Source: an uncultured Microcaldota archaeon
Lineage (GTDB): Archaea; Micrarchaeota; Micrarchaeia; Anstonellales; Bilamarchaeaceae
Direction: 5' to 3'
Assembly (NCBI GenBank): GCA_903828955.1
Contig: CAIKOA010000033.1
Coordinates: 1 to 50,001 of the forward strand
Length of the DNA stretch: 50,001 nt
The notes below the pieces were generated by a model that did not search any database, had not been told where the DNA came from, and saw nothing but the letters and a program-made list of their open reading frames with translations. This document shows positions 1 to 50,001 of this stretch, piece after piece (position 1 is the stretch's first letter; each line of letters opens with the position of its first letter). The translations under genes were made by a program, and so were the position numbers.

Positions 1-15
1 CTCGTGGAAGGTTGT

Positions 16-38
16 GCGCCGCCGTTAGGCGGCGGCGC
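16..38. other. GC-rich hairpin near left edge
   Basis: A perfect 9-bp stem (GCGCCGCCG at 16-24, CGGCGGCGC at 30-38) encloses a TTAGG loop. A T-rich stretch follows from position 51. It may be the end or terminator of a transcript that begins outside the window. No tRNA or rRNA signature is visible here, so what it belongs to is unknown. Confidence 0.45.
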
Positions 39-53
39 GCCCGCTACCGGTTC

Positions 54-62
54 TTTTTATAA
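54..62 (+). promoter_or_regulatory. TATA-like element for candidate small RNA
   Basis: TTTTTATAA is centred about 22-26 nt upstream of the first base of the long inverted repeat at 80. That spacing matches the archaeal TATA-to-start distance seen repeatedly elsewhere in this window. Confidence 0.4.
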
Positions 63-79
63 TCCAAAAAATAGAATAA

Positions 80-151
80 GAGGTCAATTCAGCTGCGGCA
101 TGAATGCCGCAAGATTTCTTGACCTCAACAAAACATTAATATTATCTTTTT
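80..151 (+). ncRNA. Candidate structured small RNA
   Basis: The outer arms GAGGTCAA (80-87) and TTGACCTC (119-126) are perfectly complementary. Inside lies a second perfect stem, TGCGGCAT (94-101) with ATGCCGCA (104-111). Internal-loop strands of 6 and 7 nt separate the two stems. A TATA-like box precedes it and a T-run (147-151) follows, so it looks like a self-standing transcription unit rather than part of the rps13 leader. The two stems around an asymmetric pocket, with AACAAAACA just 3' of the lower stem, resemble an archaeal H/ACA guide RNA, but no clear kink-turn is visible and the family assignment is inference. It could instead be a terminator or attenuator for an upstream gene. Confidence 0.35.
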
Positions 152-203
152 GTGTGGATTTGGGGCTTCACGTCGGAGCCGTCTTCGGGCGCTGAAAAGC
201 AGG

Positions 204-211
204 TTTAAAAA
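204..211 (+). promoter_or_regulatory. TATA-like element of the rps13 operon
   Basis: TTTAAAAA lies about 90 nt before the rps13 start codon. A start near 232-236 would leave a leader of about 60 nt ending in a GGTGGT ribosome site directly before ATG. The other genes of the operon are tightly spaced, so this is the likely promoter for all of them. Confidence 0.45.
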
Positions 212-297
212 CATTTCTGGGGCATAATACTCTAACCTTACACGGTCTTTTGTGTAAAACGTTTCTTACTGTAGAGACTGTGTTCACGGTGGTATGA

Positions 298-1032
298 ATG
301 GCTAAAGTTTCAAAGAAAGAAAAAAAGGAGACTAAAGATGCCGAGAAAGCGGCATCGGTAGATGAATCGGTGCACGGCGGAAAGAAGGGTGGAAAGGAAG
401 CCGGCATAGATAAGACAGCGAAAGCGGCGAAGAAGGCCGCGGTTGCGGCTACCGAAGAAGGGCTACGTGGAATAGTCCGCCTTGCGGGAAAGGATGTCCG
501 GGGAGGGCTCCGCCTGAAGAGGGCGCTCACCCATGTGCGCGGAATCGGGCACTCGCTCAGCGGTCCGGTCGCAGACATTCTTTCAAGGGAACTCAGCCTT
601 TCACCGGATGTGAAGGTGGGGTCTTTTTCTGATGAGCAGATTGAGAAAATCGACGCGGTTTTGAACTCATTGCATAACTACAAAGATATTCCGGAGTATA
701 TGCTGAACAGGCGCAAAGACAAGGATTCCGGAAAGAACCTCCACATAATCATGAACGACCTTGAATTCGCAAACAGGCAGGATGTCGAGGGAGAAAAGAA
801 GATGTACACCTGGAAGGGGTACAGGCACGCTTATGGCCAGAAGGTAAGGGGCCAAAAGACGAGGAACACCGGAAGGACCGGAATGTCGCTGGGAGTACTC
901 AGAAAGACCATCCTTGCAGCCGGAGCGGCGGCAAAGGCGGCTGAAGGGGGAAGGGGCGGCGGTGCAGGAGCACCTGCAGCGGCGGCATCCCCGGCAGCAG
1001 CGGCGGCAAAGCCCGCGGCGGAGAAGAAATAG
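298..1032 (+). CDS. rps13: 30S ribosomal protein S13p with long N- and C-terminal extensions
   Basis: Small-subunit head protein that contacts P-site tRNA and the 50S bridge. The S13 core spans about residues 55-200: a LRGIVRLAGKDVRGG start, the helix-two-turn-helix RALTHVRGIG, and a basic tail with RGQKTRNTGRTG. At 244 aa it is much longer than the usual archaeal S13 of about 150. The excess is a Lys/Ala/Glu-rich N-terminus (about 50 residues) and an Ala/Gly/Pro tail after about residue 205. The ATG follows GGTGGT closely. It is first gene of a tight rps13-rps4-rps11-rpo3 operon, the standard archaeal order. Function is certain; the role of the extensions is unknown. Confidence 0.97.
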   Translation: MAKVSKKEKKETKDAEKAASVDESVHGGKKGGKEAGIDKTAKAAKKAAVAATEEGLRGIVRLAGKDVRGGLRLKRALTHVRGIGHSLSGPVADILSRELSLSPDVKVGSFSDEQIEKIDAVLNSLHNYKDIPEYMLNRRKDKDSGKNLHIIMNDLEFANRQDVEGEKKMYTWKGYRHAYGQKVRGQKTRNTGRTGMSLGVLRKTILAAGAAAKAAEGGRGGGAGAPAAAASPAAAAAKPAAEKK

Positions 1033-1040
1033 GTGATTGA

Positions 1041-1661
1041 GTGGGAGACCCAAGAAGATTCAGCAATAAATACGAGCGCCCGAAAAGGCTCTGGGAAATG
1101 TCCAGGCTCAAGGAAGAGAAAGGCCTGAAGGCGGAATACGGCCTGCGAAGCATGAGGGAGCTTTGGGGAATGGGCCAGAACCTTAAGAAAGCAAGGCGTG
1201 AGGCAAGGAGGCTCCAGTCAGTCACAGAGGAAGAACGCTCAAAGAGGCTTCCTGAATTGATGGCGAAATTGAATAAGCTCGGAATCATTAGCAAGGAGGC
1301 GAAGCTGGAAGATGTGCTCTCGCTTACCGTGCGTGACGTTCTTGAGCGAAGGCTCCAGACCAGGGTATGCAAAAGGGGAATCGCAAAGAGCATGGCGCAA
1401 GCGAGGCAGCTTATTACACATGGATTCATTGCGGTGGATGGAAGGAAAGTGAGTTCTCCGAGCTACCTGGTGAAGGCAAGCGAAGAGGAGAAGATTTCCC
1501 TCTATAAGAACATTGATTTGAGCATTTCTGAGAAAGCCGCAGTGCCTGAGAAGAAAGAGGCAAAGCCCAAGGAAGAAGGCGCTGAGGAAGATGCAGAAGA
1601 GAAGGTTGAGGCGCCAAAGGAGCTCGACCTCCCGCTAGCAGCGGAAAAAGTGGTTGAGTAA
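1041..1661 (+). CDS. rps4: 30S ribosomal protein S4p
   Basis: Primary 16S rRNA-binding protein that nucleates small-subunit assembly. It starts with GTG, preceded by AGGTGA that overlaps the rps13 stop; the first residues GDPRRFSNKYERPKRLW are typical archaeal/eukaryal S4/S9. An S4 RNA-binding domain lies around residues 105-165 (LERRLQTRVCKRGIAKS, ARQLITHGFIAVDGRKV). The last 40 residues form an acidic Lys/Glu/Ala-rich tail, echoing the tails on S13 and S11. Length (206 aa) is slightly above the archaeal norm. It lies 8 nt after rps13 and is evidently cotranscribed. Confidence 0.96.
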   Translation: MGDPRRFSNKYERPKRLWEMSRLKEEKGLKAEYGLRSMRELWGMGQNLKKARREARRLQSVTEEERSKRLPELMAKLNKLGIISKEAKLEDVLSLTVRDVLERRLQTRVCKRGIAKSMAQARQLITHGFIAVDGRKVSSPSYLVKASEEEKISLYKNIDLSISEKAAVPEKKEAKPKEEGAEEDAEEKVEAPKELDLPLAAEKVVE

Positions 1662-1673
1662 AAGGTGTATTGA

Positions 1674-2159
1674 ATGGCTGAAGAAAAGAAGGTTGAGGAA
1701 AAGGTTGAGAAGGCTGCGGAAGCAAAGGTGGAAAGCGCGCCTGCTCCTGAGGCTGCCCCTGTTGAAAAGAAGAAGAAGGGGAGGCTTGCGGTGGTGCACG
1801 TCTACTCTTCAAAGAATGATACGATTATTACGGCAACCGATGTAAGCGGCGCGGAAACGCTCGCCTGGTGCAGCGGAGGCATGGTCGTGAAGGCTTCGAG
1901 GGAAGAAGGAAGGCCTTATGCGGCAATGCAGGCTGCGCAGAAGGTTGTGAATGAGCTCAAGGAGAAAGGAGTGGATACAGTTCACATTAAAATCAGGGCA
2001 CCCGGGGGAAACGGCTCAAAGACGCCTGGCTCCGGCGCGCAGGCAGTGGTAAGAACCATTGCGCGCATGAAGGTGCGAGTCGGAAGAATAGAGGACGTGA
2101 CTCCGATACCTACGGACTCCATGAGAAGGGCAGGAGGAAGAAGGGGAAGGAGGGTGTGA
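1674..2159 (+). CDS. rps11: 30S ribosomal protein S11p
   Basis: Platform protein of the small subunit near the mRNA exit and E site. The conserved core runs from about residue 38 ([16 protein letters not shown]) through [17 protein letters not shown] to the basic end [11 protein letters not shown]. An added N-terminal segment of about 35 residues is rich in Lys, Glu, Ala and Pro. It has an AAGGTG ribosome site and lies 12 nt after rps4. All three ribosomal proteins of this operon carry low-complexity charged or alanine-rich extensions, which is unusual as a set. Confidence 0.97.
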
Positions 2160-2163
2160 CCTG

Positions 2164-2748
2164 ATGAAAGCAGAGCTTGTTGACTGGAAAGGGAATAAGC
2201 TTTCTTTTAAAGTCGAGGATGTGGACATCCCAATCCTTAATGCGGTGCGCAGGTATTCGATGGCGAGAGTGCCCGTCTTGGCGGTGGAAAGGATGACCAT
2301 CTACGAGAACAACTCTTCGATGTTTGATGAATATATCTCGCACAGGGTGGGGCTTATTCCGATAACTACGCCTTCAGGGATTGCGGCTGAGGCAGAGGTT
2401 AGTTTCTCGCTTGATGCTTCGGGCCCGAAAGTAGTTTATTCGGGAGAAATGAAGAGCAAGGACGGCGAAGTTGCGGCTGCGCGGGAAAAAATCCCCATAA
2501 TTACGCTCTTTGAAGGGCAAAACCTGCGCTTTGAAGGGACTGCAAAGGTCGGGACCGGGAAGAAGCACGCGAAGTTCCAGGCGGGGATCGCCGCATATGG
2601 CGAAGAGGAAGGGAAGAAGGGCGGGCTCATTTTCAAGGCTGAAAGCTTCTACCAGATGACTCCGAAAGAGATGCTTGTGCGCGGATGCAAGCAGATGGAA
2701 AGTGACCTGGAAGACCTTGCGAAGTCCGTGAAGAAGGCAACGAAATAA
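2164..2748 (+). CDS. rpo3: DNA-directed RNA polymerase subunit D (Rpo3), without Fe-S domain
   Basis: Archaeal counterpart of bacterial alpha and eukaryotic Rpb3; it pairs with Rpo11 to start RNA polymerase assembly. Recognisable segments are NAVRRYSMARVPVLAVERM and SHRVGLIPI near the N-terminus and HAKFQAGIAAY in the C-terminal part. At 194 aa it is shorter than subunits of about 260 aa that carry a ferredoxin-like Fe-S domain. Only one cysteine is present, near the C-terminus, so no cluster can be bound. It begins 4 nt after rps11. In many archaea L18e-L13-S9 follow; here taw1 follows, so the ancestral cluster is broken. Confidence 0.95.
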   Translation: MKAELVDWKGNKLSFKVEDVDIPILNAVRRYSMARVPVLAVERMTIYENNSSMFDEYISHRVGLIPITTPSGIAAEAEVSFSLDASGPKVVYSGEMKSKDGEVAAAREKIPIITLFEGQNLRFEGTAKVGTGKKHAKFQAGIAAYGEEEGKKGGLIFKAESFYQMTPKEMLVRGCKQMESDLEDLAKSVKKATK

Positions 2749-2761
2749 TTTTGTGGTTTTT

Positions 2762-3793
2762 ATGGAGAGCCCCCGGAAAAATGAGGGGGAACCCTCTTCT
2801 TCTTTTTGCTTTAGTTCGCAAGTGCGAGCGGAATTTTTGAAAAAACAATATGGGTTAGTGGGCAGGCATTCTGCTGTGCAGATTTGCGGCTGGACTAAGA
2901 AGATGCTGCGCGGAAAAGGGACCTGCTATAAGAATAAATTTTATGGGATTGAGACGCATACCTGCGCGCAGATGAGCCCTTCTGCAGCGTGGTGCTCACA
3001 GAACTGCATATTTTGCTGGAGGCCGATGGAGTGGATGGAGTTTCCTTCTTCTGGAATTCTGGAAGTGGATTCTCCGGAATTTATTATTGAGAAAACTGTT
3101 GAGCAGCGCAGAAGGCTTTTCAGCGGGCTGGGAGGTGCTGCGGATTCGAACGTTCCTATGTTCAGGGATGCATTCAATAGATTTCCTGCGCACTGGGCGA
3201 TAAGCCTTTCGGGGGAGCCCACGATTTATCCGAAATTGCCAGAATTAATTGGGCTGCTGAAGAAGAATCCTGCGGTGAAATCCGTATTTCTTGTGAGCAA
3301 TGGGCAGGAGCCGGAAATGCTTTTGAAATTGAAAAAAGAAAAGGCGCTGCCCACACAACTGTATATTTCGGTGGATGCGGCGGATAAGGAAACCTATTTT
3401 GCGGTGAACGTGCCGGTGTACCCAGACGGGTGGGAGAGGCTCAATAGAACTCTGGAAATTCTTGCGGGCCTTCCTTGCAGGCGCGTGCTCAGGTTTACTG
3501 TAATTGCTGGGATTAATGATAAGGAAGAAATGCTTCCGCTCTATGGGAAACTGTTTGAGAAAAGCGGGGCGGATTTCATTGAGGTGAAGGCATATATGCA
3601 TCTTGGGTATTCGCGCAAGAGGCTGGGCAGGGAGAATATGCCTGCGCACAAATCCGTTAAGGAATTGAGTTTGAAATTGCTGGAATTTTTGCCTGGTTTT
3701 GAGTTTGAGGATGAGGATGCCGCTTCCAGGATCGTGCTTCTTAGGAATAGGAAGGGCAAGTATGCGAATATCATCAAAAGTGTTGAGGGTTAG
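2762..3793 (+). CDS. taw1: tRNA-Phe 4-demethylwyosine synthase Taw1/TYW1
   Basis: Radical-SAM enzyme that condenses N1-methylguanosine-37 of tRNA-Phe with carbons from pyruvate to make the tricyclic wyosine core. The CX3CX2C radical-SAM motif is CSQNCIFC. Three further cysteines precede it at a 13/13 residue spacing (CGWTKK, CYKNKF, CAQMSP), the same arrangement described for the second cluster of the Methanocaldococcus enzyme. SLSGEPTIYPKLPEL is the conserved GEPT-type element. ATG at 2762 is preferred; an in-frame GTG at 2753 would add three residues, and neither has a clear ribosome site. It follows rpo3 by 13 nt. Confidence 0.95.
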   Translation: MESPRKNEGEPSSSFCFSSQVRAEFLKKQYGLVGRHSAVQICGWTKKMLRGKGTCYKNKFYGIETHTCAQMSPSAAWCSQNCIFCWRPMEWMEFPSSGILEVDSPEFIIEKTVEQRRRLFSGLGGAADSNVPMFRDAFNRFPAHWAISLSGEPTIYPKLPELIGLLKKNPAVKSVFLVSNGQEPEMLLKLKKEKALPTQLYISVDAADKETYFAVNVPVYPDGWERLNRTLEILAGLPCRRVLRFTVIAGINDKEEMLPLYGKLFEKSGADFIEVKAYMHLGYSRKRLGRENMPAHKSVKELSLKLLEFLPGFEFEDEDAASRIVLLRNRKGKYANIIKSVEG

Positions 3794-3800
3794 AGTAATC

Positions 3801-3808
3801 TTTTTAAG
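3801..3808 (+). promoter_or_regulatory. TATA-like element, leaderless promoter
   Basis: TTTTTAAG is centred 27 nt before the ATG at 3832, and no ribosome site is present. Transcription should start at or next to the start codon. Confidence 0.6.
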
Positions 3809-3831
3809 CATTTTAGTCCATAATAGAACAC

Positions 3832-4626
3832 ATGCAAGAAAGGGGCATGCGCAATGTCCGAATAGAATACCTGGACCAATCAGGGAAGCCGATCAGGGAG
3901 AGGAATGCCTCCCTGAAAAAGAATAGGATAGATGCGCCAAAGAAGAGCTGGGCGTTCAGGCATCCTTTAGTTTCTGCTCTTCTGTTGGGCGGAGCGATTA
4001 GTTTTTCCGCGGTTTTGCTTAATTCTAATTGTGAAGGGAGTGGGGGGAAGCCTGAGAAAACGCTCAGGCAGAAGAGCCCGGAGGAAAAAGTCAGGGCGGA
4101 GAGGGAGAGGAAGCTGAGGGAGCAGATAAAGAGGATAAGGAAAACGATCGAGGTCCAGAAGAAGCTAATTCATAGCGGCTGGTATGAGAAGATGCGGGTT
4201 TCGCGCGCAGATGAGGAACAGGCTGAGGAGGATGCTTTTGTGGTGAGGATTGATAGGGAAAATAAACAGGGGCTTCTTGACCTTCTTTCTGAGCAGAACA
4301 GGGCAATCGCGGGATTGCAGGAAGAGCAGCGCGAGAAGGGGACGGACAGCGAAGAGACGAACGATGAGATAGCGGCTGCGGAGAGAATGGAGAGTATTGT
4401 GCAGGACAGGCTGAACGAGATGGAAATCGAGGAGACCGGGCTTCTGGATAAGAGTGTGGGAGAGCTTGAGTTGATTCTTTCAGAGCTGGATTCCGTTCTA
4501 AGCGAGGAGGATAACTTGGCTGTGAGATTCGACGAGTACATGTATGCGGTGGAGCAGAGGACGCTGATTGCAAAGGCTATTGAAGAAAAGAAATTCTGGG
4601 ACAGCGTCCTGACGCCTTCGGGTTAA
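3832..4626 (+). CDS. Single-TM coiled-coil protein, unknown function
   Basis: Not recognised. A basic N-terminal segment of about 42 residues precedes one hydrophobic helix (about 45-65, PLVSALLLGGAISFSAVLL), followed by about 195 residues of highly charged, Glu/Lys/Arg-rich helical sequence expected to form a coiled coil. Positive charge before the helix suggests a cytoplasmic N-terminus and an external C-terminal part. One cysteine (NCEGSGG) directly follows the membrane helix. The leaderless promoter fixes the start. It is convergent with purP: its stop codon directly abuts the purP stop codon with no base between them. Confidence 0.8.
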   Translation: MQERGMRNVRIEYLDQSGKPIRERNASLKKNRIDAPKKSWAFRHPLVSALLLGGAISFSAVLLNSNCEGSGGKPEKTLRQKSPEEKVRAERERKLREQIKRIRKTIEVQKKLIHSGWYEKMRVSRADEEQAEEDAFVVRIDRENKQGLLDLLSEQNRAIAGLQEEQREKGTDSEETNDEIAAAERMESIVQDRLNEMEIEETGLLDKSVGELELILSELDSVLSEEDNLAVRFDEYMYAVEQRTLIAKAIEEKKFWDSVLTPSG

Positions 4627-5703
4627 TCAGGAAGTAACCTTTTCAAGTTCTTTTCCTTTTTCCGCTTCCTTTATTTCGATTGCAAGCCTTCTTCCGAAGC
4701 TTACGGGTTCCCGGTATAGGTAAGAGGAATACGGGGTGAATCTGGTGCCCGGGGAACCCGGCATGCGGAAGGAAACATCGAAAACTACAAATCTTTCCTT
4801 GCCGTCTTTTTCCTCGATTGCGCCCTGCAAGGCGAAGGGACCAATCAGGCCTTTTGGATAGAATTTCTTTACGGTTTCCACGAAGCGTTCTCCTGCTTCG
4901 ATTCCAGTCTGCAGGAGGGATTCCCTCATTGTGCATGAGATGTGCCCGGCTTCTATCGTAGTGAAGCGCCTATATTTGAGAACCTCCATCTGCTGGGGGG
5001 CGGGGAGGCGGAGAAGGCCATCTATATTTGTCTGCCTTCTTGTATCTATTCCTAAGAGCTCGAGTTCATCGTGGAGCGGGGAATAGAAGAAATTGAAGTT
5101 GAATTGCGCGCCTAAAATGAATTCCTCTATGCGGGCGGATTTGAGGTCTTCTTCCTTGATTATGCCTTCCTTGAGCATTTTCTGGGATTTCTCCTGGTAG
5201 TCCGCATAGGAATTTGCGAAGAAGAAGGCGCGCTCATATGAGCGCTTTGCCTCCTGCACTTTTACGAGCGTGAGTGTGTTTATTTCCTGGGGCTTGAAGG
5301 TTTGCGGGATGTCGATTCCCGCCTTTTCAAGAAGGAAATACTGGTTGTTTTTTGCGGTGCGCTCTTCTGCGCGCAGAAGGAATTTATTTCCGAACACTGG
5401 CACTTTGAATTTGGTTTCTATGTTATCGTAGCCTACGTAAACGGAGAAGGAGCGGTTGGGGATAAAGATGGAGTCTTTCAGCTTTTCCTGGGTTTCCGGA
5501 TTGATTATTTCGGAAAATTTATTCAGGAGGAGGACTTCATCCACAACTCCTATTTCCTTCTTGCCGCGCTTGCGGGTCTTGTAGTGCTTGGAGTAGGTAA
5601 TGTCGCGGCCTTTCTGGCAGACAACAAGAGATTTGTAGCCTTCGGCTTTTGCGCCTTCGGAAACATCTAGAGCGGAGTGGCTTCCCAAAGTGGATATGAA
5701 CAT
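4627..5703 (-). CDS. purP: 5-formaminoimidazole-4-carboxamide ribonucleotide synthetase PurP
   Basis: ATP-grasp enzyme that uses ATP and formate to convert AICAR to FAICAR, the archaeal replacement for the PurH transformylase in purine synthesis. Recognised from the N-terminal TLGSHSALDVSEGAKAEGY, IPNRSFSVYVGYDN and VPVFGNKFLLRAEERT, with the C-terminal FALQGAIEEKDG and PGSPGTRFTPYSSYLYREP. Length of 358 aa is normal. AGGTGA lies 5-6 nt before the ATG and a TATA-like element (CTTTTATT on this strand) lies at 5740-5747. No other purine gene is nearby. Its presence argues that the organism makes purines rather than only scavenging them. Confidence 0.95.
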   Translation of the reverse strand: MFISTLGSHSALDVSEGAKAEGYKSLVVCQKGRDITYSKHYKTRKRGKKEIGVVDEVLLLNKFSEIINPETQEKLKDSIFIPNRSFSVYVGYDNIETKFKVPVFGNKFLLRAEERTAKNNQYFLLEKAGIDIPQTFKPQEINTLTLVKVQEAKRSYERAFFFANSYADYQEKSQKMLKEGIIKEEDLKSARIEEFILGAQFNFNFFYSPLHDELELLGIDTRRQTNIDGLLRLPAPQQMEVLKYRRFTTIEAGHISCTMRESLLQTGIEAGERFVETVKKFYPKGLIGPFALQGAIEEKDGKERFVVFDVSFRMPGSPGTRFTPYSSYLYREPVSFGRRLAIEIKEAEKGKELEKVTS

Positions 5704-5739
5704 ATTTTCACCTTTTTTGGGTTAATGTGCATGATTAGA

Positions 5740-5747
5740 AATAAAAG
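5740..5747 (-). promoter_or_regulatory. TATA-like element of purP
   Basis: On the minus strand this reads CTTTTATT, about 40 nt before the ATG. A start near 5717 would leave a short leader containing the AGGTGA ribosome site. Confidence 0.35.
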
Positions 5748-5928
5748 AGTTGGGGATTGGGGGTTTTCGAAAGGGCAAGATGGTTCTGGAGGAATTATGC
5801 AAGAGCGGCAAAGAAATGTGCGAACGCGAACAGTTATGGGGGGTTGCTTGGGGTGAAGACCTTTAGGGGGCGCTCCCCCTGAAGGGCTCTGTAACCATGG
5901 TTACATAAAAATTGAGTATGCCGGTACG

Positions 5929-5936
5929 TTTATAAA
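5929..5936 (+). promoter_or_regulatory. TATA-like element, leaderless promoter
   Basis: TTTATAAA is centred about 27 nt before the ATG at 5960, with no ribosome site between. The palindrome 5891-5904 lies 25 nt upstream of it. Confidence 0.65.
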
Positions 5937-5959
5937 GATTTATACACTAAATACAACTT

Positions 5960-6376
5960 ATGGACACTCAAACTCGTGAATTAAAAACAGGTGGAAAAGC
6001 AGGGGCTCCCGAGAGAAAAGAGAAGTGGAGCAGGTGGAAAGAGAGCATATTATCGAACAGGATTTTTCTGAGTGCGGCAGTTGCAACGGTCTTGATTTCG
6101 ATGGGGTCTGCTGTTTACGTTGGCAACAGGTTTAATCCAGCAAAGTGTGCACAGACCACGCAAGAAATGAGGGCCTTGGCAGAAAAATCCGATAATCTCA
6201 GCCATAATTTCAGCGGCACATTGGAAGCATTGCAAAAAGGCTATATTTCGGATGCTAATGCTACAGATGAGTTCCTCCAGATAATCTCAGAGAAACAAAA
6301 TGTGGATGCGAACCTTCGCGATAAGATTATGCAATGGAGAATGCAGTGCTCTGGGCGGGAGAAGCCTACTCAGTGA
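5960..6376 (+). CDS. Small single-TM protein, unknown function
   Basis: Not recognised. The 138 residues comprise a charged cytoplasmic segment of about 34 residues, one hydrophobic helix (about 35-55, FLSAAVATVLISMGSAVYVG) and a short helical outer domain with two cysteines (AKCAQ and MQCSG) that could form a disulfide. The strong leaderless promoter fixes the ATG. Its last 11 bp overlap the 3' end of convergent cca. It resembles the 3832 product only in overall plan (basic tail, one TM, helical outer part). Confidence 0.75.
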   Translation: MDTQTRELKTGGKAGAPERKEKWSRWKESILSNRIFLSAAVATVLISMGSAVYVGNRFNPAKCAQTTQEMRALAEKSDNLSHNFSGTLEALQKGYISDANATDEFLQIISEKQNVDANLRDKIMQWRMQCSGREKPTQ

Positions 6377-7685
6377 AGCAGCGCACCCTGAAATACTCTT
6401 CCAGACCTTCCGGGAATCTGGAAAGAATCTCTTTCTTATTCAGGAGTTTAGATTTCGAAAGGAACGGCTGGATGTGCGAAGGGAAATCCTTCCTCTTCTT
6501 CAAATCCTTGAATGCGAGCGTGATGTTCCAGAGCGAACGCTTTCCCTTTGCGCAGACCCTTCCCTCTTCCACAAAATAGGGGCCCTTGTGGCTTTTCTTG
6601 AACGCAAGGACGTGCTTTTTGTGCTCTTGCGGAGGCCCGCGGAAAACCTGGGTTTTTGAAAGAATTGGTGCTTTTAATTCCAGGAGAACTACGCATTCTT
6701 TTCCACTTGAATATGGATAAACCCCGAAAACCTCGAACTCATGGTGCTTAAGGAAGATGGAAATCTGCGAGGAGAACCTCCAGAGCTGGCCCCAGAAAAC
6801 GTCGTCCACCACATCTGTGGGCTTCCTGAAAGAGAGCCCGAAGAATTCCCTCCCTTCCGCGTGTGCAGAGAGCTCCTTTTTGCCCTTTTTGAGGGGGAAA
6901 AAGAAGGTTTCAGAGGGGCGGCGGGTGAATTCGCGCGCAATGCTTCTGAGGCGGACTAAGTTCTCCACTGGTATTATTGCTGCGACGTTCCTGGTCCGGT
7001 CTACCGGGTCGATTACGACCAAGGGCGCATTAAACTCCGGCACTTCGTGGGGGTTTTCGTAATGTTCCGCAGGGTCAAACACAATGGGAAACTCCCACCT
7101 TGAAATCTCTGCAATGAAATTCTCAAAACTCTTATATTGGATAATCGTCAATTCGCAAAGATAGCCGGAAAATCCCTTTGTTTTTATTTCCGCGCCATAT
7201 AGGAGGTTGGCTTTGAGGAACTGCTTCAGGAGGCGCACATCGGAGCGCTTGCTTTCCGGGAGGTTCTTGAGCACGAACCCGGTGTGCAGTTGCGAACGGT
7301 CCACCGCGGATTTTATCTTCTCCCCGAATTTCATTTCGTAGGAGGGGACGATGTCCAATTTCTTCCCATAAAAATAGATGCTGAGGTAAGGATGCTCTGC
7401 AAACCTTTCCTCGAATTTTCCCTTTGGAAATGCCTTTTTGGAGGCTTTCTTCACCTCCTCGAACATATCCTCCTTAGTGTATTCATGGGGGAAGATCGCA
7501 AAGAGGTCGATGTCGGATGCTCCGGAAAGGAATGTGCCCTTTGCGACCGAGCCTGCAAGCATCATCCTGACCCCTTTTGGGAGCTGCCGCTGGAGCAGGG
7601 AAAGCGCTTTTCCAGCAAAGGAATTCATTTCCGCCTCCTCTTTTTTAGAAGGGGAAATTTTAGCCAAGATTGGCGAAAAATCCAT
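6366..7685 (-). CDS. cca: CCA-adding enzyme (archaeal class I tRNA nucleotidyltransferase)
   Basis: Adds or repairs the 3' CCA of tRNAs without a nucleic-acid template. The nucleotidyltransferase core shows GSVAKGTFLSGASDIDLF with the metal-binding pair D58/D60, and a third acidic residue is expected in KKLDIVPSYEM. FDPAEHYENPHEV and VVIDPVDRTRNVAA are typical of the archaeal enzyme. Length of 439 aa is normal. A TATA-like box at 7708-7715 sits 27 nt before the ATG with no ribosome site, so the mRNA is probably leaderless. The 3' end overlaps the convergent gene at 5960-6376. Confidence 0.96.
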   Translation of the reverse strand: MDFSPILAKISPSKKEEAEMNSFAGKALSLLQRQLPKGVRMMLAGSVAKGTFLSGASDIDLFAIFPHEYTKEDMFEEVKKASKKAFPKGKFEERFAEHPYLSIYFYGKKLDIVPSYEMKFGEKIKSAVDRSQLHTGFVLKNLPESKRSDVRLLKQFLKANLLYGAEIKTKGFSGYLCELTIIQYKSFENFIAEISRWEFPIVFDPAEHYENPHEVPEFNAPLVVIDPVDRTRNVAAIIPVENLVRLRSIAREFTRRPSETFFFPLKKGKKELSAHAEGREFFGLSFRKPTDVVDDVFWGQLWRFSSQISIFLKHHEFEVFGVYPYSSGKECVVLLELKAPILSKTQVFRGPPQEHKKHVLAFKKSHKGPYFVEEGRVCAKGKRSLWNITLAFKDLKKRKDFPSHIQPFLSKSKLLNKKEILSRFPEGLEEYFRVRCFTE

Positions 7686-7707
7686 AATGATAGGTAGGAA
7701 AACAAGC

Positions 7708-7715
7708 TTTTTTAA
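7708..7715 (-). promoter_or_regulatory. TATA-like element of cca, leaderless
   Basis: TTAAAAAA on the minus strand, centred 27 nt before the cca start codon. Confidence 0.55.
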
Positions 7716-7819
7716 CCAGGGGGATTGGCTTTGGGCCCCCTCTTTGCGCGCGCGTTCGGTAAATTCCCCTCAGAAGTGCGATTTTACGACGTTGGGAGCA
7801 ACCCAAAAACATGCATAGG

Positions 7820-7827
7820 TTTATAAG
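7820..7827 (+). promoter_or_regulatory. TATA-like element of the gyrase operon
   Basis: TTTATAAG is centred 26-27 nt before the ATG at 7850, with no ribosome site. It is the only strong promoter seen before gyrB and gyrA, so it probably drives the whole 7850-15800 operon. Confidence 0.6.
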
Positions 7828-7849
7828 CTAAATCTTCTACATTTATCCC

Positions 7850-10141
7850 ATGAAATTAGGCATACTGGCGGCCCTTTTAGTGTTGTTGCTTTTCTTCGGA
7901 TGCGTCGAGGAGCGGCAGATCAGCATAAGCGGATATGAGGAGATCCAAAGCCTCTCCGGAAGCGACATAACCGGGGACGGGGCCAACGACTTTTTCGTGT
8001 ATTCCTACCTTCCAAAGGCCATCGACGATTCGGCAGGAATTTCGATGAGAAAGGTCGTGGTCGCCTATCCCGCAACATTGACCGCGAAGATAAATGTTTA
8101 TGACAATGTGAGCCCTGATAAGCTTGCGGAGGCAAAGGCGCTCATAAAGGAATTCGAGGATGCCAAGACCCAGGGGGAGGCCTCCTGCTTCACCATATTG
8201 AGCCTGGACCGTTCAAAGTGCACAAGCGAGCAAACCTGCCTGGAAGCCTGTAAATCAAGCCTTTGCGGGCGGCTGAAAGCATATGGGCCGGAAACCCTTA
8301 GCCATGAGCTTTACCGGCTAAATGAGGATTCCAAGAGCGTTGATGAGATTGCAGGGGAGCTCCAGGAGACGACTGCGCTTGATACGCAGGAGCAAAAGGA
8401 CCAGTTTGCCTCCAAGATTGCAACCCTTATGGGGGCAGGGGCAAGGCTGAAGTCGAACCTGCTGTTCAGCACCGAGGTTTACGGAGCCTGCGTTGCGCCC
8501 CAGCTTAAGGCGGAAAAGCTCAATGATTCGATTGGAAAATTAGGGGCCGTTGAAATACAGAAAAATTCTTACGAATACAACACGGCAATCCTTTTTGATG
8601 GCGGGAAGCAGGACCTTTTCATTGAATTGTATGTGAAGGACAGCCCGCCGCTTACCATGAGCGTGGACCAGCTTTCCCTGGACATATTGGAGAATGGAAG
8701 GCTCTATGAAAAGGAGCCGCTAACGGTAGGCTGGGACCAGCTCAGGCTGGACCAGAAGAGGAAAATAGCATATTATGATTTCGCATCATCAAGCGAGCCA
8801 ACTGAAGAGATAATGGGCAAGTGGAAGAATCCGCAGGTTCTCGAGCGCAACCTGATGGCGCTTGCGTACATATATGGGTTCTACACCAATCCTGCAGGGC
8901 AGTTCGTCTTCGGGGTGCTCCAGGGCGCATTCAATGCGTTCTCGTTCCTCGGTTACTATGCAGCCCTTGGAGCCGCATTATCATTGTGGGTAGTAATTTT
9001 GTTCCTGTTCATATTCCTGCTTGAAACCCTCTACCATATCGCAAGGGCGGTGATGGACAGGAGGAACCTGAGGAAGGCATTAATAGAGGCATACGGGGCT
9101 CCGCTTACGGACTGGAGGACCTATCTAATAGTGGGAGCAGTTCTGATAATCGCATCAATAATGCTTAACATGTTCTATGCGGCGCCGGTTCAAGCGGCCG
9201 GGCTTGAGATTGAAAGCGTGTCGGTTGCGCTTAGTTCAGACCTTGTGGGCGCAGGGTGCGTTGTGCTCTTCGTGCTTGGCGCGTACACGATATTCCTCGT
9301 AGTAGAAGACTGGATAAAAGGCAGGGCGCTTGGAAAAGAATATTATGATTTGCGCGGAGCCACCAAGGAAGACAACATACGGGAGCTTGCAAAACTCAGG
9401 GAGACCTGGCAGATGCTCAGGATGCGCGTTGAGGACCTCTCAAAGACCGGCATGGTGGTGACCGAGGAATATGCGATCATTGTTTCCGTACCGATTGAGC
9501 GGCTTGAGCAGATGGTCACTACGGATAAGCAATCCATGGCGAAGCAGCTGATACGGTTCAACCAGGAGCGCCTGGACATGCTTGAGCAGACCTTGAACGA
9601 GAAGGTAAATATAATGAACCAGAAGTGGCCTGAATGGAAAATAGAGCTTGAGCGCGTTACGGGTGAAGCTGAAGCGGTCCCGCTCAACACCCTGCTTGCA
9701 ATACCACTGCAATGGAGGGAGTGGGCGGTGGAGAAATTCATAGGCGAGAACCGGACGAAGGGATTTGCCCTTGAAGGAGACGTGATCGTCCGCAAGAAGG
9801 TGAATGTGGGCGAAACGATAGAGAAGAAAATCAAGGACCTTATCAAGGCAAAGACGCTCGAGCACGCGGTGCTTGTTTCCCAGGACGAGCAGGTATACAA
9901 CTCTTTCCAGAAGGGCAGGAAAACCCTTGTTGCCGCGCTCTTCATAAAGATGAAAACATACGCGAATGCGCTTGCAAAGAAGATGGGCGCAAACGATGTG
10001 AAGAGGTTCGTGGTTTCAGGAAAGAAGCTTGCAGGAGTTTACCTTGCCCATGGGAACTACCAGGCTTTCATGATAGCCGACAAATCCAAGATCAAGGACG
10101 TAATTGACGAATGGAACGGGATGGCAGAGAAATTCACTTGA
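7850..10141 (+). CDS. Large lipoprotein-like membrane protein upstream of gyrB
   Basis: Not recognised. A signal segment ends in a lipobox-like LLFFGC (Cys18). An outer domain of about 330 residues follows, with a Cys-rich patch at about 113-139 (five cysteines). Membrane helices lie at about 362-397 (one or two spans), 424-444 and 463-485. The last 270 residues look cytoplasmic, mainly helical, with predicted coiled coil around 560-600. GDGANDFF near residue 43 resembles a calcium-binding FG-GAP-type loop. It lies 34 nt before the gyrB start and appears cotranscribed with gyrase, suggesting a shared growth-related regulation or a membrane-linked role; that is inference. Confidence 0.8.
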   Translation: MKLGILAALLVLLLFFGCVEERQISISGYEEIQSLSGSDITGDGANDFFVYSYLPKAIDDSAGISMRKVVVAYPATLTAKINVYDNVSPDKLAEAKALIKEFEDAKTQGEASCFTILSLDRSKCTSEQTCLEACKSSLCGRLKAYGPETLSHELYRLNEDSKSVDEIAGELQETTALDTQEQKDQFASKIATLMGAGARLKSNLLFSTEVYGACVAPQLKAEKLNDSIGKLGAVEIQKNSYEYNTAILFDGGKQDLFIELYVKDSPPLTMSVDQLSLDILENGRLYEKEPLTVGWDQLRLDQKRKIAYYDFASSSEPTEEIMGKWKNPQVLERNLMALAYIYGFYTNPAGQFVFGVLQGAFNAFSFLGYYAALGAALSLWVVILFLFIFLLETLYHIARAVMDRRNLRKALIEAYGAPLTDWRTYLIVGAVLIIASIMLNMFYAAPVQAAGLEIESVSVALSSDLVGAGCVVLFVLGAYTIFLVVEDWIKGRALGKEYYDLRGATKEDNIRELAKLRETWQMLRMRVEDLSKTGMVVTEEYAIIVSVPIERLEQMVTTDKQSMAKQLIRFNQERLDMLEQTLNEKVNIMNQKWPEWKIELERVTGEAEAVPLNTLLAIPLQWREWAVEKFIGENRTKGFALEGDVIVRKKVNVGETIEKKIKDLIKAKTLEHAVLVSQDEQVYNSFQKGRKTLVAALFIKMKTYANALAKKMGANDVKRFVVSGKKLAGVYLAHGNYQAFMIADKSKIKDVIDEWNGMAEKFT

Positions 10142-10175
10142 ACACGTGGATTTGCAAATAGAGAAAGGTGAAAAA

Positions 10176-12056
10176 ATGGCTGATGATTACGGCGCTGACT
10201 CAATACATGTGATGGAGGGGCTAGAAGGCGTCAGGAGAAGGCCCGCGATGTACATCGGGGACACCTCTAAACGGGGGCTCCACCACCTCATATTCGAAGT
10301 TGTGGACAACAGCATAGATGAAGCTTTGGCAGGATATTGCAAGAATATAGAAGTGCTGCTGAAAGAAGGCGGAGTGGTTGTTGTGAGGGACGATGGGAGG
10401 GGAATTCCCGTAGGCATCCACTCCAAGACCGGAAAATCCGCGCTGGAACTTGTTTCCACAGTTTTGCATGCAGGGGGAAAATTCGAGAAGAAGGCATACC
10501 AGGTGAGCGGAGGGCTGCACGGGGTAGGGCTTTCGGTAGTGAATGCGCTCAGCGAATGGATGGAGATAGAAGTGCACAGGGATGGCGGGATTTTCCGGCA
10601 AAGGTATGCATACGGGAAGCCGACCAGCCCTGTTGAGAAGATCGGGGAAAGTCCGCACAACGGCACAACGGTGCGCTTCAAGCCGGACATGACGATATTC
10701 ACTGCGGAACTGGATTTCGACTACCTGCGCGACCGGCTCAGGGAACTTGCATTCCTGAATGGAGGAGTGAAAATTTCTGCAAGAGATGAGGTTTCCAATG
10801 AAGAGGAGGTATTCAAATATGATGGGGGCATTGCGAGCTTTGTTGAGTACCTGAACAGGGCGAGAAAGCCATTGCACCCTCCATACAGGTACGGGAAGAA
10901 AATTGGGGAAGTTGAAGTTGAGTATGCAATACAATATACGGAAAACTTCAGCCCGATGGTGCACTCTTTTGTGAACAGCATAAACACGATTGAAGGGGGA
11001 ACGCACCTTGTGGGATTCAAGGCGGCGGTAACGCGCGCATTGAATGAATACCTAAAGGATGAGAAGGCGCTGAAAGAAACGAAATTGAGCGGAGAAGACG
11101 TTCTGGAAGGCCTCACTGCGATAATCAGCGTGAAGATGGGAGAGCCGCAGTTTGAGGGGCAGACCAAGACAAAGCTCGGAAATGACGAAGTCCGCGGAAT
11201 TGCTTCAAGCATTGTTTATGAGAGCTTCATAAGGTTCCTTGAGGAAACTCCTGAATTTGCAAAACTCATTGCTGCAAAAGTGATGAATGCAATGCACGCA
11301 CGCGAAGCGGCGCAGAAAGCGAAAGACCTCATCAGGAGGAAGGGGGTTTTCGAAAGCAGCGTTCTTCCGGGAAAATTGGCGGACTGCATAGAAAAGGACC
11401 CCGCTAAAGCCGAAATATTCATCGTGGAAGGGGACAGCGCAGGGGGAAGCGGAAAGCAGGGGAGGGACAGGAGAACGCAGGCAATCCTCCCATTAAAGGG
11501 AAAAATACTGAACGTGGAAAAGGCGCAGATGTCAAAGCTGCTGAAAAGCGAAGAGATACGCACGATAATAATAAGCCTTGGGACGGGATTCGGGGAAGAA
11601 TTCGACGTTGCGAAACTGAGGTACCATAAAATTGTGATAATGACCGATGCGGATGTGGACGGAAGCCACATCAGGACGCTCCTGCTTACCCTGTTCTATA
11701 GGTATTTCAGGGAGGTGGTGGAGCGCGGGTACATATACATCGCACAGCCCCCGCTTTATCGGGTGAAGAAGGGGAAAACGGTAGAATACGCGTATGATGA
11801 TGCGGCGCTCGGAATTGTCCTTGAGAGGGTTGGGAAAGATGCGAGCATCCAGAGGTACAAGGGCTTGGGGGAAATGAACCCTGAGCAGCTCTGGGAAACG
11901 ACATTAAATCCGGAAAAGCGCTCGCTGAAACGGGTGACGATACAGGATGCGATGGTGGCCGACCAGCTCTTCACAACACTTATGGGCGAAGAAGTGGAGC
12001 CGAGAAGGAAATTCATAGAAGACCATGCGAAAGAGGTAGTGAATCTGGACGTGTGA
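10176..12056 (+). CDS. gyrB: DNA gyrase subunit B
   Basis: ATPase and TOPRIM subunit of gyrase, which introduces negative supercoils. The GHKL ATPase has [10 protein letters not shown] (Glu41, Asn45), DDGRGIP, GGLHGVG (112-118) and the QTKTKLGN loop. The TOPRIM domain has EGDSAGG (418-424) and DADVDGSHI (Asp491, 493, 495), and [16 protein letters not shown] marks the tail domain. The ATG at 10176 is chosen because AAAGGTG precedes it and [10 protein letters not shown] is a family-like start; the reading frame extends upstream without support. At 626 aa it lacks the large insert found in enterobacterial GyrB. Gyrase in archaea is regarded as bacterial in origin. Confidence 0.97.
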
Positions 12057-12061
12057 TCACA

Positions 12062-14497
12062 ATGCCAATCATAGACATCCCAATTGAAGAAGACATGAAG
12101 AAGTCCTACCTGGATTACGCGATGAGCGTAATCGTGAGCAGGGCCCTTCCGGATGTGCGCGATGGATTGAAACCCGTGCACAGGAGAATTCTTTTCTCAA
12201 TGCATGAACTGAACAACTACCACGATAAGCCGTATAAGAAGAGCGCAAGGGTGGTTGGGGAAGTTCTGGGTAAATATCACCCGCATGGGGATGTTGCAAT
12301 TTATGATTCGCTTGTCCGGATGGCGCAGCCTTTCAGCCTGCGTTATGTTCTTGTGGACGGGCAGGGAAACTTTGGAAGCGTGGATGGGGATTCTGCGGCC
12401 GCAATGAGGTACACGGAAGTGCGCATGAAAGCGATTGCAGAAGAATATTTGCAGGATTTGGAGAAGGAAACTGTTTCCTTTGTGCCGAATTTCGACGGGA
12501 CCCTTAAGGAGCCTACTGTTCTTCCTTGCAAAATCCCGAGCCTGCTTGTGAACGGCTCTGCGGGAATTGCGGTCGGGATGGCTACCAATGTGCCTCCGCA
12601 CAATTTAGGGGAAGTCGCGGATGCAGTTATTGCATACATAGATGGGGCGGATGAGGAGAAATTGCTCGCCCTTGTGCCTGGGCCGGACTTTCCAACTGGC
12701 GGGTTCATTGTAGGGAATTACGGAATAATTAGTGCGTATAAGACTGGAAAAGGAATAATCAAGATAAGGGCAAAAACCGAAATGGATGATGGGGATATTG
12801 TAGTAACCGAAATTCCTTACCAGGTAAACAAGACCATGCTGATTGAGCAAATAGTTACTGCGGTGCGCGACAAGAGAATAGAAGGGATAGGAGGATTACA
12901 GGACCTTTCAGATAAGGATGGGATGTGCGTAAGGATTGAGCTAAAAAGAGGGGAAGACCCGGAAGTTGTGCTCCAGCAATTGTATGCGCACACCGAACTT
13001 GAGAAGAGCTTTGGAATAATCAACCTTGCGCTTGTGGATGGGAAGCCCAAGCTGCTCACACTTTTTGAAATGGTTTCCGAGTTCGTGAAATTCAGGAAGG
13101 AAATAATCACTAAAAGAAGCCAGTTCGAGCTTGAGAAGGCAAGGGATAGGCTGCACATTTTGCAGGGGCTCGTGATTGCGCTCCAGAACATTGATGCAAT
13201 TGTTGCAATGTTAAAAAAATCGCGGAATGCAGAGGATGCCAGACTCGCGATGGGGCAGGTTTACGGCCTTTCTGAGAAGCAGGCGGCTGCAATACTGGAC
13301 ATGAAATTGCAGAAATTGACGGGTATGGAACGCGAGGGGATAGACGCGGAGCACAAGGAAAGGGAAGAAGAGATAAAATTACTGGAGACGCTTCTTGGTG
13401 ATGAGAAAAAAATACTTGATGTTGTGAAGAAGGAAACTGAAACGGTGAGGGCGAGGTTCTCTGATGCGCGCCGCACGGTGATTTTGCCGGAATCCGATGA
13501 GCGGGCAATAGAGGATCTGATTCCCGATGACAAGGTTGTGGTGAGCTTCTCTGCAAAGGGATACATAAAACGCGTTTCCCTTGATGAATACAAGAACCAG
13601 AAGAGGGGCGGCCTCGGGGTCATTGGCGCGGAAACCGTAGAAGACGATTACATCGAAGACATAATCGTGACCACGAACCACAAGTACATGCTCTTCTTTA
13701 CGGATGCAGGAAAAGTGCACTGGCTGAAGACCTTCATGATTCCCGAAGGGGGAAGGTATTCGAAAGGGAAGCCCGTTGTGAACCTGCTTGAACTAGGCGG
13801 TGAGAAGGTTACTGCCTGGATTGCAGTGGATGAATTCAAGGAAGGTGAGTACCTCATCATGACTACCCGGAAGGGAATTGCCGCAAAGAAGAGGCTTGCT
13901 GAATTCAGCAGGCCGAGGAAGGGCGGGATAATCGCGATTACCCTGAAGGAAGGCGACCACCTGATTGATGTGAAGAAGACGGATGGGAAGCAGACGCTCC
14001 TCATTGGAACCAAGGAGGGGATGGCAATCCAGTTCAATGAAGAGGAAGTCCGCGAAACCGGAAGGTCTTCGATGGGAGTGATTGGAATCCGCCTTGGAAA
14101 AGGGGATGAAGTGGTGAGCTGCACAATCTGCAACAAGCCCCACATACTTACCATTACCGAGAATGGTTATGGGAAGAGGACCGAAGTAGGGGAATACCGC
14201 GTGCAGGGAAGGGGTGGGCAGGGAATAATCAATATAAAGACCGAAGGAAGGAACGGGAAGGTTGTGAACGTGCGTTCGGTCAGCGAAGACGAGGAAGTAA
14301 TAGTGGCAAGTTCCAGCGGAAGAATTGTGAGGCTTTCCGCTTCGGAAATTTCAATTATTGGAAGGAATACGATGGGAGTGCGCATTGCAAAGCTTAAGGA
14401 GAACGAGAAGGTTTCCTCCTTCACTGCAATGAAGCCCGAAGAAGGGGGACAGGAAGAAGGCACGCTCTCTTCCCTCAGCAAGGAGGAAGGCGTGTAA
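12062..14497 (+). CDS. gyrA: DNA gyrase subunit A
   Basis: DNA cleavage-religation and wrapping subunit. The winged-helix and tower region holds the catalytic tyrosine in [11 protein letters not shown] (Tyr117; Tyr122 in E. coli), preceded by KYHPHGD and GNFGSVDGD. The C-terminal beta-pinwheel shows the GyrA box variant QKRGGLG and later blade repeats such as [15 protein letters not shown] and GRNTMGV, so it should wrap DNA and act as a true gyrase rather than Topo IV. ATG 12062 gives the usual [12 protein letters not shown] start; an in-frame GTG at 12053 overlaps the gyrB stop by 4 nt and would add three residues. It is translationally coupled to gyrB. Confidence 0.97.
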
Positions 14498-14516
14498 ATT
14501 AGGGGGGGATGGAAAA

Positions 14517-15800
14517 ATGATTGGAAGATGTGCATTTCTTGGCGCGGTTCTGCTATTCGCGGTTTTTTGCGGAGTCGTATATTCTGCGAGTTGCGTTGCG
14601 GGTTTCTCGGATAATTTGAACATAAAGGTTTTGGATGCAACGTTCAGGCCGATAGAAGGGGCCGCAGTGAACGTGACTTACCAGAAAGACAGGAGCACCG
14701 GAAAGGGATACGTGACCACGAAAACCCAGTATACTGACAAGGATGGAAACGTGAAAGTAGGCATATTGAATGCCGAGCAAACCCAGGCATGGGTGCAATG
14801 CGACGTCACGATAAATGCATATTATGACGCAAAAACAGTGACCAGGAAAGTAACCGCGCAAAGCCATGAGAACGAAATACAGCTGCAGTTCAAGGATGCG
14901 TACCTCCTCAGCGTCCATGCTATCGACAGGTTTGGAAATCCTATTGCGAACACCCAGATGCGCATAAAGAACCAGTATGTGAACACGAGCGAAGACGGAT
15001 ATGCCTCAGTGGTCGTGAACAGCGGGGCGGCGGGCATGGCAATCCCGTACCTGAACGGAGTAATCACAGGGAATGTTACCGTGAACGCGGATACGTCCTA
15101 CACACTCCAGGCAAAGATTTATTCGATTAAGGTTAATGTTGTGGACGATGCGGGAAATCCGCTTGTTGCGGACATAATAATCGAGAACCAGACGTACAAC
15201 CAGTCTTCGGTTGAGATTCCTGAGATAGCATTGATAAGCCCCAGCGTGAAGGCAGTTTACGGGCCTGCGGAGAAAATACTCTCTGTCAATCTTGCGGACC
15301 AGCAGGAATACACTGTTTCTTTCGACGTTACCCCTCCGCAGATAAGGGACGTGAGCATGGAGAAGACCAAGGATGGGGGATTGAAGCTCAGGTTCTTCGT
15401 ATTGGACCCTAACCCGATGGCAAGCGGAGCTGACATAGAGGCAACGACCGTTACTACGAACATAAAGGGAATAACGGACACTCTGGTCCCTTATGCTGAA
15501 AGCGGAAGATACGTGGTGGAAATTCCTGTGCAGGCGCCGAACACCCTGATAAGGTTCACGATAAATGCTTATGACGAGCAGGGGAACTCGAATTCCCTCA
15601 ACGGGGAATACCTGGTGCCTGGAGAGGAACAACCTGTAAATGCCACCGGGAATGCCACAACTGGGGAAAATGAGGGGGTGAACCCGCAACCGCAAGGCGT
15701 GGATTATGGAGTTCTTCCGTGGGTAGGCGGAATTGTGGTAATAATTATATTGGCGTATGTGGTTTTCACTTATCTCCGAGGGATAACTGAGAGCAAGTGA
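14517..15800 (+). CDS. Membrane-anchored surface protein with Ig-like domains
   Basis: An N-terminal signal peptide (about 1-24) is followed by three related beta-sandwich segments of the carboxypeptidase-regulatory/Big type: LNIKVLDATFRPIEGAAVNV, LSVHAIDRFGNPIANTQM and IKVNVVDDAGNPLVADII. A further Ig-like domain begins at VTPPQIRDVSM. Then come an Asn/Thr/Pro-rich linker with N-glycosylation sequons (NATGNAT) and a C-terminal membrane helix (about 403-423). It is probably displayed on the cell surface. It follows gyrA by 19 nt behind a G-rich ribosome site, so it looks like the last gene of the gyrase operon. Exact family not recognised. Confidence 0.8.
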   Translation: MIGRCAFLGAVLLFAVFCGVVYSASCVAGFSDNLNIKVLDATFRPIEGAAVNVTYQKDRSTGKGYVTTKTQYTDKDGNVKVGILNAEQTQAWVQCDVTINAYYDAKTVTRKVTAQSHENEIQLQFKDAYLLSVHAIDRFGNPIANTQMRIKNQYVNTSEDGYASVVVNSGAAGMAIPYLNGVITGNVTVNADTSYTLQAKIYSIKVNVVDDAGNPLVADIIIENQTYNQSSVEIPEIALISPSVKAVYGPAEKILSVNLADQQEYTVSFDVTPPQIRDVSMEKTKDGGLKLRFFVLDPNPMASGADIEATTVTTNIKGITDTLVPYAESGRYVVEIPVQAPNTLIRFTINAYDEQGNSNSLNGEYLVPGEEQPVNATGNATTGENEGVNPQPQGVDYGVLPWVGGIVVIIILAYVVFTYLRGITESK

Positions 15801-15807
15801 ACGATAG

Positions 15808-15816
15808 CTTTAAAAG
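15808..15816 (+). promoter_or_regulatory. TATA-like element of the triple-repeat gene
   Basis: CTTTAAAAG. A start near 15838 would give a leader of about 28 nt carrying AAAGGTG before the ATG at 15866. Confidence 0.5.
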
Positions 15817-15865
15817 GATATTAGGAGTAATATAATGTGCCTAAAAACGGAAAAAGGTGAAACTT

Positions 15866-16603
15866 ATGCCGAGGGGAAGGAGAATAGTCATCAACAGAAA
15901 GATCGATGATGATAAGGTAGACTCACTCAAGAACATTGACATGGACGGGGTGAAGCGGGAAAGGCTTCAGGTTGAAGACCAGCTTTCCTCATCCATAACT
16001 GAAGTCATGGAAGCGGCCAAGGAGATGAGCGCAAAAAAGAAGCTCAGCGACGAGGCTCTCCAGAAGGGCGGCCTTTATTCAATACAGGACGCCTATGAAC
16101 TTCTTAGAGGAAAGGGAATGGACATTTCCTTCAGGGCATTTGGAGGAAGGATTGAACGCCGCAGCATACCCTCGGTGAAAGTCGGCAAGAAAAGATACAT
16201 CCCTGTCCAGTCCCTCGATGACATTATTGATGTAGGAAACGCGTTCTATACCGTTCGCAAGGCATACGAGATTTATAGGAAGTATAATAAGGCGATAAAC
16301 TACCGCGCATTCATAGGAAGGGTGGAGAAGAGCTCCATTCCTTCAGTGAAGATCGGCACGAAGAGGCTGATTCCGCGCGATGCGATGGAAAGCCTGTCGC
16401 ATGTGGCAAGAAAATATTTCTCGGTGAGCGATGCGCTCCGCGAGCTCCACAGGAGAAATGTGGAGATAAAGAGGAACGCATTTGAACGCAGGCTGGACCG
16501 GAACCGCATACCGCACGTGAAGATAAGCGGGAGAAGGTTCATCCCCCGCGACGTGGTGCAGGAGCTTATTGACAAGGAGCTTGCGTACCGCGGAAAGCAG
16601 TAA
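15866..16603 (+). CDS. Protein with three tandem excisionase/MerR-like wHTH repeats
   Basis: A 245-aa basic protein: an N-terminal helical segment (1-68), then three repeats of exactly 57 residues with no insertions. Matching positions are Tyr71/Tyr128/Phe185 and the IP-x-VK core at 101, 158 and 215. Each repeat reads as (S/T)(V/I)xxAxxL followed by AFxxRxE/D, IPxVKIG, and (R/K)RxIPRD, the layout of the excisionase-family helix-turn-helix with wing. DNA binding is therefore likely, possibly to a long three-part site; this is inference. The start is ATG 15866 behind AAAGGTG, not the upstream GTG. It sits between the gyrase operon and polB. I know of no named family with this triple architecture. 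Confidence 0.8.
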   Translation: MPRGRRIVINRKIDDDKVDSLKNIDMDGVKRERLQVEDQLSSSITEVMEAAKEMSAKKKLSDEALQKGGLYSIQDAYELLRGKGMDISFRAFGGRIERRSIPSVKVGKKRYIPVQSLDDIIDVGNAFYTVRKAYEIYRKYNKAINYRAFIGRVEKSSIPSVKIGTKRLIPRDAMESLSHVARKYFSVSDALRELHRRNVEIKRNAFERRLDRNRIPHVKISGRRFIPRDVVQELIDKELAYRGKQ

Positions 16604-16608
16604 TTAAC

Positions 16609-16616
16609 CTTTAATC
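16609..16616 (+). promoter_or_regulatory. TATA-like element of polB, leaderless
   Basis: CTTTAATC, centred 26 nt before the polB ATG, overlapping the region just after the stop of the preceding gene. It is a weaker match than others in this window. Confidence 0.4.
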
Positions 16617-16637
16617 TTTTCCTTTCTATTTCTACAT

Positions 16638-19019
16638 ATGGTTAGGAGGAAGGCTGTCCTTATTGGAGCAGATTATATTGTCCGCAAGGGGCAGACATAC
16701 GCGCGCCTTGAAGTGAAGGGGAAGAAGGCTTGCCGCTTATACTACAGATATGACCCTTATTTCTACGTTGAGGCCCCCCCTGGGGCAAAGGCCCTCCTAG
16801 AGAAGATAACCGCTAAAAGCAAGGAAGGGGAGGTCGTATTTGCAAAATCCATTGAGCCGGTTGTGCGTGAGCTTAAGGGCGAGCGGAAGGAGATTTTCAA
16901 GGTTTGCTGCAATGCGCCTGCGCACGTGCCAATTTTGCAGGAGAAAATGGAATTCCCCTGCTATGAAGATGGGATTGCCTTTGGGAAGAGGTTCCTAATG
17001 GATTTCGGGCTTATTCCGCTTTCCATAATACGGTATGAGCGCGAAGGAAAGATGATCAAGAAGTTCCTTGGGAGCCTGGGGCAAGGCGGGGAAAGGCTGA
17101 ATCTGTTTGCCTTTGATATTGAGACGTATAACCCGGAAGGGGCGCCACGTGAGAATATAGACCCTGCAATCATGATTAGCTATTGCACCGGGAAAGAGAA
17201 GGGAGTTATTACCTATAAGGAAGTTAAAGGGAAGAATGAGCACGTTGAAGTTGTAGGGAATGAGAAAGAAATGATTGAGAGGTTCTGCACGCTTCTTGCG
17301 CAGAAGGATGCGGACATTGTTATTGGGTATAATAGCACAAATTTCGATTTTCCGTATTTGAAGGGAAGGGCGAAAAAACTCAAAATGAGCCTTGCGGTTG
17401 GCCGCGATGGCTCGGAGTACCGGGTTACGAAGAAGGGGCTGATTAGCCCGATAAAGATCTCCGGAAGGGTTCATGTGGACCTCTATCCATCTGTACGGTT
17501 CTTCGGGTTTACCGGGATGATTAAGACCGGGGATTATACGCTCAAGAATGTTTATGCCGCAGTGACCGGAAAGAAAAAGAAGATGGTTGAGCGGCTGGAC
17601 ATTTGGAAGATGTGGGATGAGAACGACCTTGAAGAGCTTGCGGAATATTCACTTTTGGATTCCGTTGTGACGCTTGAACTTGCGGAGCACATCCTTCCAA
17701 TACAGATGGAACTCAGCGAGATTGCGCGCATGCAGCTTTTTGATACTGCTTATGCAACATCCGGGCAGCTTGTGGAAAGCCTTTTGATGGGAGAGGCGGT
17801 GCGGAAAGAGATAGTGATTCCCCCTAAACCTAGCGGCTCTGCGGTGAATGCGCGCGTGAACAATCCAATACAGGGGGCTTATGTGAAATTGCCTTCCCCT
17901 GGGATTTACGAGAATATTGCAGTATTTGATTTCCGCGGGCTGTACCCAAGCATAATATGCTCATACAATATTGACCCGGATACTATGGACAAGGAAGGGG
18001 AGAGCTGGGTTGCTCCGAATGGTGCGAAATTCCTCAAGAATAAGCCCGGGCTGATTCCTTCTGTGCTTACTGGGCTTATCGACCGGCGCGCGGAAATGAA
18101 AGTGAAATTGAAGGGGATGAACAAGGATTCTACTGAATATAGGAAGCTTAATGCGCGTTCATATGCGCTGAAACTTCTTGCAAATTCATTTTATGGATAT
18201 TTGGGCTATGCACGGTCGCGCTGGTATAACCGGAAATGCGCGGAAAGCGTAACCGCATGGGGAAGGCACCATATAATGGAGGCGGAAAAGAGGGCTGAGG
18301 AGGCGGGCTTCAAAGTGCTTTATATGGATACAGATTCGCTTTTCCTTCTTCTTGGAGATAAGAAGAAAGAAGATGCACTGGAATTCCTGAAGAAATTCAA
18401 TTCCTCGCTTCCAGGGAAAATGGAGCTTGAGCTTGAGGACTTTTATACGCGCGGGGTATTTGTGGGCAAGAAGACCGGAGAAGAGAAGGGCGCGAAGAAA
18501 AAATATGCACTTCTTGGGGAAGACGGGAAAGTGAAAATCCGCGGTTTTGAGCTTGTGCGCCGCGACTGGTCTTCTGTGGCGCGGGAAACGCAGCGGAAAG
18601 TGCTTGAGGCTATTTTGAAGGAAGGGAGCAAGGAGAAGGCGATTGGGATTGTGAAGGAGGTTGTGGCGCGGCTTCGCGAAGGGAAAGTGCCTCTTGAAGA
18701 GGTTGTGATTTATACCCAGTTGAAGAAGAGCCCGGGGAATTATGATATTATGTCACCGGAGCTTTCTGCTGCGAAAAAAGGGATTGAACGCGGCAAGAAG
18801 ATTGGCCAAGGGAGCGTAGTAGGATATGTGATTACTACTAAGGGGAAGAGCATTTCGGACAAGGCTGAACTGATTGAGTTTGCGAAGGATTACGATCCAG
18901 CATATTATATTGATAATCAGGTTTTGCCTTCTGTGATGAAAATACTGAAAGAGCTGGGCTTTGATGAATATGAATTGAAGCACGGCGGAAAGCAGAAGGG
19001 GCTGAATGATTTCTTCTGA
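16638..19019 (+). CDS. polB: DNA polymerase family B with C-terminal PIP box
   Basis: Replicative or repair DNA polymerase with proofreading. Exonuclease motifs: Exo I FAFDIETYN (Asp160, Glu162), Exo II YNSTNFDFP (Asp237), Exo III YSLLDS (Asp341). Polymerase motifs: A DFRGLYPSII (Asp431), B KLLANSFYGYLGY (512-524), C YMDTDS (Asp564, Asp566). The protein ends in QKGLNDFF (786-793), a full PCNA-interacting motif. Length of 793 aa is typical of archaeal PolB and no intein is present. Motif A has Gly in place of the more usual Ser before LYPSII. It lies 34 nt after the triple-repeat gene and is convergent with rad50. Confidence 0.97.
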   Translation: MVRRKAVLIGADYIVRKGQTYARLEVKGKKACRLYYRYDPYFYVEAPPGAKALLEKITAKSKEGEVVFAKSIEPVVRELKGERKEIFKVCCNAPAHVPILQEKMEFPCYEDGIAFGKRFLMDFGLIPLSIIRYEREGKMIKKFLGSLGQGGERLNLFAFDIETYNPEGAPRENIDPAIMISYCTGKEKGVITYKEVKGKNEHVEVVGNEKEMIERFCTLLAQKDADIVIGYNSTNFDFPYLKGRAKKLKMSLAVGRDGSEYRVTKKGLISPIKISGRVHVDLYPSVRFFGFTGMIKTGDYTLKNVYAAVTGKKKKMVERLDIWKMWDENDLEELAEYSLLDSVVTLELAEHILPIQMELSEIARMQLFDTAYATSGQLVESLLMGEAVRKEIVIPPKPSGSAVNARVNNPIQGAYVKLPSPGIYENIAVFDFRGLYPSIICSYNIDPDTMDKEGESWVAPNGAKFLKNKPGLIPSVLTGLIDRRAEMKVKLKGMNKDSTEYRKLNARSYALKLLANSFYGYLGYARSRWYNRKCAESVTAWGRHHIMEAEKRAEEAGFKVLYMDTDSLFLLLGDKKKEDALEFLKKFNSSLPGKMELELEDFYTRGVFVGKKTGEEKGAKKKYALLGEDGKVKIRGFELVRRDWSSVARETQRKVLEAILKEGSKEKAIGIVKEVVARLREGKVPLEEVVIYTQLKKSPGNYDIMSPELSAAKKGIERGKKIGQGSVVGYVITTKGKSISDKAELIEFAKDYDPAYYIDNQVLPSVMKILKELGFDEYELKHGGKQKGLNDFF

Positions 19020-19038
19020 TGAGAAACTGGAGCCCTCA

Positions 19039-21339
19039 TCATAACGTCTCAACAATGGTCGGCCCGCCTTCTTCCTTATTTCTTGAGAACTTGTAAGTTC
19101 GCGCAAACTCGGAACTCAGGAGGTTTTCTTCGTGGGTAATTACGAAGGATTGCGGAATTATCTGGGGCACTTTGCTCTCTAACGCTTCGGAAAGGGTGTG
19201 CACCGCCTCCGCATCCAGGTTGTGCGTGGGTTCATCGAGCATCATCCAGCCCAAGGAGGGAGTGAGAACGGTGGAAAGTGCCATACGCAATGTGAGGGAA
19301 AGGCACGCTTTCTCGCCTCCGCTTGCAATCCGCTCAAGCGCCCTCCACTGCGTATCGTAAACTTCGAAGAAATAATCTTTCTCGGTTGCGTTTATGCGGA
19401 GCTGCTTGTAATCTGCATATGGGTAGAGAACGGGCCAGATTTCATTCATTGCGGCTGTTATTGCTCCGGTCATTTCGGTGCGGAGCTCTGCCTGGGTTTC
19501 GAGAAGCGCGTTCTTGTAGGCAATAAGTTCCTCCTTGAGTTTGGAAAGGCGGATTGCCTCGGATTTTGCCTTTTCCATTTGCGCAATGCGTTTCTCAACT
19601 ACGGAAATCACTTCGGAAATGGATGAGGATTCCTTTTCGATTAGGCGCATGGAAGAGTTTGTGCGTTCCTGCGCAATGCTGGTTTTTTCGAGTTTTTCCC
19701 GTGCATTTTTCAAATCCTCTTCCTTGAATGAGATGGAAGAGAGGGCTTTTTCCGCGTGAATACGCTCTTCATTAGCAACGTGCAGGAGTTTTGCTTTTTT
19801 CAGGAGCTCTTCTTCTTCGCGCAGGGAAAGCAGGAGGGAAGAATGCTCTTCCTCAACCTTTTCCATTCTTGAGCGCAATTCTGAAACTTGCTTTGCAAGC
19901 GTGCTCATTTCGGAATCCAGTTTGGATTTCTCGGCCTGGATCTGCGGAAGGGAAGAGGCTTTCTTTCCGCTTTCTGAAATCTTCATGGAAAGGAGTTCGG
20001 CTCTCTTTTGGCGTTCGAGGAGTTCTGCGCGTTCTTTTTTGAGAAGAGGGATCGCGGTTTCGAGAAGGTGTATCTCCCCCATCTTTTTTCCTATTAGGGC
20101 ATTCTTCTCCTCGTTTATGTGCTTCCTTTTATCTTCGGAGATTTCAGAGCCGCAGAGCGGGCAGTGCGCATGGTCGGGTTTCAGGCGGGCAACTGTGTCT
20201 TTTATTTCTAAAATTTCTAGGTGCGTTGCTTCTTTTTTGGAAGCTAGCGATAGGATTTCCTTGTCTTTTGCTTCTGCGAGCGCACCGAGTTCTTTTATGT
20301 GGGAACCGGAAAGGACGTAGGAGAGTTCGGTTTCGGATTTTTTTGCGGATTCTGCAGAAGAAAGAACGTCTTCAATTTGGGAATTCAGCCGCCCTAGCGT
20401 ATTCTGCGCAAGGTGGTATTTGCGTTCAAGGGCGGAGGCTTGCGCCTTCATTATTTCTTTTTCTTTCTTAAGTAAATCCTGCTTTTCGGAAAGCTCGCGG
20501 AATTTCGCATCCGATGGCGTTTTTCCGCTGAGTTCCTGGGAAAGGGTTTCTGAACGCGCCTTTGCGCGCTCAAGAAGCCTGCGGGATTCCTCGACTTTTT
20601 TTCTTGCTTCTTCGAGCGAGAGCACCTCTTTCCTGAGGATTTCCAACTCAGCATTGAGTTTGTGCAAATCCGATTCTGAGGTTTTTTTCTGGGCGGAAAG
20701 GGAAGAGAGGCGCTCCTTCTTTTCTCCAACTTCTTTGGAAAGGGAAGTGTATTCCTGCGGGTCAAAAGAAAGGGAAAGTGCGTCTGCTTCGCTGGAAACC
20801 TTATTCAGAACGGTGACTGCGGAGGCGCGGGCATCCTCGAATCTATCTAAACCAAGTAGGCGGTCCATCTCTTTTTTCCTTCTTCCGGCTTCAATAGTGA
20901 GGAAATAATCGATATTGTTCTGCTCGGAATAGACTGCACGGGTAAAGAGTTCGTAATCAAGGCCAAGGGCGGCAACGATTGCCTCATTTACCCTTGCCTG
21001 GCCGGTTTCGGAAACTTCCCCTTCGCAATAGAGCTTGGCGGAAACCGAGATTTTGCCTTCTTCCCTCTTGAATTTGCGCACAACTTCGTATTTTTTCTCA
21101 TTGCAGGAAAAAACGAGGCGGGTTTCCGCTTCTTTTGCGCCCCAGCGAAGAGAATCCTCCAGTGCTACCTCCCTTCTTTTCGCAGCCGGGAATGTGCCAA
21201 AGAGGGCATAGCAGAGCCCGTCCAGGACCGCGCTCTTTCCGCTGCCCATTATTCCAATAATAAGATTGGTGCCCCTGCCGAACCCTAGGGAAGTGTTTTC
21301 ATGGGTCCTCCAGTTTTTGAGCAGAAGTGTGTGTATCAT
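19039..21339 (-). CDS. rad50: DNA double-strand break repair ATPase Rad50
   Basis: SMC-like ATPase that tethers DNA ends with Mre11. Walker A is GIMGSGKS (29-36), Q-loop region YSEQNN (138-142), ABC signature SGGEK (673-677), Walker B LGWMMLDEP (696-704) and H-loop His736. Between two coiled-coil arms lies the zinc hook CPLC (393-396). At 766 aa the arms are shorter than in many archaeal homologues of about 880 aa. The reading frame continues 120 codons upstream, but MIHTLLLKNW is the natural start, and a TATA-like box 29 nt before it supports a leaderless mRNA. Mre11, often adjacent, is not in this window. Confidence 0.95.
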   Translation of the reverse strand: MIHTLLLKNWRTHENTSLGFGRGTNLIIGIMGSGKSAVLDGLCYALFGTFPAAKRREVALEDSLRWGAKEAETRLVFSCNEKKYEVVRKFKREEGKISVSAKLYCEGEVSETGQARVNEAIVAALGLDYELFTRAVYSEQNNIDYFLTIEAGRRKKEMDRLLGLDRFEDARASAVTVLNKVSSEADALSLSFDPQEYTSLSKEVGEKKERLSSLSAQKKTSESDLHKLNAELEILRKEVLSLEEARKKVEESRRLLERAKARSETLSQELSGKTPSDAKFRELSEKQDLLKKEKEIMKAQASALERKYHLAQNTLGRLNSQIEDVLSSAESAKKSETELSYVLSGSHIKELGALAEAKDKEILSLASKKEATHLEILEIKDTVARLKPDHAHCPLCGSEISEDKRKHINEEKNALIGKKMGEIHLLETAIPLLKKERAELLERQKRAELLSMKISESGKKASSLPQIQAEKSKLDSEMSTLAKQVSELRSRMEKVEEEHSSLLLSLREEEELLKKAKLLHVANEERIHAEKALSSISFKEEDLKNAREKLEKTSIAQERTNSSMRLIEKESSSISEVISVVEKRIAQMEKAKSEAIRLSKLKEELIAYKNALLETQAELRTEMTGAITAAMNEIWPVLYPYADYKQLRINATEKDYFFEVYDTQWRALERIASGGEKACLSLTLRMALSTVLTPSLGWMMLDEPTHNLDAEAVHTLSEALESKVPQIIPQSFVITHEENLLSSEFARTYKFSRNKEEGGPTIVETL

Positions 21340-21362
21340 CTGGGTATGTATTGCCGGGCAAG

Positions 21363-21373
21363 GAATAAAAAAA
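21363..21373. promoter_or_regulatory. Shared bidirectional TATA-like element
   Basis: AATAAAAAAAG lies 29 nt from the rad50 ATG on the minus strand and 27 nt from the lipoprotein ATG (21395) on the plus strand. The 55-bp space between the two start codons holds no other AT-rich element, so one element seems to serve two leaderless genes in opposite directions. Confidence 0.5.
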
Positions 21374-21394
21374 GAGTGTTTTAAGATAGAAAAT

Positions 21395-22372
21395 ATGAAA
21401 TATATTATTGTGCTGCTTTTGGCAGGAGTGCTCATGCTTTCCTTTGGATGCGGAGGGGGACAGCCTCCGGCGCAGGAGAATGTTTCCGGGAATGAAACGC
21501 AGGCAAATGCTACCCATCCGGAGCAGCCGCCCGAGCAGCCTCCAGAGGAAGTGCAGGCAACTAATTGCGAAGATGGGACCTTTGTGGGGAATTGCTCGCT
21601 AACCAAGCCGGAAATATGCGACGTTTTCGGGAACCTTGTGGATGATGCGGAAACGTGCGGATGCCCGCCGAAATCCCTGCCTGCGGGAAGGGAATGCATC
21701 TATACATGCAGTGATGGGACGAATATTGAGGAATGCTCTGCGGACAAACCGGTTTATTGCAATGAGAACGGGAAACTCCAGAACCTCTCGAGCATCTGCG
21801 GGTGCCCGCAAGGGTATGACCTGTATAACGAAAGCTGCAGGGATGCCTGCAATGATACAACGGTAAAACTCAACTGCTCGGTAAAGAACAAGCCGCTTTA
21901 CTGCAATGAAAAATACGAGCTTGTGATGAACCCCGCAAAATGCGGCTGCCATGACTGGGAAATATTCGAGAACAACGCATGCTTTGACCCTTCATCGAAA
22001 ACATACTCCCAGGGAGATACAGTCCGCATAAACAAGGATGTCACCCTAAAGGCTGATAAGGCAGAAGAGCACAATTGCGGCGGCGACCTCTATGTGAGTT
22101 TCTTGCTTACCGTTTCCAACAACGGAAAGAGCGCCTATGATATCGAGAACGACAGCATAAGGCTTTTGAGAGGCGACTCCGGAACGATATTTGAAAATCC
22201 CAGGGGGTGCTCTGCAGGAAGCGTATATCGGTGGGGGGAGGTCGGGCCTGGGGAAACAAGATACGGAAACGTATGGTTCCTCGTATATGGGGGGAGCGGA
22301 AAGTTCCATATTGAATATGAGGTTTCCTACCCAACTGTGATTAAGACATTTGATATTGGCGTGAGTACCTAA
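21395..22372 (+). CDS. Lipoprotein-like secreted protein with three six-Cys repeats
   Basis: A signal segment ends in a lipobox-like LSFGC (Cys19). After a Pro/Glu/Asn-rich spacer come three repeats of 47-48 residues starting at Cys58, Cys105 and Cys152. Each has six cysteines at spacing 9-8(9)-13-2-11, with CGC near the end, so it is probably a disulfide-stabilised stalk. The C-terminal 120 residues form a beta-rich domain (VRINKDVTLKADKAE, YVSFLLTVSNNGKSAYDI, GEVGPGETRYGNVWF) resembling DUF4352-type Ig-like domains. Many N-glycosylation sequons are present. ATG 21395 is set by the leaderless promoter and signal peptide. Ligand unknown. It is 12 nt upstream of flavodoxin. Confidence 0.8.
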   Translation: MKYIIVLLLAGVLMLSFGCGGGQPPAQENVSGNETQANATHPEQPPEQPPEEVQATNCEDGTFVGNCSLTKPEICDVFGNLVDDAETCGCPPKSLPAGRECIYTCSDGTNIEECSADKPVYCNENGKLQNLSSICGCPQGYDLYNESCRDACNDTTVKLNCSVKNKPLYCNEKYELVMNPAKCGCHDWEIFENNACFDPSSKTYSQGDTVRINKDVTLKADKAEEHNCGGDLYVSFLLTVSNNGKSAYDIENDSIRLLRGDSGTIFENPRGCSAGSVYRWGEVGPGETRYGNVWFLVYGGSGKFHIEYEVSYPTVIKTFDIGVST

Positions 22373-22384
22373 AGGAGTGAGAAC

Positions 22385-22849
22385 ATGGTTGATACTGGAA
22401 GGATGCAGAAAACCCGCGTAAAGGTCTTTTACTATTCCAAGAGCGGGAACACAAAGAAAGTTGCGGAAGCGATTGCGGCTGAGATGAAGACCGATGCGAT
22501 CAATGTTGCTTCGCACGGCGGGAACTATGAGATGACGGACTGCGACCTCCTATTTGTAGGGAGCGGGGTTTACTGGTTCAGGGCAGGAAACGAGATGGTG
22601 AAGTTCCTTGAGACGCTTGCGCCGTCTGTTGGGAAAAACGCAGTTGTATTCGGTACGCATGGCTCGAGGGATGACCATATTGCACAGATGAAGAAGATCC
22701 TTGAGGGAAAAGGCCTGAAGGTGATTGGGGAATGGAGCTGCCCTGGGCAGGAATATGCAATGGTAAACCGGGGAAGGCCGAACGAGGAAGACCTTAAGGA
22801 AGCAAAGGAATTTGCAAGGAGAATGCTTTGGAAAGTAGAAGTAATATAA
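22385..22849 (+). CDS. Flavodoxin-family FMN protein
   Basis: Small electron carrier or flavodoxin-like reductase. The phosphate-binding loop YSKSGNTKKVAEAIA follows the first beta strand (VKVFYY). FVGSGVYWFRAGNEM and VVFGTHGSRDDH match the second and third FMN-contacting loops. Length of 154 aa is typical of short-chain flavodoxins. GGAGTGA precedes the ATG. It probably shares a transcript with the upstream lipoprotein. Its closeness to desulfoferrodoxin (about 1 kb downstream) suggests a part in anaerobic oxygen or superoxide defence; the actual partner is not shown by the sequence. Confidence 0.85.
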   Translation: MVDTGRMQKTRVKVFYYSKSGNTKKVAEAIAAEMKTDAINVASHGGNYEMTDCDLLFVGSGVYWFRAGNEMVKFLETLAPSVGKNAVVFGTHGSRDDHIAQMKKILEGKGLKVIGEWSCPGQEYAMVNRGRPNEEDLKEAKEFARRMLWKVEVI

Positions 22850-22851
22850 AT
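22842..22851 (+). promoter_or_regulatory. TATA-like element inside the flavodoxin 3' end
   Basis: TAATATAAAT overlaps the flavodoxin stop codon and is centred 26 nt before ATG 22872, so the next gene likely has its own leaderless transcript. Confidence 0.55.
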
Positions 22852-22871
22852 CTTTCAACCCATATTTGGGC

Positions 22872-23798
22872 ATGAAACGACTTCTTGTATTCATATTGGT
22901 GATTGCGCTAGCGCTCTATGGATGCGCTTCAGAGCAGCCCGTTAAGCCCGCAAGCAGCGCAACCGGGGTGAATGTTGTTTCCACATGCACGGATACTGAT
23001 GATGGAAAGAATCCGCTTGTGAAAGGCTCTGTTGAAAGCCCTTCCGGAAGGGGGACGGACACCTGCCTGGGGAACGGAAGCGAGGTAATGGAATATTATT
23101 GCTCCGGGGGAGTAATCAAGACCGAAGATATCGCATGCATAGGGAATACCCTTTGCAGCGATGGGGCCTGCAGGGAAACCCCCTGCTTTGACACTGATGG
23201 GGGGCAGGGGACTTCGGTGATGGGCACTGTCTCTTACCGCGGGTCGGAGCATACGGATTCCTGCAGTCCGGATGGATTGGTCATCGAGTATTACTGCGAT
23301 GCATCGGGAATGCAGCAGGCAACGCTTTCCTGCGCGCAAGGATATGCCTGCGCTGGCGGGAAATGCGTGAAGAAGGAAACCTGCGTTGATTCGGATGGGG
23401 GGCAGGACATCCACAAGGGAGGCACGGTCTCCATGGGCTCTTCGACCTTTAAGGATTATTGCGCAGGGAATGCCGCGGTCGTCGAGTATTATTGCGAAAG
23501 TGATATTGTGAAATCCTTGAATGTGCAATGCCCGAGCGGGGAATCCTGCGTGGGCGGGATATGCGTCTATGCGCCCCATGCAAACGAGTGCAGGGATACG
23601 GACGACGGGAAGAACCCGTATGAGAAAGGCACCGTGACCTATTGGTCCGGCGGCCAGAAGTACACCGAAACCGACTCCTGCTATGGCTCTGACCAGGTAT
23701 GGGAAAACTGGTGCGAACAAAACGCAACTGTGGGATTTGGGATTATGGACTGCGATGACGGAGATGTGTGCGTAGAAGGGGAATGCGTCTCGAGTTAA
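22872..23798 (+). CDS. Lipoprotein-like secreted protein with four six-Cys repeats
   Basis: A signal segment ends in ALYGC (Cys18). The rest is four tandem repeats of about 60-66 residues beginning at Cys39, 105, 171 and 240. Each starts C-x-D-(T/S)-D-(D/G)-G and holds six cysteines spaced 26(30)-11(12)-12(13)-6-5. The repeat ends in a C-x-G-G-x-C type knot. The acidic D-T-D-G-G start could bind calcium; this is inference. ATG 22872 is preferred over an upstream TTG because the TATA-like box lies 26 nt before it. Repeats of this general kind occur in archaeal surface proteins, but no function is known to me. Confidence 0.8.
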
Positions 23799-23851
23799 AC
23801 GGTAAACGGGGATATTATGGGGAAGGGTTGCAACGGAAATTGGTGGGGGGA

Positions 23852-24226
23852 ATGGAAGTAAACCAGGTATATAAGTGCAGCGTGTGCGGCAACATGGTCG
23901 AAGCCCTGCATGTTGGAGGGGGAACCCTTTCCTGCTGCGGGAAGCCCATGGAAGCCCTTTCTGAGAAAACCTCAGACCAGGGAATGGAGAAGCATGTTCC
24001 GGTGGTTGAAAAAACTGCCTCCGGGTATAAGGTGAAGGTGGGCTCGATTCCGCACCCGATGGAGGCTGCGCACTATATTCAATGGATAGAGCTAATTGCA
24101 GATGGAGAGGTGCACAGGAAATTCCTTAAGCCCGGGATTCCGCCAGAAGCGGAATTCAAGTGCTCTGCGAAGAATGTGTTTGCGCGCGAATACTGCAATA
24201 TTCACGGGCTCTGGAGATCCAAATAG
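23852..24226 (+). CDS. dfx: Desulfoferrodoxin (superoxide reductase)
   Basis: Reduces superoxide to hydrogen peroxide without making oxygen, as in anaerobes. The N-terminal desulforedoxin-like centre I has Cys9, Cys12, Cys28 and Cys29. The catalytic centre II has Glu46, His48, His68, His74, Cys115 and His118 ([21 protein letters not shown]), each one residue lower than the Desulfovibrio numbering, so both iron sites are intact. The 124-aa length fits the two-centre class. ATG 23852 follows GGTGGGGGG; the frame extends upstream into the previous gene without support. Electrons may come from the flavodoxin or a rubredoxin; no rubredoxin is in the window. Confidence 0.95.
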
Positions 24227-24515
24227 AGGCGCTTCTATTTTATCTTTCATTCTCTATTCTTAGGCTGCCGTCTTTTCTAGATGAGGTTCACGGAGATGGA
24301 TTTTACTCCATTCCTGCCGCGGAGCACTGCGGGGGAAGCTATTGCGAGCCGCGTTATCTTCCAACGGCCGGGAGCAGCAAAAAAATGCGAACCTCTGTTG
24401 AGCAGGTGGAGCATGGAAAATACTCATAACCCAATTAAAAACAACTATTCCTCTTCCCAAAGAAAATCCTTCCCTTTATATTCCTTTTCTTCCTTATGTT
24501 TCCCGGGTGAAGATA
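24227..24515. other. 289-bp intergenic region
   Basis: No convincing gene is seen. Short open frames on both strands have composition unlike neighbouring proteins. A small hairpin ATGGA-TTTTAC-TCCAT sits around 24295-24310, and a TATA-like CTTTATATTC at 24474-24483 begins the promoter of the next gene. No tRNA arm pattern is present. Confidence 0.4.
24474..24483 (+). promoter_or_regulatory. TATA-like element of the Thr/Gly-rich lipoprotein
   Basis: CTTTATATTC. The predicted start near 24504 leaves a short leader with GGTGA (24506-24510) before ATG 24516. Confidence 0.5.
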
Positions 24516-24974
24516 ATGAATAAAGTGTTTATACTTCTGGTCGTAGCCGGATTGCTTTTCGCATTCGGCTGTGCAGGCCAGGGAACTCAGGGAGGGGCAA
24601 CAGCCCCGAGTACGGCAACTCAGCCTGCAGGAGGTACAACCGGAGGAGCGGCAACAACTCCAGCAGGTGGCGCAACCGGAGGAGCGGCAACCACTACAAC
24701 TGGTGGCACTACCGGAGGAGCGGCAACAACTACAACGGGAGCCGGCACTGGCACAACTGGTGGAACTACGACAACGACTCATCCTGTTGTAAATGAAACA
24801 GGAACGACTGGTGGCACTACCGGAACTACGACAACGACTCATCCTGTTGTAAATGAAACAGGAACGACTGGTGGCACTACCTCCACAGGCGCCTGCACCA
24901 CTACATGCGGAGATGGCATGTGCAAGTGCGGTGAAACAGTAGCTTCCTGCCCGAAAGATTGCAGAGCCGACTAA
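24516..24974 (+). CDS. Thr/Gly-rich lipoprotein-like repeat protein
   Basis: A 152-aa protein. A signal segment ends in AFGC (Cys19), then about 100 residues are almost only Thr, Gly and Ala, with THPVVNET occurring twice. The C-terminus is a compact knot, CGDGMCKCGETVASCPKDC. The repeat part is expected to be extended and probably O-glycosylated, a spacer that lifts the terminal knot above the membrane; this is inference. A perfect 60-bp tandem duplication lies inside the gene. The GGTGA site favours ATG 24516 over the in-frame GTG at 24507. The final knot resembles the end of the 27077-28126 product. Confidence 0.75.
   Translation: MNKVFILLVVAGLLFAFGCAGQGTQGGATAPSTATQPAGGTTGGAATTPAGGATGGAATTTTGGTTGGAATTTTGAGTGTTGGTTTTTHPVVNETGTTGGTTGTTTTTHPVVNETGTTGGTTSTGACTTTCGDGMCKCGETVASCPKDCRAD
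24762..24881 (+). repeat. Perfect 60-bp tandem duplication within coding sequence
   Basis: Unit one is 24762-24821 and unit two 24822-24881, identical over all 60 bp and encoding 20 residues each. Identity at third codon positions points to a recent duplication or ongoing length variation by slippage. Confidence 0.9.
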
Positions 24975-25105
24975 ACTTTAATTTTTTCTTTTTATTTTAT
25001 TTCATTAAAAGCAAGCCCTAATTCATTATGTTCCTTATAGGAATAGGATCTATTTGGGCATTGAAAGGAAGCGGAGCCTAGTTTCACTTATAGGGAGGAA
25101 AATCC

Positions 25106-25798
25106 ATGGAATTGAAGGAAATTTCCGCAATCATGAGGAAGGAAGGCTCTGCGGAAAACCGGAAAGGGATGGAAAGGTTTGCGATAAGCGGAAGCGATGC
25201 GTACGGATGCGGAATGCCCGCGGTGCGCAGGCTCGCAGCCAATGTGAAGAAGGAGGAGAAAAATCCGGAGAAGAGGAATGCGCTTGCCCTGGAGCTCTGG
25301 AAGCATGGTTTCCATGAGGAGAAGCTGCTGGCTTCGATTGTTGCGACGCCCTCGATTGGGTGGAAGACCGCTGAGAAGTGGATTTCTGAATGCAACAACT
25401 GGGCGGAAGTGGACCAGCTCTGCATGAATCTGCTCGGGGAAATGGAGGGGGCGCAAGAGAAGGCGCTGGAATTCTCAAAATCTGATGAAGAATGGAGGAA
25501 GAGGGCAGGATTTTCACTGATGGCAGTGGTCGTGTGGAAGCAGAAGGGGAAGTTTCCTAATGAATACTCGGGTAAATACCTCTTGGCAATTGAGCAGGAA
25601 AGCAAGGATGGGAGGAACTTTGTCAGGAAGGCTGTGAACTGGGCGTTGAGGCATATTGGAAAGATGACGGATAAGAAACGCTGGAAGGAGGCGGTTGCGC
25701 TCTCAAGGAAGCTATCCAAATCCCCGGATAAGACCGCGCGCTGGATTGGGAAGGATGCATTGCGGGAGCTGGAGAAAAAGGGTCCTCGGAATGGATGA
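25106..25798 (+). CDS. AlkD-like DNA alkylation repair protein
   Basis: HEAT-repeat DNA glycosylase family that removes bulky or cationic alkylated bases. Typical elements are SGSDAYGCGMPAVRRLA near the N-terminus, WISECNNWAEVDQLC with the Trp and Asp expected at the active face, EEWRKRAGFSLMAVVVW and NFVRKAVNWALRHIGK. Length of 230 aa is normal. GGGAGG precedes the ATG by 6 nt. Its last 8 bp overlap the YkgJ-type gene, so the two are translationally coupled. The glycosylase activity is inferred from the family; AlkD relatives vary in substrate. Confidence 0.88.
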   Translation: MELKEISAIMRKEGSAENRKGMERFAISGSDAYGCGMPAVRRLAANVKKEEKNPEKRNALALELWKHGFHEEKLLASIVATPSIGWKTAEKWISECNNWAEVDQLCMNLLGEMEGAQEKALEFSKSDEEWRKRAGFSLMAVVVWKQKGKFPNEYSGKYLLAIEQESKDGRNFVRKAVNWALRHIGKMTDKKRWKEAVALSRKLSKSPDKTARWIGKDALRELEKKGPRNG

Positions 25799-26303
25799 GA
25801 ATAGTTGTTTGCGCTGCGGAAACTGCTGCACACAATTCGGGGTTTGCGTTACGCCTTATGACATTGCGCGCATTGTTGAATGCACCGGGATGAAGCCGGA
25901 AGAATTCCTCTCGCTAATTGATGATTACCCGGAACGGGAGCGGGAAGAGCCTGCGGTTCTTATTGATGGAAAAATGAAAATTGTTGTGCTGAAAAGGGAT
26001 TTGAAGGAAGTTTGCTGCTTTTATTCTAAGGATGGATGCAAGATTTACGAATGCAGGCCGTATTTGTGCAGGGCATACCCATTCATAATTAAAGAGGGGA
26101 AACTTGCGGAAACGAAATCCCGGGCATGCATACGGTGCTGGAAGCCGAAAGGGGAAGGGAAAAAGCAGTATTCTAAGGATGCGAAAATGTATGCAAAAGA
26201 AGTTAAGGAATACTGGAAGATCGCAGAAGATTGGAATTCCAAGGGCGGCGGGGATTTCCATTCGTTTTTGAAGTTTGCGCTCCAAAATAGCAAAGTCCGG
26301 TGA
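25791..26303 (+). CDS. YkgJ-family cysteine-cluster protein
   Basis: Metal-binding family (putative zinc or iron chelation) of unsettled function. The N-terminus CLRCGNCCTQFGVCVTPYD holds the CxxCxxCC pattern, and a second cluster lies at CCFYSKDGCKIYECRPYLCR. ATG 25791 is inside the end of alkD (ATGGATGA overlap) and gives a protein starting directly before the motif; the frame extends further upstream without support. The stop overlaps the next start (GTGA). Length 170 aa. Placed between a repair enzyme and a metal transporter, a metal-related role is plausible but unproven. Confidence 0.85.
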   Translation: MDENSCLRCGNCCTQFGVCVTPYDIARIVECTGMKPEEFLSLIDDYPEREREEPAVLIDGKMKIVVLKRDLKEVCCFYSKDGCKIYECRPYLCRAYPFIIKEGKLAETKSRACIRCWKPKGEGKKQYSKDAKMYAKEVKEYWKIAEDWNSKGGGDFHSFLKFALQNSKVR

Positions 26304-27049
26304 ATTCGCGCATGGAACTTTTTGATGTTTTTGCAGGTGCTTTACTGGCAATGCTTGCCACATCACTTGGCGCCTTGCTCATTCTCTTAATCCGGAAAAT
26401 AGAAGGCCCGCTCTATTCCGCGATGCTTGCATTCGCAGGGGGCGTGATGTTCTTCTCCGCTGCAGAAATGCTAAGGGGAGCCTTCCTTACCACAGAAGCA
26501 GCCATTATAGCAACAGGGCTCGTGCTCGGGCTTGCATTTATCCTGGTTTTGGAGAGGTCCATTCCCCATCTTCATATCCTAATACGGAAAAAGAAAATAA
26601 CGCCCGCAAAGACAAAGGCGGCCCTTATCAGCGGGACGATAACCCTGCACAACATGCCGGAGGGCCTTGCAATCGCGTCCGCATTTGCGACTTCCGGCCC
26701 GCTGGGGTGGCTTGTGGCATCCGCAATCGCGCTGCAGGATATCCCCGAGGGGTTTGCCATTTCCGCCCCGCTCGCGTGCTACGGGGTAAAATTGAGGAAG
26801 GCGATCGGGTTCGGGATTCTCTCCGGAATCGTGGAATTTGCCGCCGCCATTGCTGGCTTCTTCTTCCTGAGCGCATTCGCGTTCCTGGTTCCGTTCGGGC
26901 TCTCGTTCTCCGCGGGCGCGATGCTTTTTGTGGTTTTTGTGGAGCTCATGCCCGATGCGATGGCGAACAAAATGGGGAAGATAGCGGTTGCTTCTTTCCT
27001 AATTGGAATCCTTGCTACGTTCTGCATTGCGGGCGTTCTTGGGTTTTAG
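26300..27049 (+). CDS. ZIP-family divalent metal transporter (ZupT-like)
   Basis: Eight-helix transporter for Zn2+, Fe2+ or Mn2+ uptake into the cytoplasm. The metal-site helices are ITLHNMPEGLAIASAFA (HNxPEG) and IALQDIPEGFAISAPL (second site with QDIPEG). Length of 249 aa is normal for ZupT/GufA types. The GTG at 26300 overlaps the previous stop by 4 nt; ATG 26312 is the alternative. It is last in the alkD-ykgJ-zip trio. A second, different ZIP protein lies at 49084-49791. Confidence 0.9.
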   Translation: MNSRMELFDVFAGALLAMLATSLGALLILLIRKIEGPLYSAMLAFAGGVMFFSAAEMLRGAFLTTEAAIIATGLVLGLAFILVLERSIPHLHILIRKKKITPAKTKAALISGTITLHNMPEGLAIASAFATSGPLGWLVASAIALQDIPEGFAISAPLACYGVKLRKAIGFGILSGIVEFAAAIAGFFFLSAFAFLVPFGLSFSAGAMLFVVFVELMPDAMANKMGKIAVASFLIGILATFCIAGVLGF

Positions 27050-27076
27050 AGGAATAAAATAAAGAAAAAAGGGAGT

Positions 27077-28126
27077 TTAATCGTATTTTACGCAGTCCTG
27101 GGCACAGGATGCCGGAGTTTCTGCGCACGGGCAACCGGCCGCCTCGCAAACTACCTCCTGGCAAACTCCGTTTCCGCATTCATTCTTGCAGGTTTCTGTT
27201 GTGCCTACTGGGTGCTGGGTTTCATTATACCAGGTGCTGTTGAAGCCGATGCTGGTGCAGAATTCAGGGGCCTGGCAGCTTATTGAGCTGCAGGTCTCGC
27301 ACGGAGGGCAGACCACGCAGCTTGCCGGGCAGGAATCCACCGAGTAATCCGTGCATTTTTTGGCAAGCTTGTTTACGTGCTTGCACTGGTTCTGCTCGCA
27401 CTTTATCTCAAAATTGGCTGCGATTCCGGTGCAGAAGTCCGGGCACTGCTCCGCGGTGTTCACGAATTCCTTCTGTCCAAAGAAGCAGTTCCCAGTTGTT
27501 ATGTGCTTGCCGCAGGCGCAATCAGAGTCCTGCTCGCAGTAGTTGGGCGCATCTGCGCTGCACTCATTCCTGAATAGCGCCCATTCCTCGCATTTTGCGC
27601 CGCTAGGGAAAGTGCAGACGCCATATTGGCCTCCAACTCCTTCCTTTATTTCAAGGGAGCCGCCCTTGTCAACGCAATTAACCGAAGCGGGGTTGGGAAG
27701 GCCTGCGCCTCCTGTGGAGCCACCAGTGCTTCCCCCAGTTGAATTGCATTCACCCTGGCTAGCGATTGCGACCCCTGCGCATTTTGCCCCGCAGGCGTTT
27801 CCATAAGTGATTCCATCGGCGCCGCAGACTGGCATATATTCCATTGTGCATGGGCACATACTGGATTGATTGCATTCCCCTCTGTAATATGCCCATTCAT
27901 CGCATTGCCCGCCATTTGGGAATTTGCAAAGCCCATATTGGCCTCCTTGGGCATCGGTTTGGATTTCAAGCGTTCCCCCATGCTGTTCGCAATAGACTGA
28001 AGCCGGGTTTGGAAGCCCGGTCTGGTTTCCTCCTGTTTGGTTGCCGCCCTGTTGCGGCTGCCCTCCGGAACAGCCGGCAAGAAGAAGCAACGCAACTGCG
28101 AGCATTGGGAATATCAGCATTTTCAT
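27077..28126 (-). CDS. Cys-rich lipoprotein with two DUF333 domains and a Kazal-like domain
   Basis: A signal segment ends in LLAGC (Cys19), followed by a Gln/Gly/Asn spacer. DUF333 domain 1 begins at LPNPASVYCEQHGG and domain 2 at LPNPASVNCVDKGG; both have the G-x-x-G-x-C...CxEWA pattern. Between them PVCGADGITYGNACGAKCAG is a Kazal-type serine protease inhibitor signature. The C-terminal 150 residues contain over 20 cysteines and end in a CGNGVC...ETPASCAQDC knot like that of the 24516 product. AGGTGA precedes the ATG. Predicted outer-surface protein; protease inhibition is inferred only from the motif. Confidence 0.85.
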   Translation of the reverse strand: MKMLIFPMLAVALLLLAGCSGGQPQQGGNQTGGNQTGLPNPASVYCEQHGGTLEIQTDAQGGQYGLCKFPNGGQCDEWAYYRGECNQSSMCPCTMEYMPVCGADGITYGNACGAKCAGVAIASQGECNSTGGSTGGSTGGAGLPNPASVNCVDKGGSLEIKEGVGGQYGVCTFPSGAKCEEWALFRNECSADAPNYCEQDSDCACGKHITTGNCFFGQKEFVNTAEQCPDFCTGIAANFEIKCEQNQCKHVNKLAKKCTDYSVDSCPASCVVCPPCETCSSISCQAPEFCTSIGFNSTWYNETQHPVGTTETCKNECGNGVCQEVVCEAAGCPCAETPASCAQDCVKYD

Positions 28127-28208
28127 TTTTTCACCTGAATGAATAGACGACTAGAAGCTATATAAAGATGGATATAATGGTTTGGTGAAAACCGAAAAAT
28201 GGAAAGGA

Positions 28209-28664
28209 TTACTTTCCGTAGAGGTCCTTCACTTTTCCAAGTATCATGCCTTCTATCCCGAATAGCGTGTCCTTGCTTGGAACGAGGAGAAGGGCTTTCC
28301 ATTCCAAACCCTGGGAAAAGGCGACCCTTATTCTCCTGTGCCCGTCCAGAAGCACCATCCTGTCTTTTTTCTTGAGGAGTATTACCGGGGTGGAATATCC
28401 GCCGTTTATTGCCTGGCTGATGTGGCGCATTTTCTCTGCTGCGGTTGCCTCTGCCTCTTCTCCGGGATAGGTGTAGTAAATATCCCCTATTTCCTTTACG
28501 GTGAGAGTGACCTCTTTTCTTGAGAATTTCAGCCCTGGGTAGATTTTGGAGTAATAATCCACAAGGCGCTTGAACAACTTATCCTCTTCTTCTTCAGGAA
28601 CCAGGCCCATTACCATTTGGAACACCGAAAGCCAATCGGAGAGATGGTTTAAAACAGTTTTCAA
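28209..28664 (-). CDS. Solitary ParB/Srx-like domain protein
   Basis: 151 aa. The C-terminal half has TPVILLKKKDRMVLLDGHRR, the core of the ParB N-terminal/sulfiredoxin-like fold (a strand, then D-G-H-R-R), which in relatives binds nucleotides. There is no helix-turn-helix after it, so it is not a chromosome-partitioning ParB. The N-terminal 90 residues are helical and not recognised. Translation probably starts at TTG 28664, since no in-frame ATG lies upstream; a TATA-like AATAAA on this strand at 28691-28696 would give a leaderless start. It is divergent from the DUF475 gene, with the two start codons 21 nt apart. Confidence 0.7.
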   Translation of the reverse strand: MKTVLNHLSDWLSVFQMVMGLVPEEEEDKLFKRLVDYYSKIYPGLKFSRKEVTLTVKEIGDIYYTYPGEEAEATAAEKMRHISQAINGGYSTPVILLKKKDRMVLLDGHRRIRVAFSQGLEWKALLLVPSKDTLFGIEGMILGKVKDLYGK

Positions 28665-28685
28665 TATTGCATATACTGGATAAGG

Positions 28686-29621
28686 ATGGATTTATTCGCA
28701 ATAGTGCTCACAATCCTCGGCCTCGTGTTCTTTGAGACCATCACCAGCATAGACAATGCGGTCATAAATGCGGACATTCTCTCGAAAATGTCTGAGCGGG
28801 CAAAGAAGTGGTTCCTTCTCTGGGGGCTGCTTTTTGCGGTATTTGTTGTGAGGGGGCTTTTGCCTGCGGTAATTGTATGGGCTGCGAATCCTTCTCTGGG
28901 AATTGAGGGGGTATTTACTGCTGCGATGAGCAGCGATCCTGCGGTGCTTGCGGCAATGGAGCAGACCGGGCCGATTTTGCTGATAGGGGGAGGGGTGTTC
29001 CTTATATTCCTGTTTTTCCACTGGCTTTTCCTTGAGGAGAAGAATTATGGAATGGCCGGTGAGAAATTCATTTCCGGGCAGGGGGTCTGGTTTTTTGCCG
29101 TTGTCTCGGTTCTTTTGTGCATAATTACGTGGTATGCGATAAACCTGAACGCCATGCTCGCATTCGGGGCGGTTGTGGGCTCCACTGCCTTCTTCATTGT
29201 GCACGGGTTCAAGCAGAATGCGGAAATGCAGGAAATGAAGCTGAAGGAAAGGGACTCGGGGCTCAGTGACATAAGCAAACTAATGTACCTGGAAGTGATT
29301 GATGCGACCTTCTCGATAGACGGGGTGGTTGGGGCGTTTGCATTCACTTTGGCGGTTCCGCTCATATTGGTTGGAAATGGAATTGGCGCATTTGTGGTGA
29401 GGGAGCTTACCATCCGGAATATTGAAAATGTAAAGAAATACATATTCCTGAAGAATGGGGCGATGTATTCCATATTTTTCCTGGGCATAATAATGGTGCT
29501 GGATGCATTTGGAGCGGGGATACCTTCCTGGATTTCACCGATAATCACCTTTGGAACGGTTGGGTTCTTCTTCTGGAAGTCCCGGGTGCACCTGGATAGA
29601 GAGAAGGGAAAGAAAAAGTAA
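28686..29621 (+). CDS. DUF475/TerC-superfamily membrane protein
   Basis: Polytopic membrane protein related to TerC, proposed to handle metal ions such as Mn2+ and named after tellurite resistance. The acidic membrane motifs FFETITSIDNAVINADIL (first helices) and LEVIDATFSIDGVVGAFAF (second half) match the two symmetric halves of the family. About eight or nine helices are visible in 311 aa, and FFHWLFLEEKNYG is typical of the DUF475 branch. The ATG lies 21 nt from the divergent ParB-like start. Substrate not determined. Confidence 0.85.
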   Translation: MDLFAIVLTILGLVFFETITSIDNAVINADILSKMSERAKKWFLLWGLLFAVFVVRGLLPAVIVWAANPSLGIEGVFTAAMSSDPAVLAAMEQTGPILLIGGGVFLIFLFFHWLFLEEKNYGMAGEKFISGQGVWFFAVVSVLLCIITWYAINLNAMLAFGAVVGSTAFFIVHGFKQNAEMQEMKLKERDSGLSDISKLMYLEVIDATFSIDGVVGAFAFTLAVPLILVGNGIGAFVVRELTIRNIENVKKYIFLKNGAMYSIFFLGIIMVLDAFGAGIPSWISPIITFGTVGFFFWKSRVHLDREKGKKK

Positions 29622-29626
29622 AGAAG

Positions 29627-29971
29627 TTATTCTATTGGCTGGTTTTTGGAATCCACGTGCACTATTTTAGGAGTAATTGTCTCGTTTTCTGAAACAAGCC
29701 AATAGGACAGGATTATTACCAGGTCTCCCTTTTGGATAAGGCGGGCGGCCGCCCCGTTCATGCAGACCACCCCGGTGCCCCTTTCCCCCGGGATTACGTA
29801 GGTTTCCAAGCGCACCCCGTTGTTTATGTCGAGCACTGCAACCTTGTCATAATCGCGCAGCCCGCTTTTCTTCATGAGGACGGGGTCAAGGGTGATGCTT
29901 CCGATATAGTCTATATTGGCCTCTGTGACTGTTGCGCGGTGAATTTTTGCATAGAGCACTTCCCTTAACAT
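29627..29971 (-). CDS. panD: Aspartate 1-decarboxylase, pyruvoyl type
   Basis: Makes beta-alanine from aspartate for pantothenate and CoA. The proenzyme self-cleaves at Gly24-Ser25 (YIGSIT), the same position as in E. coli, leaving a pyruvoyl group on the alpha chain. Lys9, Tyr22, Arg54, Thr57 and Tyr58 all align with the bacterial active site when counted from ATG 29971. That start also sits behind a strong GGAGGTGA ribosome site; the upstream GTG overlaps the site and is unlikely. Many archaea use a PLP-dependent decarboxylase instead, so acquisition from bacteria is likely. No other pantothenate gene is in the window. Confidence 0.96.
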   Translation of the reverse strand: MLREVLYAKIHRATVTEANIDYIGSITLDPVLMKKSGLRDYDKVAVLDINNGVRLETYVIPGERGTGVVCMNGAAARLIQKGDLVIILSYWLVSENETITPKIVHVDSKNQPIE

Positions 29972-30106
29972 TTCATTCACCTCCTCAGTTTTGCTGGAGC
30001 CGGAATCCTGAGCTCCTTGTTCTCCCCTTCCACCCTAACTGGTATGGTCCGGAAGGCTCTAACATCTTTGCCTGAAGGGCTTTCTTAGCTTCAGAAGATA
30101 CGCACT

Positions 30107-30115
30107 TTTAAAAAA
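30107..30115 (+). promoter_or_regulatory. TATA-like element of the PrsW-like gene
   Basis: TTTTAAAAA, centred 26 nt before ATG 30136, giving a leaderless transcript. Confidence 0.55.
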
Positions 30116-30135
30116 TAGATAATTGAGGTATAGAT

Positions 30136-31698
30136 ATGCTCAACCTTGCAAACAGGGTTTTCATAGCATTTGTTCTCCTTATCGCAATTTTCGGGATATT
30201 CCTGAGCATTTTTCTCTTAGGGCTGGATTTTGTTGTGGGTTCTGACCCGGTTTCGGATGAGATTGCCGCGCTTGAGCATAATCCGGACATTGTGCTTTCT
30301 TCTTCTGAGAGTTCGATAACTCCTGAAGAGTCGCCTTATGCAGTGAATATGACGATAACCGTGCCGCCTTTGGCGGAAACGGATTTGCTTTCGTTAAGGG
30401 TTTATGGGGAAAACGGGCAGGTTGCGGAGCAGGACTGCCTTGAGGATTTTGAAAATTATGATGATTACTCTTCGCTTACGGAATTCAGCTGCGCTGCGCC
30501 GATTCCTTATGCGTATTCGGAAACGCATAACTACCAGGTAATCGCGGTTTTGGATAAGGAAGGGAGCGAATCGGTTTCAGAGCCGGTTGCAGTTACTGCG
30601 CAATGGACTAACTACGAAGATGTTTTCTGGGGGTTTGCTTTCCTTATCGGGCTTGTTGTGTTCGGGGTATACCTCGTATTGATTCTTCCGGTAACGATAT
30701 TCGTATTTTTCACTGCATTGAAAATGAAGCATAAAACCGCATATGAAGGGGAGTACAGCCTTCTGAACCTGATTTCGCCTTTCAATGGGGCAAAGACGCT
30801 TCTCCAGAGGTTCAATTCATTCATCATTTCCCCTTATTTCTGGGCAATTGAAGGGATTGGGGTTTTCCTCATCCTTGTTTATCTTGCGTTTACCGCGGAA
30901 ATCTGGAGTTCTGGTACCGCGTTCGTTGCGTTTATCCTTTCCGGGCTTGTTGCGTTCATAGTCCCATATTTATGGTGCGCTACACTCTGGTATGGGGAGT
31001 ATAAGGAAAGGGAGCCAATCAGGGTAATTGTAACCCTCTTCCTTTGGGGAATGCTTGCTGCACTCATGGCGATTGGAATCAATTCGCTTACAGGAGTTGT
31101 TTTTGGATTGGTTGGAATTGGGTTTTTGGGCTCGTTCCTGGTTGCGCCACCGGTGGAGGAATTCTGCAAGGGGTCCGGGCTCTGCCTTCTTTCCGAGCAC
31201 CACGAGTTTAATTCGATAGAAGATGGGATCCTTTTTGGATTTGTAATAGGAATGGGGTTCTCTTTTGTGGAGAACTGGCTCTACTTCATCCAGACTCCTA
31301 TGGGCGCAGACATCTGGGGCTGGGTTTTACTATTCTTTACAAGGTGCGTACTTTTCTCCGCAAACCATGGATTCTATACCGCAATTACAGGGGGGATAAT
31401 CGGGTGGCTTATTGAGAAAAAGTTCCCTGCGCCAGCACTTGGATTGCTGATAGGTGCTCCTATCGGCGCATTCTTCCATGCGATGCACAATTCCGGGGAA
31501 ACCCTGATGGCGCTTCTCGGGGTCGGGGGGGCGCTCGCATACTGCTGCATACTCGTTCCGGTATTTGATTATGGTGGGCTTATTGTTTTCTTCGGGATTT
31601 TTGTCTGGATGCTGATGAGGAAGAAGAAGGATGAGAAGGCGCGGGAGCCTCAGGCAAAAGGGAGCGCCAAGGCTGGAAGAAAAATTAAGGCAAAATAG
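30136..31698 (+). CDS. PrsW-like intramembrane protease family protein
   Basis: Polytopic membrane protein of 520 aa. One N-terminal helix (about 8-30) precedes an outer beta-type domain of about 120 residues, followed by about ten helices. The PrsW-type motifs are present: PPVEEFCK (about residue 340), FSFVENWLYF (about 378), SANHGFYT (about 410) and FFHAMHNSG (about 445), supplying the glutamates and histidines proposed for the membrane active site. In Bacillus, PrsW cleaves an anti-sigma factor; archaea lack that partner, so the substrate is unknown. The outer N-terminal domain is an addition not typical of the short bacterial proteins. The C-terminus is highly basic. Confidence 0.8.
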   Translation: MLNLANRVFIAFVLLIAIFGIFLSIFLLGLDFVVGSDPVSDEIAALEHNPDIVLSSSESSITPEESPYAVNMTITVPPLAETDLLSLRVYGENGQVAEQDCLEDFENYDDYSSLTEFSCAAPIPYAYSETHNYQVIAVLDKEGSESVSEPVAVTAQWTNYEDVFWGFAFLIGLVVFGVYLVLILPVTIFVFFTALKMKHKTAYEGEYSLLNLISPFNGAKTLLQRFNSFIISPYFWAIEGIGVFLILVYLAFTAEIWSSGTAFVAFILSGLVAFIVPYLWCATLWYGEYKEREPIRVIVTLFLWGMLAALMAIGINSLTGVVFGLVGIGFLGSFLVAPPVEEFCKGSGLCLLSEHHEFNSIEDGILFGFVIGMGFSFVENWLYFIQTPMGADIWGWVLLFFTRCVLFSANHGFYTAITGGIIGWLIEKKFPAPALGLLIGAPIGAFFHAMHNSGETLMALLGVGGALAYCCILVPVFDYGGLIVFFGIFVWMLMRKKKDEKAREPQAKGSAKAGRKIKAK

Positions 31699-31707
31699 GC
31701 TTGCAGT

Positions 31708-32664
31708 TCAGCTTAAAATTGCATTGAAGAGAAGCCCGACCAGTATAAAGGAGATCGTAAGTATTCCCACAAATACTGCGAGCAGTTTGGGCTTCAAGAT
31801 TTTTCTTAGGATAATCATTTCAGGGAGCGAAAGCGCGGTGATGCTCATCATTAGGGCGAGGGCGGTTCCGGTCGCCATCCCTTTTTCCATCAGGGATTGG
31901 ATGATTGGGATTGTGCCTGCTGCATTTGAGTAGATCGGGACTCCGATTGCGACAGCGATTGGAACCGCAAAGGGATTGTCTTTTCCCGCGATTTCGCTTA
32001 ACGCATTCATGGGAACGAAGCCATGGATAAATGCGCCTACCCCGATTCCGAGGAGAACGTAGGGCATGAGCTGGGAAGTTAGGTCCGCAGTTTGTATTTT
32101 TGCGAATTCGATCCTCTTGTTCCAGTTCATCTTTTTGTCCACGTATTTCTTGCCCTTGGCTTTGTAGACAAATCCCTCGACTTCTTTTTCAAGTTTTAGC
32201 CTTCCGATGATCAGCCCTGCAACCACTGCGATAACGAAGCCGGTTCCTATGTAGAGGGCGGCGATTTCCCAGCCGAAAAGCCCTAGGAGCATTGCTGCTG
32301 CGACTTCGTTTATCATGGGGGAGGAGATAAGGAAGGAGAATGTTACTCCGAGCGGGACCCCTGCCTCCATGAATGCAATGAACATCGGGATTGCGGAGCA
32401 GGAGCAGAAAGGGGTGGGGATTCCGAGCAATGCCGCAAGGATGTTTCCAAACCCTTCCTTTTTTCCTCCGAGGGTTTTCTTTATTCTTGCGGGGGTTATG
32501 AAGGTGCGGATTATGGAGACTAGGAATATGAGTATTACCAGGAGAAGGAATACCTTGATTGAATCGTAAACGAAGAAGGCGAGCGCCCCTCCGAGCGCAC
32601 TCTCTGGATTGATTCCAAGAACCTGGAAAACAAGCCAGTTTGCAAATTCCTCAAGGGGGTCCAT
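31708..32664 (-). CDS. Permease of the DUF318/ArsP-like family
   Basis: Ten or so membrane helices in 318 aa. The family hallmark GIPTPFCSCSAIPMFIAF contains a CxC pair in a membrane-re-entrant segment, and FLISSPMINEVAA follows. Relatives export heavy metals, arsenite or organoarsenicals, or copper/zinc; the substrate here is not determined. The loop after helix 5 is basic (KAKGKKYVDKKMNWNK). It is convergent with the PrsW-like gene, 9 nt apart, and divergent from the CNNM-like gene. Confidence 0.85.
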   Translation of the reverse strand: MDPLEEFANWLVFQVLGINPESALGGALAFFVYDSIKVFLLLVILIFLVSIIRTFITPARIKKTLGGKKEGFGNILAALLGIPTPFCSCSAIPMFIAFMEAGVPLGVTFSFLISSPMINEVAAAMLLGLFGWEIAALYIGTGFVIAVVAGLIIGRLKLEKEVEGFVYKAKGKKYVDKKMNWNKRIEFAKIQTADLTSQLMPYVLLGIGVGAFIHGFVPMNALSEIAGKDNPFAVPIAVAIGVPIYSNAAGTIPIIQSLMEKGMATGTALALMMSITALSLPEMIILRKILKPKLLAVFVGILTISFILVGLLFNAILS

Positions 32665-32722
32665 TCTTACCGGTTAATGGAATCCAATGAAAAAGATATT
32701 AATGGAAAGGGTGGCTGCGCGT

Positions 32723-32731
32723 CTTTTATAA
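32723..32731 (+). promoter_or_regulatory. TATA-like element of the CNNM/CorC-like gene
   Basis: CTTTTATAA. The predicted start near 32753 leaves a leader of about 23 nt. Confidence 0.5.
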
Positions 32732-32775
32732 TCTTATTCTCCGATAGAGGGTTCGCATAAACGGTGCTATAGAAA

Positions 32776-33780
32776 ATGGATTTAATATTCTGGATATTGA
32801 TTCTCGTTTTCCTGGTGGCCTGCTCCGCCTTTTTCTCAGCTACCGAGCTGGCGCTTTTTTCGCTTACGCGCGTGCGTGTGCGCAGGATGGTGAAGCAGGG
32901 GGTTCAGGGGGCACTGGACGTGGAGAAGGTGAAGAAAAACCCCGGGAGGCTCATAACTACAGTACTGATTGGAAACACCGTGGTAAATATTTCCGCAGCC
33001 GCACTCGCAACAGGTGTGGCTGTTTCCTACTTTGGGGAAGTTGGGATTGGGATAGCCACAGGGCTGATGACGCTTATCCTGCTCACTTTCGGGGAGATTG
33101 TTCCAAAGACGATTGCGATACACAATCCGGAGCAGACCGCGCGGAGCACCACTCCTTTCCTCAGGATTTTTGAGGCGGTTTTATCCCCGGTGATTACGGT
33201 CTTTGAGGCAGTACCTTCCTTATTCATAAAAAAGCCGGAAATGGACAAGCCCCTTATTACGGAAAAGGAGATAAGGTCCATTCTTGAGATCGGGGTTGAG
33301 GAAAAGGCAATTGAGGATTCGGAAAACCAGGTGATAAACCATTTGCTTGATTTTAGGGACACTCCGATACGGAACAGCATGCTTCCACTGAAGGAGGCAG
33401 CCATGCTGGATTCGGGCATTGCTGTGGACGCGGCAAAGCTGCTTGCGGTGGAGAAGGGGTTCTCCAGGTATCCGGTATTCTCAAAGGAAAGCGGGCGCAT
33501 AATCGGGGTCATACATACCAAGCACCTTGACAGGCTGATTAAGGAGGGGAAGGACAATGCTCTTCTCAAGGATGTCGTTGGGTCTTCTGGCCCGATATTG
33601 ATTTCTGAAAAAGAATCCCTGGATACTTTGTTCAGGAAGATGCAGAGGGAGCACATCCACATGGCGGTCGTGGTGGATGAGAAAGGGAACCAGACCGGAA
33701 TCATCAGCTTCGAGGACCTGATTGAGGAAATATTCGGGGACATAAAGGACGAAGAGGAGCACAAGAGGGGGAAGGCTTAG
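32776..33780 (+). CDS. CNNM/CorC (hemolysin-related) family membrane protein with CBS domains
   Basis: DUF21 membrane domain (about 1-170) beginning with SAFFSATELALFSLTRVRVRR, followed by a CBS pair (about 190-325) containing RYPVFSKESGRIIGVIHTKH and VVVDEKGNQTGIISFEDLIEEIFG. Relatives mediate Mg2+ transport or efflux regulated by nucleotide binding to CBS. The C-terminal transporter-associated (CorC_HlyC) domain is missing, so the protein ends right after CBS2. Together with the MgtA-type ATPase at 46339 it suggests two routes for Mg2+ homeostasis. Confidence 0.9.
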   Translation: MDLIFWILILVFLVACSAFFSATELALFSLTRVRVRRMVKQGVQGALDVEKVKKNPGRLITTVLIGNTVVNISAAALATGVAVSYFGEVGIGIATGLMTLILLTFGEIVPKTIAIHNPEQTARSTTPFLRIFEAVLSPVITVFEAVPSLFIKKPEMDKPLITEKEIRSILEIGVEEKAIEDSENQVINHLLDFRDTPIRNSMLPLKEAAMLDSGIAVDAAKLLAVEKGFSRYPVFSKESGRIIGVIHTKHLDRLIKEGKDNALLKDVVGSSGPILISEKESLDTLFRKMQREHIHMAVVVDEKGNQTGIISFEDLIEEIFGDIKDEEEHKRGKA

Positions 33781-33803
33781 GCTTTCTGTGCGCGGGAAAC
33801 GAA

Positions 33804-33810
33804 TTTAAAT
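33804..33810 (+). promoter_or_regulatory. TATA-like element fixing a leaderless GTG start
   Basis: TTTAAAT (within AATTTAAATT), centred about 26 nt before GTG 33833 and 35 nt before the next in-frame ATG, so the GTG is the better start. Confidence 0.55.
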
Positions 33811-33832
33811 TTGCACTTCTTAGGTCTTTCTG

Positions 33833-34579
33833 GTGCCAAAGATGGGCGGGAAAGCTAAACGGGGGGAAAGAAAGATTAAGATTATCCAGAACGGGCCTTA
33901 TGTTGTGTGCGGAGACCTTCCTCTGGATAAGGCGATAATAGTTGCAGGAAAGGACGGGGAACCGATAAAATGGGCAAAGGGGGAGAAATGCCCTTCCAAT
34001 GGAGAGTATGCGCTTTGCAGGTGCGGCCACTCGAATAACAAGCCATATTGTGATGCATCGCATGCGAGGGAAGCTTTTGAGGGAACTGAGGTTGCAAGCA
34101 GGAAAACGCATGCTGAGCAGGCGTATAGGCTTTCCGGGCCAGGTGTTGACCTATTGGATGCCCAGCCTTTATGCGCAGCCGGGCGCTTCTGCCACAGGGC
34201 GGGAAGTGTTTGGACATTAGTAGAGAAATCGGGTGACCCCAAGAACAGGAAAATTGCGATCCAGGAGGCCTGCGACTGCCCTTCGGGAAGGCTTGTTGCG
34301 GTGGATAAGAAAAGCGGGAAGTGCATTGAGCCAAAACTGAAGCCTTCAATAAGCCTTATTGAGGACCCTCCTGCCAGAGTTAGCGGGCCGATCTGGGTCA
34401 AGGGAGGGGTTCCGATAGAATCCGCGGATGGGGGCAGGTATGAAGTCAGAAACCGCGCAACCCTCTGCAGGTGCGGGAAATCCGGGAATAAGCCGTTTTG
34501 CGACGGGACGCACATATCTGTCGGGTTCAACGATGGGGATAAAAGGATTGGGAATGTAAAGGATGCCAAAAGGAAATGA
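33833..34579 (+). CDS. CDGSH iron-sulfur protein with two CDGSH motifs and a middle Cys cluster
   Basis: Soluble Fe-S protein of the mitoNEET-related class. CDGSH motif 1 is CRCGHSNNKPYCDASH (Cys62, 64, 73, His77) and motif 2 is CRCGKSGNKPFCDGTH (Cys212, 214, 223, His227), each able to hold a 2Fe-2S cluster with three Cys and one His. Between them Cys114, Cys120, Cys147 and Cys149 (CAAGRFC, CDCPSG) look like a divergent ferredoxin-type site. Length 248 aa. The GTG start is supported by the TATA spacing. Role in redox or iron handling is inferred from the family. Confidence 0.9.
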   Translation: MPKMGGKAKRGERKIKIIQNGPYVVCGDLPLDKAIIVAGKDGEPIKWAKGEKCPSNGEYALCRCGHSNNKPYCDASHAREAFEGTEVASRKTHAEQAYRLSGPGVDLLDAQPLCAAGRFCHRAGSVWTLVEKSGDPKNRKIAIQEACDCPSGRLVAVDKKSGKCIEPKLKPSISLIEDPPARVSGPIWVKGGVPIESADGGRYEVRNRATLCRCGKSGNKPFCDGTHISVGFNDGDKRIGNVKDAKRK

Positions 34580-34592
34580 CGGGGTTGAAAAA

Positions 34593-34865
34593 ATGAGATT
34601 TGTGCTAGTTGGATTATTTGTTGCGGTGCTGCTGTGCGGGACATCCTTTGCCATGTTGACGGATACGGAAAAGCAATGCATAAAAGGATGCTGCGAAAAC
34701 GTGGGCGGAACATACCTATGGGAGCACAATGGGTGCGAAAACGCGACGGGAGAGATGGGCGCGTGCGCGGATGCATGCAGGCAAAAGAAAGAGCAATCCG
34801 TCTGCCCGTTGTTTGCGGCGTTCGGGATTCTGGGCGTTGCGTTGATTGCAGATTACAAAAAATGA
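34593..34865 (+). CDS. Small Cys-rich exported membrane protein
   Basis: Not recognised. From ATG 34593 the protein is 90 aa: a signal helix (MRFVLVGLFVAVLLCGTSFA), a short domain with several cysteines (CIKGCCENVGG, NGCENATGEMGACADAC) and a C-terminal hydrophobic helix (LFAAFGILGVALIAD) with a Lys-Lys tail. An earlier in-frame ATG at 34563 overlaps the CDGSH gene by 17 bp and would put charged residues before the signal. It probably shares a transcript with the CDGSH gene. Disulfide-rich outer domain likely. Confidence 0.65.
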   Translation: MRFVLVGLFVAVLLCGTSFAMLTDTEKQCIKGCCENVGGTYLWEHNGCENATGEMGACADACRQKKEQSVCPLFAAFGILGVALIADYKK

Positions 34866-34883
34866 ATGGATGAGGGGCCCATT

Positions 34884-36368
34884 TTATTCCACTAAAATTT
34901 CCCTTCCTGTTTTTGTTTCCCTTACGTTTATCGTGAGCGCAAGCGCCGCCCCTACGAGCACGATTGCGGAGGACCAGACGAATACTGTCTGGTAGGCGCT
35001 TATCTGCGCATTAAGGATGATGAGCTCGGCTACCTGCTGCATAACTATTGGGCTTGCGCTGTTGATTATGGTGTTGCTGGCTGTGGAAAGAACATTGGAT
35101 TCTACGGTATTTTTCAGGATTGTGGCAAAAAGCGCGATTCCGAAGGCTCCGGCAACGCTCCTTCCAAGGGCAAGGACCGATGAAGCCGCCCCTATTTCGC
35201 TCTCGGGCACTGTTGAAGCGATAAGGGTTGTTCGTTGCGACATTCCAAAACCCATCCCAAAGGCCATCACCATCGCAGGCAGGATTATGCCCCAGGCCGA
35301 GGAACGCGCATCAATTCCTGTGAACATGTACAATCCCACCGCGGCAAAGAGCGTGCTCAGGGCGATTACGTACCTGGGCTGAACCCTCCCGATGAGCATG
35401 GAGCCGAGCGGAGCTGAGACGAGCATGCAGAGCGCCATGGGCATGAAAAGATATCCGGTCTGGGTGGCATTGTAGCCTAGGAAAGTTTGCACAAACGTTG
35501 GAATCAAGAACAGGCTCCCCATCATGCCCATGAATACGATGAAATTGTTTGCAAGCGTATTCACGAAAACGCTGTTCTTGAAGAAGCCCATGTCCACTAT
35601 GGGTTCGGGGTGCCGGACTTCTATACGGTAGAAAATAATGCCAAACGTAATCATCGCGGCGTAGCAGAGTAGGCTCTCAAAGGAAAGCCATCCCCAGTCC
35701 AGCCCCTTATCCAGGACCAGGACAAGCGAGCAGAGGGCAATTCCCAGGGTTATTGCCCCCCAGATGTCAAAGTTGGTGGTTGGTTTTTCGGAAACCGATT
35801 CCTGGATGAAGGCGAGGGCCATTGCAAGACCTACCAGCCCGACCGGGATATTTATCAGGAAGACCGACCTCCAGCCGAACATGTCTATGAGCGGGCCGCC
35901 AAGAAGAGGGCCTACGATCGCGGAAGCGGCAAAAACCGCGGACCATATTCCGAGGGCTCCGGCGCGCTCCCTCCCGTCCTTGAAGGTAACGGTAATGATT
36001 GCCATTGCGGTTGGGTAATCCGCGGAGCCTGCGATTGCCTGTATGATGCGGAAAAGTATCATGGAACTGAGGTTCCAGGAAAGCCCCGCAAGAAGGGAAC
36101 CGAATATGAAGATGGTAAAACCGAGTATGTAAACCTTCTTGCGCCCTATCGTGTCACCGAGCTTGCCCCAGACGGGCACGAAAACAGCATTTGCGAGTAT
36201 GTATGCGGTTGCGATCCAGCCCGCTTCGGTGACGGTTATGGAAAAATCATTCATGATGCTTGGGAGCGCAAGGTTGACAATCGTCTGGTCAAGCCTTCCA
36301 AGGAAGGTGCCGACCATCACGGTAAGGAGTATTATCCAGCGAAGGTCCGGCGCCTTTTTATCTTCCAT
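34884..36368 (-). CDS. MFS drug exporter, DHA2 (EmrB/QacA) type
   Basis: Proton-coupled multidrug exporter with about 14 helices in 494 aa. Motifs: LGRLDQTIVNLALPSI (motif D1 region), WGKLGDTIGRKKVYI (motif A), and GPLLGGPLIDMFGWRSVF (motif C, antiporter). The fold and length match EmrB. It lies 23 nt downstream of an EmrA-like fusion protein on the same strand, and the pair is divergent from a PadR regulator. In a cell without an outer membrane the fusion protein cannot reach TolC, so the pair must work differently from E. coli EmrAB. Confidence 0.92.
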   Translation of the reverse strand: MEDKKAPDLRWIILLTVMVGTFLGRLDQTIVNLALPSIMNDFSITVTEAGWIATAYILANAVFVPVWGKLGDTIGRKKVYILGFTIFIFGSLLAGLSWNLSSMILFRIIQAIAGSADYPTAMAIITVTFKDGRERAGALGIWSAVFAASAIVGPLLGGPLIDMFGWRSVFLINIPVGLVGLAMALAFIQESVSEKPTTNFDIWGAITLGIALCSLVLVLDKGLDWGWLSFESLLCYAAMITFGIIFYRIEVRHPEPIVDMGFFKNSVFVNTLANNFIVFMGMMGSLFLIPTFVQTFLGYNATQTGYLFMPMALCMLVSAPLGSMLIGRVQPRYVIALSTLFAAVGLYMFTGIDARSSAWGIILPAMVMAFGMGFGMSQRTTLIASTVPESEIGAASSVLALGRSVAGAFGIALFATILKNTVESNVLSTASNTIINSASPIVMQQVAELIILNAQISAYQTVFVWSSAIVLVGAALALTINVRETKTGREILVE

Positions 36369-36391
36369 CTATATCAGGCTGCTCCGGCAGA

Positions 36392-37096
36392 TTATTTGTA
36401 GACCCACATCTTTGCGGACATCCCGTCCTTGAGTTCTGTGTAGGCGGCGGTGTCGAACAATGCGGTCACTTCGAATTCCTTCTCTTCCCTCTTGTCAGAG
36501 ATGCTGAAGACGATGTCGGACTCACGGGAGGTGAGACTGATGCTCTCAACGCTTCCCACATACTGCTTGCTTCCGAATGCGTCTACAGTGAATATGACCT
36601 TCTGGCCCGGCTTGACATCGCTGAGGCCCTTGTCTTCCTGGAGCCTTCCCACAACGCGCATGGCGGTGGGGTCGATCATCTTGACCACAGGGGTCTGCGG
36701 GCTCACGTATTGGCCTGGAGAATCGAGCACCCAGACTACCACTCCCGCGGTTTTTGCGGTTATTGCCTGGTCGCCAACTTCGGCAAGCTTCTGCCCCTTT
36801 GCGACGGTGTCGCCTTCCCCTACGTAGAGCCTTCCCATCGTTCCGGGGGCATCCGGGCTCAGCGAGATTATTGGCGCGTAGATTTGCGCCTTCTCAATGT
36901 AGATCTTGCTCTGGAAGTCATTCCAGTATAGAGTTGCGCCTATTATGAACGCGACCACGATTATGAGCGAGATTTCAAACATTAATGGGTGCTGCCTGAT
37001 CGAAGAGATTACGTTCTTGCCGCCGGCAAAGGGGCCTGTTTCCTTGTGCGGCGCAGTTGCGTGCCCCTCGTGCCCTTCTTTTGGATGTTCTGCCAT
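36392..37096 (-). CDS. EmrA/HlyD-like membrane fusion protein lacking the coiled-coil hairpin
   Basis: 234 aa versus nearly 400 for EmrA. A His-rich cytoplasmic N-terminus and one TM helix (ISLIIVVAFIIGATLYW) precede a biotinyl-lipoyl domain whose two halves (GRLYVGEGDTVAKGQKLAEV and KTAGVVVWVLDSPGQYVSPQ) are joined with no alpha-hairpin between. A beta-barrel domain follows (VKPGQKVIFTVDAFGSKQYV, ELKDGMSAKMWV). ATG 37096 follows GAGGTG; the ORF's GTG overlaps that site. Operon with the DHA2 exporter. Confidence 0.85.
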   Translation of the reverse strand: MAEHPKEGHEGHATAPHKETGPFAGGKNVISSIRQHPLMFEISLIIVVAFIIGATLYWNDFQSKIYIEKAQIYAPIISLSPDAPGTMGRLYVGEGDTVAKGQKLAEVGDQAITAKTAGVVVWVLDSPGQYVSPQTPVVKMIDPTAMRVVGRLQEDKGLSDVKPGQKVIFTVDAFGSKQYVGSVESISLTSRESDIVFSISDKREEKEFEVTALFDTAAYTELKDGMSAKMWVYK

Positions 37097-37132
37097 GTGC
37101 ACACCTCAGATTAAGTATATTCTAAGTTTCGT

Positions 37133-37156
37133 AATATTCTATTTATTGGAATAATT
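37133..37156. promoter_or_regulatory. Possible operator between emrA-like gene and padR
   Basis: AATATTC and GAATAATT form an imperfect inverted repeat around a TTTATTG-containing spacer, directly upstream of and touching the padR TATA element (37155-37163). PadR proteins often repress their own and a neighbouring exporter gene, so this is a candidate site. The repeat is short and AT-rich. Confidence 0.3.
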
Positions 37157-37163
37157 TTATAAA
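37155..37163 (+). promoter_or_regulatory. TATA-like element of padR, leaderless
   Basis: TTTTATAAA is centred 27 nt before ATG 37186 and sets that codon as start rather than the GTG at 37171. Confidence 0.6.
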
Positions 37164-37185
37164 TGGTTCGGTGCAGATAAGTAGC

Positions 37186-37524
37186 ATGAGCAGTGCTTCC
37201 GGGAAGAAAAAGCTTTCCCATACGGGGGACAAGTTTCTCGCCCTTTTTCTATTGTGGAGGCTGAAGAAGGAGCCGATGTATGGATACCTGCTTATTGATG
37301 AGATAAACGAACTGGGGCTGAGCCCGCGCAGGCAATCAACGGTGTATGCAATTCTTTCCAAACTGGAGAAAGGCAGCCTCATCAGGGGGCACAACGAGCA
37401 GGCAGGGCGGCGCATCAGAAAGATGTACCGGACCACCGCAAAGGGGGCAGCGCTCCTAAAAAAGGTGAAGGATACGCGCATAACCGGTGTGCTGCGCGAG
37501 TTCCTTGAAGGGATGCTCGGCTGA
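37186..37524 (+). CDS. PadR-family transcriptional regulator
   Basis: Winged-helix repressor of 112 aa. The core FLALFLLWRLKKEPMYGYLLIDEI, SPRRQSTVYAILSKLEKGSL and AGRRIRKMYRTTAKGAALL is typical of PadR; the C-terminal dimerisation helix is short. Members often sense drugs and control exporter genes. Here it sits between a divergent EmrAB-like pair and a DrrAB-like ABC exporter, so it probably regulates one or both. Its own leaderless promoter overlaps the candidate operator, consistent with self-control. Confidence 0.9.
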   Translation: MSSASGKKKLSHTGDKFLALFLLWRLKKEPMYGYLLIDEINELGLSPRRQSTVYAILSKLEKGSLIRGHNEQAGRRIRKMYRTTAKGAALLKKVKDTRITGVLREFLEGMLG

Positions 37525-37562
37525 AGCCCTGTCCCCTGAAATGGGCGGGCATGGAAATAACC

Positions 37563-37570
37563 AATTAAAA
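37563..37570 (+). promoter_or_regulatory. TATA-like element of the ABC exporter operon
   Basis: AATTAAAA, centred 27-28 nt before ATG 37594. Confidence 0.5.
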
Positions 37571-37593
37571 GTCTTACAGATGAGGATGTAGAT

Positions 37594-38559
37594 ATGGCGA
37601 TAATAGAGACCTCGAAACTCACCAAGCACTACGGCCGCATAAAGGCAGTGGATGGCCTCAATCTGAAGATTGAGGAAGGAGAGGTCTTCGGGTTGCTCGG
37701 CCCGAACGGGGCGGGAAAAACCACCACGATCAAAATACTGGCTACGCTTCTGGACCCGACCTCAGGAACTGCAACGGTAAACGGATTTGATGTTGAAAAG
37801 TATCCATCGAAAGTGCGGGAAAGCATAGGGATTGTTTTCCAGGAGCCGAGCACGGACGAACTCCTTAGCGGCTACGAAAACCTGAAAATGCACTCCATGA
37901 TTTATGGGATTCCCAAATCCGAAGTGGATAAGCGGATTGAGGAGGCGCTCTCCCTTGTGGAGCTTACTGAGCGCAAGAACGATCTGGTGAAAACTTATTC
38001 TGGAGGGATGCGGAGGAGGCTGGAAATAGGGAGGGGGCTCCTGCACCGGCCGAAGGTGCTTTTCCTGGATGAACCCACTCTTGGGCTGGATCCGCGCGGA
38101 AGGGAAACGATGTGGGGGTATGTGCAGCGCCTTGTAAAGGAATTGAACATGACGATACTGCTTACCACACATTACATGGAGGAAGCGGATGCGCTTGCGG
38201 ACAGGGTTTGCATAATAGACCATGGGAAATCGGTTGCGATAGACACTCCTGAGAATTTGAAGGAGAGCATGGGCGGGGACCTTGTCACGATTGTGTCGGA
38301 TTCCCCAAAAATAGGGGAAGTGAAGAAACTTAAATTTGTGAAGAAGATCGAGAAACTTGATGGAAAATACCTGATAACTGTGGATAGCGCCGCAGAGAAC
38401 CTCCAGGAGCTCCTGAAGAAAATCGGGAAAGTCGATTGCGTGGAAGTGAGGAGCCCGACCCTTGCGGATGTGTTCATGAAGAATACCGGGAGGGGGCTTG
38501 AGGAAGCCGAAGGCGGATGGTTCGACAAGATAGTGCAGCAGAGCGTGAATAAGCAATGA
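37594..38559 (+). CDS. ABC exporter ATP-binding protein, DrrA type
   Basis: Nucleotide-binding subunit of an ABC-2 exporter. Walker A GPNGAGKTTT, Q-loop VFQEPS, signature YSGGMRRRLEIG, Walker B VLFLDEPTLGLD and H-loop TTHYMEEAD are all intact. A C-terminal extension of about 100 residues is typical of the DrrA/daunorubicin-resistance group. Length 321 aa. Its last 4 bases overlap the permease start (ATGA), so the two are coupled. Substrate unknown; with padR and the MFS pair it forms a drug-export island. Confidence 0.94.
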   Translation: MAIIETSKLTKHYGRIKAVDGLNLKIEEGEVFGLLGPNGAGKTTTIKILATLLDPTSGTATVNGFDVEKYPSKVRESIGIVFQEPSTDELLSGYENLKMHSMIYGIPKSEVDKRIEEALSLVELTERKNDLVKTYSGGMRRRLEIGRGLLHRPKVLFLDEPTLGLDPRGRETMWGYVQRLVKELNMTILLTTHYMEEADALADRVCIIDHGKSVAIDTPENLKESMGGDLVTIVSDSPKIGEVKKLKFVKKIEKLDGKYLITVDSAAENLQELLKKIGKVDCVEVRSPTLADVFMKNTGRGLEEAEGGWFDKIVQQSVNKQ

Positions 38560-39344
38560 ACCCCAGGAATAAGGTAACCCCAGGGACGAACAGGCCGGAT
38601 ACGCTTAAAGGAATCTATGCGGTATGGTGGAGGGAGATTACCGTTTTCTTCAGGGAAACGCCCAGGATAATTTCTTCGGTCATGAGCCCGATAATATGGC
38701 TTCTTGTGTTCGGGGCAGGGCTTGGGGGCAGCTTAAGCGTTCAGGGGCTGGACTACCAGCAATTCATATTCGGCGGAATACTTGTGCAGACATTTTTGTT
38801 TTCTTCCCTCTTTTACGGAGCATATCTGGTGTGGGACAGGAAAATAGATGTGCTAAAGGCGGTATTGGTTTCTCCGCTGAGCCGCTCCTCGATATTCCTG
38901 GGCAAGGTGTTTGGAGGCGTTACAATATCGCTCATGGAAGCGATAATTGTGCTCTTATTCGGTTACCTTATCGGGATGAATTATTCGGCCGGCGTGTTCG
39001 TTCTGGCGCTTGTTCTTGTGGCGCTCGCATCCGCGGGGCTTACCGCATTGGGGCTAGCGGTCGGGAGCTTCATGGAATCCCCGGAGGGCTTCCAGCTGCT
39101 ATCCAGCCTTGTGCTTTTCCCGCTATTCTTCCTTTCGGGTGCGCTGTTTCCGATAAATAATCTTAAGGGGCCGCTAGGCATACTTGCGGCCATAGACCCG
39201 GTTACGTATATAGTGGACATACTCAGGAACGTATTGACCGGGATTCATTATTTCGACCCGATGCTGGACCTTGCCGCGCTTGCAGTTTTCATAGTTGGTG
39301 CGAACATCATAGGTGTTTGGGCGTTTTCGCGCATGAAATCCTAG
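38556..39344 (+). CDS. ABC-2 type permease, DrrB type
   Basis: Membrane subunit with six helices in 262 aa. It starts with a cytoplasmic amphipathic segment containing WWREITVFFRETPRIISSV, then VMSPIIWLLVFGAGLGGSL, and ends VDILRNVLTGIHYFDPMLD with a last helix. The pattern FFLSGALFPINNLKGPLG is the family signature region. Partner of the preceding ATPase (4-bp overlap). The gene ends directly before the region leading into cysS. Confidence 0.92.
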   Translation: MNPRNKVTPGTNRPDTLKGIYAVWWREITVFFRETPRIISSVMSPIIWLLVFGAGLGGSLSVQGLDYQQFIFGGILVQTFLFSSLFYGAYLVWDRKIDVLKAVLVSPLSRSSIFLGKVFGGVTISLMEAIIVLLFGYLIGMNYSAGVFVLALVLVALASAGLTALGLAVGSFMESPEGFQLLSSLVLFPLFFLSGALFPINNLKGPLGILAAIDPVTYIVDILRNVLTGIHYFDPMLDLAALAVFIVGANIIGVWAFSRMKS

Positions 39345-39389
39345 GTGCTTTTTGGTGAATTGGAGAGAGGGATAAGGGGGAGAAGCCGA

Positions 39390-40625
39390 ATGAAGCTATT
39401 TGATACCCTAAGCAGGCGAAAGCGGGAATTCACTCCGCTTGAAGGGAACACTGTGAGAATGTATACCTGCGGGCCTTCGGTATATGCCTACTCGCACATA
39501 GGGAATTTCCGCACATACCTGTTCGAGGATGTTCTCGTGAAGTACCTGAAATACAAGGGGTACAGGGTAAAGCGAGTGATGAACATAACGGATGTGGAGG
39601 ACAAGGCGATAGTTGCAGCAAGAAAAGAACGGGTCAGCCTAGGGAAGCTCGAAGGGGCCAAGATAAAGGAGTTTTTCTCTGACTGGGATGCGCTAGGGAT
39701 GGAGCGGCCTTCAGTTGTGGCAAGGGCTTCGGAGCATGTTCCGCAGATGCTGAAATTGATAGACCGGATTTGCGAAAATGGATATTGCAGGGAAAACGGG
39801 GACGGAGTCTATTTCGATGTAAGAAGATTCAGGGGGTATGGGGAGCTGAAGCACCTAAAGAGGCCGAGATATTTTGGAAAGGCCAAAGGCGACGATTATG
39901 CGAGGGAGGGGCTTTGGGATTTCAGGCTCTGGAAGAAATGGGGCCGCAGTGACGGGCCCGTGAAATGGAAAAGCAGGTTTGGAGAAGGGAGGCCGGGCTG
40001 GCACATAGAGTGCAGCGCAATGGCGATGCATTACCTTGGCGAATCCTTTGACATACACTGCGGCGGGAGCGACAACGTTTATCCTCATCATGAGAATGAA
40101 ATTGCGCAGAGCGAGGCGGCAACCGGGAAGGCGCTTGCGAACTTCTGGATTCATTCAAGGCACCTTACGATAGGCAAAAGGAAGATGTCAAAGCGCACCG
40201 GGAACGTGCTTTATGTAAAGCAGCTGAATAAGATGGGGATAAAGCCCAGGTGCCTGAGGTTCTACCTGATTTCAAAAAGATACCGCAGCCCACTTGATTT
40301 CACGAAGAAAAAATTCGTTGGGGAGATATGCAGGTGCAAAGATGCAGAAGTGATAATGAGCCGGCTTGAGAGGCTCGCCAAGGGCAGAAAGGTAGGCGGC
40401 GCCGGAAAGAGGGGAACCAGGATTGCCAGAAAACTTCTGCGCGAGTTTGAGGGTGCGATGGACAATGACCTGGACACAGGGCTCGCTTTCCGGAGAATTT
40501 TCAGGGAAATTAAGGTGGCGAAGGTATTATTGGAAGAAGGAAAACTTGGCCCTGTTGATGCACGGGAAATAGTTGATGCGATGGATAAAATTGACGGTGT
40601 GCTTGGGGTTTTACGCACAAAATAA
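39390..40625 (+). CDS. cysS: Cysteinyl-tRNA synthetase
   Basis: Class I synthetase that charges tRNA-Cys. The HIGH motif is HIGN (36-39) and the KMSKS motif KMSKRTGN (265-272). The zinc site is intact: Cys27, Cys208, His233 and Glu237, one residue below the E. coli numbering. At 411 aa it is about 50 residues shorter than E. coli CysRS, with a reduced C-terminal anticodon-binding part. ATG 39390 is chosen for the usual MKLFDTLSRRKREFTPL start and an upstream AGGGGGAG; the frame extends 15 codons further up. It may be read from the exporter operon. Confidence 0.96.
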   Translation: MKLFDTLSRRKREFTPLEGNTVRMYTCGPSVYAYSHIGNFRTYLFEDVLVKYLKYKGYRVKRVMNITDVEDKAIVAARKERVSLGKLEGAKIKEFFSDWDALGMERPSVVARASEHVPQMLKLIDRICENGYCRENGDGVYFDVRRFRGYGELKHLKRPRYFGKAKGDDYAREGLWDFRLWKKWGRSDGPVKWKSRFGEGRPGWHIECSAMAMHYLGESFDIHCGGSDNVYPHHENEIAQSEAATGKALANFWIHSRHLTIGKRKMSKRTGNVLYVKQLNKMGIKPRCLRFYLISKRYRSPLDFTKKKFVGEICRCKDAEVIMSRLERLAKGRKVGGAGKRGTRIARKLLREFEGAMDNDLDTGLAFRRIFREIKVAKVLLEEGKLGPVDAREIVDAMDKIDGVLGVLRTK

Positions 40626-40693
40626 GGGAATTCGGATTTAATGGCGCACTCCTGCATTCATTGAATAGAACTGTGGATGGGACTGCACTTGGC

Positions 40694-41344
40694 TTATTGC
40701 TCAAGGAGCCCCTTCTGGATCTTCTTTATTATTCCTGCAGCAGGGTAGAATATGAAGAGATAGAAGGCGGGAATGAATACCAATCCCTGGAGCACCCCAT
40801 AATCCATCGTTACCGTTGGGTAAACCACGACTTCCGGAGTGAAGGAAGTGTTCGACAAGTCCTCCTGCGCTAGTGCGCTATATGGAATGTTCGCCTTCCA
40901 GGAAAGTGAATAGGAGCTGCTTGCCTCCGCCTTTGTGCAGGCAATGGAATTGGGGAAGACGACCACGCGGGAGGCGTTGTTTATTTCCACGCTCCACTGG
41001 AACGCAGGCGTTTTTGTGGTGCCGTTGGAATAGGTAAGGTAACTCCCTTCGTCCTGGAAGCAGAGCTGCATATTCCCATAGGAGACCGCAGGATAGAAAT
41101 GGATGTAATTTGCAAGCGGGAACACACTGCCGACCTGGGGAGTGCTCTGGTCCGCGGTATAAACATGGGTGAATACATACTGCTGGCTCTGGAGGTATCC
41201 GGTCTGGATTTCGGAAGGCCTCGTTAGGGTGGAGCCTTTCAGCTCGGCTGTGTGCGGCAGGAGAACTGCGCCAATAAGGAAAGGCAGCAGTATCAGTATC
41301 AGTATGCGGAATAGGTGTATTCGCTGGATGTTTTTGAAGTCCAT
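40694..41344 (-). CDS. Two-TM protein with an outer beta-rich domain, unknown function
   Basis: Not recognised. 216 aa: a short basic N-terminus, one TM helix (ILILILLPFLIGAVLLP), an outer domain of about 150 residues with several sequons and two cysteines (MQLCFQD, SIACTKAE), then a second TM helix (LVFIPAFYLFIFYPAAGII) and a basic tail. A TATA-like TTTTTAAAAA on this strand around 41390-41399 would give a leader of about 20 nt. It is isolated between cysS (convergent) and the VOC gene (divergent). Confidence 0.7.
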   Translation of the reverse strand: MDFKNIQRIHLFRILILILLPFLIGAVLLPHTAELKGSTLTRPSEIQTGYLQSQQYVFTHVYTADQSTPQVGSVFPLANYIHFYPAVSYGNMQLCFQDEGSYLTYSNGTTKTPAFQWSVEINNASRVVVFPNSIACTKAEASSSYSLSWKANIPYSALAQEDLSNTSFTPEVVVYPTVTMDYGVLQGLVFIPAFYLFIFYPAAGIIKKIQKGLLEQ

Positions 41345-41504
41345 ATTTTTGCGCCTATTGTTGGATATTATTAGATATTATGGCTTTCTTGTTTTTAAAA
41401 ACAATGCGGTGCATCTGGCCGCGTGCTTGGCCCTGGTTTGCCTGCCTGGGCCAGAGATGATTTTGAAGGTGTGCAAGCCTTCGGGCGCATGGGATCCTGG
41501 GAAG

Positions 41505-41512
41505 ATATAAAA
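41505..41512 (+). promoter_or_regulatory. TATA-like element of the VOC gene
   Basis: ATATAAAA. Predicted start near 41535, leaving a very short leader with GGTGG before ATG 41545. Confidence 0.5.
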
Positions 41513-41544
41513 ACCTTAAGCCCCAGTTTTGCATCGGTGGAAAC

Positions 41545-41937
41545 ATGGGGCTTAATTATGTGAGCATAAGGGTCAAGAATATGAAGAAGTCGCTCGATTT
41601 CTACACGAAGTCGATGGGCCTTAAGGTTTTGGGGAAAAGGAGCCCGGTGCCAGGCGAGCAGATCATGATGCTGGTTGACAGGAAAACCGGTCAGCGGCTG
41701 AACCTGATGTGGTATGCAAAAAGCTGCAGGTGGTACGCGCCCTACAAAATGAACGGGGTAGAGCTCGACCACCTGATGTTCCAGGTAAAGGATGCGAAGA
41801 AGACCTACCAGGGGCTATTAAGGAAAGGCGCGCCAAAGGCAACCGACCTCTGGGAGGGCAAAGAGCGCACCATGGGCCTTGTGAAAGACCCGAACGGCAT
41901 CTGGATAGGAGTGATGAGCGAGAAAAAGAAGAAGTAG
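41545..41937 (+). CDS. VOC-family (glyoxalase/dioxygenase fold) protein
   Basis: 130 aa with two beta-alpha-beta-beta-beta units: YVSIRVKNMKKSLDFYTKSM starts the first and LDHLMFQVKDAKKTYQGLL the second, ending KDPNGIWIGVM. In lactoylglutathione lyases the metal ligands include a His at the first strand and a Glu at the last; here the first-strand position is Ser (VSIRV), while His in LDHLMF is kept, so glyoxalase I activity is doubtful. The actual substrate is unknown. GGTGG precedes the ATG. Confidence 0.85.
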   Translation: MGLNYVSIRVKNMKKSLDFYTKSMGLKVLGKRSPVPGEQIMMLVDRKTGQRLNLMWYAKSCRWYAPYKMNGVELDHLMFQVKDAKKTYQGLLRKGAPKATDLWEGKERTMGLVKDPNGIWIGVMSEKKKK

Positions 41938-42115
41938 TGGAACGGGCCATTCTTTATGCCGCGGCTCCAAACCCCGGATTACGTTACCGCCATGCCGCGC
42001 GCTAGGCTTGAACTTGCCAATAGCCAACAATTCGCGTGAATCAGGCAAGGCGGATTCCAGCAATGGTTAAATAGGTTAAGAGAGATGCCAAAGACGGGAG
42101 AAAGGGGCAAATCGA

Positions 42116-43318
42116 ATGACTAGCGCAGAAGAAATAAGAGGACTTAAGAGAGCGCGCCGTAACCTAGAGCAAAGACTGGAAAAAATAGAAAAGAGCCAGC
42201 GCGCAGCGGTTGTGAGGCTCTCCGGGCAGCTGGGGGAAATAATAGAGGGCATAGCATCTGCGCAGGAAAAGGAAAAAAGCATGCCGAATGCCACCTTCAG
42301 CAAGCGGGTCAGGCTTGCAAAGAAAGGAATGCTGCTTGGAAAAGAACTCAGCCATTTTGAAATAGAGGTAGTAAGTGAATTCGATAAGCACAACATCTCG
42401 GAAGAGTCTGGGAAGAAGCTTATCTCGATCACAAAGCTCATCAGGGACAACAATATGCAGGCTGCAAAAGAGAGATTGAAATATTTTGAAGAGATTGCGG
42501 CCCTTAGCAAGGAATATGAAACGATAGAAGGGGAAATTGAGAAGAAGGACCGGCTTCTGAAGAGGGAGCAGCTCAGGATAGAAAAAATATTGGAGGAAAT
42601 GGCGTGGCTGGAAAAAGAAACAATCGACATGGAGAAGGTGCGCAGGCATGAGGAGCTGCTGAAAAACCTCGAAAAACTGAAAGGGTTGCGTGCAGCACAT
42701 ATGCGTTCCCTGATTTCAAAGCCGGTGGCGGAATTGCTTGGGGAAGCCGAATTGCAGCCCCTGAAGGGGCAATACGCGGTTTTCCGGGAAAAAGAAGATA
42801 TAGCGCAGCTAAGGCAGTTCTTTTCCGATTATCCTGTTTTTGGAAAATGCAACGCGAGCCAGATTTGCGAGTCCTTTGAATGGAGTGAAAAAAGGCTGTC
42901 GCATGTCTGCCCTGAGACTTCCAGGTTCAAAAAAGTAGTTCTGGGGAACAGGAATCTGTTCGAAACGCTCGGCGCACTGGAGCATACGGAGTTCCTGGCA
43001 GTGGACATTGAGAACGAAAAAGTCCTGGACTTTTATGCCAGGGATGTCGAAGGCGCCCGGGAGGCCATTGAGAGGATAAGGCAGTTGAAAAAAGGGGGGA
43101 ATTCAGACAGGGAAGAATATGAGAAAAGCAGGAGAATGGAGGGGCGCAGGGAAGAGCTTGCGGGATATTCCAGAACTGCCCTGGATGCGGAGTTGAAAAA
43201 TATCAGGAGCCTTCTGGAAATCCTGCATTCCGAGGTCCCTGAAGGGAATGCTGAGGAAAACCGCGGGGGGTTCCCAGGAATCGGCACATTCATCAAAAAA
43301 CTCGCTGGGAAGCCTTAG
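42116..43318 (+). CDS. Coiled-coil protein of unknown function
   Basis: Not recognised. 400 aa. Residues 1-190 are strongly charged helical sequence with heptad-like patterns (LKRARRNLEQRLEKIEKSQR, EGEIEKKDRLLKREQLR). A more globular part (about 195-320) contains three cysteines (GKCNASQIC, SHVCPE) and strands such as TEFLAVDIENEKVLDFYA. A second helical stretch and a short amphipathic tail (IGTFIKKLAGK) end the protein. No signal peptide or TM, so it is cytoplasmic. The promoter may be GGTTAAATAGG near 42065. Confidence 0.75.
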   Translation: MTSAEEIRGLKRARRNLEQRLEKIEKSQRAAVVRLSGQLGEIIEGIASAQEKEKSMPNATFSKRVRLAKKGMLLGKELSHFEIEVVSEFDKHNISEESGKKLISITKLIRDNNMQAAKERLKYFEEIAALSKEYETIEGEIEKKDRLLKREQLRIEKILEEMAWLEKETIDMEKVRRHEELLKNLEKLKGLRAAHMRSLISKPVAELLGEAELQPLKGQYAVFREKEDIAQLRQFFSDYPVFGKCNASQICESFEWSEKRLSHVCPETSRFKKVVLGNRNLFETLGALEHTEFLAVDIENEKVLDFYARDVEGAREAIERIRQLKKGGNSDREEYEKSRRMEGRREELAGYSRTALDAELKNIRSLLEILHSEVPEGNAEENRGGFPGIGTFIKKLAGKP

Positions 43319-43346
43319 CCTGGGCCATACGGCTAAAAAAGAGACA

Positions 43347-43362
43347 GGAACGTTCCCGGGAA
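43347..43362. promoter_or_regulatory. Overlapping palindromes upstream of the propeller gene
   Basis: GGAACGTTCC (43347-43356) and TTCCCGGGAA (43353-43362) are both perfect 10-bp palindromes sharing four bases. They lie 15-30 bp upstream of an AT-rich TATA region (43377-43393), a typical place for an archaeal operator. Alternatively they are part of the end of the previous transcript. Confidence 0.35.
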
Positions 43363-43376
43363 TGCGGTGCCTTCGT

Positions 43377-43393
43377 ATTTATTAATATATATT
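43377..43393 (+). promoter_or_regulatory. AT-rich TATA region of the propeller gene
   Basis: ATTTATTAATATATATT. A start near 43410 would leave a short leader with AAAGGTGA before ATG 43428. Confidence 0.45.
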
Positions 43394-43427
43394 TTGAGAT
43401 AACTGTCAAAAGCAAAAGGTGAAATTG

Positions 43428-45650
43428 ATGAAAGCGCATTCTTATGCAATCCAGCTTTGTTTTGTTTTTGCACTCCTGCTAATTGGCTCTGCATATGCGG
43501 TGTTCTCAGTGAACCCGGCCATATCCCCGGCAGCAAACATAAGCGCCATAAACCCGCAAATAACGGTTGCGAACAATACGAACTCGACGGGCGGCTTGCT
43601 CATGCCCTCGGCATCCGCCTTTACCTTAAATCCGGCTGTCATAGAAGCGCTCAAGGAAGGGCCGATGGTTTACGCCGCAACAACCAAATCCATAATTGTG
43701 ATGGATTCCTCCAAATTTAATGTCATCTCCAGCATCAAGCCGGATATGGACAAAGCGATGGTCAATGGAGTCGCGGTGTCCCCGGACGGGCAGTTCGTAT
43801 ACATGGCGTACTCTTGGTCTGTATACCAAGACGACCCTTATGGCGGGCATTATGACGACTTCGCGCGCGTGATGCGCATAAATTCTTCTTCGCAGCAGCC
43901 AATAGATTACTATGAGTTAGACGGCATCTATCCGGAGCATCTCGCAGTATCCCCGGACGGAAAGGTCTACCTGGGCTACCAGGGTTCTTACTATCCGGAA
44001 AACGGAGGCATAAGGATAATGGATTTCCAGGGGCAGAAAGTGTGGAACATAGACATGAAATATACCACGATGATGTATGACATCGAATTCTCTCCGGATG
44101 GAAACAAGATATTCTACTCCGGCTGGTGGGGCGCACCGGCTGTATACCAGCTTGACTGGAATTCGAATACGGTGCACTACAACCTGTTTCCGGGGGATTC
44201 CACTTCCGATGATTTCTATGCAAGGAGCGTAGCGGTGGGCAAAGGCGGGGATATGCTTTATGTCGCGCTTGCGGATACGACCGGCATATTCGCCATGAAC
44301 ACCAACGACTATGGCAAGCAGGAGATCCAGACGGACTACTACCCGATTGCACTGGCCGCCTCCCCGGACGGGGAAACGCTTTACGCTATAGGTTATTTCT
44401 ACAACCAGGACAACAAGCCGGTCTACCTGATCCACAAATACGGGGCGCTCAAGACCGTGGGCCCGTTCAACAATGAGCTGATGGATTATATGCTCACTAC
44501 AATGGATAATTTCTACACCTACGATTCGCTCACTTATGTCGATCCGCCATCAGGAACGCGCCCTTCTAACATCGCGATTACCCCTGATGGGAGATTCGCT
44601 TACATCTCGACAATCTCATACGACAGCATTACGAACGTATACGGGGATGGCATAATCATATACGACCTGCAGTACATGAACCAGGTGAAGATCATAGACG
44701 AGAAAAACAGCCTGCACGATATCGCGGCTTCCTCATCCAAAATCCTCTTCTCGCCGCCACCTGATTACAGCTGGATAAAAGGCTTTTCGGGCGGCATTTC
44801 CGTAGGGAATCTCCCGGGGCTCAGTGTCCTTTACCCGACTTCTTTCCACCCGGAGAACGGGACTTTCGCGAAATACTACCAGGAGGACTTTTTCTCCGTT
44901 TACGCAACATTCTCTGATGTGCTTGACAACAAAACAGTGAATGGGAGCACCTTCTGGCTCACGGACAAAAACGGGAACAATGTGCCAGGAAAGGTCACTG
45001 CGGCATCCAAACTGGCCATACTTATGCCGGATTCCCAGCTAAGCCCGAACACGGATTACGTTGCGCACATCTCCAAGGAAATCAAGTCCAAGGACGGCAA
45101 GCAGCTTTATGCAGATGCGCAGTGGAGCTTCACCACCAGGAACATCACGAACGCAGTAATTCTGCCGATCAACACAATACTGAACCTAACCTATGCCGAA
45201 GAAATCAAGCCCCTTGTGCACCTGAATATATCCATTCCTCCCGGGCTACTGAACAATTCTTCGGGCGGAGGGCAGAACGCCACGCCTAAGACACCGCCTC
45301 CACAGGCGCAGCAGCAGCCTCAGAACCAGTCCGGAAACCAGTCGCAGGGGCAAACCCAGGGCCAACAGCAGGGGGAGGGAGGGCAGCCTCCAGCCCCCCC
45401 AGCGCCAGGGCAGGAAAATGTTTCGCAGCAGGCAGGAAACGGAGGGCAGAACGGGAACGTTTCCCAGCCCCCGGAGAATGTTTCAAATCAATCGCAGGGG
45501 GCGCCACCTGGAAATAATGTGACGCAGCCCCCCGCGAACATTTCATACCAGGGAACAACTCAGCCTTCAACGCAGCCTCAGGCTCAGGGCGGCAATGACA
45601 TCATAGGCGCCATAATAGATTTCTTCAAGTCGCTGTTCGGGATGAAATAA
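43428..45650 (+). CDS. Secreted beta-propeller surface protein with Ig-like domain and sequon-rich tail
   Basis: 740 aa. The signal peptide ends near SAYA, and an Asn/Ser/Thr-rich spacer follows. A beta-propeller covers about residues 75-450, with recurring VSPDG or SPDG strands (VAVSPDGQFVYMA, LAVSPDGKVYLGY, IEFSPDGNKIFYS, LAASPDGETLYAI, IAITPDGRFAYIS). A Big_5/SbsA-type Ig-like domain follows (ATFSDVLDNKTVNGSTFWLT to QWSFTTRN). About 110 residues of Gln/Pro/Asn-rich linker carry many N-x-S/T sequons, and the C-terminus is a short amphipathic helix (IIGAIIDFFKSLFG). Probably a heavily glycosylated cell-surface protein held by the terminal helix. ATG 43428 is set by AAAGGTGA; the upstream GTG overlaps it. 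Confidence 0.85.
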   Translation: MKAHSYAIQLCFVFALLLIGSAYAVFSVNPAISPAANISAINPQITVANNTNSTGGLLMPSASAFTLNPAVIEALKEGPMVYAATTKSIIVMDSSKFNVISSIKPDMDKAMVNGVAVSPDGQFVYMAYSWSVYQDDPYGGHYDDFARVMRINSSSQQPIDYYELDGIYPEHLAVSPDGKVYLGYQGSYYPENGGIRIMDFQGQKVWNIDMKYTTMMYDIEFSPDGNKIFYSGWWGAPAVYQLDWNSNTVHYNLFPGDSTSDDFYARSVAVGKGGDMLYVALADTTGIFAMNTNDYGKQEIQTDYYPIALAASPDGETLYAIGYFYNQDNKPVYLIHKYGALKTVGPFNNELMDYMLTTMDNFYTYDSLTYVDPPSGTRPSNIAITPDGRFAYISTISYDSITNVYGDGIIIYDLQYMNQVKIIDEKNSLHDIAASSSKILFSPPPDYSWIKGFSGGISVGNLPGLSVLYPTSFHPENGTFAKYYQEDFFSVYATFSDVLDNKTVNGSTFWLTDKNGNNVPGKVTAASKLAILMPDSQLSPNTDYVAHISKEIKSKDGKQLYADAQWSFTTRNITNAVILPINTILNLTYAEEIKPLVHLNISIPPGLLNNSSGGGQNATPKTPPPQAQQQPQNQSGNQSQGQTQGQQQGEGGQPPAPPAPGQENVSQQAGNGGQNGNVSQPPENVSNQSQGAPPGNNVTQPPANISYQGTTQPSTQPQAQGGNDIIGAIIDFFKSLFGMK

Positions 45651-45721
45651 ACGGAGCATGCGGAAATGATGGATTTGCGCCATACGCAGCAGTTGGCTTA
45701 GGGCCAATGGATAACAGGAGC

Positions 45722-45729
45722 ATTTAAAT
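45722..45729 (+). promoter_or_regulatory. TATA-like element, leaderless promoter
   Basis: ATTTAAAT is a perfect 8-bp palindrome centred 27 nt before ATG 45753, with no ribosome site. Confidence 0.6.
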
Positions 45730-45752
45730 TATTTGGATGCGCTGGAAAAACC

Positions 45753-46235
45753 ATGTTAGGGAATGCATTGGAAGGCTTTGGAAGGGCCTTTCTTGGATTT
45801 TGGGGCATTTTCTGCTGGATTATAGGCGCATGGTTCAGCCTGATTGATTTCGTTCTCGGATTGCTGGGCTGGTTCTCCATCATAATCAGCATGTATTTCC
45901 TCTTCACGGGCCAGTTGCTCCCTGGCTCAATCATATACATCATTGCGCTGGGTTTCCTGGTTTGCAGGGAAATATGCGGCCTCGCTAGTTTTTGGCTTTC
46001 GGGAAGGAAATACGTTATGTCCCCGGAGGCATTTGTGGGGGACATAATAGGGGCCGCCATTGGCTTTTTCATGCTTTTTGGGATGCTTTTCGGGTTCTGG
46101 TATTTTTTATATCCGGTGCAGTGGCTGTTCATTATTTCGGTTGCATTGATTCCGATAACAATACTCTCTGCCGTTTCCCGCTTCACCAGAAACTTCATTG
46201 CGATGTTGAAGAGCAAGATGACGGGGACACCTTGA
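45753..46235 (+). CDS. Small polytopic membrane protein, unknown function
   Basis: 160 aa with four or five hydrophobic helices (for example FGIF-type segment FLGFWGIFCWIIGAWF, LLGWFSIIISMYFLF, IIYIIALGFLVC, IIGAAIGFFMLFGMLFGFWY, LFIISVALIPITIL) and a basic C-terminal tail (KSKMTGTP). No charged residues that would suggest a transport path. Not recognised. Start fixed by the leaderless promoter. It is convergent with the MgtA-type gene. Confidence 0.75.
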   Translation: MLGNALEGFGRAFLGFWGIFCWIIGAWFSLIDFVLGLLGWFSIIISMYFLFTGQLLPGSIIYIIALGFLVCREICGLASFWLSGRKYVMSPEAFVGDIIGAAIGFFMLFGMLFGFWYFLYPVQWLFIISVALIPITILSAVSRFTRNFIAMLKSKMTGTP

Positions 46236-46338
46236 GAAAAACAATACGCTGGCGCCCTTAGAATCCTGTTAATGATTGCCTGGCTACCCTTTTTGTGCAC
46301 AACCGCGCATAAGGCCACGCGTTTGGCCAAGGGAATCC

Positions 46339-48909
46339 TCACGATATTATTTTCCTTTTCAGAAGCTCTGTTTTCACGAACTGTGTAAGCAAGAGGTAGG
46401 CCACCACCATCACTGCAAGCAGCAGGTAGAAGAGCGGAGGCAGCATTTCAAAACCGAACAGCGCCCCTATGGGCGTGGCTACTATGAGAAGCCCGACGCA
46501 AACGGCTCCGAACGTGGTCAGCAGCAGCGTTTTGCTCGGCATGCTCTGCAGGAAGGGGATTTTGTTGGTGCGGATCACGTGGACAACCAGGGTCTGCGTC
46601 ATCAGGGACTCGATAAACCAGCCTGCGTGGAAGAGCGCCTGCTCCGCAGGGAGCGTGGCGCTGAACACGAACCACATCACCCCGAACGTGGCATAGTCGA
46701 ATATGCTGCTTATGGGGCCTATGAAAACCATGAAATTGCGTATGTTGTCCAGATTCCATTTCAAAGGCTTGGCAAGCATCTCCGCATCCACATTGTCGGT
46801 TGGGCAGCCAAGCTGCGACATGTCATAGAGGAAATTGTTCACGATTATCTGGAGGGGCGCCATGGGCAGGAAAGGAAGAATTATGCTTGCCCCCACAACC
46901 GAGAACATGTTCCCGAAGTTGGAGCTGGAGCCCATGCGCAGGTATTTGATGGTATTGGCAAAGGTGCGCCTGCCCTCGTTCACCCCTTCGTAGAGCACAT
47001 GGAGGCTTTTGCGGAGCAATATTATGTCGGCGGATTCCTTTGCAACGTCAACTGCGGAGTCAACGGAAATCCCAACGTCAGATGTTTTGAGCGCAAGCGA
47101 GTCGTTTACGCCGTCCCCCAGGAACCCGACTACGTGCTTGTTCCTCTGCAGCGCGAGGATTATCCTCTCCTTCTGCACCGGGGAGACACGGGCGAAGATT
47201 GTGTTCTTCTCCACCAGCACCTGCAGCGCCTCGTTTGCGCGGTCGAGCTCCTCTCCGGTGATTACGCCCTTCACTTCGAGGCCGACAATCTTGGCTATTT
47301 TCTTGTTGATGAGCTCGTTATCCCCGGACAGGATTTTTATCTCCACCCCGCGCTTCATGAGTTCTGAAAGCGATTCGTGGGCGGTTTCCTTGGGCGGGTC
47401 GAGGAATGCGAGGAAGCCTTCGAACACCATCTCATTTTCGTCAGCGACCTTATAGGCCGGCTGCTCCTTTCCGGAAGGCTCATGCTTGGTGGCAAGGGCA
47501 AGCACGCGGAAGCCGTCCATGGAAAGAAAGTCGTAGAGCCTCTTTGCCTTTTTTCTGTCTGCATCGGTGAATTTCTTCAGCTTGCCGTTCCTGCGCAGGT
47601 AGGTGCAGATTGGCAGCGTGGATTCGGGGGAGCCCTTGGTGATCATGATCGCCTTCCCCTTTTCCTTTACCACCACGCTCATGCGCCTGCGCACAAAGTC
47701 AAAGGGAATTTCGTCCAGCTTGCTGGTGCCTGCCAGCCTCCTCTTCCCCTCTTCGGCATCGTGCGACATCACCGCCATGTCCATCGGGTTTTTCAGGCCC
47801 GTCTGGTAGTGGCTGTTGAGGAAGGCGAACCCGAGCACGGATTTATCCTCCTGGAAATCGATGTTGACGTGCCTGACCAGCTCGATCCGGTCTTCGGTGA
47901 GCGTGCCGGTCTTGTCGGTGCAGAGCACGTCCATTGCGCCTAAGTTCTGGATTGAGGAGAGGCGCTTTACAATAACTTCTTTTTTCGCCATGTTGGATGC
48001 GCCCTGGGAGAGGTTGGCGGTGACGACAACGGGCAGCATTTCCGGAGTAAGGCCCACCGCCACGGCCAGTGCAAAAAGCGCGGATGAGACGATATCGTTC
48101 TTGGTGAAGATGTTGATGATGAAGATCGCCACCACCAATACTATTACGAACTTGACCATCAGGTCGGTATAGCCGCGTATGCCGCGGTCAAATGCGGTCT
48201 CTGGCGCCGTGCGCGAGAGGCGCTGCGCCAACTCTCCGAACTGGGTGTTAAGGCCGGTCCGGACCACCACAACCTTTGCGGAACCGGATACCGCGCTGCT
48301 CCCGAAGAAAACGGCGTTTGGGAGTGCCTGCGCAGAAGCGCCTGGCTTTGCCACTGCCGAGTCCTTTTCAACCGGAAGGGATTCTCCGGTCAATGCCGCC
48401 TGGCTTACGAAAAAATCCTTGCATGAAAGGATGCGGCAGTCCGCGGGCACTATGTCGCCTGCGCACAGGAGCACGATGTCCCCCGGGACAAGGAACTTGA
48501 GCGGTATTTCACGGGTGCCTGAGCCGCGCACCACTGTCGCGGTGTTGCGTATCATCTTGCGCAGGTTCTCCGCGGCATCGCTCGCGCTGCGCTCCTGGAA
48601 AAATGTTATTGAAACGCTTATGAGGACCATTATGTAGATTATGGCGGCAGAGAGCGCGTTGTCCATGAAGTAGGAAACGGTCCCGACCGTAAGGAGGAGG
48701 ATAATGAGCGGGTTTACGAAGGACGAGAGGAAGTGCAGGAGGAGGTTGCGCTTCTTCTTCTGTGCGATTTCGTTCTTTCCGAAAACTTCCAGCCTCTCTT
48801 CCCCTTCGCTTTCAGAGAGGCCTTCCGGAGAGGTCTGCAGCGCCTTGAAAAGCTCGTGCGGGGAGCATGCCCATAAATCAATGCCCGCCAGATCTTTTTT
48901 TGAGATCAT
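46339..48909 (-). CDS. mgtA: Magnesium-translocating P-type ATPase (MgtA-like)
   Basis: P3B-type ATPase importing Mg2+. From ATG 48909 the protein has 856 aa. TGES (174-177) marks the actuator domain; the phosphorylation site is DKTGTLTED (Asp332); the membrane motif is VGLTPEMLPVVV, where PEM is typical of MgtA; GDGVNDSLALKTSDVGISVD is the hinge. About ten membrane helices. ATG 48909 follows GGGTG; the upstream GTG overlaps that site and adds two residues. A TATA-like box lies at 48965-48974, leaving a leader of about 35 nt with no obvious Mg2+-sensing fold. A long open frame on the opposite strand is a shadow of this gene. Confidence 0.95.
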   Translation of the reverse strand: MISKKDLAGIDLWACSPHELFKALQTSPEGLSESEGEERLEVFGKNEIAQKKKRNLLLHFLSSFVNPLIILLLTVGTVSYFMDNALSAAIIYIMVLISVSITFFQERSASDAAENLRKMIRNTATVVRGSGTREIPLKFLVPGDIVLLCAGDIVPADCRILSCKDFFVSQAALTGESLPVEKDSAVAKPGASAQALPNAVFFGSSAVSGSAKVVVVRTGLNTQFGELAQRLSRTAPETAFDRGIRGYTDLMVKFVIVLVVAIFIINIFTKNDIVSSALFALAVAVGLTPEMLPVVVTANLSQGASNMAKKEVIVKRLSSIQNLGAMDVLCTDKTGTLTEDRIELVRHVNIDFQEDKSVLGFAFLNSHYQTGLKNPMDMAVMSHDAEEGKRRLAGTSKLDEIPFDFVRRRMSVVVKEKGKAIMITKGSPESTLPICTYLRRNGKLKKFTDADRKKAKRLYDFLSMDGFRVLALATKHEPSGKEQPAYKVADENEMVFEGFLAFLDPPKETAHESLSELMKRGVEIKILSGDNELINKKIAKIVGLEVKGVITGEELDRANEALQVLVEKNTIFARVSPVQKERIILALQRNKHVVGFLGDGVNDSLALKTSDVGISVDSAVDVAKESADIILLRKSLHVLYEGVNEGRRTFANTIKYLRMGSSSNFGNMFSVVGASIILPFLPMAPLQIIVNNFLYDMSQLGCPTDNVDAEMLAKPLKWNLDNIRNFMVFIGPISSIFDYATFGVMWFVFSATLPAEQALFHAGWFIESLMTQTLVVHVIRTNKIPFLQSMPSKTLLLTTFGAVCVGLLIVATPIGALFGFEMLPPLFYLLLAVMVVAYLLLTQFVKTELLKRKIIS

Positions 48910-48964
48910 TTGCACACCCGGATTTCCTTTCTCTTTCCCAAGACCTTGACCTTACATCATTTAT

Positions 48965-48974
48965 CTTTATATTA
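48965..48974 (-). promoter_or_regulatory. TATA-like element of mgtA
   Basis: TAATATAAAG on the minus strand, 56-65 nt before the ATG; start expected near 48943. Confidence 0.5.
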
Positions 48975-49083
48975 GATTGCCCAAGCCGCGGCGGATTGCG
49001 GACTGCCAATGATGAATGCGGGGCGAGGTAAATAAAACGTATGCGGGGCATTGGCGCAGGAAATTCGAAAGAAGCAGAATCCC

Positions 49084-49791
49084 CTATCCTGTTTTGAAAA
49101 GCGTCTCGATCAGGAGAAAGAGAAACGCGCCAAGGATCACGCACCCGACGACTTTCCAGTCGAATTTCTCATGCGCATCCGGAAGAAGGTCGCTCGCGCC
49201 TATGTAGAGGAAGTCGCCTGCCACGAAGGCAAGCACGGCAGGGTGCATTACCTGCGGGATGAAGCCCGCGAGCGCGGCACCGACTGGGTAGAGCGCCCCC
49301 TGGAGTGCGGCAGCTCCAACTACAGCCTGTGTTTTGAATCCGCTCCTTTTCAGTATGAGGCCGCTCGAAATGCCCTGAGGCACCTCATGCATGACAACCG
49401 CGAGGGCAATGAGCACTCCGGTTAAGGGGGATATCGCATATCCTACTGCAATGCCCACTCCGTCGATTATGTTGTCGCTAGCCATGCCGAGAACGGTGAC
49501 CCAGCCCGCCTTGTGCTTCCCCTCGCATTCGCCGTGGTGGCAGGAGTGGAGCATCACGAACTTTGAGAGGAGGTAGAATGTGAAAAAGCCGAGCGCAACG
49601 AACAGGAACGTATGCGCGACGTCTATGTCGCCGAGCATCTCGAAGAAAAAGACCCCGAGCACGGAGCCTGCTGCGAATCCTATTATGTAGCGCTCCCACT
49701 CCGCTTTCAATTTCACAAAGAGCGGGATGCTGCCCGAAACAAGGTCTGAAAGCCCCGCGATGAAAGCAAGCGCCACTGCAACAAGTTCCAT
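49084..49791 (-). CDS. ZIP-family metal transporter (second type)
   Basis: 235 aa, seven to eight helices. Metal-site helices are MASDNIIDGVGIAVGY (D-N-x-x-D-G variant) and VVMHEVPQGISSGLIL (HEVPQG). A loop with HSCHHGECEGKHK between helices 3 and 4 is rich in His and Cys and could bind metal on the cytoplasmic side. These motifs differ from the HNMPEG type at 26300, so substrates may differ. Its TATA-like region lies within a perfect dyad (49804-49838), suggesting tight metal control. It lies downstream of no partner gene; mgtA follows on the same strand after about 170 bp. Confidence 0.9.
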   Translation of the reverse strand: MELVAVALAFIAGLSDLVSGSIPLFVKLKAEWERYIIGFAAGSVLGVFFFEMLGDIDVAHTFLFVALGFFTFYLLSKFVMLHSCHHGECEGKHKAGWVTVLGMASDNIIDGVGIAVGYAISPLTGVLIALAVVMHEVPQGISSGLILKRSGFKTQAVVGAAALQGALYPVGAALAGFIPQVMHPAVLAFVAGDFLYIGASDLLPDAHEKFDWKVVGCVILGAFLFLLIETLFKTG

Positions 49792-49803
49792 GGGGCTTTT
49801 TTC

Positions 49804-49838
49804 ATGTTATTAATTATTAATCATTTTGTTAATAACAT
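49804..49838. promoter_or_regulatory. Perfect 10-bp inverted repeat around the ZIP promoter
   Basis: ATGTTATTAA (49804-49813) and TTAATAACAT (49829-49838) are exact complements around a 15-bp spacer. The spacer contains the TATA-like ATTAATAA (minus strand, about 49814-49821) that is centred about 27 nt from the ZIP start codon. A dimeric metalloregulator bound to the arms would cover the TATA box. The regulator is not in this window. Confidence 0.55.
49814..49821 (-). promoter_or_regulatory. TATA-like element of the ZIP gene, leaderless
   Basis: AT-rich core inside the dyad, centred 27 nt before ATG 49791. A competing TTTAAAAG on the minus strand near 49850-49857 would give a longer leader. 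Confidence 0.4.
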
Positions 49839-49874
49839 TTGGGGGCTGGCTTTTAAACCGCATAAAAACTCTAT

Positions 49875-49894
49875 CCCCGCCCTAAAGGGCGGGG
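49875..49894. terminator. GC-rich hairpin with flanking T-runs
   Basis: CCCCGCCC (49875-49882) and GGGCGGGG (49887-49894) form a perfect 8-bp stem around TAAA. TTTTT follows directly on the plus strand, and a T5 run follows after a few bases on the minus strand. It is placed as the 3' end of the minus-strand gene that stops at 49907. Similar GC hairpins also occur at ends of IS200/IS605 elements, but no transposase is seen here. Confidence 0.5.
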
Positions 49895-49906
49895 TTTTTG
49901 GCTCGT

Positions 49907-50001
49907 TTAGAAAAACCCTGCTAAGTTGAGTTGCGCCGGCTCGTCCCTAACCTGCCGGATTGTTTCGTGGAGTTTTTCGAACTGCTGGTTCTCGATGTAG
50001 C
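49907..50001 (-). CDS. 3' end of a gene whose product ends in a PIP-box-like motif
   Basis: Reading from the right edge on the minus strand gives 31 in-frame residues with no stop until TAA at 49907-49909: YIENQQFEKLHETIRQ, then a short linker and the final QLNLAGFF. The last eight residues fit the PCNA-interacting pattern Q-x-x-L-x-x-F-F at a true C-terminus, as in PolB of this window (QKGLNDFF). The gene continues outside the window. Candidates would be a replication or repair enzyme; the rest of the product cannot be seen, so no function is assigned. Confidence 0.65.
   Translation of the reverse strand, partial: YIENQQFEKLHETIRQVRDEPAQLNLAGFF

Follow-up and report, generated by a model that had tools for sequence, protein, structure and literature searches.

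A core gene of one Micrarchaeota order predicted to encode a DNA-binding protein of three fused excisionase/MerR-like wHTH units

The window analysed here, a stretch of 50,001 nucleotides, encodes a small protein in which three excisionase/MerR-like wHTH units are predicted to follow one another in a single chain. It is very probable that this three-wHTH protein binds DNA, and we tentatively favour an architectural protein, abundant and global in its regulatory effects, over a specific regulator. The wHTH unit itself is familiar; a chain fixed at three units and kept as a core gene of a whole archaeal order is undescribed in the literature searched. Relative loci carry the name Candidatus Micrarchaeota, for which the NCBI phylum name is now Microcaldota.

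The open reading frame (Table 1) is uninterrupted, and its product of 245 aa is basic (pI 10.1), in agreement with the initial annotation. The start codon at 15866 was preferred over an in-frame GTG at 15857 because homologues share the same MPRGKK beginning; some relatives have GTG at the start-codon position. Self-comparison of the protein gave a single peak, at a lag of 57 residues (50 identities in 188 positions, compared to 5–20 at other lags between 40 and 74). Aligned pairwise without gaps, repeats R1 to R3 share 24/57, 18/57 and 18/57 residues, and their BLOSUM scores of 126, 84 and 76 compare with a maximum of 25 among 20,000 shuffles per pair, so that 0/20,000 shuffles matched the real scores. 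The repeats had been described as three exact copies of 57 residues that align without a gap. The period is indeed exact, but only 18–24 of 57 residues are identical, and the gap-free alignment holds for the window protein but not for part of the wider family, in which R2 is one residue shorter. The landmarks reported at Tyr71/Tyr128/Phe185 and the IPxVK motifs at 101, 158 and 215 are correct in the translated sequence, and the RxIPRD-type wing ascribed to each repeat is found in R2 and R3 but reads RYIPVQ in R1.

To place the units in a fold class, we combined domain models with structure prediction. An AlphaFold2 model of the whole protein, built with 47 relatives as input, showed a mean pLDDT of 89.3 and a pTM of 0.78, and R2 modelled alone showed a pLDDT of 91.1. 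In the predicted layout, the N-terminal helices precede a beta-alpha-alpha-beta-beta-alpha pattern that occurs three times, each unit forming a wHTH with a recognition helix and a two-strand wing. The modelled chain terminates at the helix of the third unit, and neither an effector domain nor a coiled coil for dimerisation follows it. The NCBIfam model TIGR01764 ('excise') scored 34.5 bits in the window protein against a cut-off of 28.8 and matched 47/47 members at E <= 0.01 (best 1.2e-13), while HTH_17, whose cut-off is 27 bits, scored 26.5 in the window protein and matched 44/47 members. Foldseek comparison of the modelled structure, suggested in the initial annotation, returned Xis and BldC at probabilities of 0.80–0.99, with E-values above 0.001 of the kind that is common for such small domains. 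A single unit matched Pukovnik Xis (4j2n, 0.99) and BldC (6ama, 0.80), as well as RacA, TraN and RdfS; the whole protein matched RacA (0.93), BldC (0.84) and TraN, and a RacA–DNA complex was among the fold matches. In a viral library, many phage excisionase-like proteins were matched at a probability of 1.00, among them tandem HTH proteins with lengths of 117 and 188 aa. As no structural match of the whole protein or of a single unit reached E <= 1e-3, the family assignment is carried by the sequence match to TIGR01764. Searches of PDB sequences gave chance matches only and were set aside. Collectively, sequence and predicted fold assign all three units to the excisionase/MerR-like class, as had been proposed. 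The same proposal knew of no named family; the domain does have names, TIGR01764 and HTH_17, and it is the three-unit chain that is without one. A search of the open literature found no paper that links Micrarchaeota with excisionase.

The best-conserved parts of the protein, across homologues down to 33% identity, are the three recognition helices, whose role is given from the wHTH fold, and each unit has its own near-invariant helix. Those of R1 and R2 are alike and that of R3 is different, from which we predict a DNA site with two similar parts and one different part. Helices that differ in this way and hardly vary point to specific sites more than to packaging of DNA in general. The N-terminal helical part could be an oligomerisation or tail element.

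Table 1. Positions in the window of the three-wHTH gene, its parts and its neighbours
Feature	Position	Strand	Remarks
gyrB-gyrA	10176..14497	+	upstream; named by sequence reading, gyrA homologues by search
Predicted membrane protein	14517..15800	+	repeated beta-type domains, conserved; just upstream; neighbour in families f1, f4
Promoter-side block	15800-15865	+	conserved within genus
TATA-like box TTTAAAAGG	15809..15817	+	TTTATAAA in close relatives
Shine-Dalgarno-like GGTG	15856..15859	+	
Three-wHTH protein gene	15866..16603	+	245 aa, pI 10.1
N-terminal part (aa 1-68)	15866..16069	+	MPRGRRI start conserved; predicted helices 16-22, 26-56, 62-67
Repeat R1, wHTH (aa 69-125)	16070..16240	+	self-alignment and AlphaFold2 model
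R1 recognition helix FRAFGGRIE (aa 89-97)	16130..16156	+	G94, R95 (R98 just beyond) invariant in 47 members
Repeat R2, wHTH (aa 126-182)	16241..16411	+	self-alignment and AlphaFold2 model; alone pLDDT 91
R2 recognition helix YRAFIGRVE (aa 146-154)	16301..16327	+	R147, G151, R152, E154 invariant
Repeat R3, wHTH (aa 183-239)	16412..16582	+	self-alignment and AlphaFold2 model
R3 recognition helix RNAFERRLD (aa 203-211)	16472..16498	+	E207, R208, R209, D211 (and R212) invariant
polB	16638..19019	+	34 bp downstream; adjoining in the majority of loci sampled from the window's family, not universal

The gene was detected in 81/84 genomes of the window's order, including 28/28 good genomes (completeness >= 90%, contamination <= 5%); the three genomes without a match are 71, 72 and 84% complete. 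It is retained even in genomes of 0.5–0.6 Mb. Elsewhere in the phylum, a clear member was present in 1/217 genomes (G095), and G111 gave a marginal match (5.6e-4) interrupted by internal stops. Viral contigs, phages and plasmids yielded zero relatives at the sensitivities used. This distribution marks the gene as vertically inherited and as part of the core of one order, not as a mobile-element gene. One copy was seen in the window's own genome, which was examined as stretches covering about 85% of it, and a single copy per genome is the rule in the order. Second copies occur in a few genomes: in G007 the extra one is diverged (C42:18844-19563, 40% identical to the window protein), in G066 the copies are near-identical (C10, C21), and G081 carries two different copies of the three-unit protein (C14, C108).

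In the window's family the typical gene order is beta-domain membrane protein, three-wHTH gene, polB. The position next to polB pointed out in the initial annotation is real in the window but common only in the window's own family. Many f1 genomes and some of family f4 have gyrA close to the gene; gyrB-gyrA is upstream in several genera of the window's family and in some f4 genomes. In families f2, f3, f6–f8 and f11 and in G095, the gene is beside or near one read as SRP54; in f2/f3 it is divergent from one read as PUS10. In these groups polB often lies within five genes. Neighbour names other than gyrA come from reading the sequence. No operon partner conserved across the whole order was found, nor was a recurrent integrase beside the gene in the loci compared. 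In many relatives, frames of about 1080–1270 aa with a GyrA match split near residue 100–150 suggest an intein in gyrA (G013, G022, G023, G030, G033, G039, G048, G051, G056, G061 and G062).

Same-strand neighbours lie 65 and 34 bp away in the window, yet the gene has its own conserved promoter block; in f2 the upstream neighbour is divergent. A TTTATAAAT-type box was present in 17/39 promoters of the three-wHTH gene, compared to 20/530 of the remaining upstream regions in those loci. Codon adaptation put the gene at the 94.5th percentile in its own genome and polB at 52, the reference set being three ribosomal protein genes that are themselves at the 93–99.7 percentile. These two proxies, codon usage judged against three reference genes and the strength of the promoter, suggest high expression and a probably abundant protein. 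Conserved clade-specific elements occupy or follow the expected start site: TATGGTAAAaaaTGTATTT is the one of f2, and TGTGTTTTATA...TCATAAACTATAATA that of f1 genus g2. When f2-type and f1 loci were scanned, these elements scored clearly best at the three-wHTH gene itself, with matrices derived from the same promoters, so that the self-matches are not independent evidence. Together with the expression proxies, the elements suggest self-control, but they are not claimed as the binding site since they differ among clades. A TGGT...TGGT repeat of 10 bp in some f2 promoters resembles a head-to-tail site and was dropped as an operator because it is absent from f1.

When 1.04 Mb of the own genome was searched for enriched words and word pairs, no tripartite 10-bp-phased operator emerged. 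The enriched words were TATA, Shine-Dalgarno, T-tracts, a REP-like element and a 16-bp palindrome. The palindrome, with core TAACCATGGTTA and mostly TGTAACCATGGTTACA, occupies nine mostly intergenic places (5890-5905 in the window; L094, L107 (three), L111, L116, L127 and L132) and looks like a putative site of some dimeric regulator. The REP-like palindromic element (...CTTTAGGGGGCGCTCCCCCTGAAGGGCTC...) is dispersed (about 5860-5890 in the window; L107:5229, L117:16562, L122:16357, L150:15520 and others), and in some copies another conserved block, CCCCAGCAACCCCCCAT, comes next.

Histones (PF00808) were detected in 23/84 genomes of the order, compared to 210/217 other genomes of the phylum, and thus went undetected in 61/84 and 7/217, respectively; these absences rest on one Pfam model and on incomplete MAGs. 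By family, histones were found in f2 (19/20), f3 (2/2), f9 (1/1) and f1 (1/43, the sole positive genome having 6% contamination), and in none of f4–f8, f10 and f11; a relaxed search in f1 added only sub-threshold scraps. On the tree of the three-wHTH protein, two or three changes account for the histone pattern, and because these are few events the association is suggestive only; a Fisher test (p about 1e-36) was not counted as evidence since the genomes are not independent. As f2, f3 and f9 carry both, the protein is not simply a histone replacement. HU was found in 0/84 order genomes and Alba is kept almost everywhere. GyrA was present in 77/84, and 55 genomes had GyrA with histone undetected. 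In a 2022 survey every gyrase-bearing archaeon has histones, Thermoplasma excepted, and histones were proposed as a prerequisite for gyrase in archaea (PMC9348778). The 55 genomes look like further exceptions to this rule. Archaeal NAPs have been defined as proteins of <290 aa with a DNA-binding domain, high-abundance outliers compared to transcription factors, and products of single-gene operons (PMC7613761); with 245 aa and a TIGR01764 domain, the three-wHTH protein falls within the size and domain limits.

An architectural role is supported by the three-wHTH model, the pI, the order-wide presence, the codon adaptation, the TTTATAAAT boxes, the histone pattern and the DNA-bending relatives. 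With three units fused head to tail, the recognition helices (RAFxGRxEK in R1/R2, RNAFERRLDR in R3) would enter one major groove after the next, and the basic wing of each unit would sit in the minor groove between. The protein would in this way cover about 30 bp, each unit taking up about 10 bp, and bend the DNA. Such a site and bend are expected since the fold relatives bind one unit per about helical turn and bend DNA. The complex would be the covalent counterpart of three Xis monomers on lambda X1-X1.5-X2. Taking Xis, Apl, RdfS and BldC as guides, we expect about 9–11 bp for the site of one unit (PMC7498355, PMC11963761, PMC5859096), in place of the 20-bp units expected earlier. The protein would be expressed from its own strong promoter, probably under its own regulation, and may have taken over chromosome-shaping work in those families of the order that lost histones. 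Between the nucleoid and partition roles that had been put forward, the nucleoid or architectural one fits best.

The chief alternative, which we consider a real if doubtful possibility, is a sequence-specific global transcription regulator. It would recognise three different half-sites in fixed order, together a long asymmetric operator of about 30 bp, and would act on a restricted number of promoters including its own. The unit-to-unit differences between recognition helices that are otherwise near-invariant argue for it, as do the conserved clade elements of its own promoters. However, those elements vary by clade while the recognition helices hardly do, no intergenic word pair was clearly enriched in the own genome beyond TATA, Shine-Dalgarno and T-tracts, and codon use suggests expression above that of a typical regulator. 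A segregation or origin-associated factor acting at few chromosomal sites, partition- or initiator-like, would be in keeping with a universal single-copy core gene that survives even in genomes of 0.5–0.6 Mb, lies 12–45 kb from an orc1/cdc6 gene in several f2/f3/f8 genomes and often has polB nearby. We regard it as unlikely, since the orc1/cdc6 linkage is not general, the protein has no AAA+, ParA or ParB feature, and the intergenic DNA searched held no matching repeat array. Orc1/Cdc6 was found in 84/84 order genomes, and with separate genes for it the replication initiator of the initial annotation became improbable and was dropped. Finally, the best domain model bears the name excisionase, and the protein might be a recombination directionality factor (true excisionase) or a mobile-element remnant; this is very improbable indeed for a vertical, order-wide, near-universal, single-copy gene with no integrase conserved alongside, no relatives in the viral, phage and plasmid collections at the sensitivities used, and three units, not one.

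If chromosome organisation is the task of the three-wHTH protein, it would reveal how a gyrase-bearing lineage lives without histones and would offer a second large exception for testing the histone-prerequisite idea (PMC9348778). We also put forward, as rather unlikely in its full form, that it is a new kind of archaeal chromatin protein, a covalent three-unit segment of a Xis/BldC-type filament, that arose in one Micrarchaeota order and permitted repeated histone loss with gyrase kept, an arrangement known to the 2022 survey only from Thermoplasma.

Among known systems, TrmBL2, HTa, Alba and histones are likewise small, basic, lineage-specific DNA-binding proteins, here predicted to be highly expressed, but their folds differ from that of the three-wHTH protein, known here from sequence and model. 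Orc1/Cdc6 combines an AAA+ ATPase with a wHTH, and the AAA+ domain is missing here. MerR/RacA shares the wHTH unit but forms symmetric dimers via a C-terminal coiled coil, in contrast to three tandem units with an N-terminal helical part. Closer fold relatives bind direct repeats one helical turn apart, bend DNA and discriminate sites weakly (PMC7498355, PMC11963761, PMC5859096): lambda Xis occupies X1-X1.5-X2 as three monomers arranged head to tail, and the DNA is bent by 72 degrees (PMC7498355), and RdfS places one unit per 10 bp (PMC11963761). Xis and other RDFs (Apl, Pukovnik Xis, RdfS) have the same wHTH fold class but are separate monomers of mobile elements with an integrase, whereas the three-wHTH protein is one chain from a chromosomal core gene with no integrase. 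TraN of pIP501, which matched the whole protein in Foldseek, also has more than one excisionase-like wHTH per chain and binds a specific DNA site (PMC10877727), but it has two units and regulates a conjugative plasmid. BldC, a chromosomal global regulator in Streptomyces, binds 9-bp direct repeats head to tail (PMC5859096), and its MerR-like wHTH resembles each unit here (Foldseek probability 0.80–0.84). BldC is a single 68-aa unit that forms multimers of variable length; the three-wHTH protein is fixed at three units with three different recognition helices, and would give structural studies a head-to-tail Xis/BldC filament in covalently defined form.
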